Positions 1-64,000 of a stretch of 64,000 nt of DNA are shown here, piece after piece (the first letter of the stretch is position 1; each line of letters starts with the position of its first letter). Under the pieces are notes generated by a model. It did no database searches, was not told the DNA's origin, and was given only the letters and a program-made list of their open reading frames with translations. Both the position numbers and the translations under genes were made by a program. Origin of the DNA: Gammaproteobacteria bacterium (GTDB lineage: Bacteria; Pseudomonadota; Gammaproteobacteria; Ga0077554; Ga007554); the NCBI GenBank assembly GCA_040183005.1, contig JAMPIW010000007.1, positions 372,001 through 436,000 on the forward strand. Reading direction: 5' to 3'.

Positions 1-1
1 T

Positions 2-1504
2 CGTGTGATTGAAGATACGCTTGGTGTCATCACCAAAAGCGTGAACTCAAAAATGTCGAATCGCATGTTTGAGCTATCCCGTGATACAAGAAATCATAAG
101 GAACAGAATGCATATTTTAATGCGTGCGACATTTTGAGTCGATCATCCGAAATTTTGGCGGGCCTTTTTCGCGCTGCCGTTCATGAGAGACTGATAAAAC
201 TTGGGCCCGATAAAATGAGGGTGAAACTGAGTGCGAAATCTGATAAGAACGGTCTTTCCACGCCCGAATTGTCCCTTATCGGAGATGAAGCGCTGACCGA
301 ATGGTTGTCTGTTTCTGATATTAATTATAGCGTTACATCTAAGCACAAGAAATTGCTCGTTGCGATAGAACAACGCATTTCCATAGTGTTGAATGTACGC
401 ATCGGTGAAGATAACAACCCTTATGCCCCCGGACTCTTTACAGAGTCTTTCTTGATAGCTATTAAAAGCCTTGACCTGGATCCTATAGTCAACACAGCCT
501 GTCTCGCGATTTTCAAGGATGTGTTTATCGAAAAATCATCCGATCTTTACGCGAGTCTCGACACTGTCCTGGTGGATTTCGGCGTATTGCCCGATCTAAA
601 GCTAAAGCACAAGGTGCTTTGGGGAAGTACGTCATCGCGAGCTGGTGTGCAGTCTCCGAATGCCCGTGGAGATGCCGACACGGCAGGGCGCAATCTATAC
701 CAGGTCGCTCACGAGATACGCAAACTCCGAGAAGAAATCGCTCAACAGATTTCTCGTCAAGCTGAAACTCCGCCTGTAACACAGGGTGACGCATCGCGAT
801 CAACGCAGATGCCTGATCAAGTGTACACAGCCTCTGATGTAATATCGGCTTTGGCCCGCTTGCAGGCGGATCACAGTGTACGTATCGCAGGCAGTAACGA
901 GCCCACAAATATCAAGGATCGCGTCCTCTCCATTCTGGAAGGCATTAATCCAGAAAGCGCCCATAAAGAGATCAGTGCACACGACAGCAGTATCATGAAT
1001 GTCGCTGGCGACCTGTTTCGTGCTGTTCAGAGTGATTCGCTCGTGGCTGACAGCGTTAGGCCTTGGCTCAAGCGTCTTGAATTGCCCATTCTCAGGCTTA
1101 CGCTTGAGGACAATGCGGTGTTTCTTGACAGGACTCATGTCGCACGCCAAGTACTAAACAAGATTGCCCAACTGGAAATTCATGACGACGAACTTGCGAG
1201 CTCCAGCCAAAGCGCCATTAGGAGCACGATTGATCGCCTGATAGACCGGATCAACAATGAGTTCGATGGGACCACTGATGTATTTGAGAAAATCCTTATA
1301 CAGCTGGACAGGCTAACTGAAATCCAGGATAAGGCCTATGCAGAAAATTTGAAGGATGTGATCACGGCGTGTGAACAAAACATCGTGGCTGCGGAATCGG
1401 GAGATGAGCCTGAAAGAGAGGAAGCAGGTTGTAATGTGGGAAAAATGGTTGAAGCAAGCACGCCGCCTCAAGGAGGGCGACTGGGTATTGTTTTTGACCA
1501 GTGA
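2..1504 (+). CDS. DUF1631-family protein, 5'-truncated by the window edge
   Basis: The reading frame is open to the window edge, so the N-terminus is missing. About 500 residues are visible. They are rich in charged helices (for example 'LSRDTRNHKEQNAYFNAC' near the start and 'RPWLKRLELPILRL' near residue 355), which matches my memory of DUF1631 proteins, a large proteobacterial family of unknown function. DUF1631 proteins usually end in a PilZ-like stretch ('GDWV.F ... YVFVN..G'). Here that stretch is absent from this frame and present in the next gene, which overlaps in another frame from about 1434. The last 20 or so residues after 'CNVGK' look like out-of-frame tail. So either the two are separate overlapping genes, or one fused gene carries a frameshift near 1400-1440. 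Family call moderately sure, function unknown. Confidence 0.65.
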   Translation, partial: RVIEDTLGVITKSVNSKMSNRMFELSRDTRNHKEQNAYFNACDILSRSSEILAGLFRAAVHERLIKLGPDKMRVKLSAKSDKNGLSTPELSLIGDEALTEWLSVSDINYSVTSKHKKLLVAIEQRISIVLNVRIGEDNNPYAPGLFTESFLIAIKSLDLDPIVNTACLAIFKDVFIEKSSDLYASLDTVLVDFGVLPDLKLKHKVLWGSTSSRAGVQSPNARGDADTAGRNLYQVAHEIRKLREEIAQQISRQAETPPVTQGDASRSTQMPDQVYTASDVISALARLQADHSVRIAGSNEPTNIKDRVLSILEGINPESAHKEISAHDSSIMNVAGDLFRAVQSDSLVADSVRPWLKRLELPILRLTLEDNAVFLDRTHVARQVLNKIAQLEIHDDELASSSQSAIRSTIDRLIDRINNEFDGTTDVFEKILIQLDRLTEIQDKAYAENLKDVITACEQNIVAAESGDEPEREEAGCNVGKMVEASTPPQGGRLGIVFDQ

Positions 1505-3020
1505 CGACAAGGCGCAGCGGCTCCGGGTTGCATGGCTCAGCGAGCTCAATGGCATATATGTGTTCGTGAATTCTCGGGGTTTGAAGGAGAAGGCAGTCGA
1601 CATCAAGGACCTTGCCAGAAAGATGCATCGAGGCACGGCCATACCGCTGGATAATACCGATGACCCGGCGATGGATCGCGCTCAGTATGCGGCATTGCAA
1701 GAATTGCACGAGCAATTGCTCTATGAAACCACTCATGATCAGTTGACTGGCCTGATCAGCCGACGGGAGTTTGAGTCCATGCTTGGCAAGGCAGTGGCAA
1801 GCTCCCAGCAGTCAGGATTGCGACATGTGTTATGTCTTGTCGACGTGGACAAGTTCAGCGCAGTCAACAACAGCTGCGGGTATGCGGGCGGTGACAAACT
1901 GCTCAAGGAATTGGCCGCCTTGCTTCAGAAAGAGTTGGATGGTCGAGGTGTGCTGGCGCGATTTGGTAGTGATGAGTTCGGCATGCTTGTGGAGAACTCT
2001 TCCCTTGATGATACTCTGGCTATTGCCGAGCAACAGATTGATGCCGTCACGAGTTACCGCTTCGAGTGGGAAGATAAGCGTTTTTCGGTAGCACTTAGTA
2101 TTGGGCTGGTTCCGGTGAATGCGCGCAACAATAGCATCACAGAGTTGTTGCAGGCAGCAGAATCGAGCTGTCATCTTGCTAAAGATATCGGAGGCAACCG
2201 GCTACAGGTCTATCATGCCGGCCATTCCCAGCTGGCGCAGCGCAGCGCGGTAATGAAGTGGGTCGGCAAAATCGATGAGATATTGGAGGAAGACCGCCTG
2301 TTGCTTTACTGTCAGCGCATAGAGCCGATTAATGGAGGCCCCTCGGTACAATCCCATTTTGAGATACTTCTTCGCGTCGTGGATGACCAGGGAAACATCC
2401 TGTCGCCCCATGAATTCATACAGGCGTCAGAATGGTACGGACGTATGGTGGCGGTGGACCGTTGGGTAATTACAAAGGTTTTTAAATGGATGGCGGACCA
2501 CCGCAACGCGCTTGAGGATGTCGCCGCTTTTACCATCAATCTTTCAGGGCAAAGTGTCACCGACGATAGCTTTATAGATTTCGTCCTTGAGCAGATGAAT
2601 AACACGCAAATTCCACAGCATAAAGTATGCTTCGAAGTCACGGAAACAGTCGGGATCACCAATCTTTCGGATGCGTCGGCATTTATAATGGAGATGAAAA
2701 AGACAGGCTGTACGTTTGCGCTGGATGATTTTGGAAGTGGCATGTCAAGCTATGCGTATCTTAAAAATTTGCCTGTGGATCTCATTAAAATCGACGGCAT
2801 ATTCGTAAAAAACATGGAGAGCAATTCAATCGACTATGCATTGGTAAAGTCTATTTGTGAAGTCGGTCACTTCATGAACAAAAAGGTAGTGGCGGAATTT
2901 GTGGAAAACGAAACGATTCTGAACCTGCTTCGCGAGATTGGCGTCGACTATGCGCAGGGTTATGTCATAGATAAGCCCGGCCCGCTAGACCGTCTTCTTG
3001 CAGTGAAAGGCATCCAGTAA
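1434..3020 (+). CDS. PilZ-like / degenerate GGDEF / EAL c-di-GMP protein
   Basis: Cyclic-di-GMP turnover protein of about 528 residues, predicted cytoplasmic. I chose ATG 1434 because AAAGAGAGGAAG lies about 10 nt upstream; a GTG at 1371 in the same frame is the alternative. Order of parts: a PilZ-like segment ('LKEGDWVLFLTSDD', 'GIYVFVNSRGLKEKAVD') in the first 70 residues, a GGDEF domain whose signature is 'RFGSDEFG' (GSDEF instead of GGDEF, so cyclase activity is doubtful), then an EAL domain. The EAL motif reads 'FEILLRV', and the other catalytic features are kept: 'FTINLSG', 'FEVTET', 'ALDDFGSGMSSYAYL' and 'DLIKIDG'. Phosphodiesterase activity is therefore plausible. The PilZ-like segment is the piece normally found at the C-terminus of DUF1631 proteins, so this may be the second half of one split protein. 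Confidence 0.85.
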   Translation: MWEKWLKQARRLKEGDWVLFLTSDDKAQRLRVAWLSELNGIYVFVNSRGLKEKAVDIKDLARKMHRGTAIPLDNTDDPAMDRAQYAALQELHEQLLYETTHDQLTGLISRREFESMLGKAVASSQQSGLRHVLCLVDVDKFSAVNNSCGYAGGDKLLKELAALLQKELDGRGVLARFGSDEFGMLVENSSLDDTLAIAEQQIDAVTSYRFEWEDKRFSVALSIGLVPVNARNNSITELLQAAESSCHLAKDIGGNRLQVYHAGHSQLAQRSAVMKWVGKIDEILEEDRLLLYCQRIEPINGGPSVQSHFEILLRVVDDQGNILSPHEFIQASEWYGRMVAVDRWVITKVFKWMADHRNALEDVAAFTINLSGQSVTDDSFIDFVLEQMNNTQIPQHKVCFEVTETVGITNLSDASAFIMEMKKTGCTFALDDFGSGMSSYAYLKNLPVDLIKIDGIFVKNMESNSIDYALVKSICEVGHFMNKKVVAEFVENETILNLLREIGVDYAQGYVIDKPGPLDRLLAVKGIQ

Positions 3021-3096
3021 TCCCGATCCAATATTAAGTCTGCCTCAAGGGGCGGCTGGGCCAGGGTGCTACTGAACCGCCGTAATATTCCGAATC

Positions 3097-3264
3097 CTAG
3101 CAGCCTGTCGGACTTAGGTCGAATCTACTGCGAAAGCGGGAGAGCGGTCCATTTTTCCGCTATTTTTCGTTAAATAGTGCCAGCTATTCTCCTCAAAATA
3201 GCGAAAAACTGTCCTCGCTCTCCCACTTTCTCGCTACGATCCCCTAAGTCCGACAGGCTGCTAG
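3097..3264. repeat. Foldback MITE-like element, copy A1
   Basis: A 168-bp element whose two halves are imperfect reverse complements over almost the whole length. The outer arms are CTAGCAGCCTGTCGGACTTAG on the left and its reverse complement on the right; they are perfect over 21 nt including CTAG. If the repeat proper starts at GCAGCC, it is flanked by TA on both sides, as expected for a TA-targeting (IS630/mariner-type) MITE. A second copy lies at 41499-41663. No transposase gene is inside. The right half overlaps the 3' end of the downstream minus-strand gene and supplies its last 30 codons and stop. Confidence 0.85.
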
Positions 3265-6166
3265 CGTTAAAAAAACGCCTTCGATTACGCAGTTTATATA
3301 CCGTCATCCCCAAAATCCCAAGTAAAAATACACCGGCGGCAAAGGGATGCATTACGGTGTATATCACGGGGGTCAGGGCTACCCTGGTGGCGATCTTCAG
3401 GTTTTCATGATGTGCGATTAGATCCGCAATCGGGGGTGAATATCTGTAATACAGATCAACAAACGCCCTGCCTGCGCGATGGGGCATGAGCACCCTGTCC
3501 CTGAAGTCCCTAAGCGTTTGCACGTGGGGGTCGAGATATGATCCATACGCGGCAGTGGCGATGAAACAGCCGCCGCCGGTGCCGGCAGTTGTGCCGCCGC
3601 CACCGGGGGAGGGCGCGGCAGTTACTGTGATGTTTGCCGCAGCACGGTTGTTCGCCGCGTCAGGGTCGTTTTCGTTTTCTGTCGCTGTGGCGGCATTGCT
3701 GAGCGTCCCCCCTGCCGTGGGGATAATGACGATAGTTAGAGTTGCACTGGCGCCGCTATTGAGTGTTCCCAAAGCACAGGTGGTGGCGCCGCTGCAACTA
3801 CCCTGGCTCGGCGTGGCGGATATAAGAGTTCCACCGGCAGGCAGGGCATCTCTAAGCGTTACACCCGTGGCGGCATCGGGGCCGTTATTGGTTACGGTGA
3901 TGGTATAAGTGAGATTGCTTCCCGCCGTCACCGGGTTTGGCGTGCCGGTTTTTGTAACGGAAAGGTCGGCAATGCCAGGTGCGGTGATCTTGACTGCGAA
4001 GGCGTCGTCCAGGCCACCGGGCAGAGACTGGAAGGCGCCTGATGTGGTGGGAAAGTTTGTCGTTGGGGTGGCGCCGGTGAGGTAGATGGCGCGGGAGGTG
4101 TCCACAGCGATGCCGTAGCCCGCATCATTGCCCGTGCCGCCGAGATACGTGGAGTAGATGAGTGCAGCGCCTGTGGCGTTCAACCTAGTCACGAAGGCAT
4201 CGGAAAGTCCGCCGCCAAGGGCAGGCTGGGTGGGATTCGCGGTGGGGAAGTTGGGCGACCAGGTAACGCCAGTCATATAAGCATTGCCATCGCCATCTAC
4301 GGCGATGCCGTAACCAAGGTCGTTGTCGTTGCCGCCGAGGTAGGTGGAATAATCAGGTGCGGCGCGGCTTGTATTTATCTTGGTGACAAAGACATCTTCA
4401 TTTCCGCGAAAGCGGGTTTGAAAGGCGGAGGAGGTGACCGGAAAGTCGGTTGAGCGAGTGGTGCCCGTTACATAGATTCCACCCGATACGTCCACGGCGA
4501 TAGCCGTGCCTTGCTCACCGCTGCTGCCGCCGAGATAGGTGGAGTAGGCGAGCGCTGATCCTGCGGCATTCAGTTTTGTGACGAAGGCATCGCCTCCACC
4601 GGCGAAGTTGGCCTGGAAGGCTGGCGTAGTTACAGGGAAGCTCTTCGATGTGGGGTCGCCCGTGGCAGACATGGTAACGCCCGTCACGTAGGCATTGGCG
4701 GCATTATCCACAGCTATGCTGGAGCCTTCGTCATTGCGTCCGCCACCAAGATAGGTGGAATAGACGAGCGCGGATCCCGTAGCATTCAATTTCGTTATAA
4801 AGGCATCGAAATCAGTCGCCGGATTGCCGCCTTTGTCGCGTTGCAATGGGGTTGCTGTGGGGAAATCAGCCGATCCGGTGCTTCCGGTGATGTACGTATT
4901 GCCGGAGGTATCAACGGCGATACCGTGGCCCAGGTCATTGCCATTTCCGCCCAAATAGGTGGAGTAGACCAACGTGCCATTGTTATCCAATTTCGTGACG
5001 AAGACGTTGTCGCCCCCAAGGGGGGTGGCTTGGTAAGCTGACTTGGTGGTGGTGAAGTTGGTTGATAAGGTATTGCCTGTTACATAGGCGTTACCGCTCG
5101 TATCCACGGCGATGCCGCGTCCTTCGTCACTGTTGCTGCCGCCCAAATAGGTGGAATAGATCAGCGCGCCACTGCTATCCAATTTCATTACGAAGACATC
5201 ACCTGTCCCGGAAAAACTCGCGGTACCGGTTGTGGGAAAATTGGTGGAGAAGGTGTTGCCAGTAATGTAGGCATTGCCTGCGGTATCCACGGCAATCGCG
5301 CTGCCTGAATCGCTACCGTTGCCGCCAAGGTAGGTCGACCAGGAAAGCACCGGGTCGATGACAAGGGGTTTGCCGGCATCATAGGCGGCGATATGGAAGC
5401 CCGCCGCATGTTTGTTCTTGAGCACATAGTGGCCAGCGACACTCTTTTTGACGCCGTTGATGACCTGATAAATGCGTGGCTTGTGCTGGCGGATTTCGCC
5501 GCTGGTGGTGGGCAGAACCAGATCGCCCTGGGTGTCGATTTTCAGTGACGTTCCCGGCGCACCCTCGAAGGCAAGCGTAATCATTCGGGGATCGGTGCCG
5601 GGAGCGACAACAAAATCGTATTCCAATTGGCGCTGATTGCCGTAGTAGACCAGATCCACGCCGGGATAGACATCCTGGTACGTGACCCGCGCATAGCGTG
5701 GTATCTGGGCGTGCCATTTATTGGGATCATTGCCGATGAAATAATTGCTCTGGCCGGGCTGTGGTTCTGTCCCGGTGATTTTGGGATTGGGATTGGCGCC
5801 AGCCAACTTCATGCGCAGCACGCTGCCTGTTTTTCCGCTTGCGGTAGTCTTGCGCAAGACCAGCATGGCCTCGCGGGGAGTTAAAAACAGGGTGTGGCCG
5901 TTGCCGCGTGACAGGAATTTTACACGGGCGTTGGCCTGACCTTGATTGACCTCGAAAGTGAGTGGCGATTTTCCATAACTTTCCACGATGATTGCACGAG
6001 CGGTTTTGCCGGGAGCAAAGAGGGCAGGCGGGATTTTGTCAGGCGCCTTCGGTGCGGGGAGAGGCTGCGCGGCGCGGGCGTTGCCGGAGAATCCAGGCAT
6101 GATGAAGGCCGTGACGGCCAGTAGTCCCATGGCCGACACAAGAAGCACCGTCCGGTTGTTACGCAT
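3170..6166 (-). CDS. Secreted SBBP beta-propeller/DUF11 protein with CFI-box C-terminus
   Basis: A 998-residue exported protein. The start is supported by AAGGAAAAGGGGG upstream and a signal peptide (residues 1-32, 'LLAVTAFIMPGFSGNARA'). Next comes an N-terminal domain of the DUF7948 type ('FEVNQGQANARVKFLSRG'), then seven SBBP repeats marked by 'STYLGG.......GIAVD..GN.Y.TG', then one DUF11 domain ('ADLSVTKTGTPNPVTAG') around residues 720-830. The C-terminus carries the CFI-box motif 'GGGCFIATAAYGS', a conserved 'YYRYSPPIADLI' segment, one hydrophobic helix and a basic tail 'KLRNRRRF', as in CFI-box-CTERM proteins thought to be processed or anchored at the surface. After 'FFNA' the last 30 residues are encoded by a MITE, so the native C-terminus has been extended or replaced. 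Ligand unknown; a cell-surface structural or adhesive role is inferred. Confidence 0.85.
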   Translation of the reverse strand: MRNNRTVLLVSAMGLLAVTAFIMPGFSGNARAAQPLPAPKAPDKIPPALFAPGKTARAIIVESYGKSPLTFEVNQGQANARVKFLSRGNGHTLFLTPREAMLVLRKTTASGKTGSVLRMKLAGANPNPKITGTEPQPGQSNYFIGNDPNKWHAQIPRYARVTYQDVYPGVDLVYYGNQRQLEYDFVVAPGTDPRMITLAFEGAPGTSLKIDTQGDLVLPTTSGEIRQHKPRIYQVINGVKKSVAGHYVLKNKHAAGFHIAAYDAGKPLVIDPVLSWSTYLGGNGSDSGSAIAVDTAGNAYITGNTFSTNFPTTGTASFSGTGDVFVMKLDSSGALIYSTYLGGSNSDEGRGIAVDTSGNAYVTGNTLSTNFTTTKSAYQATPLGGDNVFVTKLDNNGTLVYSTYLGGNGNDLGHGIAVDTSGNTYITGSTGSADFPTATPLQRDKGGNPATDFDAFITKLNATGSALVYSTYLGGGRNDEGSSIAVDNAANAYVTGVTMSATGDPTSKSFPVTTPAFQANFAGGGDAFVTKLNAAGSALAYSTYLGGSSGEQGTAIAVDVSGGIYVTGTTRSTDFPVTSSAFQTRFRGNEDVFVTKINTSRAAPDYSTYLGGNDNDLGYGIAVDGDGNAYMTGVTWSPNFPTANPTQPALGGGLSDAFVTRLNATGAALIYSTYLGGTGNDAGYGIAVDTSRAIYLTGATPTTNFPTTSGAFQSLPGGLDDAFAVKITAPGIADLSVTKTGTPNPVTAGSNLTYTITVTNNGPDAATGVTLRDALPAGGTLISATPSQGSCSGATTCALGTLNSGASATLTIVIIPTAGGTLSNAATATENENDPDAANNRAAANITVTAAPSPGGGGTTAGTGGGCFIATAAYGSYLDPHVQTLRDFRDRVLMPHRAGRAFVDLYYRYSPPIADLIAHHENLKIATRVALTPVIYTVMHPFAAGVFLLGILGMTVYKLRNRRRFFNASSLSDLGDRSEKVGERGQFFAILRRIAGTI

Positions 6167-6206
6167 ATCCCGCTACCCCCTTTTCCTTGCGAATGCGTCG
6201 GAGGGA

Positions 6207-6334
6207 TTTAACCTAAAAACGGCAGTTGACCGCTTCCCTGTATGGCTAGCAATATGTTTTTAACAGACTTTAGCATACCCTGCGGGTTCGCCTGTTTGGT
6301 GGGGCCCGCTACGAGGTGCCGTTTTTAGGTTTAA
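6207..6334. repeat. Inverted-repeat element B, copy B1
   Basis: About 128 bp bounded by TTTAACCTAAAAACGGCA on the left and the reverse complement of TTAAACCTAAAAACGGCA on the right (one mismatch over 18 nt). It sits between the start of the SBBP gene and the glnD stop codon. Related copies lie at 17539-17788 (both ends) and 25965-26043 (left end only). No ORF. It looks like a small non-autonomous element. Confidence 0.75.
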
Positions 6335-6358
6335 CCTGCTGCGTGGTTTACTATCCGC

Positions 6359-9022
6359 TCAATCCTCTTTTTTGTCCAGATAGCTGACGAGAGTTTCGCG
6401 CAGGCAATCAAACTGTGCTTCTGAGTGCAATGGCTGATTATTTTTATCGGTGACAAAAAACACGTCTTCGGCGCGCGCACCGAAGGTGGCGATTTTGGCG
6501 TTTTGCAGTCGTACGTCGCATTCCATGAAGGCCCGGCCAATGCGCGAGAGCAGCCCGGGCCGATCTGCAGTGATTAGCTCCATTACGGTGCGCTGGTTGC
6601 TCGCGTCGAGACTAAACGTGATTTCGGTGGGAGTTGGAAAGAATTTAAGCCGCCGTGATGGACGCCGGCTGACATGGGTCCGTTTTTCACCACCTTGTCC
6701 AAGATGTTGTTTGAGGGTGTCAAGAATCTCCTGGATGCGATAGGCGTTGGCAATGGGTTCTCCCGACGCCTCCAGAACTATATAGGTGTCCAGCGTGAAA
6801 CCGTTATGCGATGTGATGATGCGCGCGTCAACGATGGTCAGCCCCAGTTGGTCAAACGCCTGGGTCGTGGTGGCAAAGAGATGATCCTGATCATAGGTAT
6901 AGATGAAGATTTCCGTGCCTCCGCGCGGGGTTTGCTGGCGCACCAGGACCAGCGGCAAACTCGCCGGGGAGCAATGACTGATGGCTTGGCTGTGCCAGGC
7001 TATTTCATCGGCGGAGTGGCGCAGGAAATAGTCGTCGCCCAGCTCATGCCATAGCTTCTCAATGGACGCATCGTCGAGTGCATGTTGTTTTAACAGGGCG
7101 GACGCCTGTTGCTTGACTCCGGTGATCCGCTCGGTACTGTCGATGATATGTTCCAGGCCGCGCCGCAATGCGCGCTTGGTTGACTTGTAGAGTTCCGTCA
7201 GCAGTGAATCTTTCCAGCTATTCCACAGCGTCGGATTTGTGCCGCGGATATCTGCCACGGTGAGCAGGTAGAGGTAGTCCAGGTGCACCTGATCTCCGAC
7301 TGTCGCGGCGAAGGCGGCGATCACCTGTGGATCCGAGATATCCTTGCGTTGTGCGGTGCTGGACATGATTAGATGGTGTTTTACCAGCCAGCCGACGAAG
7401 CGTGCATCATACTGGCTCATGCCGTGATGCAGGCAGAACTCCATGGCATCATGCGCGCCGAGCTCGGAATGATCTCCTCCCCGGCCCTTGGCGATATCAT
7501 GGAAAAAACCGGCCAGGTTCAGGATCTCGGGTTTGGGTATGCGCTGTACAATGTCACTGCACAGTGGTAGTTCATGGGCGAATTCCGGTACTGTGAGACG
7601 GCGCAGGTTGCGCACTACCATCAGCGTATGTTCGTCCACGGTATACACGTGGAATAAGTCGTATTGCATCTGACCGACGATAGCGCCGAACATCGGCGCA
7701 TAGGCGGCAAGCACGCCGTAGCGGTTCATGCGCCGCAGTTCGTGGGTGATGCCGTGTGGCTGGCGCATGATCTCCATGAACAGGCTGCGGTTGCGCAGGT
7801 CATCGCGGAATGTGTCATTGATCAGGTAGCGGTGGTCGCGGATCAGGCGGATGGTCGTGGCGCGCACCCCCTTCAACTCCCGGTGCTGTTGCAGCAACAG
7901 GAAGATTTCCAGCAAGGCAAAAGGATAACGCCGGAACACGCCGTCGTGCGTTACCTCGATAAATCCATTGCGCGCCTGAAAGCGGTTGTTGATGGGTGCT
8001 GCCACCGCCTCGCTGTCTGCATAGAGGATGGCCTCCTGGAAGAGTTGCAGCAGCATTTCATTGAGTCGGCTCAGCTCCATGATGGTGCGGTAATACTCTT
8101 TCATGAACTGCTCAACGGCGAGCCGGTGCTCCTCGTCATGGTAACCGAACTGCTGAGCCAGGGCGTGTTGATGATCAAACAGCAGCCTGTCCTCGCGCCG
8201 GCCAGTCAAGGTATGCAGCGCGAACCTTACCTGCCAGAGAAAATTCTGGCCTGCGATCAGCGCCTGATATTCGGATTCAGTGAGGAACCCGTGATCGACC
8301 AGATCATGCAGGGTGGTGGCGCCAAAATGGCGCTTAGCCACCCAGCCGATCATCTGGATGTCGCGCAGCCCACCTGGTCCTTCCTTGACGTTCGGTTCCA
8401 GATTGTAGGCGGTGTCGTGATATTTGGCGTGCCGGGCAATCTGCTCCTGCCATTTAGCTTCGAAAAAGCGCCGGCTAGGCCAGATCCGTCCCGGACCCGT
8501 GGCGGTGCGCATCGCCTCGAACAACGGCTGTGGCCCGTCCAGCAGGCGCGCTTCCATGAGGTTGGTCGCCACTGTAATGTCGCGCTCGGCCTCGGATACG
8601 CACTCCTGCAGCGAGCGCACGCTATGTCCCACCTCCAGGCCGATATCCCAGAGGAGTATCAAAAACCGTTCGAGCCGTTCCTGGTAGATTTGATGATTGT
8701 TGTCGCGCAGCAGCACCAGCAGATCGATATCCGATCCGGGGTGGAGTTCGCCGCGTCCATAGCCGCCGACTGCCACCAGGGCAAGATCATCGCTATCGTT
8801 ATTGATGACCAGCCGGTGCCACGCCTGGATTACAAAGTAATCAATGGCTTCGGCACGGCTGCGCACCAGCTCGGCGGCGGGCGTGCCATTGAGGAAGCGC
8901 TCTTTAATCGCCTGATGGGCCGATTGCAGGGTGGCGCGGAATGGCGGGAGAGAGTTGCCGCCCTTGTTCAGGGCATCTTCAAAGGCTGTCTTGTCAAACA
9001 GGGGCAGGTTGTTAGATGTCAT
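6359..9022 (-). CDS. glnD: Bifunctional PII uridylyltransferase/uridylyl-removing enzyme
   Basis: GlnD senses glutamine and uridylylates or deuridylylates PII proteins, setting nitrogen assimilation through GlnE/glutamine synthetase and NtrB/C. At 887 residues it has the family's normal length. The nucleotidyltransferase motif is 'VAVGGYGRGELHPGSDID' at about residues 83-100, with the metal-binding aspartates D98 and D100. A central HD hydrolase domain shows 'FFHDIAKGRGGDHSELG'. Two C-terminal ACT domains follow ('ATTTQAFDQLGLTIVDARI' and 'ITADRPGLLSRIGRAF'). It is the second gene of a map-glnD pair: the map stop region overlaps its start by 11 bp, which suggests translational coupling. Cytoplasmic. 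No sign of damage. Confidence 0.97.
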   Translation of the reverse strand: MTSNNLPLFDKTAFEDALNKGGNSLPPFRATLQSAHQAIKERFLNGTPAAELVRSRAEAIDYFVIQAWHRLVINNDSDDLALVAVGGYGRGELHPGSDIDLLVLLRDNNHQIYQERLERFLILLWDIGLEVGHSVRSLQECVSEAERDITVATNLMEARLLDGPQPLFEAMRTATGPGRIWPSRRFFEAKWQEQIARHAKYHDTAYNLEPNVKEGPGGLRDIQMIGWVAKRHFGATTLHDLVDHGFLTESEYQALIAGQNFLWQVRFALHTLTGRREDRLLFDHQHALAQQFGYHDEEHRLAVEQFMKEYYRTIMELSRLNEMLLQLFQEAILYADSEAVAAPINNRFQARNGFIEVTHDGVFRRYPFALLEIFLLLQQHRELKGVRATTIRLIRDHRYLINDTFRDDLRNRSLFMEIMRQPHGITHELRRMNRYGVLAAYAPMFGAIVGQMQYDLFHVYTVDEHTLMVVRNLRRLTVPEFAHELPLCSDIVQRIPKPEILNLAGFFHDIAKGRGGDHSELGAHDAMEFCLHHGMSQYDARFVGWLVKHHLIMSSTAQRKDISDPQVIAAFAATVGDQVHLDYLYLLTVADIRGTNPTLWNSWKDSLLTELYKSTKRALRRGLEHIIDSTERITGVKQQASALLKQHALDDASIEKLWHELGDDYFLRHSADEIAWHSQAISHCSPASLPLVLVRQQTPRGGTEIFIYTYDQDHLFATTTQAFDQLGLTIVDARIITSHNGFTLDTYIVLEASGEPIANAYRIQEILDTLKQHLGQGGEKRTHVSRRPSRRLKFFPTPTEITFSLDASNQRTVMELITADRPGLLSRIGRAFMECDVRLQNAKIATFGARAEDVFFVTDKNNQPLHSEAQFDCLRETLVSYLDKKED

Positions 9023-9779
9023 CCTCGGGCCGCTTGGTCAAAACTTCAACACCGCTATCGGTGACCAGCACGGTGTGTTCCCATTGCGCCGACAGGCTGC
9101 GATCCTTGGTTACCACCGTCCACCCATCGGGCAGAAGCTTCACATGGCGCTTTCCGACATTGATCATCGGCTCAATGGTGAATGTCATTCCCGGTTCCAG
9201 CGCCAAACCGGTGCCCGGTGTGCCGTAGTGCAGCACCTGGGGATCTTCGTGAAACACGCGGCCAATGCCGTGACCGCAATATTCACGCACGACCGAGCAA
9301 TTGTTGGACTCGGCGTGGCTCTGAATGGCATGCCCAATGTCACCCAGGCGTATACCGGGCCTGACCATCTCAATACCGATACACATGCACTCATAGCTGA
9401 TACGCGCCACCCGTTTGGCGACCACCGATGGCTCCCCGACAAAAAACATCTTGCTGGTATCGCCGTGATAGGCATCTTTGATCACAGTGATGTCAATGTT
9501 GACGATATCGCCGTTTTTCAGCACCTTGTCACTGGGGATGCCATGGCATACCTGATGATTGACCGAGGTGCAAATGGACTTTGGAAAACCATGATAATTG
9601 AGCGGCGCGGGGATCGCCTGCTGCACATTAACGATATATTCGTGACACAGGCTGTTCAGTTCTCCGGTGGTGATGCCGGGTTGCGCGTGGGGGGCAATCA
9701 TATGCAGCACATCCGCTGCAAGCCGCCCCGCAATCCGCATTTTCTCAATTTCTTCAGGGGTTTTGATGGAGACGGTCAT
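9012..9779 (-). CDS. map: Methionine aminopeptidase, type I
   Basis: Removes the N-terminal methionine from nascent proteins. The 255-residue length is typical of type Ia bacterial enzymes. The pita-bread metal site is visible: 'DITVIKDAYHGDTSKMF' (two Asp ligands), 'YCGHGIGRVFHEDP' (His) and 'MTFTIEPMIN' (Glu), with the last Glu in 'WEHTVLVTDSG'. The substrate His is in 'GFPKSICTSVNHQVCHG'. It is transcribed divergently from rpsB, the usual gammaproteobacterial arrangement, and runs into glnD with an 11-bp overlap. The start at 9779 has only a weak ribosome-binding site but agrees with the conserved N-terminus. Confidence 0.97.
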   Translation of the reverse strand: MTVSIKTPEEIEKMRIAGRLAADVLHMIAPHAQPGITTGELNSLCHEYIVNVQQAIPAPLNYHGFPKSICTSVNHQVCHGIPSDKVLKNGDIVNIDITVIKDAYHGDTSKMFFVGEPSVVAKRVARISYECMCIGIEMVRPGIRLGDIGHAIQSHAESNNCSVVREYCGHGIGRVFHEDPQVLHYGTPGTGLALEPGMTFTIEPMINVGKRHVKLLPDGWTVVTKDRSLSAQWEHTVLVTDSGVEVLTKRPEDDI

Positions 9780-9868
9780 AATATAGGGTTCGATAGATCA
9801 ATGGCTTATCTTACCGTTATTGGTGCCGGTCTGCCAGTCACGTTTAACCACTCTTTTAGTTGCATTGA

Positions 9869-9898
9869 TTGAGATATGACTTGGTTTTATGGTATAAA
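9869..9898 (+). promoter_or_regulatory. Probable sigma-70 promoter of rpsB-tsf
   Basis: TTGAGA at 9869-9874 and TATAAA at 9893-9898 with an 18-bp spacer, five of six consensus bases in each box. It precedes a structured leader of about 180 nt before rpsB, as expected for a ribosomal protein operon. Predicted from sequence only. Confidence 0.6.
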
Positions 9899-9908
9899 AC
9901 GCAGCTAA

Positions 9909-9974
9909 GCCATGAAGCCCGGCAAATTGCCGTGGTTCATGGCCCGGTTCCTCTGTGGCGCATTGCCTCAGAGG
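9909..9974 (+). promoter_or_regulatory. Structured rpsB leader, likely S2 autoregulatory site
   Basis: Two hairpins lie in the rpsB leader. The first pairs GCCATGAA (9909-9916) with TTCATGGC (9936-9943) and has an inner CGGCA/TGCCG stem. The second pairs CCTCTG (9950-9955) with CAGAGG (9969-9974). Leaders of rpsB are known to bind S2 for feedback in gammaproteobacteria; that this is such a site is inferred from position and structure. The rest of the 9780-10090 gap shows nothing else. Confidence 0.5.
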
Positions 9975-10090
9975 CATTAAATCACACATGCGCCGTCACA
10001 TATGTCAGGGTGCCCGCCAGAACCAATAAACAGGCGGGTTGATATATGGGGCGCATGGAGGATTAACCCTAACTTTGGAGCATAAAAATC

Positions 10091-10921
10091 ATGGCAATTG
10101 TATCCATGCGTGACATGTTGGAGGCCGGTGTTCATTTCGGCCACCAGACCCGCTATTGGCACCCCCGGATGGCGCAGTACATCTTCGGTGACCGCAACAA
10201 GATCCACGTCATCAATCTCGAAAAGACCCTGCCGCTGTTTAATGACGGGATGAATTTTATCAGCAGCCTCGCGGCCCGCAAGGGTACCGTCCTGTTTGTC
10301 GGCACCAAGCGTGCGGCCCAAGAAGTGGTCAAGGAAGAAGCGGCCCGTTGCGGCATGCCTTATGTCGATCAGCGCTGGCTGGGCGGCATGTTGACCAACT
10401 TCAAGACCATCAAGCAATCCATCAAGCGCCTTAAAGAACTGGATGCGATGGTCCAGGACGGCAGCATTAACCGCTTCAATAAGAGAGAGGCGTTGGGGTA
10501 TGCGCGCGAGCTGGAGAAGCTGGAGCGCAGTTTGGGTGGCATCAAAAATATGAAAGGCGTCCCCGACGCACTGTTTGTGATCGATGTCGGGCATGAAAAA
10601 AATGCCGTGAGCGAGGCGACCAAGCTGGGTGTTCCGGTCATCGGTATTGTCGACACCAATAATGACCCCAACGGCATAGATTATCCCATCCCGGGTAATG
10701 ATGACTCGATCCGCGCCATCCAGCTGTATGCGCGGGCTGCGGCGGACGCAGTTCTTGAGGCGCGCGCCACGATAGTCTCGACCGGCGGTGCCGACGAATT
10801 TATCGAAATGGATGAAGAAGGGCAGCCCGCCAGGGCGCCAAAAAGGCCCGTGAAAGCCCCTATGGCGAAGAAGCCGGCCAGAAAGCCGGGTGCTGCGCAG
10901 CAGGCTGACGCTCCGGAGTAA
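10091..10921 (+). CDS. rpsB: 30S ribosomal protein S2
   Basis: S2 binds late to the 30S subunit near the head-body junction and, with S1, helps mRNA docking. The 276-residue sequence has the family hallmarks: N-terminal '[20 protein letters not shown]', '[18 protein letters not shown]', '[18 protein letters not shown]', '[18 protein letters not shown]' and '[19 protein letters not shown]'. The C-terminus is a longer than usual Ala/Pro/Lys-rich tail ('[18 protein letters not shown]'), expected to be disordered. A TTGGAG Shine-Dalgarno lies just upstream. It leads the conserved rpsB-tsf-pyrH-frr operon, with a GC-rich hairpin after the stop. Confidence 0.98.
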
Positions 10922-10950
10922 CGCCGGAACCGTATCCGGCTCGGGTAGAT

Positions 10951-10976
10951 GAGGGGCGCAATGGATGGCGCCCCTC
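10951..10976 (+). terminator. rpsB-tsf intergenic hairpin (attenuator-like)
   Basis: GAGGGGCGC (10951-10959) pairs with GCGCCCCTC (10968-10976) across an 8-nt loop. No clean T-run follows, so it is more likely a partial terminator or mRNA-stabilising hairpin that makes rpsB transcripts outnumber tsf. Confidence 0.5.
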
Positions 10977-11020
10977 TGACTATATTGATGTATTTGTTAG
11001 GTTAAGTGGGGAATTTGGTT

Positions 11021-11908
11021 ATGGAAATTACAGCTGCGCTGGTAAAAGAGCTGCGCGAACGTACTGGCTCCGGAATGATGGAGTGCAAAAAGGCCTTGGT
11101 TGAGGCCAACGGCGATATCGACTCCGCTATTGAAACAATGCGTAAGTCTGGCCTCGCCAAAGCGGACAAGAAAGCTGGGCGTGTCGCTGCCGAAGGGTGT
11201 GTTGTGATCCAGCTTAACGGTGACGCGACGCAAGGCGCCATGGTGGAAGTCAACTGTGAAACCGATTTCGTTGGCAAGGGTGACGATTTTGTGGGTTTTG
11301 CCGGGCATGTGGCAAAACAGGCGCTGGCTGACAAACCTGCCGATCTGGATGCTTTGATGAACCTGCCTTTGGAGGCGGGTGGTGATAAGAGCATTAACAC
11401 GACGCGCCAGGAAATGGTCGCCAAGATCGGTGAAAACATCAGTGTGCGCCGTTTTGTAACAATGACCGCAAGTGGCGGCGTGGTTGGCTCCTATCTGCAC
11501 GGCGGTCGTATCGGCGTGCTGGTGGAGTTGCAAGGGGGCAATGCCGCTTTGGCCAAGGATATCGCTATGCATGTTGCCGCCAGCAAGCCAGTGTGCGTCT
11601 CGCCGGATGAAGTGCCGACTGACATCGTCGAGAAGGAAAAGGAAATCTTCCGCGCCCAGGCTGCGGAGAGCGGCAAGCCCGACAATATCATTGAAAAGAT
11701 GATCAGCGGGCGCATCCAGAAATTCCTGGCCGAAATCACCCTGGTGGGGCAGCCGTTCGTCAAAAATCCCGATGTGACAGTCGAGAAGCTGTTGCAGGAT
11801 GCCAACGCAAAAGTAGTGCGCTTCCAGCGTTTTGAAGTGGGCGAGGGCATCGAGAAGAAGCAGGAAGACTTTGCCGCCGAAGTGATGGCCCAGGTACGCG
11901 GGAGCTGA
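11021..11908 (+). CDS. tsf: Translation elongation factor Ts
   Basis: EF-Ts exchanges GDP for GTP on EF-Tu. I start it at ATG 11021 ('[20 protein letters not shown]'), which matches the canonical N-terminus; a GTG at 11006 in frame would add five residues. About 295 residues. The N-terminal module binding EF-Tu shows '[17 protein letters not shown]', and the core shows the conserved Thr-Asp-Phe-Val segment in '[18 protein letters not shown]'. It is second in the rpsB-tsf-pyrH-frr operon; pyrH follows after 2 nt. Confidence 0.97.
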
Positions 11909-11910
11909 CG

Positions 11911-12645
11911 GTGACTGTGGCCCCCAAACCCGCATTCCAGCGCATCCTGCTGAAACTCAGCGGCGAGGCGCTGATGGGCGATGGTGAGTTTGGCATCAGT
12001 CCTGATGTTATCAATCGCGTTGCCACCGAAGTGAGCGAGCTGGTGCAGATGGGTGTTCAGGTTGGTCTGGTGGTCGGCGGCGGAAATCTGTTCCGTGGCG
12101 CCGGCCTGGCGGACGCGGGCATGGATCGGGTCACCGGCGACCATATGGGCATGCTGGCTACCATCATGAATGCCTTGGCGATGCAGGACGCGCTGGAGCA
12201 TCAGGGTGTGTTTACGCGCGTCATGTCGGCCATCAAGATCAACCAGATCTGTGAGGACTATATCCGCCGCCGTGCCATTCGCCATCTGGAAAAGGGGCGG
12301 GTGGTGATTTTTGCCGCAGGCACTGGAAATCCCTTTTTCACCACGGACTCGGCAGCTAGTCTGCGCGCTATCGAAATTGGCGCGCAGCTTCTGCTCAAGG
12401 CCACCAAGGTGGATGGTGTCTATTCGGCGGATCCGATGAAGCATCCTGATGCCGTGCGCTATGAACGCATGACTTATGATGAGGTGCTGGAGCGCAAACT
12501 GATGGTGATGGACATTACCGCGATCGTGCTTTGCCGGGATCATAAAATGCCGCTGCGGGTATTTGATATGAACAAAGCTGGTGCGTTGCGCTGCATCGTT
12601 ATGGGCGAAGATGAGGGTACGCTTGTAGAAGGAGAGGCAAAATGA
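11911..12645 (+). CDS. pyrH: UMP kinase
   Basis: Phosphorylates UMP to UDP, feeding pyrimidine nucleotide pools; bacterial PyrH is an amino-acid-kinase-fold hexamer regulated by GTP and UTP. The 244-residue protein starts at GTG 11911. Motifs: '[13 protein letters not shown]', '[13 protein letters not shown]', '[19 protein letters not shown]', '[19 protein letters not shown]' and '[12 protein letters not shown]'. Its stop codon overlaps the frr start (ATGA), so translation of the two is likely coupled. Confidence 0.97.
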
Positions 12646-13199
12646 TAGATGACATTAAAAAAAGCGCCATCGCCCGCATGACCAAGAGCATTGATGCGCT
12701 TAAAGATGAGCTGACCAAGGTGCGCACTGGACGCGCCCATCCCAGCTTGCTTGATCATGTGATGGTGTCTTTTTACGGAAATGAGGTGCCGGTGGGGCAA
12801 GCCGCCAACGTTACGGTGAGCGATTCACGCACGCTTACCGTGACGCCGTGGGACAAAAACATGGTTCCCGTCATTGAAAAGGCGATTCTGACCTCCAATC
12901 TTGGTCTCAATCCCTCTACCGCCAGCGGTACCATCCGCGTGCCTTTGCCTGCACTGACCGAGGAGCGCCGCCGTGACATGATCAAGGTGGTGCGCGCCGA
13001 GGCGGAGGCCGGCAAGGTCGCTATCCGTAACATTCGCCGTGACTCGAATGGCGAGCTGAAAGAGTTGCTCAAAAAGAAAGAAATCTCCGAAGATGAGGAG
13101 CGTCGGGCGCAGGATGAAATTCAAAAGTTGACGGATAAATACATCACCGAAGCGGACAAAATACTGGCGGCCAAAGAGGCCGATCTGATGGAGATTTAA
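12642..13199 (+). CDS. frr: Ribosome recycling factor
   Basis: RRF splits post-termination ribosomes together with EF-G. The length of 185 residues is exact for the family. Motifs include '[20 protein letters not shown]' near the start, '[19 protein letters not shown]', '[16 protein letters not shown]' and '[14 protein letters not shown]'. The ATGA overlap with pyrH and the position before uppS follow the standard gammaproteobacterial order. Confidence 0.98.
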
Positions 13200-13296
13200 A
13201 AACGCGGGGTTGGGGGCTGGCAATTCAGAGCCTGTTCCCAGCCCCCTGACCTGCGTGCTGTTATCCCGCGCTTCCCCCACCATTTTTTGTGCAGGC

Positions 13297-14067
13297 ATGT
13301 CTACGACGGCAAATAACACTAATCCAGCCGCATACCTTCCCCGTCATGTGGCGATCATCATGGATGGCAATGGACGCTGGGCCAAGAAGCGCTTTCTGCC
13401 GCGCATCGCCGGCCACCGCGCCGGCGTGGAAGCAGTACGCAACGTGGTTCAGGCCTGCTCTCTGCGTGGTGTCGAGGTGTTGACCCTGTTTGCATTCAGT
13501 AGCGAGAACTGGCGCCGCCCCCCCTCGGAAGTCGGGCTGTTGATGGAGCTGTTTATGACTGCCCTGGAGCGCGAGACCCGACGCCTGCATGAAAACAATG
13601 TGCGCTTGAGGGTCATCGGCGAGCGTAGCGCTTTTTCCGGGAAATTGCAGGAGAAAATTATCGCAGCGGAACAGCGGACCGCTGCCAATTCCGGGCTGAC
13701 GCTGGTTGTGGCGGCTAATTATGGCGGTCGCTGGGACATCACACAGGCTGCCCGTGTCGTAGCGCAAAAAGTCGAGGCTGGGCAGTTGCACGCATCCGAA
13801 ATCACGGAAAATGTCCTGGAGCAGCACATGGCGCTGCACGGCCTGCCTGATCCCGACTTGTTTATACGTACTGGTGGGGAGGAGCGCATCAGTAATTTCC
13901 TGTTGTGGCAACTGGCCTACACAGAATTTCATTTTACCGAAACATTGTGGCCGGATTTCGACGCGCGGAGCTTCGATGGTGCGCTGGCCTCTTTTGCCAG
14001 GCGCCAGCGTCGTTTTGGGCGCACCAGCGAGCAGGTGGAACAGGAACAAGGACACAAGGGTGCTTAA
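13297..14067 (+). CDS. uppS: Undecaprenyl diphosphate synthase
   Basis: Cis-prenyltransferase that makes the C55 lipid carrier for peptidoglycan and O-antigen. I chose ATG 13297 ('[15 protein letters not shown]') because it gives 256 residues and puts the conserved '[16 protein letters not shown]' near residue 20; the frame is open further upstream but the extra residues are not family-like. Other motifs: '[18 protein letters not shown]' and the C-terminal '[17 protein letters not shown]' with '[14 protein letters not shown]'. It overlaps cdsA by 8 bp. Confidence 0.96.
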
Positions 14068-14878
14068 ACAACGTTTGCTTACCGCTGCCATCCTCATCCC
14101 TTTGGTTGTATGGGGCGTTCTCGCGCTGCCAAACACCGTATTTGCATTGTTGCTGGCGGGCATCGTCATTGCGGGGTTCTGGGAGTGGGCTGGCTTGATG
14201 GGCATCGCCGAGCCTCTCGATCGGCTGATGTATATCCTGATAGCGTTACCTTTTATGTGGTTTGGCGGCACGCTGCCGGCAGGCATGCTGGTCGGCGCAT
14301 CGGTGGGGGCAGTGTGGTGGTTGGTGGCGATTGCATGGATGTTAAGGTTCAATGTTCACCCTGTTGTCGTCCCCCCCAGCCTCATAACAGGAGGCGGTGC
14401 GGGGATGCTGACGCTGATACCTGCCTGGATGGCGCTGGTGGTGTTACATGGGAGCGAGTCCTACGGCCCAAAGTATGTATTGTTCCTCATGGTGTTGATC
14501 TGGCTGGCTGATACGGGCGCCTACTTTGCCGGACGCTTGTGGGGCAGCCGCAAACTGGCGGCCAATATCAGCCCCGGCAAGACCTGGGAGGGTGTGTGGG
14601 GCGCTTTGGCGATGACGATGGTGATGGGGCTGGCGGGCGGCAGGCTGCTGGAGGTTGACCCGGTCATGCTGCCTGCGTTTGTGTCGCTGTGCGTGATCAC
14701 GGTGGTTTTTTCAATCGCGGGCGATCTCCTGGAAAGCATGTTCAAGCGGCGCGCCGGTGTCAAGGATAGCGGCAAGCTGCTGCCAGGCCATGGCGGCGTG
14801 CTCGACCGGATTGATAGCCTGACCGCCGCCGCGCCGGTATTTTTGACAGGGTTGCTGTTGCTGGGGATGCTGGGTTGA
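14060..14878 (+). CDS. cdsA: Phosphatidate cytidylyltransferase
   Basis: Makes CDP-diacylglycerol from phosphatidic acid and CTP in the inner membrane, the branch point of phospholipid synthesis. The start is GTG 14060 ('[17 protein letters not shown]'), preceded by an AAGGACACAAG ribosome site and overlapping the uppS stop. The 272 residues include several hydrophobic helices and the family signature in the C-terminal part: '[20 protein letters not shown]' followed by 'GVLDRIDSL'. The stop overlaps the proposed TTG start of dxr. Confidence 0.95.
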
Positions 14879-16167
14879 TCGGCGGTCACTCCCAGCCTCC
14901 TGCGCTGTCCGTGGATGGACAAGTGCCGGGAGCGCACGATGCGCTGGAGCGGCCCTCTGGCGACACTTGTACATCCAGGTACGGCGTTACTGTGCTTGGC
15001 GCCACTGGCTCTATTGGTGTCAGCACGCTCGACGTATTGTCGCGGCACCCGGAACGTTACCACGTCGTTGCCCTGACAGCGAATTCCGATGTGGACCGTT
15101 TATACGAACAGTGTCTTGTGCATCGGCCCGAATATGCCGTAATGGCGGATGCCAATGCGGCGCAGCGCCTGCATGAGCAGTTGCGCGCAACCGCCCCGGA
15201 GATCCAGGTGTTGGCTGGCCTGGAAGGGTTGGAAACCGTCGCTGCCCTGCCTCAGGTGGCGTATGTTATGGCCGCTATTGTTGGCGCCGCCGGTCTGCTG
15301 CCCACGCTTGCCGCAGTGCGCGCCGGCAAGCGCGTACTGCTGGCCAACAAGGAGGCGCTGGTCATGGCCGGGCGGATTTTTATGGATGAGGTCCGTGGGA
15401 ATAACGCCGAGCTGCTGCCTGTGGACAGCGAGCATAACGCGATCTTTCAATGCCTGCCGGCCGACCTGTCCACCGGTCTGGACGCTGCCGGTATACGGCG
15501 CATACTGCTGACCGCCTCGGGCGGGCCGTTTCGCAATATCCCCCTTTCCGAGCTGCATCATGTCACCCCGGATCAGGCCTGCGCCCACCCTAACTGGGTG
15601 ATGGGGCGCAAGATATCCGTCGATTCAGCTACCATGATGAACAAGGGTCTGGAGGTGATCGAGGCCTGCTGGCTGTTCAATACCAGCCCGGACAGGATTC
15701 AGGTGGTCTTGCATCCGCAAAGCGTGGTTCACTCCATGGTCGAATACGCCGACGGTTCGATACTGGCGCAGCTTGGCAGTCCGGATATGCGTACCCCCAT
15801 CGCCCATGCCTTGGCGTGGCCGCAGCGTATTGAATCCGGGGTTGCCCCTTTAAGTCTTTTCGATGTTGCGCGGCTGGACTTTGAACGGCCCGATTTCTCC
15901 CGCTTTCCTTGTCTGCGCCTTGCCTACGAGGCGATGCAGGCGGGGGGCACTGCCACGGCGATTCTCAATGCGGCCAATGAAATTGCGGTAGCCTCTTTCC
16001 TCGACGGCAGACTGCCGTTTACCGCTATCCCCGCCGTGATTGAGCGCGTGCTTGCCGATGTGCCGGTGCGCGAGGCCGTTAGCCTTGAGGTTATTCTGGC
16101 CGATGACGCGCTGGCGCGTGAGGCTGCTGAGCGCAGGGTGGTAGAGGCTACGAGCAAGCGCGCATGA
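14875..16167 (+). CDS. dxr: 1-deoxy-D-xylulose 5-phosphate reductoisomerase
   Basis: Second enzyme of the MEP isoprenoid pathway; NADPH-dependent conversion of DXP to MEP. Motifs: NADPH loop '[11 protein letters not shown]', '[12 protein letters not shown]', metal site '[15 protein letters not shown]', 'LTASGGPFR' and '[20 protein letters not shown]'. The start is uncertain: TTG 14875 overlaps the cdsA stop and gives 430 residues, about 30 more than usual; in-frame GTG codons at 14911 and 14923 are alternatives, and no ATG is close to the conserved fold. It ends in a 4-bp overlap with rseP. Supplying precursors to UppS explains its place in the operon. Confidence 0.95.
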
Positions 16168-17534
16168 TGAGTACCATTCTATCCTCAGTCTTTTTCTTCA
16201 TCATCGCCATCGGTGTACTGGTTACCGTCCATGAATTCGGCCATTTCTGGGTGGCGCGCAAGCTGGGCGTGAAGGTGCTGCGCTTCTCGGTTGGTTTTGG
16301 CAAGCCCCTGTGGATATGGCGCCGTGGACCTGACAACACAGAGTATGTCATCGCGGCGGTGCCGCTGGGCGGCTATGTCAAAATGCTTGATGAGCGTGAA
16401 GCACCGGTCGAGCCGCACGAAGTGCACCGCGCCTTTAACCGCAAGCCACTGGCCAGCCGCTTTGCCATCGTCTTCGCGGGGCCACTGTTCAATTTTCTGC
16501 TGGCCATCATCGCCTACTGGGCGGTCTTCATCATTGGCGTGAATGGCCTCAAGCCGATTGTTGGGGAGGTTGCGCCGAATTCCATCGCCCAGCGCGGCGG
16601 TTTTCAGCAGGGGGATGTCATCCTCAGTTTAAATGGCAAGCCGACGCCGACATGGGAAACGGTGGTATTTTCCATGCTGGACAAGGTGCTGGATCAGCAG
16701 GTGGTGACGGTGCAGGTTCAGGATGCAAACCGCCACCCGATGACGCGTACGCTGGGTCTGAGTGCGGTGACAGGCAGCGATCTGGATAAAGGGAATCTGC
16801 TCGACAGCCTTGGTATGCGCCCCTTTCGCCCGGCTATTCCGCCCATCATTGGTCAACTGGAGGCCAGTGGTGCCGCCGAGCGGGCAGGAATAGTGGTGGG
16901 TGATAAAATTATTGCCGCCGATGGCCAAGCCATCGGTGACTGGGAGGCGTGGGTTGAATATGTCAGACCCCGCGCCGGACGGGTCATTCGTGTCGAAGTC
17001 GAACGTGAAGGTGTGCGTAGTACCATTGATCTGCAACCCGTTGCCACGGTAACCAAAGAAGGCACAATAGGCCGTATCGGCGCGGGCGTCAAAATCCCCG
17101 GGGAATTGCCGGAAGAGCTGCGTGCCGTGCTGCGCTATTCGCCAGGTGAAGCCGTGGTGCAGGCCGTGGTCAAAACCTGGGATATGTCCGCGTTGACGCT
17201 ACGCATGCTGTTTAAGATGGTGACGGGGGTACTCTCCGTGGACAACCTTAGCGGCCCCATCAGCATCGCCCAATATGCAGGGTATTCCGCCAGCGCGGGA
17301 GTGGTGTCGTTCCTGGGATTTCTTGCCATTGTGAGCATCAGCCTGGGCGTGTTGAACCTGCTGCCCGTCCCCCTCCTGGACGGCGGGCATCTCATGTACT
17401 ATTTGATTGAGTGGGTAAAGGGTAGTCCGGTGTCGGACGAGGCGCAGATATTCGGTCAGCGGGTGGGTATCGCACTATTGGGAACGCTGATGATCTTCGC
17501 CTTTTACAATGATCTGACACGTCTGTTTGGCTAG
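16164..17534 (+). CDS. rseP: Site-2 intramembrane zinc protease RseP
   Basis: Inner-membrane metalloprotease that releases sigma-E by cleaving RseA after DegS and clears signal peptides. The 456-residue protein starts in an ATGA overlap with dxr. The first helix carries the zinc motif 'VHEFGHFW' (H23, E24, H27), and the C-terminal part carries the third ligand in '[19 protein letters not shown]'. Two PDZ domains lie between ('[19 protein letters not shown]' and '[17 protein letters not shown]'). The order rseP-bamA-skp links envelope stress sensing to outer-membrane assembly, but here a repeat element separates rseP from bamA. Confidence 0.96.
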
Positions 17535-17538
17535 CCGA

Positions 17539-17788
17539 TTAAACCTAAAAACGGCAGTTGGCCGGGGGGGGGCAGAGTGTGCGGTTTTCAGGGTGCTGGG
17601 CAAGGCGCAACGACGCGGAATGGTTGTTCCATTCCAAGGAGTTGTAACGCTGCCATGTGCACTGAATATCGTGCAATCCACTCCGTAGCGAACTCGCTAA
17701 ACAGGTGAGACTGGAGATTATGGAAAAACATATTTTAAACATTCTTTTAGCTGCTAAATGAAGCGGTCAACTGCCGTTTCTAGGTTTA
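17539..17788. repeat. Inverted-repeat element B, copy B2
   Basis: About 250 bp with ends TTAAACCTAAAAACGGCAG on the left and a right end that is the reverse complement of TAAACCTAGAAACGGCAG (one internal mismatch). It fills the space between the rseP stop and the bamA start. The interior has an eight-G run near 17564-17572 and a palindrome GGAATGGTTGTTCCATTCC (about 17620-17638). It is roughly twice as long as copy B1. No convincing ORF. Confidence 0.75.
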
Positions 17789-17805
17789 TACGACTTGGAT
17801 TACTA

Positions 17806-20091
17806 ATGAGAGCTCCGAAAAGAAGGGCGTGGCTAATTTTTCTGGGTATGCTGCTGGCATCGCATGCGTGGGGCATGACACCATTTGTCGTCAAGGACAT
17901 CAGGCTGGAAGGTTTGCAGCGCACCTCTCCCGGCACGCTCTTTAATTATTTGCCCCTTAACGTCGGCGATACGCTGGATGACGCCCGCTCCTCGGAGGCT
18001 ATTCGCGCCTTGTTCAAGACCGGTTTTTTCGATGACGTACGATTTGGCCAGGACGGGGATACGCTAATCATCACGGTAAAAGAGCGCCCTTCAATCTCCA
18101 GCATCAAGATCGCTGGTAACAAGGACATCAAGACCGAGGATCTGACCAAGGCGATGAAGCAGAGCGGTCTTGCGGAAGGCCGGATTTTTGACCGTTCTCT
18201 GCTCGACAAGGTGGAGCGTGAGCTGCAACGTCAATACTTCAGTCAGGGAAAATACGGTGTAAAGATCAAAGCGAAGGTTACATCGCTGGAGCGTAATCGT
18301 GTCGATATCGTCATCGACGTCGTCGAGGGTAAATCTGCGAAGATCCACCAGATCGCCATCGTTGGCAACGCGGCGTTTGGTGATGAAGTGTTGTTAAAGC
18401 AGCTTCAAATTACTACGCCAACACTGTTTTCCTTCTTTACCAGTTCGGATCAGTATTCCAAGCAAAAATTGGCCGCGGATCTGGAAACCCTGCGTTCCTA
18501 CTACCTGGATCGCGGTTACATCAATTTTAATATCGATTCCACCCAGGTTTCCATCACGCCTGACAAGCGTGATGTCTATATCACGATAAATATTACCGAG
18601 GGCGAGAAATTCACCGTCAAGGAGGTCAAGCTTGCGGGTGATCTCATCTTACCCGAAGCGGATCTGCGCAAGCTGATCAGCGTGGCTGAAGGCGCCGTTT
18701 TTTCGCGCAAGGCCGTCACCGAAAGCGCCGCGCAAATCGCCGAGCGTCTTGGTTCGGACGGGTATGCGTTTGCCAACGTCAATCCCAACCCTGAAGTGGA
18801 CAAGCCAAACAAACAGGTGTCAGTGACGTTTTTGGTCGATCCCGGCAAGCGGGTGTATGTGCGCCGCATTAATGTAGCAGGCAACGCTAGAACCCGCGAT
18901 GAAGTGGTGCGGCGCGAGATGCGGCAGATGGAGGGGGGATTGCTGGCGACTGACAAGATCAATCGCTCGCGGATACGTTTGCAGAGGCTGGGCTTTTTTC
19001 AGGACATCAACATCGAGACGCCCGCTGTTCCCGGCGCAACGGATCAGGTTGACGTGAATGTCAACGTAACGGAAAGATCCTTGGGTAGTCTGACGGCGGC
19101 AGTGGGCTTTTCGCAGGTGCAGGGCTTGCTGCTCAGCGCCAGCATTAGCCAGGACAACTTCCTCGGCAGCGGCAAGCGCATCAGTGCCGAAGTCAATAAC
19201 AGCCGAGTAAACACCATATACAGTTTTTCCTATACCGATCCTTATCATACGCCGGATGGCGTGAGCCGGGGGTTCAGGGGATTTTTCAGGCAGACCAACG
19301 CTACCCGGTTGTTTGTCGGAAGCTATCTGTCGGATGTGTTTGGCGCCGGAGTGAATTATGGTTTTCCGCTTAGCGAACACAATACCGCGCGCTTGAGTTT
19401 TGACTATGAACATACCAGGATTAAAACCACCAGTTTCACACCTAAGTCCTATGTGGACTTTCTCAATGCAAACGGGGACACTTTTGATATAATCAAAATG
19501 TCCGGCGGCTGGACCCACGACACACGCAACCGTGCGATCTTCGCGGATAACGGTATGTTGCAGAGTCTTTCTGCGGAAATGTCGGTGCCAGGCAGCGGCT
19601 TGCAGTTTTACAAGGTGTCTTCACGCACGCAGGTGTACCACCCGTTGACCAAGAGCCTGACCCTGGTGATGAATGGCGAGGTTGCCTATGGTGACAGTTA
19701 TGGCGGGACTAGCGCCTTGCCTTTCTGGGAGCGCTATTACGCAGGCGGCGTCTACTCTGTGCGCGGGTTCAGGGCGAACAGTCTGGGCCTGAGGGAAAAC
19801 AACAGGGCGCTGGGCGGCGCCTTGAAGCTGGTGGGGAGCACAGAGGTGATTTTCCCTGTACCCTTTATGGAGGAGAGCAAGTCGTTCCGCCTGAGTGCCT
19901 TTTTTGATATAGGTAACGTCTATACTGGCATTCAGCAATTCAGCGCAGGCGATTTGCGCTACTCTGCCGGAGTAGCCGCTATTTGGCTGTCCCCCATGGG
20001 GCCGCTGAATTTCAATCTGGCGAGACCGCTTAACAAGAAGGCGGGAGATATCACTGAGTCGTTCCAGTTCTCGCTGGGTACTTTTTTCTGA
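17806..20091 (+). CDS. bamA: Outer membrane protein assembly factor BamA
   Basis: Central Omp85 protein of the BAM complex that folds and inserts beta-barrel proteins. I start at ATG 17806 ('MRAPKRRAWLIFLGMLLASH'), which gives a normal signal peptide ending at 'SHAWG'. An upstream ATG at 17758 lies inside a repeat element and would add a non-family extension. About 761 residues: five POTRA domains (the first begins 'FVVKDIRLEGLQRTSPGTL'), then a 16-strand barrel with the conserved 'GGVYSVRGFRANSLG' loop-6 motif, ending 'FQFSLGTFF' with the terminal aromatic expected for BAM substrates. The native upstream sequence has been replaced by element B2, so expression may depend on read-through or a new promoter. 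Confidence 0.96.
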   Translation: MRAPKRRAWLIFLGMLLASHAWGMTPFVVKDIRLEGLQRTSPGTLFNYLPLNVGDTLDDARSSEAIRALFKTGFFDDVRFGQDGDTLIITVKERPSISSIKIAGNKDIKTEDLTKAMKQSGLAEGRIFDRSLLDKVERELQRQYFSQGKYGVKIKAKVTSLERNRVDIVIDVVEGKSAKIHQIAIVGNAAFGDEVLLKQLQITTPTLFSFFTSSDQYSKQKLAADLETLRSYYLDRGYINFNIDSTQVSITPDKRDVYITINITEGEKFTVKEVKLAGDLILPEADLRKLISVAEGAVFSRKAVTESAAQIAERLGSDGYAFANVNPNPEVDKPNKQVSVTFLVDPGKRVYVRRINVAGNARTRDEVVRREMRQMEGGLLATDKINRSRIRLQRLGFFQDINIETPAVPGATDQVDVNVNVTERSLGSLTAAVGFSQVQGLLLSASISQDNFLGSGKRISAEVNNSRVNTIYSFSYTDPYHTPDGVSRGFRGFFRQTNATRLFVGSYLSDVFGAGVNYGFPLSEHNTARLSFDYEHTRIKTTSFTPKSYVDFLNANGDTFDIIKMSGGWTHDTRNRAIFADNGMLQSLSAEMSVPGSGLQFYKVSSRTQVYHPLTKSLTLVMNGEVAYGDSYGGTSALPFWERYYAGGVYSVRGFRANSLGLRENNRALGGALKLVGSTEVIFPVPFMEESKSFRLSAFFDIGNVYTGIQQFSAGDLRYSAGVAAIWLSPMGPLNFNLARPLNKKAGDITESFQFSLGTFF

Positions 20092-20111
20092 AATAACTCG
20101 GAGTAAATGTT

Positions 20112-20669
20112 GTGAAAAAAATTGCATATCCTGTTTTTGGTCTGATGTTTGGGTTGATGTTTGGGTTGATGTTTTCGATGGCGGCTGCGAATGCGGCTGA
20201 TTTGAAGCTGGGTTATGTGAATAGTGCCGAGCTGATGGAGAAGGCACCTCAGGCAGATGCGGCACGTGGTAGGTTCGAGCAGGAATTTGCCCCACGGCGT
20301 AATAAGCTTCAGGCTGAGGTGAAGGAGCTCAAGCAGCTCGAAGAAAAACTGGTAAAAGATGGCGTGACCATGAGTGAGTCCGAACGCGCCAAAATGGAGC
20401 GTGAGGTGCTCGCCCGTAAACGGGACCTCGGCCGCATCCAGGAAGAACTGCGCGATGATGTCAACATTCGCAACAACGAAGAGCTTGGTAAATTGCAGCA
20501 GATTGTGAAAGAAACCATCGATACTCTCGGCAAGGAAGAAGGTTACGACATGATTTTCTTCGACGTGGCTGCCTTTGTTAACCCCAAGTTAGACATTACA
20601 GGCAAGGTGCTGCAACGTCTGCGGGATAGACCCAAGGATGTGTCAGCATCGGCGAAACCTAAAAAATAA
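20112..20669 (+). CDS. skp: Periplasmic chaperone Skp/OmpH family
   Basis: Trimeric periplasmic chaperone that holds unfolded outer-membrane proteins. The 185-residue protein starts at GTG 20112. The signal peptide contains a 12-bp tandem repeat (20136-20171) that encodes Gly-Leu-Met-Phe three times, ending 'FSMAAANAADLKLGYVNS'. The rest is mostly long coiled helices ('EFAPRRNKLQAEVKELKQLE', 'LARKRDLGRIQEELRDD'), as in Skp tentacles. It sits between bamA and lpxD, the standard place. Confidence 0.93.
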   Translation: MKKIAYPVFGLMFGLMFGLMFSMAAANAADLKLGYVNSAELMEKAPQADAARGRFEQEFAPRRNKLQAEVKELKQLEEKLVKDGVTMSESERAKMEREVLARKRDLGRIQEELRDDVNIRNNEELGKLQQIVKETIDTLGKEEGYDMIFFDVAAFVNPKLDITGKVLQRLRDRPKDVSASAKPKK

Positions 20670-20685
20670 GCCGGGCGGGCAGCAA

Positions 20686-21747
20686 GTGTTGCCTCCACTC
20701 GGGAGTGCGCCGGGAATCACGCTGGGCCAGCTCGCGGAACGTATCGGCGGCGAGTTATACGGCGATGCCGCGTGTGTGATCACCGGGGTTGCAACACTGC
20801 AAAGCGCGCAATCTGGCAACATCACATTTTTAGCCAATTCGCGTTATCGGAAATATTTGGCCTCAACGCAGGCCAGCGCCGTCATCCTTTCTTCAAAGGA
20901 TAAGGAAGATTGCGCGACCGCTGCAGTGGTTGTGGCTAACCCTTATGTTGGATATGCCCGCGCCGCAGCATTGTTGTACACAGGCCGTGAAGAGACGAGC
21001 GTTGTGGGCACCCACCCAACGGCGTGTGTCAGCACTGACAGCCGGGTGCACGAAAGTGCCTCGATTGGCCCTCACTGCGTTATTGAGGCGGATGTGAATA
21101 TCGCCGCAAACGTCAGTATCGGGCCAGGTTGTTTTATTGGCAAAGGCGCGGTGATTGGCGAAGGCAGCCGTCTTCTTGCCAACGTCACAATATGTCACGG
21201 TGTGCATATTGGCAAGCGCGCCATGATTCATCCCGGCGCGGTAATCGGCAGTGATGGATTTGGTATCGCCAACGATAATGGCGTGTGGATCAAAGTGCCG
21301 CAACTGGGTGGCGTGTCTATTGGCGATGACGTTGAAATTGGCGCCAATACCACCATTGACAGGGGCGCGCTGGAAGATACAGTGATCGAGAACGGTGTGA
21401 AGCTGGATAACCAGATTCAGGTAGCCCACAACGTTTATATCGGGGCCCATACCGCGATTGCAGGCTGCGTGGGTATTGCGGGCAGTGCACGTATCGGCAG
21501 GCGCTGCACCGTCGGGGGCGGGGTGGGTATCAGTGGTCATCTGGAAATTGCCGATGATGTGCATGTTACCGGCATGTCGTTTGTGACCAAATCCATAAAA
21601 CAGCCCGGAGTGTATTCTTCCGGCATTCCCGCGGATACCAATCAGCAGTGGCATAAGAATACCGTGCGCTTCCGGCAGCTGGATGAGATGGCGCGTCGTT
21701 TGAAGGTGCTCGAAAATCTGCTGAAACAGGTGCAAAAACAAGCGTAG
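20686..21747 (+). CDS. lpxD: UDP-3-O-(3-hydroxyacyl)glucosamine N-acyltransferase
   Basis: Third enzyme of lipid A synthesis, adding the N-linked hydroxyacyl chain. The N-terminal UDP-binding domain ('ITLGQLAERIGGELYGDA', 'NITFLANSRYRKYLAST') is followed by a left-handed hexapeptide-repeat helix with the catalytic His in 'QIQVAHNVYIGAHTAIAG'. The start is uncertain: GTG 20686 gives about 353 residues and follows skp without overlap, while ATG 20638 inside skp would add 16 residues. The C-terminal helices 'FRQLDEMARRLKVLENLLKQ' are typical. It belongs to the bamA-skp-lpxD-fabZ-lpxA cluster. Confidence 0.95.
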   Translation: MLPPLGSAPGITLGQLAERIGGELYGDAACVITGVATLQSAQSGNITFLANSRYRKYLASTQASAVILSSKDKEDCATAAVVVANPYVGYARAAALLYTGREETSVVGTHPTACVSTDSRVHESASIGPHCVIEADVNIAANVSIGPGCFIGKGAVIGEGSRLLANVTICHGVHIGKRAMIHPGAVIGSDGFGIANDNGVWIKVPQLGGVSIGDDVEIGANTTIDRGALEDTVIENGVKLDNQIQVAHNVYIGAHTAIAGCVGIAGSARIGRRCTVGGGVGISGHLEIADDVHVTGMSFVTKSIKQPGVYSSGIPADTNQQWHKNTVRFRQLDEMARRLKVLENLLKQVQKQA

Positions 21748-21853
21748 CCGCGTACCTTTCTGGTGCGGTATGATAAAAACTGAACGTGGGCCAGCGCGAG
21801 GCCTTTTCCATAGGCCCTGCTAGGTAATAACAGAAGATAGAAGGATAAGAATC

Positions 21854-22303
21854 TTGGAACCGCTCGATATTCGCGAGGTGCTCAAACACCTACCCCACCG
21901 TTACCCCTTCATGTTGGTGGACCGGGTGCTCAACTGCGTCCCCGGCGAGTCCCTGGTGGCGCTGAAAAACGTAAGTTTTAATGAGCCTTTTTTTCAGGGG
22001 CACTTCCCTGATCGCCCCATCATGCCCGGTGTGTTGATTATTGAGGCTTTGGCGCAGGCCACGGGCATCCTGGCGTTCATCACCACCAATACCCGGCCCA
22101 CTGAAAGATCACTTTATTATTTTGTCGGCATTGATAATGCCCGCTTCAAACAGCCGGTCATCCCAGGCGATCAGCTGATTCTTGAGGTCGAAGTGACGCG
22201 TGTCATAAAGACGGTCTGGAAGTTTCATGCTGTTGCCAAGGTGAGCGACAAGGTTGTCGCCAGCGCCGATCTGATGTGCGCGGAAAGGGAACTTGAGCCT
22301 TGA
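21854..22303 (+). CDS. fabZ: 3-hydroxyacyl-ACP dehydratase FabZ
   Basis: Hot-dog-fold dehydratase of fatty acid elongation; acts on the same hydroxyacyl-ACP pool used by LpxA and LpxD. 149 residues, with TTG start at 21854 supported by AGAAGGATAAG upstream. The active-site region reads '[11 protein letters not shown]' and '[20 protein letters not shown]', including the catalytic His and Glu. Its stop overlaps the lpxA start by 4 bp. Confidence 0.97.
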
Positions 22304-23082
22304 CAGACTCTCTGATTGCATCGAGCGCGATAATTCATCCAAGCGCGCGGCTTGCCGCTGGGGTCAGTGTTGGCCCGTTTTCTGTCATCGGGCCGAATGT
22401 TGAGATCGGTGAAGGCACGTGGGTTGGTCCCCATGTGGTCATTAATGGTCCTACCCGCATAGGCCGCGACAACAAAATCTATCAATTTTCCTCGATAGGC
22501 GATGCGCCCCAGGATAAAAAATACCATGGCGAGGATACCTGGCTCGAAATTGGCGACCGCAACCTTATTCGCGAGTCGTGCACAATCAATCGCGGTACAG
22601 TCCAGGGTGGTGGAATAACCCGCATCGGCAATGACAACTGGATCATGGCCTATGTGCATATTGCCCATGACTGCGTGCTGGGCAATAACATCATCATGTC
22701 CAACAACGCCTCGCTGGCCGGCCATGTGACGATAGAGGATTATGTCATCCTGGGTGGCTTCACGTTGGTACACCAGTTTTGTTGCCTTGGCGCCCACTGT
22801 TTTACCGCGTTCAATACTGGCATATCCAAGGACGTGCCACCTTTTCTCATGGTGTCAGGTTACCGGGGCGCGCCCCATGGCCTCAACACTGAGGGTTTGA
22901 AAAGGCGCGGTTTTAGCGCTGATGTCATAAGTGACCTGCGTCGGGCATATAAAATCCTTTACCGCTCCAATCTCACCGTGGATCAGGCGCTTGAACAGCT
23001 CGGTGAGCTGGCGGCGAGCCATGCCGAGATTAAGCTGCTGGCGGATTTTGTGCAGAAGTCGTCACGCGGGATAATCCGGTAA
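22300..23082 (+). CDS. lpxA: UDP-N-acetylglucosamine acyltransferase
   Basis: First step of lipid A synthesis. 260 residues, TTG start overlapping fabZ. A left-handed beta helix of hexapeptide repeats begins '[20 protein letters not shown]'; the catalytic His lies in '[17 protein letters not shown]', and the C-terminal helical part shows '[20 protein letters not shown]'. Unlike many gammaproteobacteria, lpxB and rnhB do not follow; the next gene is on the other strand. Confidence 0.97.
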
Positions 23083-23089
23083 AGAGGGA

Positions 23090-23108
23090 GGGGATCACAG
23101 CCATCCCC
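23090..23108. terminator. Possible hairpin between convergent lpxA and hflD
   Basis: GGGGAT (23090-23095) pairs with ATCCCC (23103-23108) across 7 nt in the gap between the converging genes. The stem is short and no T-run is clear, so this is a weak call. Confidence 0.3.
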
Positions 23109-23114
23109 AACCGC

Positions 23115-24934
<1,820 letters not shown>

Positions 24935-25002
24935 CTATATTGGGGCGTAATTGTAACAAATAAACCCCAGCCCGGAGAGGTGTTTCGTGTGTTGGAAATT
25001 GG

Positions 25003-25030
25003 CGGGGTGAGGCTAATTTCGCCAGCCCCG
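25003..25030 (-). terminator. Possible terminator of the SUMF1 operon
   Basis: CGGGG...GGC pairs with GCC..CCCCG over an imperfect stem with an internal bulge, just past the stop of the last SUMF1-like gene. Moderate stem, weak T-tract. The rest of 24887-25047 shows nothing recognisable. Confidence 0.35.
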
Positions 25031-25047
25031 AAAATGTAATTTCCGTG

Positions 25048-25950
25048 TTACTGTGGGGTTCTGGCGAGACGGAAGCCGATGATGTTGCTCCGGTTTACGG
25101 CTGTGGCGTTGGTGCGATTTTGTACGCGCACGTTTTTGGCGTCGCCCCTCCAGGAGCCGCCGCGCAGCACGCGCCCGGAACTTGCGCAGAGGCTGGTCCA
25201 GGCGCTGCCGTCAGCGGGTGCGCCGCTATAATTATCGTGATAGCAGTCTTCCATCCACTCCCACACGTTGCCGCTCATGTCGTGAAGACCAAAGGCGTTG
25301 GCATTTTTGCTGCCCACGGGTTGCTGGTGTTTGCCGCTGTTTGCGTTGAACCATGCAACGGCGTTCACGTCGCGGCTGCCGCAATAAGGGTGGTTGCCAC
25401 CCGCGTGGCAGGCGTATTCCCATTCGGCTTCGGTAGGTAAGCGATAGACGCCATGGTCAGTTGCCGCTTTGCTCTTGTTTAGCCATTCGATAAAGTTTTT
25501 GGCCTCGTTCCATGAAACATCAACCACGGGCGCAGTGTCGCCATGGGCGTTGTATTTCATGAACTCGTCGGTGACCAGCTCGGTGCGGCCAGTGGCGATG
25601 ATGAAGCGTTTGAACTGACCAAGAGTGACTTCGGTTTTGCTCATCTGGAAACCCGGTATGCTGACGCGATGCTGCGGGCCTTCGTTGATCAATGCGTCCA
25701 AGTCGACTGCGGAGCAGCCGGCTGGAGGTGTCTGGGAGAGCTTCTTGCCTCCCCCTCCCGGTCTGGTTGCCGCTTGGCACGAGCCCATCTGGAAGCTGCC
25801 AGTGGGTATGTCGGTGAACTTTAGGTCGATGAAGCTGCTGAATTCGCCGGCATGTGCAAAGCTGGCGACCAGACTCAAGCAGAGTGTGGCAACAATATTG
25901 CCAAGACGCGTTGGCAAGTGACGCGGCAGACGATGGTGCGCTCGGGGCAT
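25048..25950 (-). CDS. Exported SUMF1/FGE-family protein (copy A)
   Basis: About 300 residues from ATG 25950, which opens a clear signal peptide ('LCLSLVASFAHAGEF'); the frame extends 20 residues upstream without a signal. The formylglycine-generating-enzyme-like fold is shown by 'TDIPTGSFQMGSC', 'SKTEVTLGQFKRFI', 'PVVDVSWNEAKNFIEWLN', 'YRLPTEAEWEYACHAGG', 'GLHDMSGNVWEWMEDCYH' and 'GRVLRGGSWRG'. The paired Cys of aerobic FGE, expected after the 'GGSW' segment, are absent ('VRVQNRTNATAVNRSNIIG'), so sulfatase activation is unlikely. A binding or maturation role in the periplasm is more probable. Last gene of a four-gene operon with a paralog just upstream. Confidence 0.88.
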   Translation of the reverse strand: MPRAHHRLPRHLPTRLGNIVATLCLSLVASFAHAGEFSSFIDLKFTDIPTGSFQMGSCQAATRPGGGGKKLSQTPPAGCSAVDLDALINEGPQHRVSIPGFQMSKTEVTLGQFKRFIIATGRTELVTDEFMKYNAHGDTAPVVDVSWNEAKNFIEWLNKSKAATDHGVYRLPTEAEWEYACHAGGNHPYCGSRDVNAVAWFNANSGKHQQPVGSKNANAFGLHDMSGNVWEWMEDCYHDNYSGAPADGSAWTSLCASSGRVLRGGSWRGDAKNVRVQNRTNATAVNRSNIIGFRLARTPQ

Positions 25951-25964
25951 GCTGGTTCCTAAAG

Positions 25965-26043
25965 TTAAACCTAAAAACGGAAGTTGGCCGCTTCTTTGGA
26001 TGGTTGGCAATATGTTTTGAATGTGTTTTAACGACCCGCCTGT
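25965..26043. repeat. Inverted-repeat element B, partial copy B3
   Basis: Begins TTAAACCTAAAAACGG and continues with a close match to the left half of copy B1 (shared 'GTTGGCCGCTTC' and 'GGCAATATGTTTT' type segments), but no right-hand inverted end follows. It fills the gap between the two SUMF1-like genes and abuts the stop codon of the upstream one. Confidence 0.65.
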
Positions 26044-27141
26044 TTATGGTAAATCCCTGACAACACGAAACCCATTGCCGTAGTACCAGTTTCCGGGCGA
26101 GGCGGCGAGGCGGTAAGTTGCGCGCGCGAAGTCTGAAGTGAACTTCCAGGAGCCACCACGAAGAACCCGCGCGGTGGTGGTGTCACGCTTCCAGTCTGAG
26201 CCGTGGCGGGTGCGCATGATGGCGTCGTACTCCTGTTGTTCCCTGCTTAAATCCGTGTTGTTGACGCGCACAATATTCGCGGAATTATTGTGTTCCTGCT
26301 TGCCTTGGTTGAGTTCCGGAGCGCCGTGCGAAGCATTCGCGCTGTTCTCCGTCCAGGGACGGCCATCAGCCGGTGCGCCACGGTAACTATCATGGTAGGC
26401 ATCCTCTACCCATTGCCACACGTTGCCGCTCATGTCGTAGAGTCCCCAGGCGTTGGGGGTCTTGCGTCCAACATTTTGCTGATGCCGGCCATCGCCCTTG
26501 GGGACATCGCCATCGTGCCATGCGACTTCATTCACGTTATTGCTGCCGCAATAAGCATGGTTGCCGCCCGCACGACAGGCATATTCCCACTCTGCTTCGG
26601 AAGGTAACCGGTACGTGCCACGGTCATTCGCCGGTTTGTGCTTGTTGAGCCATTCGATGAAATCTTTGGCCTCTTGCCAGGAAACCTGCACTACTGGCGC
26701 GTCATCGCCGAAAGCGTTGTATCTCATAAAGTCGTCGTTGATAAGATTCCATCCCGACGATCCTTTAGTGCCTCCCGAGGCACTGACATAGTGTTTGAAC
26801 TGGCCGAGGGTGATCGGGGTTTTGCCCATCTGAAAAGCGGATATGCTTACGGTATGCTGTGGGGTTTCGTTGTCGTTTACGTTGGTATTGTTCTCGGGGC
26901 AGTCGGCCGAGAGCGGTGCTTGGCCGAGAAAAACGCGGATTTTGTTTTCCTTCTGCATCTCGGATGTTATTTTGCATGAGCCCATCTGGAAATGGCCGCT
27001 GGGTATGTCAACGAACTTCAGGCCTGCGAAATTGGTGAATTCCCCAGCCTGTGCTAGCCCGGCTACCAGGCTCAGCGCGGCCAAGAAGGATCTGGCCAGT
27101 GTGGGTGTGCGGGGCGGTGAGCGATGTAGCGCTTGAAGCAT
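26044..27141 (-). CDS. Exported SUMF1/FGE-family protein (copy B)
   Basis: 365 residues with a signal peptide ('SFLAALSLVAGLAQAGEF'). It shares with copy A the order and wording of the fold: 'VDIPSGHFQMGSC', 'GKTPITLGQFKHYV', 'PVVQVSWQEAKDFIEWLN', 'YRLPSEAEWEYACRAGGN', 'GLYDMSGNVWQWVEDAYH' and 'ARVLRGGSWKF'. It differs by an insertion of about 60 polar residues before 'RVLRGGSW' ('NQGKQEHNNSANIVRVNN'). The FGE catalytic cysteines are missing here too ('FARATYRLAASPGNWYYG'). The two paralogs look like an old tandem duplication. The role is unknown; the periplasm is the likely location. Confidence 0.88.
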   Translation of the reverse strand: MLQALHRSPPRTPTLARSFLAALSLVAGLAQAGEFTNFAGLKFVDIPSGHFQMGSCKITSEMQKENKIRVFLGQAPLSADCPENNTNVNDNETPQHTVSISAFQMGKTPITLGQFKHYVSASGGTKGSSGWNLINDDFMRYNAFGDDAPVVQVSWQEAKDFIEWLNKHKPANDRGTYRLPSEAEWEYACRAGGNHAYCGSNNVNEVAWHDGDVPKGDGRHQQNVGRKTPNAWGLYDMSGNVWQWVEDAYHDSYRGAPADGRPWTENSANASHGAPELNQGKQEHNNSANIVRVNNTDLSREQQEYDAIMRTRHGSDWKRDTTTARVLRGGSWKFTSDFARATYRLAASPGNWYYGNGFRVVRDLP

Positions 27142-27200
27142 GACTAGATCCTCTTGATATTAAAAATTCAAATTTTCGCAACCCGTCGTGTGCCGCCTGG

Positions 27201-27614
27201 TTAGGAAAACCAGCGTAAAAAAGCCGCTGCGGTCAGCGCTGTGGCTCCCATCCCAGTCAGGGCATGCCATGCGCGATGACGGCTTTTCTCGCTCCACTGC
27301 TGTGCGCCGCGCAAATAAAGTGCCGCAAGCACAAACCCGGAGACAGCACAGAGCACCTTGATAACCAGCGCCCCAATAGCTACCGCGTGCAAGTCGGGGA
27401 ATTCACCGTAAAAATAGAAGCTGACGGTGCCAAAAATGACACCGCTGGCGACTTGGGCGCCCCACGCGATTAACACCAGCCACGCCATGCGTTTTTTGAG
27501 CTGGAGTTGGTCCGGGTTGGATTTCAGGGCAATAAAAGAGCCGCCCACCACTGCGGCGGCTCCGAAGTTATGTATGGCCTGGGTTAATGCATAGGATAGG
27601 TTCTCGAGCTGCAT
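27201..27614 (-). CDS. Small four-helix inner-membrane protein, unknown
   Basis: 137 residues with four predicted membrane helices, roughly 15-32, 43-66, 75-98 and 116-134. Histidines sit near the ends of helices 1 and 3 ('TQAIHNFGAAAVVGG', 'FPDLHAVAIGALVIKV'), which could bind a metal or haem, but no family is recognised. It starts 3 nt after the stop of the periplasmic protein gene and is followed by the two SUMF1-like genes, so all four are probably co-transcribed. Hypothetical. Confidence 0.75.
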   Translation of the reverse strand: MQLENLSYALTQAIHNFGAAAVVGGSFIALKSNPDQLQLKKRMAWLVLIAWGAQVASGVIFGTVSFYFYGEFPDLHAVAIGALVIKVLCAVSGFVLAALYLRGAQQWSEKSRHRAWHALTGMGATALTAAAFLRWFS

Positions 27615-27617
27615 GCG

Positions 27618-27968
27618 CTAATTCGCTGTGACTTTGATGCAGCTCTCTTGGCCGATGGACGCATGGCCTTTGTTGACCACCTTTATGCACAGCGTGTGAG
27701 TGCCGACGGGCAGGGGGTCAAGACTGAAACTGCTCTTTAGCTTGCGCAAAATCCCGGCCTCTTTGCCATTGACGTAAATGTGCGAATGGTCGCCACCGAC
27801 ATTGGGCGTAATGCTATAAACGACGTTTACCGGTTCGCCGACTTTGACCTTGCCCCCATCAGCGGGGGATGTGATTTTCAGGTTGGCGTCGGCCAGTACG
27901 CTGGAACCCCACAGCACTACCCCAAGCGCGAGCGTGGCACGCGAAGTGCGGATAAGTTTTCTGTGCAT
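27618..27968 (-). CDS. Small periplasmic Ig-like protein, unknown
   Basis: 116 residues: signal peptide ('ATLALGVVLWGSSVLADA') followed by one compact beta domain ('LKITSPADGGKVKVGEPVNV', 'GGDHSHIYVNGKEAGIL', 'LPVGTHTLCIKVVNKGHA') with two cysteines that could form a disulfide. It resembles Ig-like domains that carry a 'G.H.L......G' strand and bind metals or sugars. First gene of the SUMF1 operon. No precise family recognised. Confidence 0.75.
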   Translation of the reverse strand: MHRKLIRTSRATLALGVVLWGSSVLADANLKITSPADGGKVKVGEPVNVVYSITPNVGGDHSHIYVNGKEAGILRKLKSSFSLDPLPVGTHTLCIKVVNKGHASIGQESCIKVTAN

Positions 27969-28169
27969 TTTGTGAACGTCTCCGTTATGTTGGGCTGCAA
28001 AATTCAGAGGTAAAAAACCCCACTAAATCGGTAGAATATTTGTATGTTTTTAGCATACTGACGCGCGGTTGTAAAGATGAGTTTTGCGCATCGGTTTGAA
28101 GCCCCTAACAAAATGAAAAAAATACATTTACAATTTGGTTGCACCTTAAAATTATCCGGAGGAGTAAAG

Positions 28170-28607
28170 ATGCCGCGCCAATTGGTGGATGATGCGCTGT
28201 GGTCTGCCATAGAACCCCTAATACCGCCACCCAAGCAGCGGCGTAAGCGGTATCCTGGCCGCAAACCACTGGATGATCGCCAGATGTTGACCGGTATTCT
28301 GTTTGTGCTGCTGTCGGGCATTCCATGGGAAATGCTGCCGCAGGAAATGGGGTGTGGGTCGGGTATGACCTGCTGGCGACGGCTGCGCGCCTGGCAAAAG
28401 GCTGGCGTGTGGGACCAGCTGCGCGAGGTGCTCCAGGTCAAGCTACGCGAGGCGGGTAAGATCGATTTCGCGCGCGCCATCGCTGACCCTTCCGCCACAA
28501 GTGCCGCGAACAGGGGGGCTGGCCGTGACCGGCTGATCGCCGTAAAACCAACAGCAAATACCAGACCTTCACGGACGCGCAAGACATCTCGCCCGACGCC
28601 ATTGTGA
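28170..28607 (+). pseudogene. IS5-family transposase remnant
   Basis: Begins well: ATG 28170 after a GGAGGAG site, 'MPRQLVDDALWSAIEPLIPP', 'RRKRYPGRKPLDDRQMLTGI', 'LSGIPWEMLPQEMG' and 'WRRLRAWQKAGVWDQL', the N-terminal half of an IS5-group (IS427/IS1031-like) transposase. After 'DPSATSAANRGA' the frame degenerates, the DDE core is missing and only scraps of later sequence can be guessed up to about 28740. No clear inverted ends. Inactive remnant. Confidence 0.8.
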
Positions 28608-28747
28608 TGGAAACCAGCCGCAATGACATCGCATAACGGCTGTCACTGGTCGAGGGTATCCCTCCTCGATTCACGGCTACGACGCCGATCCGATTGATTT
28701 GCTGGCAATTTTCAAGGCGATATGGAGAGTCATTTTGTTAGCGACTC

Positions 28748-28876
28748 TTTAACCCGGATTGTCCATAGCCCCAAAACCGTTCGCCCTGAGCCTGTCGAAG
28801 GGCCGTTCATGGTTCGACAAGCTCACCACGAACGGTGGTGTACGTTCTATTCGCCGTGGGACAATCTGGGTTTAAA
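28748..28876. repeat. Nested palindromic intergenic repeat
   Basis: Outer arms TTTAACCCGGATTGTCC (28748-28764) and GGACAATCTGGGTTTAAA (28859-28876) are inverted repeats with one mismatch. Between them is an inner palindrome starting CCGTTCGCCCTGAGCCTGTC and ending ACCACGAACGG (28777-28835), a REP-like sequence common between genes in many proteobacteria. It lies just before mksF. Together with the IS5 remnant it fills the otherwise gene-free stretch 28608-28931. Confidence 0.75.
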
Positions 28877-28931
28877 TGAACCCGAAACGTCCTTCAAGGC
28901 ATCTCGGTTTGATAGCTGTTAGAATGTGCCG

Positions 28932-30386
28932 ATGTTCTTTGCCAACGACAGAAAGTATTTTTTTCGCCCCCTCAACAGCAAATACCGTGAGCAGGCCGTG
29001 GAGTGCTTGCGGCAGTTATACGCCTGCTTCTATAGCTCGATGGCGGACTATAGCCGCAGCTATAATCGTGAACAGGTGATTGAGGTTTTCCAGGAGGCGA
29101 TTACCCGCACGCCGCTATTGGATGGTGATACCGATGATGAGTTTGCAGCGCCGGCGCGCGGTGAGCGGGATCTTGCCAATTGGGTGTTGAATCTCTTGAT
29201 CGAGTATGGCTGGCTGGAGCGGCTGGCCGATGAGGCAACCTTGCAGAGCACCTATGCGTTTACGCGCTTCGGGCGTCTGTTTACCCAGCCGATGGTGGAG
29301 GCAGGGGGTGGCCGCTTCAGAACCCGTCACCGCAATACCCGCAACACCCGCAATGCGCTGCATTCCTTTGTCGAGAAGGGGGAAGTGTATGACCTGTTGG
29401 ACGCCTTCGAATACTCCGAGCGCATCATAAGTGATTTTAGCGATGTAATTGCCGAGCTGGACGAGCGCAAACGCGCCCTGGTGCAGGCGGTGGAGGCTCA
29501 GCAGGTAGTTCAGCGCGCCAGCGACGAGTTCTTTGATTTCATGGAGAAGCGCTTCATGCCGGATCTCTCTATCCGGCTGTCGGCCGACAGCGTGGAAAAG
29601 TATCGCGATGAGATTCAGGCGTTGCTCAACAAGGCACGCCGCAAGCAGAAAGAGTTCAAGGCTGGCGCAGAGCGTGAGCTGCGCAAGATTGCCCCGGAAT
29701 TGCAGGGCGACGATTCCAGGCAATCGCTCTATCTTATGATACTCAACGGCATCGAAAGCCGCATGCACAATGCCAGCGAGGTGATGTTGCCTGCGCTGCG
29801 CCATGCGCTGAACAGTTTCACGCGCCGTGCGGACATTATTATCCGCCAATTGAGTTATTCGGGGGGCGGGCATCCCAGCCGCTTGCTGGCGATTTGTCAG
29901 GAATTGGCGGCGCAGGATGAGCTCGGGCAGGCTGCGCGGCTCGCCGCCGCCGGTCGCGTCATGGCGGCGCTGAATGTTGCCGCCGTGGTCGATCCGGACA
30001 GTTTGCGGATCAATGCGGTGCGGAGCCGCCGCGAGGTGAATTCGGCGGTGGAAGAACATGGCGTGATCGACAAGGCCGCCCGCCGTGAATTGTTGATTCA
30101 ACAGGCTCTGGAATTGGCGTTTGCCGTTAACAACAAAGAAATGCGCGATTATGTCGTCGCGGCCCTCAATAAAGGGCATCGCATTCGCAGCCAGCATTTG
30201 CCGGTGGAAAATGCCAAGGGATTGTTGATGAACGCGCACGCGATTGAAGTGGGGTCCGCCGGACAGAATTCCAGCGAATTCGCTTTCCGTGTCGAACCGA
30301 CCGGGCAACGATTACCCACCGATTATTTCGTGCTGACCGATGAATTCATTATCGAGCTGATAGAGGCGGATAGCCATGCTGAGTGA
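28932..30386 (+). CDS. mksF: Condensin subunit MksF / Wadjet JetA-like
   Basis: About 484 residues (ATG 28932; a GTG two codons earlier is also possible, and neither has a strong ribosome site). Starts '[20 protein letters not shown]' and is built of winged-helix and helical segments with a coiled-coil-like middle ('[20 protein letters not shown]', '[20 protein letters not shown]'). Gene order, lengths (about 485/228/1220) and 11-bp overlaps with the next gene identify it as the kleisin-like F subunit of an Mks (MukBEF-like) SMC complex; Wadjet systems call the homolog JetA. MksBEF complexes condense chromosomes, while Wadjet restricts plasmids. A jetD gene is not present here. Confidence 0.85.
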
Positions 30387-31062
30387 CTATATTGAAAAGG
30401 CGCTGGAATCCGAGCGCATCGATCTGGACGAGTTCCGGGAACTCCTGGTTCGCCTGATGAATTACGGCGTGTTGTGCCGCGCCGAAAGCCAGGTCGAACA
30501 ACAACTCTATGATCGTTATTTGCGCGTTGCCGGTCTGGTTGAAGACTATCTCGGTCTGATCGGGATTCGTATCTTTCACGACCGGCGTTTCGAGTATGTG
30601 CGTTTATATCCGCCCGGCAGTCAGGTGCCCGGCATGGAGGGTGTCGAGGACACCGCCTTCGGCGGCAGCTTGCGTAGCCGTTTGACGCAAAACGAAGTGG
30701 CGCTGATCCTGGTGCTGCGCGTTCAATACGACAAGGCGCTGCGCGAAGGGCAGATAGATGAAAATGGAGGCGTCGCGGAATCCATGGAGTCGTTGGCGAT
30801 TGCCATGAGGAATTTGTTGGGGCGCGCGCTCCCGGACAAGCTGACCGAACGCAAGCGCCTGTTTCAGCGACTGCGGCAGTTGCGGCTTATTGATTACCGG
30901 AGCGAGGAAGATATCGACAGCGGCGAGGCATGGTTGAAGATACACCCGATGATCGTCAACTTTGTTAGCGATGAGGCCTTGCAGGCCATGGAGCAGGCCG
31001 GAAATATGCCCGCCGGAGCACAGACAATGACAGCAGCGATGGACGTGGACGATGTTTCTTAA
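30376..31062 (+). CDS. mksE: Condensin subunit MksE / Wadjet JetB-like (DUF4194)
   Basis: 228 residues, winged-helix kleisin-associated subunit (DUF4194 family): '[20 protein letters not shown]', '[20 protein letters not shown]', '[17 protein letters not shown]' and '[20 protein letters not shown]'. It overlaps mksF by 11 bp and mksB by 11 bp, so the three are surely translated as a unit. It would bind the MksF dimer and regulate the MksB ATPase. Confidence 0.88.
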
Positions 31063-34000
31063 GCGCTTTGTTTTTATCAACTGGGGGAATGTGCCCCATA
31101 TTGAATTCGAATTTGGCCCAGTCAACCTGTTTTCCGGTGGCAATGGCTCTGGCAAGACGACGGCGGCCGACGCAATCCAAACAATTATGACGGCGGCGCA
31201 TGAGAATCTGTTCCAATATAATCCTGGTCAGGATGAAACCACGCAGCGCGGTCGGGGCGGCAAGCGGGTGCGTACACCGGCTTCGTATGTGTTGGGTTGC
31301 GACGATGGCAGTTATGCGCGGCTGGAGCCGACTGATGGCTATCTGGCGGCGGTGTTTCATCCTACGCACGGAGAGACGGCAGACCCTTTTACCGCGATCA
31401 TCGGCGTGCGCGCCTGGCTGGATTTGTCCGCCAACAATGCCGTGGCGCGCCAGGATGAGGCGATCTATCTGATTTTGCCGGGTGAGCAATTGTCCTTGAG
31501 TCAATTGGTACGTCAGGATAAGGGGGGTAAGCATGTCGTGCCGCTGGACAAGATTCAGAACGCCTTGATCGGTGATTTCGGCAAGCGGGCGGTGGAGAAG
31601 TACGACCTTAAAAAAGCCTATTTGCGGCGCTTGTACGGTGCGCTGCGCGGACGCAGTGATGCGGTAACCGAAACCGAGGCGGTCGCTGCCGCCAAGGCCT
31701 TTTCGCGTTTCATGGCCTATAAGCCAGTGCAGGGCATCGACCGCTTCGTGGCGGAAGAGATCCTGGAGAAAAAGGATCTGGGTGAAGCGGTTCGCTCGGT
31801 GTCCAGCCAGCTTAAAACCATTCATGCCATGGAGCGTGATGCTGCCTCATTGGTCGATTCCATCCGCATCCTCGATGAAGCCACGCGTCACAGTCAGTGC
31901 TATATCGAACAATGGGTCGAACTCAATACGCTGGAGTGCACGCTGGCGCAGCATGAGTATGTATTGCGCCAACGTGAATACCTTGCCGCCAAGAAGGGAC
32001 AGGATGAGTATCGCGCAGCTATCGCAGCCAACGAGAGCCAGCTTCGGTTGCTGGGGCAGCGCCGCCGCCAGGTCCACGACGAGCTGGTGAGCCTCGAAGC
32101 GCAGCGCATGGGCATCGCCGCACTGCAAGACAAAGACCGCCTGGAGCGCCAACGCGAAGAGCAGGACAGGCGGCTCGTCGAGCAGGCAAAAAACCTGCTG
32201 GTGCAGGACAGTCAGTTGCAGTCTAACCTAGCCCATAGCCAGGCCATCATTGCCAGTGTGTCCAAGGTCGATGTGGTGGATGAGTTGCCGCACGTGGCTG
32301 ATCTCGGCACCTTGGCATTAGGCAAGCAAGTGGCCGATCACGTGAGACGTGGCGACATCGACTTCCGTACTCTCATGCAGCGCGAGTTCACCGGTGATTT
32401 GGCTGCATTGGAAAATCATCTCGATGCGGCGCGCAAGGCCCAGCAATTGAGCAATCAATGGGTGGCGCATTGGCATGATGCGGATGTTCATGGTGCAGGC
32501 GAAAGTTTGCGGGAGCAGGTGTCCAAGTTGGCGCACCGGCGCGAGAGCCGCTATGAAATCCTTGATGGCCAGCGTCGTCAGAAGGCGCAGGAAATCGAGC
32601 GTCTGCGGGTCCATCAGGTCATCTATCCAACGCATGTGGATAAGGCGCTGGCGGCGATCCGCCAGCAATGTCCACAGGCCGAGCCACGGGTGCTCTGCGA
32701 TCACGTTGAGGTGAAGGATGCGCGCTGGCAGTCGGCCATAGAGGGTTATCTTGGTGGCGCACGATTTTCGATTATTGTTGCGCCGCAGTGGGAGGCAGAG
32801 GCGATTCGCATCGTGCGCCGCATGCCGGGGCGCGACAATAAAGCGCGTGTCATCCAGGGTGAAAAAGCGCGCCAGGATGTCGAAAAAATCGCACTGCACG
32901 CCGATTCGATTATTCATGTGCTTGATTTTACCCATGCCACCGCGCGCGATTTTCTCGTTGCCAGCTATGGAACGGTGATGCGGGTGGAGTCCACGGAACA
33001 ATTGCGCCACACCCGGCGCGGCCTGACAGTCGACGGCATGGGCGCCGGAAACTACAGCATGTGGCGCTGCGATGTGCCGGACAGCGAACTGGTCTTCGGT
33101 GTTTCGGCGCGCGAGCGCGCACTCCGCGCGAAGGAGGCAGAGCTGGTACATATCCTCGGCGAGTGGCAGAGTGCCAACGACAGGATGCAGTCCGCAGCCG
33201 CACTATTGAAGGCGGTAGATGGTTTAAAACACCTGGAGTACGCAGATACCATCGCAGCCATGCTCGAAACTCATCGTGACTTGCGGAAGCTGGAGAATCT
33301 GTTGCGTCAGCTCGATCTTGGCGAATACCGCGATCTGGAAAAAAAGCTGGAAGAGGGCAGGGGGGAAGAGCAGTCCTTGCGCGCCCAGGAGGCGGAATTC
33401 AACAAACGTAGCGGGGAGTTCGAGGAGAAGTTGCGCGAGTCCACCGAGCGTTGCAAAAAGCTCAACGACTTGCAGGATAAAAATCGCGCGTATTCCGAAA
33501 GCCGCGAGGAGATGCTGCGTGCTATCGCTGTGGTATGGAGCGGTTTCAATGTCGATGAGCGCCTCACCGCAGCGGATCAGGAGGCGCAAGACCTTAACCG
33601 GGAGGTTGCGCTCAATGTGAAGCAGGATATCGAAAGCCGGCTCCATACCAGCGAACGCAGGATGAGCGATGCCGTCGACGCGCACAACCAGCGTTGCCGC
33701 CCTGGCGATGCTGTTGTCTATATTGGCTTCGAGGGAAAATACGATGAAAACCTGTTCAAGGCGATTTGCGGTTTGCAACGGGAAATTGATCGCGTTTTTA
33801 ATATCCTCAAGAACAATATTCTGGTGGAAAAACACCAACAGCTTGCCCAACTCAAGGAAAGTTTCAACAACGCTTTTGTTTCCCACCTGTGCCATGCCAT
33901 TTATCAGGCCATCAGCACAGGCAAGCGGCAGATCGACTTACTCAACAAGGAACTTGAACATCACCACTTCGGCAGCGACCGGGAATCTTTTCGCTTCGGC

Positions 34001-34714
34001 TACGATTGGGTGCCGGAATTCAGGGACTATGCCCGCTTCTTTGATGAGGTCATCAAGTCGCCGGGGTTGGGCGATGATACTTCCCTGTTCGATGCTGAGC
34101 TTTCCGATAAGTCACGCAAGGTCCGCGACGAGTTGATGGCGATGCTGCTCGATGAAGACGAGCACAAAGCACTGCGCGAGCTGGAGCGTATTGCGGATTA
34201 TCGCAATTACCGCCGTTATGAAATCTACAAGGAAGTGGCGGGCAAGCCGCCGATTGCCTTGAGCGAATACGGAACCGGCAGCGGCGGGCAATTGGAAACC
34301 CCGGCCTATATCATCCGCGCCGCCGCCGTGACATCCGCGTTTCGTTTTGCGGAGGGTGCCAACCACTTGCGCATGGTGCTGGTGGATGAGGCCTTTTCCA
34401 AGATGGATGAAGCGCGATCACGCGAAGTGATCGGTTACTTGACCGACACCTTGGGCTTGCAGCTCATCTTTATCATGCCCACCAGCAAATGCGGCCCTTA
34501 CATGGACTTGATCAGCAACGAATTCGTGTTTGCCAAATGCCCAAGCGACAGGCCGCGCGGCCAGCTCAACACGCGTGTGATCGTCGACCGCAAACAGTGC
34601 AATCAAGAAAAAATCAAAGAGTTGTGGGCGCAGCATCGCCGCACTGTATACCATCAGGCCGACCTGGATTTCATGGAGGATGTTCTGGCAGTCTCCAAGT
34701 CCTATAGACCATGA
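31052..34714 (+). CDS. mksB: SMC-like ATPase MksB / Wadjet JetC-like
   Basis: 1220-residue SMC-type ATPase. Walker A '[18 protein letters not shown]' has its P-loop at residues 29-37. Long coiled coils follow ('[20 protein letters not shown]', '[19 protein letters not shown]') with a central hinge region near '[20 protein letters not shown]'. The ABC signature is 'GTGSGGQ' at 1074-1080, and Walker B is '[18 protein letters not shown]' with D1112-E1113. A D-loop and '[18 protein letters not shown]' end the head. All ATPase motifs are intact. It is last in the mksF-mksE-mksB operon; the next gene is convergent and is a pilin, so the nuclease gene mksG/jetD is missing at the usual place. Confidence 0.92.
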
Positions 34715-34801
34715 GGATGGGCTATTTTAGCCGATAGGAGCGGTTGCTGAGACTCAACTTACATTTCCTAAGAATCCGCTCACGAGGGCTGCATGCCGCC
34801 C

Positions 34802-35257
34802 CTATTTGCCCCAGGTGTTTTCGGCAGCGCCAAAAGAGCCGCCATTGTCTTTATCCCATCGCTTGGCGCCTGTTCCATCCAATTCCAGCATTCCATCGCT
34901 CTGCTGGCTTGTTCCCGAAATCGGTGTGGCGCGCACGGTGTAGGTTGTCGCTGTGGCGGCCGTAATGGACAGATTATATTGTTTTGTTGTGCCTTCCAGC
35001 GGGGCTTGCGCGGGAAAAATGGCGCCTGCCCCGGTACCCAGGGTTGGTGTAACACCGCCTGGTGTATAAGTATTGTTCTGTGTGAACACCCGTTCCATCA
35101 CATTGCCCAAGGATATCAGCGCCGCCTGCGCCATTGCGCGGCGAGACTGTTTTACGCTGTCCTGGTACGAGGGATAGGCAATGGCGGCAAGGATGCCGAT
35201 GATGACCACGGTGACCATCAGCTCGATCAAGGTGAATCCTGACGATTTATTTTTCAT
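34802..35257 (-). CDS. pilE: Type IV minor pilin PilE
   Basis: About 151 residues from ATG 35257 ('MKNKSSGFTLIELMVTVV'), with prepilin peptidase cleavage between Gly7 and Phe8 and Glu at mature position 5. A GTG at 35299 in frame would add 14 non-pilin residues. The N-terminal helix 'FTLIELMVTVVIIGILAAIA' is followed by a small beta domain. It is the last gene of the fimT-pilVWXY1-pilE group, so the PilE minor pilin is more likely than the major pilin PilA. Confidence 0.9.
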   Translation of the reverse strand: MKNKSSGFTLIELMVTVVIIGILAAIAYPSYQDSVKQSRRAMAQAALISLGNVMERVFTQNNTYTPGGVTPTLGTGAGAIFPAQAPLEGTTKQYNLSITAATATTYTVRATPISGTSQQSDGMLELDGTGAKRWDKDNGGSFGAAENTWGK

Positions 35258-35294
35258 TACACATACGCTCCATAGGTGAAAAAACTTGATTAAT

Positions 35295-35325
35295 GGCACG
35301 CTGCCGGCAATGTCGGCAGCGTGCC
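35295..35325 (-). terminator. Strong hairpin between pilY1 and pilE
   Basis: A perfect 12-bp stem, GGCACGCTGCCG (35295-35306) with CGGCAGCGTGCC (35314-35325), and a 7-nt loop. On the minus strand a T-run follows after about ten bases. It could terminate most pilY1 transcripts, leaving partial read-through to pilE. Confidence 0.6.
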
Positions 35326-35335
35326 ATACGACTCC

Positions 35336-38300
35336 TTATCGACGGATCTCTTTCCAGGACAGGCGGCCTTGCGTGGTTGATTTGCCGGTCTTGACGCGCC
35401 CTTCGTCCACACTGGCGCCGGATTTGTCCCCACTGTTTGCGGTGTACTGATGATCGCCCAGGAAGGCCGATTCCGCAGCGATGGCATCCTGTTGCATCCT
35501 CCTGCCGGAAATTGCGATGTTGGTCGTCGATGTGGTTGTGACGGTGCCGGGGGCGGCACCAGTGGTGTTGCTTGTAACAGTAGTTGTCGTGACACCCCCA
35601 ACGGTGGTATTGGTAGTAATGGTGGTAGCGGTGGTGACGACGGTGGTAGTGACCGTGGCGGGCAACTTGTCACCGGCATCAACCTCATTGTTATTGGTAT
35701 AGTCAAATACAGAGTCGCTGGGGCGTCCTCCGTTGGTGAGCTTGGCGGCCATCAGCCATGACGATCCACCAAAGCTGCATGCGGCGTTGTTGGGTGTCAT
35801 GGTGTTGAAGAATACATAGTCGCCGCGCACCTTGGGGTTGACGACCACTCGCTCGCCGGTTGCTGCGCTGGCACTGTCGAGGTCGATATACCAGCCATAC
35901 TTTGTGGAGTAATCCACGGTGTTGTCGCTGAGCACACGGGCATCCGACGCGAAGCCGGTCAGGAAGGTTTGCGCCACGAGATTGCTGCGAACCAGCGCTT
36001 TATCACCTTTATCCCACACCCCATAGAAGCTCTGAGTGCTGGTGTTGGTTTTATCACCATCAACCAGATATTGGCCCGTGCCGAACAGCACCAGCAGATT
36101 AGGTGCGTTGGAGGGCGAGCTGTTGTTGGGTATGGTGGGGTGTCTTACCACCGAGGGTTTGGTAGTGATCGGCTGGGCGGTGCCCGCTGCATTTTTTGCG
36201 GTAAACAACGGTTTCGGGGTGGTGCCCTGTGAGTAGGCGACCTTCCAATTTGGATTATTTTCTGCGGTATCCGATAGATCAAATGCCCACATATTGCCTT
36301 GCAGGTCCCCGGCGTAGACACGGTCGACTGTGCCATTACCGTCGAGATCGACAGCCGCCGGTGTGCCTAGTCCGTTACGGTCGGTGGTTGATCCCGCTTT
36401 GGTGGTGATTTCGAGATAGTCAGTGCCTGGGGTCCAGACGCCGTCCAGCCCGCCTTCCAGGTAAAGAATGAAAAGCTTGGCTTCCCCTCCGTCGTTGGCT
36501 AAGGTGTTAGTGTCGTTATAGCCGTTCCCCACAATGGCTGCCCACTTGCCGTTGTTCATGAGCGCAATCGCCGGCTTGCTGAAGGTATAACCGAGATTGG
36601 AGTCATCGGCATCCGTGAACTCCCACATCACTGTGTTATCGGCAACGGTGCCATCTTCAGAAAAAGCGTTTGGATTGGTGATATCCAAGGCAAACAGGCC
36701 ACGGCCGCCGGCTTCTTGGCCGCCGACGAGTATGGTTTTCCACTCCACAGTACCGCTGGTGGTGGTTTTGATATAGACATCCGACACGGTAGGGCCTTGG
36801 TCGACGTAAAAAAGATGGCTGTAGGCTTTATCTGTCAGATAGTGCAAGCCCTTTCCGGCGCTGCTGGAAAACAGGTTGTGTGGGATATAGGCCATGACCT
36901 CTTCACCGGTATCTGCGTCGAAGCCGTGCAGCATCCCGTCATTGGCGCCGACATAGACGATGCCATCCCGGTCTTTTGCTGAGCTATTCTTGTAAGTGGA
37001 GTAGGGGGGGGCGCCGGATGGCAAAGGTAGCGTATCCGGGTAGTTGAGGCTCGGTTTCCCGACATACACCGGGTTAGAGTGCACGATGTCACCCAACCGG
37101 CTGCCGCGCACGCGGAGGCTGGGGGGTGTGGCGGGGTCGCCTTCCTTGGAACGATCGCCGCGCAGGAAGGCAAGGCGGTCAGGTCCATATGCGTCTGCGG
37201 TTCCACTGGGCCCCGTCTTCAGATCATTTTGCTGCACCGTGGATAGGCCGCTGGCAGAAGTATCCCACTTGAAGGGTATGCCCTTTTTTGTGGTGGCATT
37301 GTATGTCAGGATCTTGCGGTCATTGTTTGAGAGGTCTCGAGCATCAAGCTTGGTTGCCGCGTTCCAAGTTTCTGACGTGGCGAGGTTGCCAGTGACTGAA
37401 TCCAGTTTGTATGAAAGCAACTCGCCGCTCCATAGCCCGGAGTTGAATTTGGCCTGATAAACCGCGCTGCTGGTGCCCAGGGTTGCAGTATTGAATGCCA
37501 CGGCCGAGGCGCTCCCAGACTGGGAGGCGATGTTCGAAATAACTTTTGCCAAAGCCTCTGTCAAAGAATCGGCATCGGTTGCGGTAAAATACTGACCCTT
37601 GCCATAGCTTGCTGCGTCTTGCAGCATCTGGTTGGCAACGGAAAAACCGATAGTGTAGGTGTTGAGGTTTTGTTTTGGAAAATCAGCGGCATCGAAGCTG
37701 GTGCCGGTAAGATCATTGGTGGCCTTTCTCAAGTCGATGTCTTGCGCGAACTTGGCTATATCGTCAAGGTAGAGCGAATAGCCTTCTTTATCCTCTGTGC
37801 CCGATGACTTGAAGCCGTCCGAATATGGGGGGAAATTGGGGTAGTCTGTTGTCACCGTGGCGGGCGCGAGGTTGTCCCAGTTCGGCAATGCGCGTGATGT
37901 ATCGCTGACATCATCAGGGTCGTTGGTTGGGAAATTATTGTCATAGGTTGGCAAACCATCGGTAATGATAATGGTGAAATTTTTCTGGCAGCGGTATTGA
38001 ATAGGGCTGGTATATGTGCCGCTGCTGTAATATCTGCTCATTCCCCTGAAATAGCGCGTTATTTCGTAATAAGCTTCCGCCAGGGGGGTCCAGGTGGCGG
38101 CCGTCAGGCCGGAAATGGCGTTGGTGAGTGTCGTCTTGTGGGTGGCATCAACATTCTTGCATTCTGCCCGGATGATCCCGCCCTCCTCGGTGTTTGACGG
38201 ATTAAATGATGCGATACCAAAGCGCATGCCTGTGGTGTTTGTGATGAGCTTGGTCGCTTCCGCTTTGGCAACATTCATGCGGTAGTCGTTGGGAATAGTG

Positions 38301-38737
38301 CCGGCGACAGTAAGATCGGTATTGTCCGAGTATTTATCGAATAGGTAATTGAGGTAATTGCCGGCGTAGCGGGTGTTGTAGCCGCCGCGCGGATCCGGAA
38401 GCTTTAGGCACTTGGTACTGCTTGCAGCTTTTCTCCACAAGCCACCAAACGAGCATGTGCCGAGACTGGAAAGACTTATATTTCCGTTATCTGGATTAAA
38501 ACCCCAACTGGTATTATAGGTGGTGGCGTTGTTGTACTCTGTTGCCCAGATGATGTTGTCCATACTACCGGAATTATCTATCAGGATCATGACGTTGGGT
38601 TGCACAGGCGAAGTCAGGAAGAGCGGTACATTGGACAGTGTGCCAGGCGCCGCCTGTGCGAATGGCGATGCGAAGACCAGCATGTAGGCGAGCAAGGTGC
38701 TCCAGGCGGCGGGTTTCTTCAGTATTTGCAGTTTCAT
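35336..38737 (-). CDS. pilY1: PilY1 type IV pilus tip adhesin
   Basis: 1133-residue exported protein (signal peptide ending 'ASPFAQAAP'). The N-terminal von Willebrand A-like part carries a MIDAS 'ILIDNSGSMD' at residues 51-60 and 'NFTIIITDGLPTYDNNFP'. The C-terminal half is a PilY1 beta-propeller with 'YVGANDGMLHGFDADTGEEV' and calcium-loop-like 'VDLDGNGTVDRVYAGDLQGN'. Near the C-terminus a Thr/Val-rich stretch of about 50 residues (DNA 35510-35660) interrupts the normal sequence, a feature I do not remember from other PilY1 proteins. PilY1 primes pilus assembly with the minor pilins and can act in adhesion and surface sensing. Confidence 0.94.
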   Translation of the reverse strand: MKLQILKKPAAWSTLLAYMLVFASPFAQAAPGTLSNVPLFLTSPVQPNVMILIDNSGSMDNIIWATEYNNATTYNTSWGFNPDNGNISLSSLGTCSFGGLWRKAASSTKCLKLPDPRGGYNTRYAGNYLNYLFDKYSDNTDLTVAGTIPNDYRMNVAKAEATKLITNTTGMRFGIASFNPSNTEEGGIIRAECKNVDATHKTTLTNAISGLTAATWTPLAEAYYEITRYFRGMSRYYSSGTYTSPIQYRCQKNFTIIITDGLPTYDNNFPTNDPDDVSDTSRALPNWDNLAPATVTTDYPNFPPYSDGFKSSGTEDKEGYSLYLDDIAKFAQDIDLRKATNDLTGTSFDAADFPKQNLNTYTIGFSVANQMLQDAASYGKGQYFTATDADSLTEALAKVISNIASQSGSASAVAFNTATLGTSSAVYQAKFNSGLWSGELLSYKLDSVTGNLATSETWNAATKLDARDLSNNDRKILTYNATTKKGIPFKWDTSASGLSTVQQNDLKTGPSGTADAYGPDRLAFLRGDRSKEGDPATPPSLRVRGSRLGDIVHSNPVYVGKPSLNYPDTLPLPSGAPPYSTYKNSSAKDRDGIVYVGANDGMLHGFDADTGEEVMAYIPHNLFSSSAGKGLHYLTDKAYSHLFYVDQGPTVSDVYIKTTTSGTVEWKTILVGGQEAGGRGLFALDITNPNAFSEDGTVADNTVMWEFTDADDSNLGYTFSKPAIALMNNGKWAAIVGNGYNDTNTLANDGGEAKLFILYLEGGLDGVWTPGTDYLEITTKAGSTTDRNGLGTPAAVDLDGNGTVDRVYAGDLQGNMWAFDLSDTAENNPNWKVAYSQGTTPKPLFTAKNAAGTAQPITTKPSVVRHPTIPNNSSPSNAPNLLVLFGTGQYLVDGDKTNTSTQSFYGVWDKGDKALVRSNLVAQTFLTGFASDARVLSDNTVDYSTKYGWYIDLDSASAATGERVVVNPKVRGDYVFFNTMTPNNAACSFGGSSWLMAAKLTNGGRPSDSVFDYTNNNEVDAGDKLPATVTTTVVTTATTITTNTTVGGVTTTTVTSNTTGAAPGTVTTTSTTNIAISGRRMQQDAIAAESAFLGDHQYTANSGDKSGASVDEGRVKTGKSTTQGRLSWKEIRR

Positions 38738-38811
38738 GACGGTTCTCCTAACACAAGGGTGTCAGCGTAGTTCAACGAAATGGGTGAATAGGTGTGTCGA
38801 TTAATAGGGCG

Positions 38812-39333
38812 TCAGAATCTCTTGCCGTAGTACTCTTGCAGAATTACCGTGGCATTATCGGATCCTCCCGTGCCCCTGGCGGTGATGCGAACATTGGTAA
38901 CCATGCCTTCCCCGGTTGCGCATCCATAGCAGCTCTCAAGCTCCGGGTTGGTTTTTCCTGTCGTTGAAACGAACTCCACGATGTATCGTGGTTGAGTGTT
39001 CACGCCAGGGATGGCGCTGCCGCGATAGGCTATGGAAGCACCGCCAGTCCAGGTGGCGTTGCTGTAGATGTCTGGGGCCAGCGCGGTGGAGGTATTGTAG
39101 AGCCCACCCGTGCCATTGAACGCGGCGACCGCTGCCATGCCCTCGACGTATGCTTCGGCGTCTCTCAAACCCGCTTCGGCAGCCTGGAAAGCGAGGTTCT
39201 GGTCACGGCTGTTGCCCGCCATTTTTTCTTCTAGTGTTGAGGTGCCCATGGCGGTGATGCCGATGATGGTCAGCACCAGCAACATCAGCATGCTGACGAT
39301 GAGTACAGATCCGCGCTGGAATGGAATGTTCAT
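38812..39333 (-). CDS. pilX: Type IV pilus minor pilin PilX
   Basis: 173 residues. The prepilin start 'MNIPFQRGSVLIVSMLMLLV' is cleaved after Gly8. As in other PilX proteins, the usual Glu5 of the mature pilin is absent. 'GNSRDQNLAFQAAEAGLRDA' is the PilX hallmark. It follows pilW after 1 nt and precedes pilY1; minor pilins and PilY1 form the pilus tip. Confidence 0.9.
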   Translation of the reverse strand: MNIPFQRGSVLIVSMLMLLVLTIIGITAMGTSTLEEKMAGNSRDQNLAFQAAEAGLRDAEAYVEGMAAVAAFNGTGGLYNTSTALAPDIYSNATWTGGASIAYRGSAIPGVNTQPRYIVEFVSTTGKTNPELESCYGCATGEGMVTNVRITARGTGGSDNATVILQEYYGKRF

Positions 39334-39334
39334 A

Positions 39335-40381
39335 TCACAGGCCCTTATTGCGTATGCGAATGGTTGTGGTGAAGACGCGCCGCAGGCGCCGGTCCGTTGG
39401 AGTGATGGTTGCTCCGTTGAAGATATAAGGCTGCGGCTGTGTCGTGATATTGTTTTCAGAGCTGCGCAGCAACAGGCTCACGCGTACGCTGACCACGTTG
39501 CTCATGTTGAGGCCACCTGTGCCGGCGGGAAGATACCTGTTTGCCGAACCATCTGCCGGTGTGTCCGTATCTTCTCCATATAGTATTTGCATGTTTTCCA
39601 CGCCCTCGGCCAGGGGTTCAGACACCATGGTGGAGCCACTGGTGAGACGTCTGCGGTAGAGTGTAGGTGCATTGTTGTTCGTCGCGTCTGTCCCGATGTA
39701 ATAGGCAGCGCTTTCCATCCGCATGACTTCCGCATCGGTTTGATATGTTTTGCTTAGATTGACGCTGGTATTTGATGCCGCCGCGTGGGCGATGGTGATC
39801 ACGCCGCCGCCATTGGAAACATTGGTGGCGGCGAAGATATCCGCGTTGGCGCAATCGGAAATAAACAAGATGTCGCCCGCAGCGAACATACCTGCGGCGG
39901 TTACAGGGTCAACCTGGATGTTGGCGTTTACTACGGTCATGTTGCCGGTTAGACGGACACCGGTGGGTGATGCTCTCTTGATAGCGAGCACATCTGTACC
40001 GGCCACAACATCCGCGCTGGTCAGCGTGTTTGTGGCTGTGAGGCTCACAGGGAGACTTGGGTATTCGTATCCCATGATGCCGCCCGTAAATGATGCGGTG
40101 GTGGCATCTTGGGCGATATTGTTGACGCTTGATGTCTTGCTGGCGCAGCCGGTGTATCCCGCCATGCGAATATCGTTGGTGAGAAACTGCATCGAAAACC
40201 GCCCGTTTTCCTGCATTCTTGCCAGCCCGTCCTGGACACGGTAGGTCTGCCGGCTGCTAGTGAAAATTTGCATAACGCCCGCCAGCAAAATCAGGCTGAT
40301 AGTGATGGCGACCATCACCTCCACCAACGTGAGGCCGCGTTGTGAGATGCGATGTGTAATGGATGGCGCTGAGTGGTTCAT
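39335..40381 (-). CDS. pilW: Type IV pilus minor pilin PilW
   Basis: 348 residues, the usual large size for PilW. Leader 'MNHSAPSITHRISQRG' is cleaved before 'LTLVEVMVAITISLILLAGV', with Glu at mature position 5. 'YRVQDGLARMQENGRFSMQF' and 'GVENMQILYGEDTDTPADG' are PilW-type. It overlaps pilV by 4 bp. Confidence 0.92.
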   Translation of the reverse strand: MNHSAPSITHRISQRGLTLVEVMVAITISLILLAGVMQIFTSSRQTYRVQDGLARMQENGRFSMQFLTNDIRMAGYTGCASKTSSVNNIAQDATTASFTGGIMGYEYPSLPVSLTATNTLTSADVVAGTDVLAIKRASPTGVRLTGNMTVVNANIQVDPVTAAGMFAAGDILFISDCANADIFAATNVSNGGGVITIAHAAASNTSVNLSKTYQTDAEVMRMESAAYYIGTDATNNNAPTLYRRRLTSGSTMVSEPLAEGVENMQILYGEDTDTPADGSANRYLPAGTGGLNMSNVVSVRVSLLLRSSENNITTQPQPYIFNGATITPTDRRLRRVFTTTIRIRNKGL

Positions 40382-40890
40382 GGCTGGAGGCTCACTGAAA
40401 AGCAGGTCAGGTCAACGGCCGGATCGCTGCCGCAGGCGGTGCCCGTGGCACCGGTGCGGGCGTCGTCCCACATTACGGTGATGGTGAATCGATTGGCGGC
40501 GACCCGTGTTACAGTGCCCTGGCCTGCGGGTAACGCGTTTTGGTTGGTGGTATTCCATTCGTAGGCGTCATATTGCGCCATCTGGGCGGGGGTGCAACCA
40601 GCGGCGATGCAGCCGGGATTAGATCCCGCGCCTGAGATGCCGTCGTAAGAGCCCCCAGTCACCGCAACGGGATTGGCGCGCATGCGGTCGGCCATATCGT
40701 AAGCCTGCTGGGTTGCAATGGTCCGCAGATAGGCGCCCTGGTTGTTGCGCAACCCTGCGGCCTGCAGTCCCGCCAGGCCGAGCAGGCCGATGGACAGCAC
40801 CACAATTGCTATGAGGACTTCCAGCAATGTGAAGCCGCCGTGTGTCGCCTTTGCTGAGAGCGGCGCTTGTTGTCTGAGTGTTCTGTTCAT
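40378..40890 (-). CDS. pilV: Type IV pilus minor pilin PilV
   Basis: 170 residues. Leader ends 'THGG' before 'FTLLEVLIAIVVLSIGLLGL', the typical PilV helix. 'NNQGAYLRTIATQQAYDMAD' and 'RMRANPVAV' are conserved in PilV. It overlaps the pilW start by 4 bp and follows fimT after 11 nt. Confidence 0.93.
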   Translation of the reverse strand: MNRTLRQQAPLSAKATHGGFTLLEVLIAIVVLSIGLLGLAGLQAAGLRNNQGAYLRTIATQQAYDMADRMRANPVAVTGGSYDGISGAGSNPGCIAAGCTPAQMAQYDAYEWNTTNQNALPAGQGTVTRVAANRFTITVMWDDARTGATGTACGSDPAVDLTCFSVSLQP

Positions 40891-40901
40891 GTGGGAGACT
40901 C

Positions 40902-41420
40902 CTAAGGACAGGCGGACCGGCTGATACCCACCCTGCCGGTGGAGGCCACATTGATGGCGCGGACTTCGTTGCCTGTGCAGCCGGGAATCGACAAAGAAAA
41001 TGTGCCTGCCGAGTCGCTGAAGCCGGAGGGCTGGTACTGGATGCGTGTGGCGTTGGCAAAGCCGGCGCTGGTCAGCGTGCTGCCGCCATTAAGCGCCCCG
41101 CCCACCTTCAGCAGGGCGTCTCCTGCGTCGACATTGCCATTGGCGTTTACATCGGCAAAGGCTATCCATCCACCCGCCCAATTTGTTCCAGTGCAGGTTG
41201 CCTGATCGGTACTGATGCACACAGTGATCCGGAGGCCCCGTTTGATGGCCTCGCCGCGTGCCAGTTGCAGGGTCGAAACCAGCTCATTGGCCTGGGTTGC
41301 GATGCGATTGTTTTGTATCGTGGATCTGAAGCTCGGCACGGCAAGCGTCAGCAAAATCGCCGCGATGGCGAGCACGACCATCAGTTCAATCAGTGTGAAT
41401 CCTGTGTGTTTTCTGTTCAT
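40902..41420 (-). CDS. fimT: FimT/GspH-family pseudopilin
   Basis: 172 residues. Class III signal 'MNRKHTGFTLIELMVVLAIA' with cleavage after Gly7. 'SFRSTIQNNRIATQANELVS' and 'LQLARGEAIKRGLRITVC' are the GspH/FimT signature. First gene of the minor pilin operon; FimT homologs bind DNA during natural transformation in some relatives, so a role in uptake is possible. Confidence 0.92.
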   Translation of the reverse strand: MNRKHTGFTLIELMVVLAIAAILLTLAVPSFRSTIQNNRIATQANELVSTLQLARGEAIKRGLRITVCISTDQATCTGTNWAGGWIAFADVNANGNVDAGDALLKVGGALNGGSTLTSAGFANATRIQYQPSGFSDSAGTFSLSIPGCTGNEVRAINVASTGRVGISRSACP

Positions 41421-41498
41421 GGCGTTGTTGTATCACCGCGATTTTTCACTGTCATGCTAAAACCGACGAACTGTGCGGTTTCCCCGATGAATGGATTG

Positions 41499-41663
41499 CT
41501 AGCAGCCTGTCGGACTTAGGTCGAATCTGCTGCAAAAGTGAGAGAGCGGTCCATTTTTCCGCTATTTTTCGTTAAATAGTTCCAGCTATTCTCCTCAAAA
41601 TACCGAAAAACTGTCCTCGCTCTCTCACTTTTTCGCGACGATCCCCTAAGTCCGACAGGCTGC
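41499..41663. repeat. Foldback MITE-like element, copy A2
   Basis: Second copy of the element at 3097-3264, in the same orientation, with a handful of base changes. The left end is CTAGCAGCCTGTCGGACTTAG; the right end stops at ...GACAGGCTGC and runs into GGTC, so the flanking TA or CTAG is lost on this side. It lies between fimT and thiO, which are divergently transcribed. Confidence 0.85.
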
Positions 41664-41713
41664 GGTCAAATCCTCAATAGGTTTATCGGCAGAGGATGTG
41701 GGATAATTAAGCT

Positions 41714-42832
41714 ATGACAGATTGCTTGGTAATAGGTGGTGGCCTGATCGGCATGCTCACAGCGCGTGAGTTGCGGCTTGCCGGAGCTGAAGTACGATTA
41801 GTGGAACGTGGCGCGGCAGGGCAGGAGTCGTCGTGGGCGGGCGGTGGGATATTGTCGCCGCTCTATCCGTGGCGTTATCAGTACCCGGTGACGGCATTGG
41901 CGCGCTGGAGCCAGCAGGCCTATCCGGGATTGTCCAGTGAACTAGCAAACGAGACGGGCATCGACCCGGAATGGACGAAAAATGGGCTTTTGATACTGGA
42001 TTCGGGTGAAAAGGAGAAAGCGCAGGTTTGGGCCGGGGAGGTGGGGGCCAGGCTTGGCCTGATTGATGCCGAAGCGACACTCCAGTGTGAACCCGGTCTG
42101 GCCGCGCTTCCCGATGAGGCATTATGGATGCCGGATGTGGCGCAGATCCGTAACCCGCGCCTGTTGAATGCCCTGAAGGTTAATTTACCGGCGATGGGCG
42201 TGGCTGTCGAAGAGCATACCGAGATAACCGGATTTGTTGTGAGAAATGATCGGGTTGAGGGTGTCGAAACTAATCGCGGGCGGATCACCGCCGGCAGTGT
42301 GGTGGTTGCCGCAGGCGCCTGGAGCGGCCAATTGCTGGCGGGGCTGGGTTATGCGCTGGATGTGGCGCCGGTGCGCGGGCAGATGATCCTGTTTCGGGCG
42401 CGCCCCGGCGTGGTATCGCGCATCGTGCTGAGCCAGGGCCGCTATCTTGTGCCGCGCCGTGATGGGCGGGTTTTGGCTGGCAGCACGCTGGAGTATGTAG
42501 GCTTCGATAAATTTACTACAGAGGAGGCCCATGCCGAGCTAAGCCGCGCCGCCATCGCCATGGTGCCGGCCTTGGCTGATTATGAGATCGAGCGCCACTG
42601 GGCCGGACTACGCCCCGGTTCACCCTGCGGCGTGCCTTATATCGGTGAATACCCGCGCGTGCAAGGGTTATTTGTCAATGCCGGGCATTTCCGCAACGGC
42701 GTGGTGATTGGCCCGGCTTCGGCGCGCCTGCTGGCCGACATCCTGCTGCGGCGAAAACCCATGCTCGATCCTGCGCCATATGCCTTGGAGGACCGTGAAA
42801 GCATAAATTCTGGAGTGAGTGTTGCGTCTTGA
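41714..42832 (+). CDS. thiO: Glycine oxidase ThiO
   Basis: FAD-dependent oxidase that makes dehydroglycine for the thiazole half of thiamine. 372 residues. FAD-binding 'CLVIGGGLIGMLTARELR' at residues 4-21, then 'GAAGQESSWAGGGILSPLYP' and the C-terminal 'ERHWAGLRPGSPCGVPYIG' plus 'GHFRNGVVIGPASARLLAD'. No other thiamine genes are near, so it is a lone biosynthetic gene. D-amino-acid oxidases share the fold, but the Trp/Pro-rich 'YPWRYQYPV' segment favours ThiO. Confidence 0.9.
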   Translation: MTDCLVIGGGLIGMLTARELRLAGAEVRLVERGAAGQESSWAGGGILSPLYPWRYQYPVTALARWSQQAYPGLSSELANETGIDPEWTKNGLLILDSGEKEKAQVWAGEVGARLGLIDAEATLQCEPGLAALPDEALWMPDVAQIRNPRLLNALKVNLPAMGVAVEEHTEITGFVVRNDRVEGVETNRGRITAGSVVVAAGAWSGQLLAGLGYALDVAPVRGQMILFRARPGVVSRIVLSQGRYLVPRRDGRVLAGSTLEYVGFDKFTTEEAHAELSRAAIAMVPALADYEIERHWAGLRPGSPCGVPYIGEYPRVQGLFVNAGHFRNGVVIGPASARLLADILLRRKPMLDPAPYALEDRESINSGVSVAS

Positions 42833-42878
42833 TTTTGTGGGATAAAGCGCAATACCATAGACTTTCACTAAAGATTTG

Positions 42879-42891
42879 GTCTATATTAGAC
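42879..42891 (+). promoter_or_regulatory. Palindromic operator candidate before the Fur-family gene
   Basis: GTCTATATTAGAC, a perfect 5-bp inverted repeat around TAT, five bases before the ATG. Position and symmetry suggest autoregulation by the Fur-family protein it precedes. It does not match the classical Fur box. Confidence 0.45.
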
Positions 42892-42895
42892 GATA

Positions 42896-43342
42896 ATGAT
42901 GAATGACATGAATACGCAAATGTTTGGCAACATCGACGTGGTTGATCTCATGCGTGAGCATGGCATCACCCCCACCCAGCAGCGGGTGGAGATCGCGCAG
43001 GTGCTTTTCTCCCGGCCCCAGCACCTCTCTGCGGAGCAGGTTTTGGCGCTGGTTAACCGTGACCGGCATGTGGTGTCCAAGGCGACTATTTATAATACGC
43101 TGGGATTGTTTGTTGGCAAGGGGTTGATTCGTGAGATTATTATTGATCCTGCCAAGGTGTTTTACGACCCCACCACATCTCCTCACCATCACTTTTATAA
43201 CGTCGATACTGGTGCGCTGATGGATATCGCAGCCGATGCCGTCGCCCTGAGCAAACTACCCGATTTACCCGATGGCACGGTCGCCGAAGGTGTGGACGTC
43301 GTCGTGCGCATCCGTAACTGCAGAAGAGCCACAGCAGAATAA
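42896..43342 (+). CDS. Fur-family regulator (Irr/PerR-like)
   Basis: 148 residues. The winged helix shows 'LMREHGITPTQQRVEIAQVL' and 'VSKATIYNTLGLFVGKGLI'; the regulatory-metal site shows 'DPTTSPHHHFYNVDTGALMD'. The CxxC zinc pairs of Fur and PerR are absent, and the His triplet followed by 'FYN' resembles Irr-type repressors, which respond to haem or iron. Several ATGs (42896, 42899, 42908) could start it. The palindrome just upstream may be its operator. Target genes are unknown; thiO precedes it by about 60 bp on the same strand. Confidence 0.85.
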   Translation: MMNDMNTQMFGNIDVVDLMREHGITPTQQRVEIAQVLFSRPQHLSAEQVLALVNRDRHVVSKATIYNTLGLFVGKGLIREIIIDPAKVFYDPTTSPHHHFYNVDTGALMDIAADAVALSKLPDLPDGTVAEGVDVVVRIRNCRRATAE

Positions 43343-43365
43343 TCTGCTTAACACTACATTTCTGG

Positions 43366-43395
43366 TTGTCCTAAGCCCCTGGTTTTATTTATACT
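43366..43395 (+). promoter_or_regulatory. Probable promoter of tRNA-Thr
   Basis: TTGTCC (43366-43371) and TATACT (43390-43395) with an 18-bp spacer. The expected start of transcription is about 6 nt before the mature 5' end of the tRNA. Confidence 0.55.
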
Positions 43396-43407
43396 ACGCA
43401 CCCTTTC

Positions 43408-43483
<76 letters not shown>

Positions 43484-43557
43484 GTTCAAGACTCTGTTAA
43501 GACTTTTTGATCGCTTTTTAGACGCCACTTGCGTGTAGCTCCCAACAAGGAGGCTGC

Positions 43558-44423
43558 ATGTCTGTCAAAGTCACCGTTGTATCCACCAAGGGCGGGGTCG
43601 GCAAGACCACGCTGACCGCCAATCTCGGCGGCCTGCTCGCCGACCTGGGCCAAAAAGTCCTGCTCATCGATGCCGATGTGCAGCCCTCGCTCTCTAGTTA
43701 CTATCCCCTCGCGGTGCGCGCGCCGCACGGCCTCTCCACGCTCATCACCCGCACCGTCACCGACGGCGTGATCTGTTCCACTGCTATCGCCCGTCTGGAT
43801 CTGGTGGTGTCGGACGATCCCGAAGGGGAGTTGCAGAACTGGGTGTTGCGCACCCCCGATGGCCGGGTGCGTCTCAAGCATGTCCTCACGGCACTGGATG
43901 CGCTTTACGACATCATTCTGATCGACACCCAAGGCACCGTCGGGCCATTGCAGGATGCGGCGGTGCTCGCCGCCGACCTGCTGTTGTCGCCCACATCCCC
44001 CCCGAGATACTGCCCGCCCGCGAGTTTACCCGGGGCACGATCGAAATGCTCGACCGTCTGCGCCCGATGGCGCACTGGGGCGCCCCGGTCGCGCCGTTGC
44101 GCGGCCTGATCTACCGCCAGGGGCGCACCGCAGACGCCCGGCGCATCGTCCAGGAGCTGCGTGGGCTAACCTTCGCCCCCTCGCGCGGGACGATAACCAT
44201 CCTCGATACCACTGTGCCGGATACCGTGGCCTACCGCGAGGCCGCCACGCACCACGCGCCGGCACACCGCTGGGAGCCACGCCGGAATGGCTCGACCCCC
44301 AGCGCCAGAGATACCATGATGGCTCTCGTCCATGAAATCTTTCCCCATCTGGCACATCTCACGTTGCCATCCCATCAAACCGCCAGCGTGATCAAGCCTG
44401 TCCAGGAAGGGAGGGTAGGATGA
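43558..44423 (+). pseudogene. ParA/Soj-family ATPase of the ICE, frameshifted
   Basis: AAGGAGG at 43547-43553 precedes the ATG. Walker A deviant motif 'VVSTKGGVGKTTLTANLGG' is near the N-terminus, then 'KVLLIDADVQPSLSSYYPL' and 'YDIILIDTQGTVGPLQ'. The frame breaks at a run of seven C (43997-44003): adding one C would join 'DLLLSPTSPP' to 'EILPAREFTRGTIEMLDRLR' in the other frame, which then runs to the stop at 44423 and overlaps parB by 4 bp. The repaired product is about 289 residues. Either a real slippage mutation or a homopolymer sequencing error. Would partition the excised ICE circle. Confidence 0.85.
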
Positions 44424-45853
44424 AAAAATCACTTTCAGATGAACAGTTCCGTTCCAGTTTGGTGGTCGGGCATTTCGCGCGCAGCGCAGACCTGCCCCCG
44501 CCCGGCGATCCGGTGACGGTAACAGCGATGCAGGTCCCCATCGATTTGATCAAGCCGTATGACGGCAATATCCGGCTGGTGCGAAATCCCAAGCATGACG
44601 ATTTACATCACCGCATCGTAACCTTGGGGCAGGAGGGAGAGTCGCCCATCACCCGGCGTCCGGGTGATGCGCATTTCATGATTGCCAAGGGCGGCAACAC
44701 CACGTTGGAGATTATGCACGGGCTATGGAAATCGGGCGATGTGCGCTTCCAGGTGATCAACTGCCGGTTCTACCCCTGGACCCGCGAAAGCGATGTGCTG
44801 GCGGCCCATATTGCCGAGAATGAAGTGCGGGGCGACAACACCTTTATCGAGAAGGCCCTGGCGCTGCAGACGTTACGCCAGCGGCTGGAAGATGAGACGG
44901 GTGAGACGCTGGGGTTGCGGGAGTTCGTGCGGCGCCTCGCCGATCCGGCATTCAAAATCGGGTTGAAAGTCTCCGTCACCCAGATGCACCGCCTCCAGTA
45001 CGCCGCACAATTTCTCTACCCCCTGCTTCCCGAGGCACTGCGCGCCGGTATGGGTCCCCGCCCGGTCGAAGCCCTCCAGAAAATAGAGTCGTTGTACCGC
45101 GCTTATTGGCAAAAGCGGGGGCCGGCCGGATTATCTCCCGAGGCGCAATCCGCCGAATTCGATGCCCTGTTTGGCGCGGTGCTATCAACGCAGGACAGCC
45201 CGGATTTTGTGATCGATGAATTACGCCCCGCGCTGGAGGATCAACTGGCGTCCCTATTGGATCGTCCCTTACGCAGTATCCAGGCCGAGATCGCCGCACT
45301 GAGCGCAGGTATTGATCTGGGCGCAGATATCCCGCCTGAAACCGATGATGAGGTGACGCCCCCGCCCGCCGCACCGTCTGAGTCGGGCGCCTGTACGAGA
45401 CAGCACGATTACACCGGGCCCATGGATGTGCGCTCGCTACGCAACCGCAGCTATGTGCTGGCCCTTCGGCTGGCCCAGCGCCATGGCTTGGCCGAGTGTG
45501 TCATCAATTCGCCACGCACGGGCCTGGGCTACCTGATGGACTTGCCCCGGGACAGCCTGAAGACAGAGCAATCACGCTGGGTCTGGTGGCTGTTGCTCAG
45601 TTACTCGGAGCAGATGGTCATCGCCGATGGCGAAGCCCGCGTCCCGCCGGAAAACCGCTTTGGAACCCTGGCCCTGGGGAACCAGTGGGAGGAAATATAT
45701 GCCTTGGTGGAGCGCCCCAAATGGGTGGTCATGCCCTCCATTTTTTTGTGCAGCCCACATACGCGGGATGCCGATTTCGACGATGTGATGATGTTGATGC
45801 AGAACACCCGCCGCCTCCGTGGACTGGGTGACGATGCGACCCTGTGGACCTAA
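44420..45853 (+). CDS. ParB-family protein, PFGI-1-class ICE
   Basis: 477 residues. Begins in a 4-bp overlap with the ParA gene. The N-terminal ParB/sulfiredoxin-like domain shows 'VPIDLIKPYDGNIRLVRNP' and 'HFMIAKGGNTTLEIMHGLWK', followed by a helical DNA-binding part 'AAHIAENEVRGDNTFIEKAL' and 'LREFVRRLADPAFKIGLKVS'. The pattern matches the ICE ParB family of PFGI-1-class elements rather than chromosomal ParB. The C-terminal part ('NRSYVLALRLAQRHGLAECV') is also conserved there. Intact frame, although the element around it is truncated. Confidence 0.85.
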   Translation: MKKSLSDEQFRSSLVVGHFARSADLPPPGDPVTVTAMQVPIDLIKPYDGNIRLVRNPKHDDLHHRIVTLGQEGESPITRRPGDAHFMIAKGGNTTLEIMHGLWKSGDVRFQVINCRFYPWTRESDVLAAHIAENEVRGDNTFIEKALALQTLRQRLEDETGETLGLREFVRRLADPAFKIGLKVSVTQMHRLQYAAQFLYPLLPEALRAGMGPRPVEALQKIESLYRAYWQKRGPAGLSPEAQSAEFDALFGAVLSTQDSPDFVIDELRPALEDQLASLLDRPLRSIQAEIAALSAGIDLGADIPPETDDEVTPPPAAPSESGACTRQHDYTGPMDVRSLRNRSYVLALRLAQRHGLAECVINSPRTGLGYLMDLPRDSLKTEQSRWVWWLLLSYSEQMVIADGEARVPPENRFGTLALGNQWEEIYALVERPKWVVMPSIFLCSPHTRDADFDDVMMLMQNTRRLRGLGDDATLWT

Positions 45854-45870
45854 AGATAGGAGATGAAACC

Positions 45871-46044
45871 ATGAAAGAAGACCATCCATCAATAATATAC
45901 ACGCTGTTCTGCCTGATCATTGATATAGGCGCAGCCGGTGGCCTGAAGGCCCTCCACAACGCCGGGGTGCGCAATATCACCCAGGCACACCTGGATCGCC
46001 TGACGGGTCTGACCACCGTGCAGTTGAAGAATCTTTCTAAAATC
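45871..46044 (+). pseudogene. DUF2857-like ICE gene, truncated by IS66
   Basis: ATG 45871 follows a TAGGAG site. Fifty-eight codons remain ('IYTLFCLIIDIGAAGGLKAL', 'NITQAHLDRLTGLTTVQLKN'), which resemble the N-terminus of the DUF2857 protein that follows parB in PFGI-1-class ICEs. After 'LSKI' the frame continues for a few residues into the inverted end of the insertion sequence and stops at 46071. The rest of the gene is gone. Confidence 0.65.
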
Positions 46045-47910
46045 GTAACTACTCACCCCCGATTAAGTTGACCTCACCCGCGAGAGCCATTTGAATCGCA
46101 ATAAGAGGATTATGTCCCTTGTTGGCCATAGTTTGCAGATAGCTTGATATTCGGCAATAAGCCTGAGCATAAATCTCTGAGCGGAAACAGCCAGAGACCT
46201 TTTGCTTCACCTTGGACATTCTCAAATCACGCTCGGCCCGGTTATTGGTGAAGGCGACATGCGGGTTTTTGGCGAACAGCAGGACGGATGCCTCATGTTT
46301 TTGCAATCGCTCCAGCAGATTGTGTGCATCTGACTTGGCGAGTTTGCCGCGTTTCCCGCTGGGCTTTTGGGGAATAGGTGGAAGCTCTTTTTCGCCACGG
46401 GTGAGAATCGTGCGGTAGCGCTTTTGCAACCGCGCCAGTGCTTCATCGGTCAATCTCTTTTCCGTGCTTCTGGAGACGGTGGCGCAGCTCTCCTGTAAAA
46501 GGCGTTTCATGTGGCGCGCCCAGGCGTAGTCATTGGCGTCAACAATGAACGTCAATTCGCGCAGCAGATGCGAGCCGCACAGGCCGTGAGAGCAGTGATC
46601 ATAGGACAAGTAGGATGACCAGCAGTCATGAATGATGACGCCATCGTAGCGCGGAATAATATCGATCGACGTGATCGCTGCCGTGCCCCGTTTTCGATGT
46701 AAAAACTTGAGGGTGATCTCCCCTGCGGAGTACACGTGTATCCAGTGGTTTTGCTTATCCACCCGCAAGGAGGTCTCATCCACATGCATAGAGGGTGCTT
46801 TCAGCAGCTGTGCGGTGGCGTGCTGCTCCCACCGCTCCAAGGCACGATGAAGCCGCAGCACAAAAGCCAGAAGAGTGGCTTCAGAGATCACAACACCGAT
46901 CATGGAGGTCAGCAGCGTTTGCGCGCGATTGATCGCGACCATCTGAGACACCAGTAAATTGATGACAAAGGCCTTTAAGCCATCGCCGTATTGCAACGGG
47001 CCGTGCATATCCGCCGGGAACTTCCCTTTGACCGTCGCATCGCAGACCGGGCACTGCTTGACCTCGGCATCCACATGCTCAACGACTTTCTCAAAAACAA
47101 TATCGATCTTCGTCCGTCTTTCATGGTGACTACAGGGCGTATTATCCAGATCTTCGCCACATACATCGCAGAGGCGGACTCTAGAAAGAGTCACACTCTC
47201 TTTGACGCGCGTGTTTTTCAGCAGGGCGCCGTTTTCGTTTTTCCCCTTACCCTGGCTCCCCGGATGACTCAACGAGGAGTCGTCCTTTTCCGTTTGGGAG
47301 GAGGGCTTGCTGGAGTTGCGGCTGTCTTTCTTGGTTATTCTTTCCAGAAAAATGGAGAGCATCAGCTCCATCATCATGAACATGCTATTCATAAGCACCT
47401 GAGTTTCGCGAGGCACTTTACCGTCGCAACTGAGCTGCTCAAAATCCGCTTTCAACCGGCTGACTTCGTTTCTGACCGAGGTTTTGTCTAGGCTTGCCAT
47501 TAATAATGGGGGGCTATACGTTTGGAATAGCCAAAGGATAACATGGCATTTTTCGACCCCCTGATAACGGTCAGATCAGGCTGAAATGGTTTTTTCGACT
47601 TGAAATGGCAAGGCGGCTCATTGAAGAGATCAAAGCCCCTGCCAGCGGCAATAGAGAATAGATTTTACACCGAGATAAGGAAGTGGTTTTTTCGATAGAA
47701 AAAACCTGTCAAGAGATTTTTAAGTTATTTTTCGTGTGAAGGGAGTGAGTAGTTACACCGACAAGATGATCGGACAAATAGATCTAGGCATCTATCAGTG
47801 GCGACAGCGGGCAGAGTTTATGCTGAGATAAGAAACCGATCTTTTGTGCTGAAAAAACCTGTCAAGGGGTTTTACAACTTTATTTTCGGGTGAGGGGGGC
47901 GAGTAGTTAC
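46045..47910 (-). mobile_element. IS66-family insertion sequence (single-ORF type)
   Basis: Left end GTAACTACTCACCCCC (46045-46060); right end GGGGGGCGAGTAGTTAC (47894-47910) is its inverted repeat with one or two changes. It contains one transposase gene on the minus strand. The flanks differ (CTAAAATC before, AAAATTTA after), so no 8-bp target duplication remains. A second right-end-like sequence is present at about 47740-47755. Confidence 0.75.
46049..47500 (-). CDS. IS66-family transposase
   Basis: 483 residues. The N-terminal part has a leucine-rich helix and a zinc finger ('LCDVCGEDLDNTPCSHHERR', then 'QCPVCDATVKGKFP'), as in IS66 TnpC. The DDE residues are in 'SMHVDETSLRV', 'GVIIHDCWSSYLSY' and 'NNRAERDLRMSKVKQK'. 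The stop codon lies in the left inverted end. No tnpA or tnpB accompanies it, so it belongs to the single-gene ISBst12-like branch. Likely intact. Confidence 0.92.
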   Translation of the reverse strand: MASLDKTSVRNEVSRLKADFEQLSCDGKVPRETQVLMNSMFMMMELMLSIFLERITKKDSRNSSKPSSQTEKDDSSLSHPGSQGKGKNENGALLKNTRVKESVTLSRVRLCDVCGEDLDNTPCSHHERRTKIDIVFEKVVEHVDAEVKQCPVCDATVKGKFPADMHGPLQYGDGLKAFVINLLVSQMVAINRAQTLLTSMIGVVISEATLLAFVLRLHRALERWEQHATAQLLKAPSMHVDETSLRVDKQNHWIHVYSAGEITLKFLHRKRGTAAITSIDIIPRYDGVIIHDCWSSYLSYDHCSHGLCGSHLLRELTFIVDANDYAWARHMKRLLQESCATVSRSTEKRLTDEALARLQKRYRTILTRGEKELPPIPQKPSGKRGKLAKSDAHNLLERLQKHEASVLLFAKNPHVAFTNNRAERDLRMSKVKQKVSGCFRSEIYAQAYCRISSYLQTMANKGHNPLIAIQMALAGEVNLIGGE

Positions 47911-48090
47911 AAAATTTAATAAATAGTGGCAATGATTATTTCTGTTCTCTACACAATAAGTGAGACGGCCTAATCGAGTAAGGGCCAGCGTGTAAAGCGG
48001 GAGAGTGAGGCCCATACAAGAATGTACAAATGCTGCGCGGTGAGCAACGCGCATAGCGTGTTTTTGGGACGCAACCCGAAGACAATTTAT
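47501..48090. other. Gene-free stretch with duplicated IS right ends
   Basis: Between the transposase start and the next gene. Two related units of about 80 bp end in GAGTAGTTAC: the first around 47660-47755, the second around 47825-47910, both containing AAAAACCTGTCAAG. From 47911 to 48090 nothing recognisable is seen. Confidence 0.55.
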
Positions 48091-48987
48091 TTACGGATAG
48101 GCTGTCAGCTCTCCCCATAACGCCGCCAGTGGTAGCTCCAATAGCGACAATGCGCCCGGCTTGCAACCAGGCAAGGCACGTGCCGCGGCGAGCATGATTC
48201 GGGCCGTGAGAAACGACTCGTCAAACCGGCCCTCCAATAAGAATCGCGCGTGACCAGCTTGCCCGGATGCCGCTCTGCGCTCCAGCACGACACCATGGCC
48301 TTCATCTTCCAGGGAAGCGATGCTGTTAACGGAAAAGACCAAGGTCTCAACGTCGAGAAATTGGGGATCACTGCGAATGGCTTGTACAACTTCGTCTTGG
48401 TCCGCCCCGCTCGCCAATTCCACGTATACGTAGCGTTGGGCCTTCCCATCAGCGTTGGACAACTCAGTGGACAGCGCGTCTTTCACGCCGGGAATGGACT
48501 GTGCCGCCAGGGTATGGTGCAGGCTCAGGCCGGGGCGTCGGGTGGTCTCGGTGTGCCCCTTGGGGATCAGTAGGCCGAACAGGCAGCGAAACAGGGACAG
48601 CGCCCCAGGATCCCACCCCGCACCGACAATAGCCGCCACCTTGTGATGAAAGGCTACCCTGTAGATTTCCGCCTGGTGCTCCTGAAAGGCCTCGCCATGC
48701 AATATCGCGCACTCGACAATGGGGATGCGGCGGGATAAAAGAGATTGGGATATACCCTGCACCAAGTTGACGGGGACGCAGATCAACGCCGCATCGACTT
48801 CCGGCAATTCTCCAATATGGGCGGCACGGGGGATGGCCGAAAAGGGCGGAGGCAGTTTCTCGTTCACCTGCTCCGGGCGCCGCACAATGCCTGCCAAGAC
48901 CACATCTTCGCTACCGACCATCACCTGCGCGCAGGCCCTTCCGAGCCTTCCGAAGCCGACTATAGCCAAGCGCAGGCGTTTCATCAT
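48091..48987 (-). CDS. meso-Diaminopimelate dehydrogenase-like oxidoreductase
   Basis: 298 residues (second Met at 48984 also possible; GGAGGGG site upstream). Rossmann motif 'LAIVGFGRLGRACAQVM' near the N-terminus and the family signature 'AAIVGAGWDPGALSLFRCLF' followed by 'SLHHTLAAQSIPGVKDALST', matching the NADP-dependent meso-DAP dehydrogenase family that aminates tetrahydrodipicolinate in one step to meso-DAP. Typical DAPDH is about 320-330 residues, so this is short, and the substrate could differ. It is the last gene of a dksA-like / hpf / DAPDH operon under a putative FNR site. Confidence 0.8.
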   Translation of the reverse strand: MMKRLRLAIVGFGRLGRACAQVMVGSEDVVLAGIVRRPEQVNEKLPPPFSAIPRAAHIGELPEVDAALICVPVNLVQGISQSLLSRRIPIVECAILHGEAFQEHQAEIYRVAFHHKVAAIVGAGWDPGALSLFRCLFGLLIPKGHTETTRRPGLSLHHTLAAQSIPGVKDALSTELSNADGKAQRYVYVELASGADQDEVVQAIRSDPQFLDVETLVFSVNSIASLEDEGHGVVLERRAASGQAGHARFLLEGRFDESFLTARIMLAAARALPGCKPGALSLLELPLAALWGELTAYP

Positions 48988-49021
48988 GATTCCCTACCCC
49001 TCCCCAGTCCAGGCGGAGCGT

Positions 49022-49591
49022 TCAACCTGATATATGGTGCTTTCCCATCAGTCTCACAGTGCTGGCCCAAGGCCCTTCTTCTTCGACCGGTTGCTCGGTA
49101 AAACGGACCTCGCTGCCAATGGTCAATTTATCAAAGGCGTCCTCCAGTACGGCATTGCGGTGAAAATTGATTTCACGCCCGTCTGCGGTCTCGATAATGC
49201 CGGCACTTCTTTCAGGAAATAGTTGCGCAACCCGCCCATGAGAGGGCGTCTCGTGGGTTTTGACGTCAGCACGCTGACGCCGGGAGTAGTCTTCCAGTTG
49301 ACGCTCGACGGCATCGAAGGCATCCCGGATCGCCACATAAACATCTTCATGGGCGTGGTGTTCCGGGGAGGCGCGGCTCGCCACGATCTCTCCATTGGGC
49401 ACGGTCAGGTCAACCCGCACATGATAGAGATTACCCTGACGATGACGCGGGTTATGTAGCTCGACCATGATGCGGCAGCTCATGATGCGGTCATAAAACT
49501 CATCAAGTTTAGCAGCCCTCTTGCGAACATCAGCCTCAACCAACTCCGAGGGGGACATGTTGCGAAATGTGACTTGCAGTGGTAATTGCAT
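49022..49591 (-). CDS. HPF/RaiA-type ribosome factor with cold-shock domain
   Basis: About 189 residues from ATG 49591, chosen because AAGGAG lies 6 nt upstream; an ATG at 49597 would start two residues earlier. N-terminal S30AE domain of the RaiA/HPF fold ('QVTFRNMSPSELVEADVRKR', 'HVRVDLTVPNGEIVASR', 'VYVAIRDAFDAVERQL') and a C-terminal cold-shock-like domain ('LFPERSAGIIETADGREINF', 'NAVLEDAFDKLTIGSEVRF'). Binds idle ribosomes; the CSD may bind rRNA or mRNA. Lies in the FNR-linked operon with the DksA-like gene. Confidence 0.9.
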   Translation of the reverse strand: MQLPLQVTFRNMSPSELVEADVRKRAAKLDEFYDRIMSCRIMVELHNPRHRQGNLYHVRVDLTVPNGEIVASRASPEHHAHEDVYVAIRDAFDAVERQLEDYSRRQRADVKTHETPSHGRVAQLFPERSAGIIETADGREINFHRNAVLEDAFDKLTIGSEVRFTEQPVEEEGPWASTVRLMGKHHISG

Positions 49592-49662
49592 ATGCATCTC
49601 CTTATCCGTTCTTCTATGAAAATATCGTATGGCTACCCTGTCTTGTTGTTTTCATCCATGCT

Positions 49663-50058
49663 CTATAACCTGGGGCGCCCCTCCTCCGCGAAACCCTTTT
49701 CATGGTGATCCTGGCAATCGTAACAGCGCTTTGCAGTCGGATAGACGGACAATCGCTCAAAGCCAACCTCTCCCTCGCAATCCATGCACATCCCATACAT
49801 GCCTTCGGCGATGCGCTGCAGTGCATCTTCGATATCACGAACTTCGTTGACGTGACGGTGGATCACAGCAAGATCCAGATCCGATAGAAGATCAGCAACG
49901 GATTCTTCTCCAATATCGTGGACGGTGGTGGCAAGATCGATGTAGTGTTCATTGTCCGATTGCAACAATTCCCGACGGATTTCCTCCAGTAATGTGGACT
50001 TTTGCGCGCGCAACCGCGCCCGGAAGTCAGCAAGCTGTTGTTGTGATAAAAAATTCAT
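49663..50058 (-). CDS. DksA/TraR-family zinc-finger protein
   Basis: 131 residues, preceded by AGGAGGG. Coiled-coil N-terminus ('LADFRARLRAQKSTLLEEIR'), 'DLDLAVIHRHVNEVRDIEDA', 'LQRIAEGMYGMCMDCEGEVG' and a C4 zinc finger (CMDC ... CYDC). It lacks the long N-terminus of housekeeping DksA, so it is one of the short accessory homologs that bind the RNA polymerase secondary channel with or without ppGpp. First gene of an operon that continues with the HPF and DAPDH-like genes. Confidence 0.9.
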   Translation of the reverse strand: MNFLSQQQLADFRARLRAQKSTLLEEIRRELLQSDNEHYIDLATTVHDIGEESVADLLSDLDLAVIHRHVNEVRDIEDALQRIAEGMYGMCMDCEGEVGFERLSVYPTAKRCYDCQDHHEKGFAEEGRPRL

Positions 50059-50148
50059 GTTAACCCTCCTCTTCTATCGATCCTTGGCCTTACCATCCTC
50101 GGTCGGCACTGCCCCCCTTGCACAACTCCCTTTTTTCCAGGTAGGTTC

Positions 50149-50210
50149 ACTATAATCACAAAATCCATTAGGAGGAAAGCTGATTAAACAATTTGTTTGA
50201 TCTAGATCAA
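50149..50210 (-). promoter_or_regulatory. FNR/Anr box and promoter of the dksA-like operon
   Basis: A perfect FNR half-site pair TTGAT-CTAG-ATCAA at 50197-50210. On the minus strand a -10-like TATAGT (50154-50149) places the expected start near 50142, so the box centre is at about -61.5, the class I FNR position. The start is about 84 nt before the dksA-like ATG. Confidence 0.6.
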
Positions 50211-50353
50211 ACAAGGTGCAGATACTTTCAGGCGCGAGGGCAATTGCGCGGGAGTGTCCGTTTTATTCAGGCCACCTTATTCGGGAAATTCCGATATTTC
50301 CGTGCATATTATCGGCAAGTCAATATAATGAATCACCACTAATTGATACGGGC

Positions 50354-50394
50354 TTGATATAGATCAAAGAAACATCGTGTAAAATTCTTAATAT
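50354..50394 (+). promoter_or_regulatory. Class II FNR/Anr promoter of the DUF2934 operon
   Basis: Perfect FNR box TTGAT-ATAG-ATCAA at 50354-50367 (centre 50360.5) and a -10 TAATAT at 50389-50394. The expected start near 50402 puts the box at -41.5, the classical class II spacing. Transcription would run into the DUF2934, CBS and APH-fold genes. Confidence 0.75.
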
Positions 50395-50428
50395 GTACCC
50401 ATATCTACTGCAGAAGGAGGATGTACTC

Positions 50429-50821
50429 ATGAATGACATTAAAAAGGCTGCACCCAAGAAGTCGGCACGTACCATTGGTGAAACATCAGCCAAGATTGGG
50501 GATGCCAAGCAGTTAAAAATTGCCAAGGACACCCCGAAGAGCCTAGAAAAGAAGGATATGCTTGCAGCTGAGCCTAAAAAGGCTGCGCCCAAGAAATTTA
50601 CGCTCGCCACCAGTGATGCTCCAAACAAGGCGGGGGATGTCAAGCCCCCAAAAGCTGCCAAGGATGCCCCGAAGCGCACTAAGAAGTTCACCGTTATTCC
50701 AAGTGAACGCCATGCAATGATTGCCGAAGCGGCCTATTACCGGGCAGAACAGCGCGGCTTTACCGGCGATCCCCATATGGACTGGTTGGAGGCAGAAGCG
50801 GAAATCGACAAGATGCTGTAA
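50429..50821 (+). CDS. DUF2934 protein with basic Lys/Ala/Pro tail
   Basis: 130 residues from ATG 50429, preceded by AGAAGGAGGATG. The first 90 residues are low-complexity and basic ('MNDIKKAAPKKSARTIGE', 'EPKKAAPKKFTLATSDA', 'KAAKDAPKRTKKFTV'), similar in style to histone H1-like tails. The C-terminal 40 residues form the DUF2934 domain ('IAEAAYYRAEQRGFTGDPHM' and 'DWLEAEAEIDKML'). The domain is common in stress islands; function unknown, DNA or nucleoid binding inferred from the charge. First gene of an FNR-linked operon. Confidence 0.85.
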   Translation: MNDIKKAAPKKSARTIGETSAKIGDAKQLKIAKDTPKSLEKKDMLAAEPKKAAPKKFTLATSDAPNKAGDVKPPKAAKDAPKRTKKFTVIPSERHAMIAEAAYYRAEQRGFTGDPHMDWLEAEAEIDKML

Positions 50822-50859
50822 ACCCTGGCTCACCCACAATAATCACAAGGAGAACCACC

Positions 50860-51309
50860 ATGCCTATCGGTGAAATTTGTAACCGCGAAGTGGTATTTGC
50901 CACGCGTGATACGAGCATCCTGGAAACCGCACAACTCATGCGCCGCCATCATGTGGGCGACCTGGTTGTGGTGGATGAAAAGAATGACAAACGCATCCCT
51001 GTCGGCATAGTGACGGACCGGGACATCGTCATTGAGGTCATCGCCAAGGAGGCCGACATCAACATCCTGACAGCGGGTGACATCATGGGCCCGGAATTGG
51101 GCACAGTGAGGGAAGGCGAGGGTGTATTCGAGACGATTCAAATGATGCGCCTCAAAGGGGTGCGCAGAATGCCGGTGGTAGATCCCCACGGTGGACTGGT
51201 GGGCATCGTCTCGGTGGATGACCTGGTTGAGCTGCTGGCCGAGGAGATGAACGAGCTCGCAAAGCTCATTTCGCGCGAACAGGTCAGGGAAGCAAAAAAC
51301 CGGAAATGA
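50860..51309 (+). CDS. CBS-pair domain protein
   Basis: 149 residues consisting of two CBS motifs ('NREVVFATRDTSILETAQLM', 'KRIPVGIVTDRDIVIEVIAK'; 'GVFETIQMMRLKGVRRMPVV', 'GGLVGIVSVDDLVELLAEEM'). Such stand-alone pairs bind adenosine nucleotides and act as energy sensors. AAGGAG lies before the ATG. It overlaps the next gene by 4 bp; together with the DUF2934 gene it forms the operon behind the class II FNR promoter. Confidence 0.93.
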   Translation: MPIGEICNREVVFATRDTSILETAQLMRRHHVGDLVVVDEKNDKRIPVGIVTDRDIVIEVIAKEADINILTAGDIMGPELGTVREGEGVFETIQMMRLKGVRRMPVVDPHGGLVGIVSVDDLVELLAEEMNELAKLISREQVREAKNRK

Positions 51310-52400
51310 CGATACGGAAGAAGGGCATAACCGCCCTTCTCCAACCAAGAATGTCGCCTGGGTTGGAACGCAGCCACGATGCCTGGGATGCAATTGAGGC
51401 CAAGGTTGAATTTTTAAAGAGGCCAGCAAGCTACCCGGATAAACCGCGGCAAATAGAAGCCGTGGAAACTCACATGTCATGGGTATTTCTGACCGATAAC
51501 TATGCCTATAAGCTCAAGAAACCCGTCCGTTACGAATTCCTGGACTTCAGCACCGTCGATGCGCGGCATCACGATTGCGATGAGGAAGTAAGACTAAACC
51601 GCCGTTTGGCGCGTGATGTGTATATTGGCACTGTGCCCCTCATAGCTAATGAGATGGGGGGCATGCGCTTGGGTGGCGAAGGCACAGCGGTCGACTGGCT
51701 GGTCAAGATGCGCCGCTTGCCGCAGGGGCGAATGCTCGACCATGTGATAAAAAATCGCACTGTCACCGAGGCTGAGATTGCCAATACCGCAATGGTACTT
51801 GCCAATTTCTATAGGGACTCCCCACCCATTGAGATAGCGCCTTCCGAATACAAACAACGATTCGAGGCAGATATCCATGCCAACCTCCGGGAGCTGACGA
51901 TTCCGGCCTACGGCTTGCCAGTGGATCGGGTGCCCAGCGTCTGCGCGGCGCAGTTGGAATTTCTCAAGCGCGCATCCGCACTGTTCGACCAACGCGTCCG
52001 CGAGGGAAGGATTATCGAAGCGCACGGCGATTTACGGCCTGAGCATGTCTGCCTGAAGCCGGAACCCGTGATTATTGATTGCCTGGAATTCAAGCGCGAA
52101 TTTCGAATCCTTGATCCGGCGGATGAACTCTCGTTTCTGGTCATGGAGTGCGAACGGCTCGGTGCGCCCGCCTTTGTAGATCACCTCATCATGGAGACGT
52201 ATAACCAGATCACCGGCGACACCCCTCCCGGAAAACTGTTGCACTTTTATAAGAGCTACCGGGCTGGCCTGCGGGCAAAACTGGCAGTGTGGCATCTGCG
52301 AGAACCGAAAATTCAGGATGCCTCAAAATGGCTTACCCTGGCAAGACGGTATCTTGACATGGCTGATACACATATTCGTGAGGCCGGCGCAGGTCTTTAA
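51306..52400 (+). CDS. Aminoglycoside-phosphotransferase-fold protein (COG2187-like)
   Basis: 364 residues. The N-terminal part contains 'QIEAVETHMSWVFLTDNYAY' and 'KLKKPVRYEFLDFSTVDAR'. The kinase catalytic segment is 'IIEAHGDLRPEHVCLKPEPV' followed by 'IIDCLEFKREFRILDPADEL', that is, HGDLRP with a later Asp, typical of APH-fold kinases. Many COG2187 proteins carry an extra C-terminal P-loop kinase, absent here. Substrate unknown. Overlap with the CBS gene suggests a functional pair. Four hairpins follow the stop. Confidence 0.8.
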   Translation: MTIRKKGITALLQPRMSPGLERSHDAWDAIEAKVEFLKRPASYPDKPRQIEAVETHMSWVFLTDNYAYKLKKPVRYEFLDFSTVDARHHDCDEEVRLNRRLARDVYIGTVPLIANEMGGMRLGGEGTAVDWLVKMRRLPQGRMLDHVIKNRTVTEAEIANTAMVLANFYRDSPPIEIAPSEYKQRFEADIHANLRELTIPAYGLPVDRVPSVCAAQLEFLKRASALFDQRVREGRIIEAHGDLRPEHVCLKPEPVIIDCLEFKREFRILDPADELSFLVMECERLGAPAFVDHLIMETYNQITGDTPPGKLLHFYKSYRAGLRAKLAVWHLREPKIQDASKWLTLARRYLDMADTHIREAGAGL

Positions 52401-52423
52401 TCGTAGCCATTTTTTTCAATTAA

Positions 52424-52569
52424 GGAACCTCTGATTTATTAGAGGTTCCGTGCGGTGCATGGATGCACCGCCATTTCTCGAACACGCAAGTGTTCGAGAA
52501 ATGAAGAAAAACAAAAATCACATTTTTTGGTTTTCGTCTCTGAAAAATCCAAGGATGGATTTTTCAGAG
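52424..52569. repeat. Array of four consecutive hairpins
   Basis: Four perfect inverted repeats follow one another: GGAACCTCT/AGAGGTTCC (52424-52449), GCGGTGCAT/ATGCACCGC (52452-52471), ATTTCTCGAACAC/GTGTTCGAGAAAT (52473-52502, loop GCAA) and CTCTGAAAAATCC/GGATTTTTCAGAG (52538-52569). They fill the gap between converging genes. The outer ones may terminate transcription on both strands, but four different stems are more than termination needs. Confidence 0.8.
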
Positions 52570-52574
52570 TTTCC

Positions 52575-53561
52575 TTAAATCTCCAGCAACTCCACAAGCG
52601 AACCCCCTGAATGGATTCTTTTAATGGCCTCGGCGAATAGCGCTGCAGCATCCAGGATGACGACTTTATCTTTTACAAGTACAGGATCAAGCCGAAACGG
52701 CGGAATAGTGTCTGTAATCACGATCTTCTCCAAGGACTGATCCCCTAATACCTGGCTGGCCGCGCCAACAAACACCCCGTGCGATGCCACGGCATAGACT
52801 TTTACAGCGCCCAGGTCATGGCACGCTTTCGCTGCGCGCGCCATGGTTGTTCCGGTGCTGATCAAATCATCGATGATAATAACCACCCGGTTTTTAACAT
52901 CCCCCACAATGGCCTCGCCGGTGACAATCCCTTTGCTGCGGTATTTTTCGAGGAAAGCGGTGGATATCGTCTTGCCCAGCGCCCGGCTCAGCGCCTGCCT
53001 GAACTGCTCCGCACGCTTTATGCCGCCAATATCCGGCGACACCACAACAACCTCGGCGTCCTGCACAAGCCCGGCGAAATATTGCACGAATAGTTTTCTG
53101 GCTTCCAAATGGTCCACGTGGCAACGGAAGGCATTTTGATAAGCAGCCAGATTGTGCACATCGAGTGTCACAACACGGTCCGTACCGACTGCTTCGAACA
53201 GACTGGCGACATAGCGGCTTGTCACCGGATCGCGAGACTGTGATTTCCTGTCCTTGCGCGCGTAACCAAGATAGGGAACAATCGCCGTAACACGTTGCGC
53301 AGACGCATCTTTGAGGGTGCCTATAAAAAACAGCAGCCGACAAAGTTTGTCATTGACGCTCTGCTGTAAATCGCTGTAGAGGGACTGGATAACAAATACA
53401 TCCCTCCCCCGCACATTTACCAACGGACGGGATTTATGCTCCCCATCCTCGAACTCCCTTTCCTCGTGATCACTCAACGGGACTCCAAGATGCGTGCTGA
53501 CTCTTTCGCCAAATTCGCGGCTGGCATGGAGAGCAAACAGAGTGATATCTTCGGCTCCCAC
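52575..53561 (-). CDS. Ribose-phosphate pyrophosphokinase paralog
   Basis: 328 residues, GTG start. Makes PRPP from ribose 5-phosphate and ATP. Motifs: '[19 protein letters not shown]', '[20 protein letters not shown]', '[16 protein letters not shown]' and the PRPP loop '[19 protein letters not shown]'. It differs from housekeeping PrsA at several positions (for example '[14 protein letters not shown]' instead of 'DLHADQIQGFF'), and the PrsA locus near ispE is not here, so it is an accessory paralog. It is the third gene of the hsp20-trxC-prs operon, with a small hairpin over its ribosome site. Confidence 0.9.
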
Positions 53562-53580
53562 TAAAAGTCTCCGCTTTTAG
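53561..53580 (-). promoter_or_regulatory. Hairpin over the prs-like ribosome-binding site
   Basis: CTAAAAG and CTTTTAG arms enclose TCTCCG; on the minus strand the loop holds GGAGA, the Shine-Dalgarno of the prs-like gene. Such a stem could tune translation between trxC and prs. Confidence 0.45.
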
Positions 53581-53582
53581 GA

Positions 53583-54017
53583 TTACACATGTGAACGCAC
53601 CCACACCACCAAGCTACTGTGATCCATCGCGCCGGCCTGGCGGGCGATCTCATGGCCACCTTTGAAAATCGCCAGTGTAGGGATACTGCGTATGGCAAAC
53701 TGGGCTGCGATGGCCTGTCCTGTTTCTGTATTGAGCTTTGCCAGCCGTGCATGGGGTTCAAGTTGGCTGGCCGCCTGTTCAAATGCTGGCGCCATCATCC
53801 GGCACGGACCGCACCAGGGCGCCCAGAAATCCACCACCACGGGTATGCTATTGCGCCCGATGTGCTGCTGAAAATTGACGCTGGTAAGTTCTACGGGATG
53901 CCCACTAAACAATCGTTGCTTGCATTGGCCGCATTTGGCACCCTCCCCCAGCTTTGTGCCGGGCACCCGATTTGTCGCATCGCAGTGGGGGCAAACGATA
54001 TGCAAAAAATCACTCAT
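53583..54017 (-). CDS. trxC: Thioredoxin 2 (TrxC)
   Basis: 144 residues. The N-terminal zinc finger has C9, C12, C29 and C32 ('IVCPHCDATNRVPG', 'GAKCGQCKQRLF'). The thioredoxin domain has 'VVVDFWAPWCGPCRMMAP' with the active site W-C-G-P-C at 68-72, and the cis-Pro in 'IRSIPTLAIFKGGHE'. This matches E. coli Trx2, a stress thioredoxin. It starts 1 nt after the hsp20 stop region, so it is co-translated with hsp20. Confidence 0.95.
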   Translation of the reverse strand: MSDFLHIVCPHCDATNRVPGTKLGEGAKCGQCKQRLFSGHPVELTSVNFQQHIGRNSIPVVVDFWAPWCGPCRMMAPAFEQAASQLEPHARLAKLNTETGQAIAAQFAIRSIPTLAIFKGGHEIARQAGAMDHSSLVVWVRSHV

Positions 54018-54018
54018 G

Positions 54019-54525
54019 TCATTTGACCTCTATGCGCGTCGTCGTTGCGCTGCCGGTTTTGGGTAATGTTACCGTCAACACCCCATTTTCATATGCTGCA
54101 TTAGCGTTATCAGCGTCAACATTATGCGGCAGCAGGATAGCGCGCTGAAAGCTGCCGTAGGCACGTTCCATGACATGATAAACACCGTCGTCCGCCTCCC
54201 GCTGAAAACGTTTTTCACCCCGGACATACAGGGTATTGCCTTCAATCGAGATTGCACAATCCTCCTTTTCCATGCCCGGCACTTCCAGGCGCACAACGAT
54301 TGAATCCTTGGTCTCCTTCAACTCGCCTGCAAGCAGAGCCCAACTTGGAAATCGTGTCCCGGCGGTGGTCTCCTCGACGCTTTCAATTTCCTTGCGCTTA
54401 GTGAAATGGGTCAGGGCGTCACCGCTGCGGCTCAATAATTCACGCCACCCTTCCGCCAGATTCTCCCATGCCCGGTTGAGCTCCTTGCCAATTTCCGCGC
54501 CAACCTTTTTCAATGATTCAAGCAT
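54019..54525 (-). CDS. Hsp20-family small heat shock protein
   Basis: 168 residues with a GGAGGAG site 8 nt before the ATG. Alpha-crystallin domain from about residue 60 to 160: 'VVRLEVPGMEKEDCAISIEG', 'NTLYVRGEKRFQREADDGVY', 'YGSFQRAILLPHNVD' and 'YENGVLTVTLPKTG'. ATP-independent holdase. It heads the hsp20-trxC-prs operon, divergent from a DnaK paralog, and shares with it the intergenic FNR box. Confidence 0.93.
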   Translation of the reverse strand: MLESLKKVGAEIGKELNRAWENLAEGWRELLSRSGDALTHFTKRKEIESVEETTAGTRFPSWALLAGELKETKDSIVVRLEVPGMEKEDCAISIEGNTLYVRGEKRFQREADDGVYHVMERAYGSFQRAILLPHNVDADNANAAYENGVLTVTLPKTGSATTTRIEVK

Positions 54526-54635
54526 GTTGGATGCTCCTCCATTTTAGCGGTCTATCAACAGTCGCAGGCCACTTGAGATAGACCTCATTGTCAGGGCGCC
54601 TGCAGCAACCTGGCCTACAAAAAAATACACCTAGA

Positions 54636-54706
54636 ATTTTATAGCCAGTTTTCTCTGCAAACTTTGATCTAAATCAAAATCCATGCAGTCTTTCCTGCGC
54701 TAAGAT
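54636..54706. promoter_or_regulatory. FNR/Anr box between divergent hsp20 and dnaK-like genes
   Basis: Perfect box TTGAT-CTAA-ATCAA at 54664-54677 (centre 54670.5). To the right, TAAGAT (54701-54706) predicts a start near 54712, giving -41.5. To the left, on the minus strand, TAAAAT (54641-54636) predicts a start near 54629, again -41.5. One box may thus serve both divergent operons as a class II site. Confidence 0.65.
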
Positions 54707-54737
54707 GAATATCTGCTAAAAGTCGAAGGGAGGCAAT

Positions 54738-56607
54738 ATGGCAATCATTGGCATCGATCTGGGCACTTCCAACTCGGCTGCGGCGGTGTTGCGCGGCGGA
54801 CGGCCAGTGCTGATTCCTAGTGGCGAAGGGATAAGCCTTGGCGGCAAGGCCCTTCCCCAGTTATGTAGCCATCACTGCCGATGGCCAGGTGATTGTGGGC
54901 GAACCTGCGCGGCGCCAGGCGGCGTCGAACCCTGAAGGGACCGCAACGGCCTTCAAGCGCCAGATGGGCCGGCGTGAGAAGATCCGATTGCGCGACCACG
55001 AGTTCTCTCCAGAACAGCTCTCCGCCTTTCTGCTGCAAAAAATCAAACGTGACGCCGAGGCTTTTCTGGGCGAACCCGTCACACAGGCAGTGGTCACGGT
55101 TCCGGCCTACTTCGACGATAACCAGCACAGCGCCACCAAGGACGCCTGCCGCATCGCCGTACTCGATGTGGCCCGTCTAGTGAATGAGCCGACTGCGGCA
55201 GCGCTGGCCTACGGGCTCGACCGGCTGGGGCAGGAACTGCGTATTGTGGTGATCGACCTGGGTGGGGGCACGCTGGATGTGACCATCATGGAGTTCGGCA
55301 AGGGTGTGTTCGAGGTGAAGGCCACCAGTGGGGACACTCAGCTTGGTGGAACAGACATGAACCAGGCCATCTTCGAACATCTCTCTGCCCGCTTCCGCGA
55401 TCAGACAGGGATAGACACCCGCACCGACCAAAAAGCTAGCGCGCGGCTGCTGGAGGCGGCAGAAATCGCCAAGATCGAACTCTCCACTAGCACTACCGCC
55501 CATATCAGCCTGCCTTATCTTGCCTCCATAGCAGGTGAACCGCGCCATCTGGAAATGGACCTCACCCGCACCGAATTGGAGCGCGTGGTGCACCCAGTGA
55601 TAGAGCGCTGCCGCGCGCCCGTGGAGCAAGCCTTACACGATGTCGCTATCATGCCGCGACTGATCGACCGTATCGTATTTGTCGGCGGCCCGACCCGCAT
55701 GCCGGTGGTACGCGCCTTTTTTGAAGAGCTGTTCGGCAGACCGGCAGAGATGGGTGTTGATCCGATGGAATGTGTCGCCAGCGGCGCCGCCATCCAGGCT
55801 GGCGTGCTCACCGGCCAAGTGGGCGACATCGTGCTGGTGGACGTCACGCCGCTCACCCTGGGGGTAGAAACCCTGGGCGGGGTGGCCACGCCGCTGATTG
55901 CGCGCAACACACCCATCCCGGTGAAAAAGTCAGAGACCTTCACTACTGCCGCAGACATGCAGACCTCGGTGACCATACATGTGTTCCAGGGCGAACGGCC
56001 CATGGCTAGTGACAACACCAGCCTCGGCGAATTCAACCTGGACGGCCTACCGCCCGCCCCACGCGGTGTGCCTAAAATCGAAGTCACTTTCGACATCGAC
56101 TCCAACGGCATACTCAGCGTCTCTGCCAAGGACACCGCCACAGCCAAATCCCAGTCGGTGCGCATCACCAGCTCCACCCGCCTCCCCGAGGATGTGAAGC
56201 GGCGCATGATAGAAGAGGCCGCACACTACGCTGAGCAGGACAAAAAACGCCGAGAGGAGGCGGATAAGCTCAATGCGGCAGACTCGGTATGCTATCAGGC
56301 AGAAAGGACGTTGGCTGACTTTGGGGCAAAACTTAGCGAAGACTTGCGCAAGCGTATCGAGTCCAACCTGCGAGATACCCGTGAGGCGCTTACCAAGCGC
56401 GATGCGGCACTTGCCACCGAACGCGCGGAAACGCTGAAAAAAACATTGCAGGAGGCCGGGAGTGTCATCTACGCACAAACCGGCAGCACCGGCACGGGTC
56501 CACAACCACAACCCGATGTCGGCAACCTCAACAGGAGAGGCGCGGCCAAGCGGCTCAGGGCCATGCGGGCGAGTGGTGGGTGCAGAATACCACTAGTGTC
56601 CGGTTAA
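54738..56607 (+). pseudogene. DnaK/Hsp70 paralog with a single-base frameshift
   Basis: Starts at ATG 54738 after GAAGGGAGG: '[20 protein letters not shown]' is the Hsp70 phosphate-1 motif. After 'SLGGKA' the frame breaks: the CCC at 54850-54852 has one C too many, and removing it restores '[20 protein letters not shown]' and an open frame to 56607 (about 622 residues). Later motifs are intact: 'AVVTVPAYFDDNQHSATKDA', 'VIDLGGGTLDVTIMEFG', 'IVFVGGPTRMPVVRAFF' and the substrate-binding start 'VLVDVTPLTLGVETLGG'. The C-terminus lacks the EEVD-type tail, and its last residues run into an IS4 end, so it may be clipped. Behind a class II FNR promoter. Confidence 0.85.
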
Positions 56608-56858
56608 GTTAAAAATTTCCGAGCCAAGATTGAGTATTGGCGCGGGTTGCAGAGCGATTTATTTTGGTGCCGATTTGAAATCAATTTTCGCATATCCCAA
56701 TTCGAGTAATTTCCAGAGATCAATTTCTCTGGAGGTGGACTATGAATCTGGGCAAGACGCTGTTCGCGCAACTTATGGAGTTTGTGCCGTGGACGAGCTT
56801 TGCGCGCATCGTGGCTCGCTATGGTGGCGATTCCGGTGTGCGCGTATTGAGTTGCACC
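56594..56858 (+). mobile_element. IS4-family left-end fragment
   Basis: Begins TAGTGTCCGGTTAAGTT, a typical IS4-family end, and carries ATG 56742 after GGAGGTGG with 'MNLGKTLFAQLMEFVPWTSF' and 'ARIVARYGGDSGVRVLSC', the DUF4372 N-terminus of IS4-family transposases. After 39 codons it is cut by an IS66 end at 56859. Remnant only. Confidence 0.75.
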
Positions 56859-57277
56859 GTAAGCGGCCAGCCGTCCCACCTGTAGTTTTCCGCGAAGCCC
56901 GTGCACTCTTGCTGCTTTTTCGGAGGGACTCCAGATGGCGAAGAGGCATGGGCAGGAATTCTGGCGAGAGCATCTTGAAGCCTGGCGTCGAAGTGATCTG
57001 ACGCAGAGGGAATACTGTGCGAACCAAGGGTTGGGTGAGAAGGCGTTTTATCGCTGGCGGCGCAAGGAGAGGGAAGCCGTTGCATCGGCAAAGTCATCCC
57101 TCACCTTGGTGCCGGTCAGCGTGGGTGCACCGGTAACGGGGAACGTCGTACGGCTCCACAGTCCGGGCGGTTGGAGAATCGAGCTGCCGACAGAGGGCGC
57201 ACCGTGGCTGGCCGACCTGTTGCGGCAACTGCCATGATCCCCACGCCCGCACAAGTCTGGCTGGTGGTCGAACCGAT
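56859..57277 (+). mobile_element. IS66 element 1, left remnant
   Basis: Begins GTAAGCGGCCAGCCGTCCC, the IS66 end also seen at 57278. Contains a complete tnpA and the first 15 codons of tnpB (from 57234, 'MIPTPAQVWLVVEPM'), then is interrupted by the end of a second IS66. Its right end is probably the fragment 59699-59816. Confidence 0.75.
56935..57237 (+). CDS. IS66 TnpA (helix-turn-helix protein)
   Basis: 100 residues: 'KRHGQEFWREHLEAWRRSDL' and 'TQREYCANQGLGEKAFYRWR', the IS66 OrfA helix-turn-helix. GGAGG precedes the ATG. Overlaps the truncated tnpB by 4 bp. Divergent from the second tnpA at 57353. Confidence 0.85.
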   Translation: MAKRHGQEFWREHLEAWRRSDLTQREYCANQGLGEKAFYRWRRKEREAVASAKSSLTLVPVSVGAPVTGNVVRLHSPGGWRIELPTEGAPWLADLLRQLP

Positions 57278-57352
57278 GTAAGCGTCCAGCCGTCCCACCT
57301 GTTTTTATAGTTACCCTTGCGCCACCCTGTGGTTTTCACAGGAGAGCGGCAC

Positions 57353-57670
57353 ATGAATATGAAATCGTTGGAGGCAAGTCGCCACTACTGGCAGCAGCAC
57401 GTCGCGGCCTGGCGGTGTAGTGGCCTGAAGCAGATTGATTATTGCAGGCAGCATGGACTGGTGCCGAAGCAGCTTCGCTACCGGATCGCCAAAGACCGTC
57501 GAAACGACGTTTGCGTGAGCGGCACGGATGCGGTCACGCTGGTGCCCGTGCAGATCGAGGAGGTCAACGGTGCTGGGTTGGTGTTGCAGAACGCGGGGGG
57601 GTGGCAGCTCACGCTGCCGTCCGGTGTTTCGGCAAGCTGGCTGGCAACCTTGCTGCGGGGCTTGTCATGA
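57353..57670 (+). CDS. IS66 TnpA
   Basis: 105 residues from ATG 57353 (CAGGAGAG upstream): 'SRHYWQQHVAAWRCSGLKQI' and 'DYCRQHGLVPKQLRYRIAKD', helix-turn-helix. Overlaps tnpB by 4 bp. Confidence 0.85.
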   Translation: MNMKSLEASRHYWQQHVAAWRCSGLKQIDYCRQHGLVPKQLRYRIAKDRRNDVCVSGTDAVTLVPVQIEEVNGAGLVLQNAGGWQLTLPSGVSASWLATLLRGLS

Positions 57671-58008
57671 TTGCGCAGCCGCATACGATCTGGGTGGCGG
57701 TCGCGCCGATGGACATGCGGGTGGGCATCGATGGTCTGTCGCTGCGGGTGCAGCAGGCGCTGGGCAAGGCCCCCTGCGATGGCTCGGCCTATGTGTTTCG
57801 TAACCGTCGCGGTGATCGGCTCAAGGTGTTGCTGTGGGATGGCAATGGCGTGTGGTTGTGCCAGCGCCGGTTGCATCGGGGGCGCTTCGTCTGGCCGCAG
57901 GCGGACAGTCCGGTCTGGTCATTGGAACTTGCCCAATGGCAGTGGCTGATTGCTGGTGTCGACTGGCAGCGGATGTCGGCCCAACCGGCGGCCGACTGGC
58001 GTTTGTGA
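57667..58008 (+). CDS. IS66 TnpB
   Basis: 113 residues with the IS66 OrfB signature 'VAVAPMDMRVGIDGLSLRV', 'SAYVFRNRRGDRLKVLLWDG' and 'VWLCQRRLHRGRFVWPQ'. Required with TnpA and TnpC for transposition of this IS group. Intact. Confidence 0.92.
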   Translation: MIAQPHTIWVAVAPMDMRVGIDGLSLRVQQALGKAPCDGSAYVFRNRRGDRLKVLLWDGNGVWLCQRRLHRGRFVWPQADSPVWSLELAQWQWLIAGVDWQRMSAQPAADWRL

Positions 58009-58090
58009 CGATTGAAGCCGCCATGAAAAATGGTGAATAAAAACCTGTATTTATGCGGCTTTCTGCGGTGTTTCATGGTATAATTTTGTC

Positions 58091-59668
58091 ATGAAAAACG
58101 TTGCCGAAGCAGCCCTGCAAGACGCTCCTGTCGCTCTCAAAAACTGGGCTGTGCTGGCGATGCAGCAGCTCGACGAAAAGAGTAACAAAGTACAACAGTT
58201 AAGCGATCAACTGTCACTGCGCGACCAGCAGCTCAAACACGCCGACCTCAAAATCCAGGCCCTGACCTTCGAACTCGCCTACTACAAGCGCATTCGCTTT
58301 ACCAACAAGAGTGAACAATTCTCCTTGGAGCAGCGCGAGTTGTTCGAGGAAAGCTGGAATACCGACACCAGTGCGCTGGAAGCCGAAGTGGAACAGGTGG
58401 CATCTACCCGGCAACCCAAGCGCGAACGCGCCGGTCGCCAGCCGTTGCCGAATCATCTCCCGCGTATCGAGCATCGCCATGAACCAGAATCGTGCACCTG
58501 CGGCCAGTGCGGCAAGGATCTGGTCAAGATCGGCGAAGACATCAGCGAGCAACTGGATGTCGAGCCCGCCCGCTTCTTCGTGCATCGCCACATTCGTCCG
58601 CAGTATGCTTGCCGTGCTTGTGAGACCGTCAGTGCGGCGCCGATTCCGCCGGCGGTCATCGACGGCGGCATGGCGGCGCCGGGCTTGCTCACCTGGGTGA
58701 TGGTCAGCAAATTCATGGATCACCTGCCTCTCTACCGGCTGGAGCAGATCGCGGCCCGCAGTGGGGTTACCCTGTCACGCTCCACCTTGGCCGAATGGGT
58801 AGGTCGCATTGGCGTGGCACTCCAGCCGCTGGCCGACCGGCTGGCCGAGAGACTCCGCCAGCGCACCGTCCTGCACGCCGACGAGACCCCGGTGCAGCAA
58901 CTCGACCCCGGACGGGGAAAAACGCTACGCGCCTTCCTCTGGGCCTACCGAAGTTGCGATCTCGAACAGGGAGACCCCCTCGTCCTCTTCGACTACCAGG
59001 CCGACCGGCGCGGCAAACATGCCAGGAACTTCCTGCAAGGCTGGAAGGGTGCCCTTATGGTCGATGATTATGCCGGCTACAAAGGCCTGTTCGCCCACGC
59101 CGTGGTGGAACTGGCGTGCCTGGCCCATGCGCGGCGGAAATTCTACGATCTGCATGCCGCCCATCAGAGCCCGATTGCGGCCGAGGCATTGAAGCGCATT
59201 GCCGGACTCTACGCCATCGAAGATCAGGGCAAGACCCTGGGCATCGAAGATCGTCATGCATTACGCCAGCAACACGCCAAGCCGAAGCTGGACGAATTCC
59301 ATGCCTGGCTCCAGCGCACACGGCTCACCACCGCCACGGGTAGCGGCACCGCCAAGGCCATCGACTACAGCCTCAAACGCTGGGATGCAATCAAGCGCTA
59401 CCTCGGGGATGGCCGTTACCCCATCGATAACAACCCGGTGGAAAATGCTATCCGTCCTATTGCGCTTGGTAAAAAGAATTGGCTGTTCACCGGCAGTGAA
59501 CGCGCGGGCCGCCGCGCCGCCGCCATCCAGAGCCTGTTCGCAACGGCGAAACTCAACGGCATCGAGCCGGCTGCCTGGCTGAAGGATACGCTGGAGAAAC
59601 TGCCGACCTGGCCTAACAGCCGCATTGATGATCTGCTGCCATTGCGGTCTGTACAGACATCAGGCTGA
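58091..59668 (+). CDS. IS66 transposase TnpC
   Basis: 525 residues. N-terminal coiled coil ('SNKVQQLSDQLSLRDQQLKH'), 'FELAYYKRIRFTNKSEQFS', a zinc finger ('CTCGQCGKDLVKIGEDISEQ', 'YACRACETVSAAPIPP') and the DDE core: 'TVLHADETPVQQLDPG', 'GALMVDDYAGYKGLFA' and 'NNPVENAIRPIALGKKNW'. Normal length, no damage. Confidence 0.95.
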   Translation: MKNVAEAALQDAPVALKNWAVLAMQQLDEKSNKVQQLSDQLSLRDQQLKHADLKIQALTFELAYYKRIRFTNKSEQFSLEQRELFEESWNTDTSALEAEVEQVASTRQPKRERAGRQPLPNHLPRIEHRHEPESCTCGQCGKDLVKIGEDISEQLDVEPARFFVHRHIRPQYACRACETVSAAPIPPAVIDGGMAAPGLLTWVMVSKFMDHLPLYRLEQIAARSGVTLSRSTLAEWVGRIGVALQPLADRLAERLRQRTVLHADETPVQQLDPGRGKTLRAFLWAYRSCDLEQGDPLVLFDYQADRRGKHARNFLQGWKGALMVDDYAGYKGLFAHAVVELACLAHARRKFYDLHAAHQSPIAAEALKRIAGLYAIEDQGKTLGIEDRHALRQQHAKPKLDEFHAWLQRTRLTTATGSGTAKAIDYSLKRWDAIKRYLGDGRYPIDNNPVENAIRPIALGKKNWLFTGSERAGRRAAAIQSLFATAKLNGIEPAAWLKDTLEKLPTWPNSRIDDLLPLRSVQTSG

Positions 59669-59698
59669 GTTGTATAGATGGGGCGGCTGGACGCTTAC

Positions 59699-59816
59699 GA
59701 AGGATACGCTGGAGAAACTGCCGACCTGGCCTAACAGCCGCATTGATGAGCTGTTGCCGTTGCGGTCTGTGCAGGCATCAGGCTGAGCTGTACAGGTGGA
59801 GCGGCTGGACGCTTAC
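59699..59816 (+). mobile_element. IS66 element 1, right remnant
   Basis: 118 bp that repeat the last part of element 2's tnpC and right end with about ten changes, encoding 'KDTLEKLPTWPNSRIDELLP' in frame and ending GGCTGGACGCTTAC. It directly follows the right end of element 2 and borders a vgrG fragment. Confidence 0.75.
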
Positions 59817-59818
59817 GC

Positions 59819-60325
59819 GCCAGCGGTCCATGCTGTCGCGCTTCATCACCGCGCCGGGCTGGGTGAAGTCGATGTCGGCCTGCGCGTTGGGGGTAAACGC
59901 CCCGTTGTGGTCGGCGATGACCAGGGTGTGGCGGCCACGTGTGGGACTCACAGCATCCCCCTCATGTTCGTAAAAATAGAACAGGCCCTCTTCATTCATC
60001 AGGCGTTCGACGAAGGCCAGGTCGGTTTCCTGGTATTGGGTGGTGAGCGAGCGCGTGGGGTAGAGGCCGGGGTCGGCGATGTCGAGCCGCCAGGCCGGGG
60101 CGAGCGCGCCTTGTCCTTCGTAATCCCGGAAGACGGATTCGAGGATTTCGAAGACGTTCATGTCCTGATAGGTCGTGGCATCACGGCTTGCCCCCAGAAA
60201 CACCGTCCAGGGCTCGACGACCAGGCGATAGCGGGCCAGGCCGCCATTGGCGCCCACCGCCTCGATCTTTGTGATGTGGCCGTGGAAGGGGCGTAACGCG
60301 GTGCGGCTGGAACATATCGGTAGCC
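59819..60325 (-). pseudogene. VgrG (type VI spike) internal fragment
   Basis: On the minus strand a frame of about 168 codons reads 'ALRPFHGHITKIEAVGANGG', 'LARYRLVVEPWTVFLGASRD', 'ATTYQDMNVFEILESVFRDY', 'DLAFVERLMNEEGLFYFYEH', the gp27-like N-terminal part of VgrG. Both ends are missing: the start is cut at about 60325 next to the preceding gene's stop, and the rest, including the needle domain, is cut by the IS66 end. Remnant of a type VI secretion locus. Confidence 0.85.
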
Positions 60326-60334
60326 TTTTGTGAA

Positions 60335-61150
60335 CTACTTGCTTCCTATCTTTGTTTCGTTCCCGACACAGGATTTCCGCCCATCCGCAGGAACCCCGCG
60401 CGGCACGATTGATCGAATGCCATCAAGAAAAACAGTCGGGAATGTTTTTGTGGCGGGTTCAAAAACTTTGCAAAGCTTGTCATTGCAAAAAAACTGGTAG
60501 ACGTACATTTCGCGCAGTTTCCCGCCATCTTCTTTCTCCCAGCTCATTTGTAAACAGTGCAGCTTGTAGATTTCTGCCGCCTTCGTTTCGTCTGTGATAA
60601 ACGCCTCCATCGTCGCTTCCGCCTGGGCTCTCCCATGGTCGGTCGCACTTTTTGGGATCCAGTAGCCGATGGCGAGCACATAAACAATCAACATGATGCC
60701 GAGTCCAGCAAATGTCACGATTAATCCGGGCGAGTGTTTTTTAGCGGTTGGCTTTTCAGCAGATTTTTTCTGCCTGAGTTTTGGAAAGCGCTGTTGAAGT
60801 TCGCCCACAAACATCATGAACCCGCCGAGAACAATCACAGAGATGGCTAAGATCCAAAGGAAAATAACGCCATAAGAGGCATTCGCTAGATATCCCCAGT
60901 AAAGTGTTTCTTGAAAACTAATAGGCACTTGCGAGATGTCTACACTAAAGCCACTTAGGTATCCCTCACGATAGCCTTCGCCTGAAGCGAATAATATGAT
61001 TGTCGAGAGTGTGAGCAGCGCTCCTGCCCATGCGCCAATGTGCTGCGTCGGTAGTGGTGTCTTGGGGAGAGAGTCTTCATTCTTGGATAGGGGCGCTCCA
61101 TTGGGAAGAATGAGCTTCGGTTTAGACGATTTGGGAGTATCATGTTCCAT
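60335..61150 (-). CDS. Membrane protein of the T6SS locus, unknown
   Basis: 271 residues with three predicted membrane helices (about 38-58, 92-115, 143-166) and a C-terminal soluble part of about 100 residues with four cysteines ('YKLHCLQMSWEKEDGGKLRE', 'MYVYQFFCNDKLCKVFEPAT'). No family recognised. Position after a secreted protein and before vgrG suggests an immunity or accessory function in the effector cluster. AT-richer than the housekeeping genes, as are its neighbours. Confidence 0.7.
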   Translation of the reverse strand: MEHDTPKSSKPKLILPNGAPLSKNEDSLPKTPLPTQHIGAWAGALLTLSTIILFASGEGYREGYLSGFSVDISQVPISFQETLYWGYLANASYGVIFLWILAISVIVLGGFMMFVGELQQRFPKLRQKKSAEKPTAKKHSPGLIVTFAGLGIMLIVYVLAIGYWIPKSATDHGRAQAEATMEAFITDETKAAEIYKLHCLQMSWEKEDGGKLREMYVYQFFCNDKLCKVFEPATKTFPTVFLDGIRSIVPRGVPADGRKSCVGNETKIGSK

Positions 61151-61332
61151 GATTTACTGGCTCCTCGTAGTACCCACGCACAACGCAGATGTTGGCTGAG
61201 CGAGTCCATGGGGTTGTGTAATCACTCTTGGGCTGCTCTGGCAGGGAAAGGGACAGGCGATGGTGAGATGTTGGGCTTCGCAGGCTCAGCGCCAACCTAC
61301 AAACACAACTTACCGCGTTTAAATTTAATTTT

Positions 61333-61806
61333 TTATGGTTTTCGAATAATTTCTGGCATGAGGATGCAAAGTGATATTTCAAGTTCCTTCTTACTGTTTA
61401 TTGATTCACTTTTGACTTGCCGCAGACCTGTAGTTAGGCTGTACATTTTTGGTTTAGGTTGATCGCCATATACGATGATCCCGTCGAATCCGTCATTTGC
61501 CTCACCAAATGGTTTTTTAAGTATTCTATTCAGTTTCGCTATTGCTTTTGTTTCGTGCTTTATGATCGCTGAATTTATCAGTTCCTTTGAGATTTCAGGG
61601 GGTCTGCTACGCATAAAAATCAATGCGTCGTTGTTCCAGCACAAATCGTCCCCATGATTGAGGTAATTTCGTATTTTGTTATCAACTTCGGATGGCTCTT
61701 TCGAAAGATTTACCCATACAATATAGGGACCCTCAACAGAGCCAGCAAATGCGTTCAAGCATGCAAAAAGTGCAGCGATAATCAATAATGACTTTTTTAT
61801 AAACAT
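61333..61806 (-). CDS. Small exported protein, candidate immunity protein
   Basis: 157 residues with a signal peptide ('KKSLLIIAALFACLNAFAG') and a small soluble domain ('YIVWVNLSKEPSEVDNKIRN', 'YLNHGDDLCWNNDALIFMRS'). It starts 2 nt after the stop of the peptidoglycan amidase-like gene. Tight coupling, periplasmic export and small size fit an immunity protein for a cell-wall-degrading type VI effector. No known immunity family recognised; the role is inferred from context. Confidence 0.7.
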   Translation of the reverse strand: MFIKKSLLIIAALFACLNAFAGSVEGPYIVWVNLSKEPSEVDNKIRNYLNHGDDLCWNNDALIFMRSRPPEISKELINSAIIKHETKAIAKLNRILKKPFGEANDGFDGIIVYGDQPKPKMYSLTTGLRQVKSESINSKKELEISLCILMPEIIRKP

Positions 61807-61808
61807 AG

Positions 61809-63650
61809 TTACCTCGTAGTTTCGCGTTCACCAACTACTTTTTTCTTTTCAATTCCGATAGATTTATTGAGCTCTTCGACATCTAAAACCTGAAGTGCAC
61901 TGGTGTTGTTTTTGTCCGGATTACTGTATATCGAGGGGAGAAAAAATTCTAAATAGTCTTTTCGCCCCTTAACTGTTTTTTTACTTTTGTCTTTAATGAC
62001 GATTCGGTCTGGTATTGGAGTAATGTTGAAAGGTGAAAATTTTACTCTATCATTTTGATTTCCACCAAGGAGGCAAACATGATTTTCATCAATGCTGGAA
62101 TAGACAAACCCGACATGCTGTCCACGAGCATGCTTTCCAGGAGTAGTGACAACTGCAATCGCCCCATATACAGGTTTAGCAATTTTGATAAATAGTGGAT
62201 TTGGCACAAATGGAATATCGTCGTATTTTTGTTCTTTTGACTCCTTCTTGCCGTGCAGTTGCCTGAACCCATCAGCCCGCACCTTGGCTGCCGACCAATC
62301 CACAAACCCTGTCTCTTTTGGGTTTTGAATAGGATAACCCGCTTTCATCAAGCACCAATTTGTAAATGCAGCGCACCACGCATTTTTCGTGCCCACCAAG
62401 CTTTTAAGGCCGCCCTTTATTTCCTGGTGGTAGTTGATGTCCTTCTCAATTTCTGCTTCTGATTCGCCTTTCAACCTTTTCGCTTCGGCTATCGCATATT
62501 TCATCCAAGGCGCAACACCATCTTCGGGTATGATGAGTGCGAGTGGCTCGCCCGCGCCTTCTTTAGATCGTGCCGCAGCAGTCTGGTTTTCAGCCGTCGG
62601 AAAACGTTTTGGTTTGGGGGTATTTTTTGTTTGTGGTGTAGAGGCTGAAGCTGCCGCTTTTGGTGCAGCCTTCTTAGCTGAGGTCGCCGCAATAAATGCC
62701 GGAGCGGGTTGGTTAATGCCAAGCACCTGACTAGGAAGTATCATGTCCTTTATAAGCCGATTGTCCTTTTTAATTTGCTCGACACTTAATTTGAAACGCT
62801 TTGCAATTTTACCCAGCGTGTCACCGGGTTGTACAGTGTATTGAAGCGGCTGCTTCTTCGTGATGGGCGTGTCCGGTGCCTTAACGGGTGCCGTCGTTCC
62901 GAAGAATTCTGCGACCTTGGTCAATAGATTCCAGTGCTGCCCTTTGTCGACTGGTAGTTCGCCAACCTTCCTCAAGTCACCATCGATTGTTTTGTGATGA
63001 ATCTCCGCTGTGCCTGTGCCATGCACTATAGGCGGGAACTGGCCGACGGCGTTGGATTTGAGCGTGGTTTCTTTGCCATCCACTCGCACGATGATTTCTT
63101 CATCGGCCAGCGGCCTTGATCCATCGGTAGCTTGGATATGACTCACGTTGACCCAGACTTCCTTGCGGGTGTCGGCATTGGCGTGATAGCCCTCCAGCTT
63201 TTCAATGCTATCCATGAGCGCGTTGAGTTGAGCATCGTTGAGGTCTTTGATCTTAGTGTCTTTTTCTATGCCGGACATCTTGCTGAGATTTTTGATGTAG
63301 CTGTCGGTGTCATTGCCGTCGTGCTTGGGCGCATAGACTTTGATGGTTTCACTCAGTGTTTTTTCTTTGTATTTACGAAGCAAAGACGCCTTGAGTTCGG
63401 CGCGGCCAGTCTCGTAATTGGGAAAGATGAAGAAGTGGTGATCACTGTTGGCTGTCTTGGCAAAGCCGATGTAGCCCTTGGTACTCTTTGGACACGGTAT
63501 ACCATTGGCGATGGGCGAAACAAGATTGCCTGCGTTGCAAATGCGCCATTGCAGCGATCCGCCCGTGCGAATGAGGTGACGACCATCGTCCGCGATGAAC
63601 TCGGCGGCTTTGATGTTGGGGTGGTAAGTGGCTTTAACGAAGCGCATCAT
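61809..63650 (-). CDS. Probable T6SS peptidoglycan amidase effector (P5-like, LysM, CHAP/NlpC)
   Basis: 613 residues, no signal peptide. Residues about 30-140 resemble the phage structural protein P5 type domain ('SLQWRICNAGNLVSPIANG', 'FFIFPNYETGRAELKASLL', 'SETIKVYAPKHDGNDTDSYI'). Around 165-220 lies an Ig-like module, and 270-312 is a LysM domain ('YTVQPGDTLGKIAKRFKLS') that binds peptidoglycan. After an Ala/Lys/Pro linker comes a CHAP/NlpC-like (TIGR02594-type) catalytic domain with C426 in 'NAWCAAFTNWCLMKAG', H512 in 'RGQHVGFVYSS' and N531 in 'LLGGNQNDRV'. The layout suits an amidase delivered to the periplasm of rivals. Next to vgrG and coupled to an exported small protein. Confidence 0.82.
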   Translation of the reverse strand: MMRFVKATYHPNIKAAEFIADDGRHLIRTGGSLQWRICNAGNLVSPIANGIPCPKSTKGYIGFAKTANSDHHFFIFPNYETGRAELKASLLRKYKEKTLSETIKVYAPKHDGNDTDSYIKNLSKMSGIEKDTKIKDLNDAQLNALMDSIEKLEGYHANADTRKEVWVNVSHIQATDGSRPLADEEIIVRVDGKETTLKSNAVGQFPPIVHGTGTAEIHHKTIDGDLRKVGELPVDKGQHWNLLTKVAEFFGTTAPVKAPDTPITKKQPLQYTVQPGDTLGKIAKRFKLSVEQIKKDNRLIKDMILPSQVLGINQPAPAFIAATSAKKAAPKAAASASTPQTKNTPKPKRFPTAENQTAAARSKEGAGEPLALIIPEDGVAPWMKYAIAEAKRLKGESEAEIEKDINYHQEIKGGLKSLVGTKNAWCAAFTNWCLMKAGYPIQNPKETGFVDWSAAKVRADGFRQLHGKKESKEQKYDDIPFVPNPLFIKIAKPVYGAIAVVTTPGKHARGQHVGFVYSSIDENHVCLLGGNQNDRVKFSPFNITPIPDRIVIKDKSKKTVKGRKDYLEFFLPSIYSNPDKNNTSALQVLDVEELNKSIGIEKKKVVGERETTR

Positions 63651-63670
63651 GTTGAGTGTCTCGTTCAGTA

Positions 63671-64000
63671 TCAGGAGGCATTTGCCTTGTTGAGGAGTTC
63701 TGCCACGGCCGACTCAGACAGGAATTCAGTGCGGTGGTGCGATGTTGCGCCCAACACTTCCTTGAAGTAGCGGTTGGCGATGACGTGCGATGCGGCGTGG
63801 GCGTCGTCGGAATTTTCTGTCGAGGCACTTTGCAATGTTTCCTCTTCGCCGGAATCTTCATCCACACTAGGCATGGCTGATATTGGCTCGTGTGCGCTCG
63901 AAGGGCCGGGAACCAATTGCGCACCTTTGGGATCGCCCAAGCGTAGCGTGAGCGATTGGGTGCGCGGAGTTGTCACGCGCGGCAAGCGGCCATCTTCTGC
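63671..64000 (-). CDS. C-terminus of an unknown T6SS-locus protein (cut by window edge)
   Basis: The frame is open to the window edge; 110 codons are visible: 'LTLRLGDPKGAQLVPGPSS', then an acidic linker ('VDEDSGEEETLQSASTENSD') and 'ANRYFKEVLGATSHHRTEFL'. A TTG at 63985 could start a short protein, but the open frame favours the tail of a longer one. It lies upstream of the effector gene, so a VgrG tail or adaptor is possible; not recognised. Confidence 0.5.
   Translation of the reverse strand, partial: AEDGRLPRVTTPRTQSLTLRLGDPKGAQLVPGPSSAHEPISAMPSVDEDSGEEETLQSASTENSDDAHAASHVIANRYFKEVLGATSHHRTEFLSESAVAELLNKANAS

Follow-up and report, generated by a model that had tools for sequence, protein, structure and literature searches.

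A conserved two-gene envelope module joined in one clade by two tandem FGE-fold proteins that are exported

Does a run of four neighboring genes in a gammaproteobacterial genome form a single system, and what might such a system do? The genes lie within a 64,000-nucleotide stretch of DNA (here called the window). A preliminary description, made from the sequence alone, had grouped a small periplasmic Ig-like protein (IG), a small histidine-containing four-helix membrane protein (MP), and two tandem exported FGE-fold proteins (FGE-2 and FGE-1) as a combination matching no familiar pathway. We found no known pathway that fits either. A literature search on the SUMF1/EgtB/PvdO family returned nothing, and among the papers listed for the combined gene set none mentions SUMF1. 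The set is real and recurring, it consists of parts with known or DUF folds, and its core is a two-gene module.

We confirmed all four open reading frames at positions 25048-27968 on the minus strand, in the gene order IG, MP, FGE-2, FGE-1. IG (27618..27968) encodes a 116-aa exported Ig-like protein, and MP (27201..27614) encodes a 137-aa membrane protein with four helices and predicted periplasmic N and C termini. FGE-2 (26044..27141) and FGE-1 (25048..25950) encode exported PF03781 proteins of 365 and 300 aa, respectively, FGE-2 carrying an insert ahead of its last RGGSW motif. For FGE-1, an ATG start at 25950, preceded by AGGA and giving the 300-aa product, appears more likely than the alternative TTG at 26010. 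With the ATG start, the intergenic gaps measure 3 bases between IG and MP, 59 between MP and FGE-2, and 93 between FGE-2 and FGE-1. Across 24800-28700 we counted three promoter-like sites (1.8 expected), every one of them on the plus strand and none on the minus strand, together with 14 terminator-like sites (5.4 expected). On the minus strand, terminator-like sites fall upstream of IG (one), within MP (three), within FGE-1 (one), and downstream of FGE-1 (two, overlapping). The one at the 3' end of MP, ahead of FGE-2 (27225..27238), and the one at 24964..24981, downstream of FGE-1, are both matches to a consensus. The terminator-like site at the end of MP, together with the 59- and 93-base gaps on either side of FGE-2, weakens the case for a single transcript. 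The locus is flanked upstream by an IS4/5-type transposase open reading frame and JetABC genes, and downstream by what we take, from its sequence, to be an mnmA-like gene.

Searches with MP covered 95 relatives, 369 Gammaproteobacteria, and 398 genomes from the phylum (the samples overlap), with matches in 11, 19, and 4 genomes, respectively. Weak matches in G033 and G329 (class sample) and G061 (relatives), as well as an interrupted IG-MP copy on G332:C1 (L092), were then set aside, which left 23 genomes with intact MP (G000-G006, G026, G028, G042, G119, G131, G175, G177, G184, G290, G313, G332, G338, G342, G373, G691, and G717), and the stretch around each copy was fetched and scanned with IG, MP, and FGE profiles. 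IG lies immediately ahead of MP in 21 of the 23. The preliminary description had named unlinked genes in relatives as evidence against a system; for the IG and MP genes, G028 and G175 were the sole such cases, both of one genus, where MP has no adjacent IG and a lipoprotein-like IG copy is located elsewhere. The two genes also co-occur across genomes: in the sample of 369 Gammaproteobacteria, each of the 17 genomes in which MP matches strongly carries a strong IG match as well. IG matched 41 of these 369 genomes at E 0.001, and 18 of them reached 1e-30; our IG counts leave out the 23 genomes with weaker matches. Among those 18, G211 is the sole case of a strong IG without MP.

The FGE genes follow a different pattern. 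A pair of them comes after MP in 8 of the 23 genomes, comprising all seven genomes of the family that have MP (G000-G006) and G184 of another family. Because the order IG-MP-FGE-FGE recurs in eight genomes of two families, the four-gene arrangement goes beyond chance. Thus, the neighborhood comparison suggested in the preliminary description does find the four genes recurring as a unit. The core of the proposed four-gene system, on the other hand, is narrower than was claimed. In 14 further genomes with MP, the scan of the stretch fetched around it picked up no FGE gene; the last genome, G290, was excluded from this judgment, as its contig stops 29 bases past MP. G003 contains an additional IG-MP pair without FGE genes, which brings the number of FGE-less IG-MP loci within the fetched stretches to 13 (12 genomes and the second pair of G003). 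IG-MP is therefore a conserved two-gene envelope module to which the FGE genes are dispensable, and the tandem exported FGE-fold pair joins it in one clade.

The same clade is visible in maximum-likelihood trees. In the MP tree, the FGE-bearing units cluster with G290 (support 91/95, under the tool's star), and in the IG tree, the same units again group with G290 (100/100), with second IG copies nested inside; elsewhere in the trees, support is low at many forks, and some of the branches are long. The simplest reading of these trees would be a single gain of the FGE pair. We also built a profile from ten FGE-1 and FGE-2 proteins and searched 44 chosen genomes (17 with MP and 27 picked without), of which 33 gave a match at E 0.001. 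Among the matches listed, only those in G000 and G184 reached 1e-117 or better; the next best listed were G010 (6.3e-73), which has no MP match, and G717 (1.7e-64), where the gene lies away from MP. G131 and G177, which both carry IG-MP, gave no match at E 0.001.

We then considered what the two core proteins might be. The AlphaFold model of IG is a beta sandwich with block means of 95-98 pLDDT over residues 31-116, in agreement with the Ig-like periplasmic protein described initially. A fold search placed Ig/Fn3 modules on top (3pdg, Z 11.6, rmsd 2.3, 86 aligned), and the leading matches are Fn3/Ig modules of carbohydrate enzymes; in Foldseek, CopC appeared at rank 10 (E 1.2e-3). A sequence search of solved structures returned no convincing relative of IG, and its best Pfam match, Big_7, scored 23.6 bits, just under the cut-off of 24.1. 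Profile comparison was more informative. Against a DUF4399 (PF14347) profile of eight proteins, IG matched at 96.9% in full length and 96.1% as the mature region, with an hhalign score of 52 on mature regions, compared with at most 17.1 in 60 column-permuted controls. H61, H63, and H102 of IG, which are invariant in 23 aligned rows, align with H67, H69, and H119 of DUF4399, which are invariant in eight DUF4399 rows. The likeness has limits: a fourth invariant histidine of DUF4399, H91, is absent from IG, and IG falls under the Pfam cut-off (28 bits), the window's own IG not being listed for DUF4399 even at E 1. Six of 23 IG members do match DUF4399 at E <=1 (best 1.8e-4). By these profile comparisons, IG is a distant relative of DUF4399. 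A family search of this genome matched no DUF4399 protein; in the literature searched, DUF4399 is mentioned rarely and no mention of DUF6130 was found.

With an Ig-like protein of the periplasm encoded just ahead of a membrane protein, the gene order resembles that of CopC and CopD, which are thought to act as a periplasmic metal donor and a membrane acceptor. IG matched a CopC profile at 90.8% in full length, but the match drops to 50.4% on the mature region (permuted maximum 4.7%), where the score of 27 against a permuted maximum of 18.7 indicates weak similarity. For comparison, DUF4399 and CopC match at 63% in full length and 57% as mature regions. CopC ligands include a histidine at the mature N terminus, whereas IG lacks an N-terminal histidine following its signal peptide. 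A plain CopC identity for IG was not supported, given the drop in signal upon removal of the signal peptide. One possible lead was a paper on copCD genes near thiocyanate dehydrogenase, in the available text of which FGE terms do not appear.

MP is predicted by AlphaFold to be a four-helix bundle (mean pLDDT 92.6), as had been surmised; its one invariant histidine among 21 rows is H15, whereas H76 varies. H15 forms part of an invariant H15-N-F-G-A motif, K86 is also invariant, and C89 is nearly so. A family search gave nothing above any cut-off, a sequence search of solved structures gave no relative, and Foldseek gave nothing at E 0.001. A second fold search returned generic four-helix bundles, designed proteins, and bd-oxidase helices with Z up to 13.1, a value common for helical bundles. 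The mean number of K and R residues is 3.0 in loop 1 and 3.7 in loop 3 but 0.4 in loop 2, which places the termini outside. Conservation concentrates in the predicted periplasmic half: mean column identity is 0.75 in outer and 0.60 in inner helix halves (permutation 0.0001, with neighboring columns not independent), although within helix 1 the two halves are alike (0.73 outer, 0.72 inner). The residues Q12, H15, N16, Q54, S57, K86, and C89 are located 9-15 residues from the outer helix ends. The similarity of MP to CopD is at control level (19.42, against a permuted maximum of 19.44), by which we rejected MP as a CopD, and PF05425 (CopD) matched 1 of 21 MP members at E 0.76. Assignment of MP as a HemJ-like protein was likewise not supported.

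Both large proteins exceed the PF03781 cut-off of 23.3 bits, with 173 and 152.5 bits (1.2e-50 and 2.1e-44), and thus share this fold with true FGE (SUMF1/FGE). In true FGE, a copper-binding catalytic cysteine pair sits after RGGSW; in FGE-1 and FGE-2, by contrast, no cysteine follows RGGSW in any of 16 aligned proteins. The original view of two tandem exported FGE-fold proteins without catalytic cysteines was thus borne out, with the refinement that "non-catalytic" applies to FGE-type catalysis alone and that other chemistry may be possible. FGE-1 does contain two cysteines that are absent from FGE-2, and four more are common to 15 or 16 of the 16 rows. The best solved match of FGE-1 is PvdO (1.5e-30), followed by TvpA (2y3c), with PorK/GldK also among its solved relatives. 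Like FGE-1, PvdO is an exported FGE-fold protein without the FGE cysteines; the window genes differ in forming a tandem pair and in having IG and MP as neighbors. We rejected PvdO orthology, as scores against NCBIfam NF051459 (PvdO) were 124.5 and 113.4 bits, far below the cut-off of 500. According to the accessible part of one review, PvdO is required for the last oxidation of pyoverdine, no cofactor could be detected in the protein as purified, and the route taken by its electrons is not known (PMC6206403).

Of the nine PF03781 proteins that the genome encodes, six are arranged as three tandem pairs, and in each of the two pairs other than FGE-2/FGE-1 the first protein carries two CxxCH (heme-c) motifs. 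A further FGE gene lies directly ahead of four ccmABCE-like genes (by Pfam, CcmE, CcmB, a cytochrome c assembly protein, and an ABC ATPase), and another sits in a COX1/cytochrome c cluster. In these ccm, COX1/cytochrome c, and diheme contexts, the lineage's FGE-fold proteins are found close to redox genes of the periplasm. In three genomes of the family (G004, G006, and G007), a second IG copy lies beside the orthologs of one of these diheme pairs, in divergent orientation and 170-222 bases away; next to the corresponding pair in the genome that contains the window, the scan gave no IG. On a rough estimate, a duplicated IG would have a probability near 0.5% of ending up, by chance, next to one of ~6 FGE loci among ~2,700 genes, and the adjacency in the three genomes may represent a single event.

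The preliminary description had suggested a periplasmic maturation or metal-handling system. Metal handling remains our leading idea, because each of the three histidines that never vary in IG has an invariant counterpart in DUF4399. IG could bind a transition metal ion in the periplasm, copper being the first guess, via H61, H63, and H102; metal-loaded IG would then dock on the periplasmic face of MP, which would take or keep the ion or its electrons at the polar site formed by Q12, H15, N16, Q54, S57, K86, and C89. IG-MP would in this way act in the style of CopC/CopD, yet outside the CopCD family, and the FGE-fold pair, as a proposed later partner, might use the ion or redox partner to oxidize or mature a periplasmic substrate, compare PvdO. 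This relay, in which IG would serve MP through a bound metal or redox chemistry, is tentative, possible rather than probable, and its chemistry is conjectural. In its favor we count the linkage and co-occurrence of IG and MP, the conserved residues of both, the PvdO match, and the redox surroundings of other FGE genes. Against it weigh the weak CopC similarity of IG and the control-level MP-CopD score, the absence of H91 from IG, the evenness of helix 1 in MP, the dispensability of the FGE genes, MP without a neighboring IG in G028 and G175, and the terminator-like site and gaps behind MP. We examined neighboring genes by Pfam at 7 of the 13 FGE-less IG-MP loci (picked by eye, without a background rate), and at four of the seven a redox or metal gene lies at most two genes away (DUF411, cupredoxin-like, MauG, or cytochrome b561), none being common to all.

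A redox relay without metal delivery would use many of the same observations: the FGE pair would be a PvdO-like oxidase, MP a heme or quinone electron acceptor, and IG a docking domain. The diheme motifs in FGE proteins adjoining the second IG copy, the FGE genes next to ccm and COX1-type genes, the MauG or cytochrome b561 gene adjoining two IG-MP loci, and the missing cofactor of purified PvdO all favor it. Yet one histidine alone is invariant in MP, its family search gave no cytochrome b match, G131 and G177 carry IG-MP without any FGE profile match, and the three invariant IG histidines are left unexplained. We consider this reading doubtful. We regard as similarly doubtful a ligand-binding or structural complex in which the Ig-like and C-type-lectin-like FGE folds bind sugar or peptide and MP serves as an anchor, with no metal or redox role. 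The carbohydrate-enzyme modules leading the IG fold search, the Big_7 match, and the PorK/GldK and TvpA relatives of FGE-1 are consistent with such a complex, but a plain Ig spacer would not be expected to keep HxH...H invariant, and the conserved polar residues of MP sit within helices.

That IG-MP is a CopCD copper uptake pair diverged beyond the reach of profile tests appears improbable. Gene order, the pairing of helix-1 histidines in the best local MP-CopD alignment, and the full-length IG-CopC match (91%) point that way, against the control-level MP-CopD score, the fall of the IG-CopC match to 50% without the signal peptide, and the existence elsewhere in the genome of PF05425 proteins, none of which is MP. 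Chance neighborhood of genes without shared function is very improbable: FGE genes are common in this genome, and the wider gaps and terminator-like site ahead of FGE-2 would fit, but the order is kept in eight genomes of two families with differing flanks. Even within the family, the genes flanking the four-gene unit vary (mnmA-like in G000, G001, and G003; other genes in G002, G004, and G006). FGE-fold proteins can also be targets of diversity-generating retroelements, and TvpA is the second solved match of FGE-1. The chance that FGE-1 is such a variable target, with IG-MP as bystanders, is nonetheless close to negligible: the sole RVT_1 match of the genome, a 622-aa protein, is best matched by the defense reverse transcriptase UG19 and lies on a different contig, and FGE-1 shows a conserved C-terminal region from one species to the next.

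A wider picture can also be drawn, one that we think unlikely as a whole. In it, IG-MP would be a hitherto undescribed system of the envelope, with a patchy distribution in Gammaproteobacteria and at least one carrier genome beyond that class, and its Ig protein would use three histidines to load metal or electrons onto the four-helix membrane protein; one clade would have recruited FGE-fold oxidases, the diheme-c/FGE proteins of the same lineage would form a similar chain, and FGE-fold pairs would be a general periplasmic redox device. As a small orphan module of two short co-occurring genes, IG-MP couples a DUF4399-like domain to a membrane partner and gives a handle on DUF4399, a domain without known function. 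The FGE pair, the diheme-c/FGE proteins, and the ccm-adjacent FGE gene bear on the role and electron path of PvdO-type proteins without FGE cysteines. A plasmid search with MP gave no match at E 0.01, whereas in one genome collection MP matched five contigs, each bearing the title of a metagenome-assembled gammaproteobacterium.

Elsewhere in the window's own genome, two FGE-fold genes lie close to cytochrome-related genes. One, on the minus strand at L097:7095-7952, stands immediately ahead of ccm-type cytochrome c maturation genes, and its product is the closest paralog within this genome of FGE-1, an exported FGE-fold protein of the window (~36% identity). Another (L096:7277-8341, minus strand) clusters with genes for a COX1-family protein and a cytochrome c. 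Two further FGE-fold proteins of this genome each carry two CxxCH haem-c motifs (L095:8169-9263, minus strand; L093:6693-7853, plus strand); each is followed by a second FGE-fold protein, and orthologs are found in L045, L048, and L049.

In the window, an IS4/5-type transposase ORF (DUF4096; 28077-28607, plus strand) has the gene for the Ig-like protein (IG) on one side and JetA on the other, and ORFs resembling it adjoin IG in G002 and G003. PADLOC identified JetA, JetB, and JetC at 28926-34714 (plus strand). Among inspected ORFs of at least 150 aa, no JetD was seen immediately after JetABC, since the next such ORFs lie on the opposite strand.

A lone lipoprotein-like variant of IG occurs in G028 (L052:9058-9462), G175 (L186:5473-5862), and, as a weaker match, G150 (L185:5926-6351), adjoined by what we take, from sequence recognition, to be an exonuclease-III-like and a peptidase-like gene. 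In G332, a second copy of IG with its membrane-protein partner appears interrupted (L092:7251-8785, plus strand): it seems to be in two pieces with a transposase-like ORF in between. The adjoining genes, likewise named by sequence recognition, are sigma-factor-like and anti-sigma-like. The window's own genome also encodes a 622-aa reverse transcriptase (L101:499-2367, minus strand), whose top PADLOC match is UG19 (5.4e-159).
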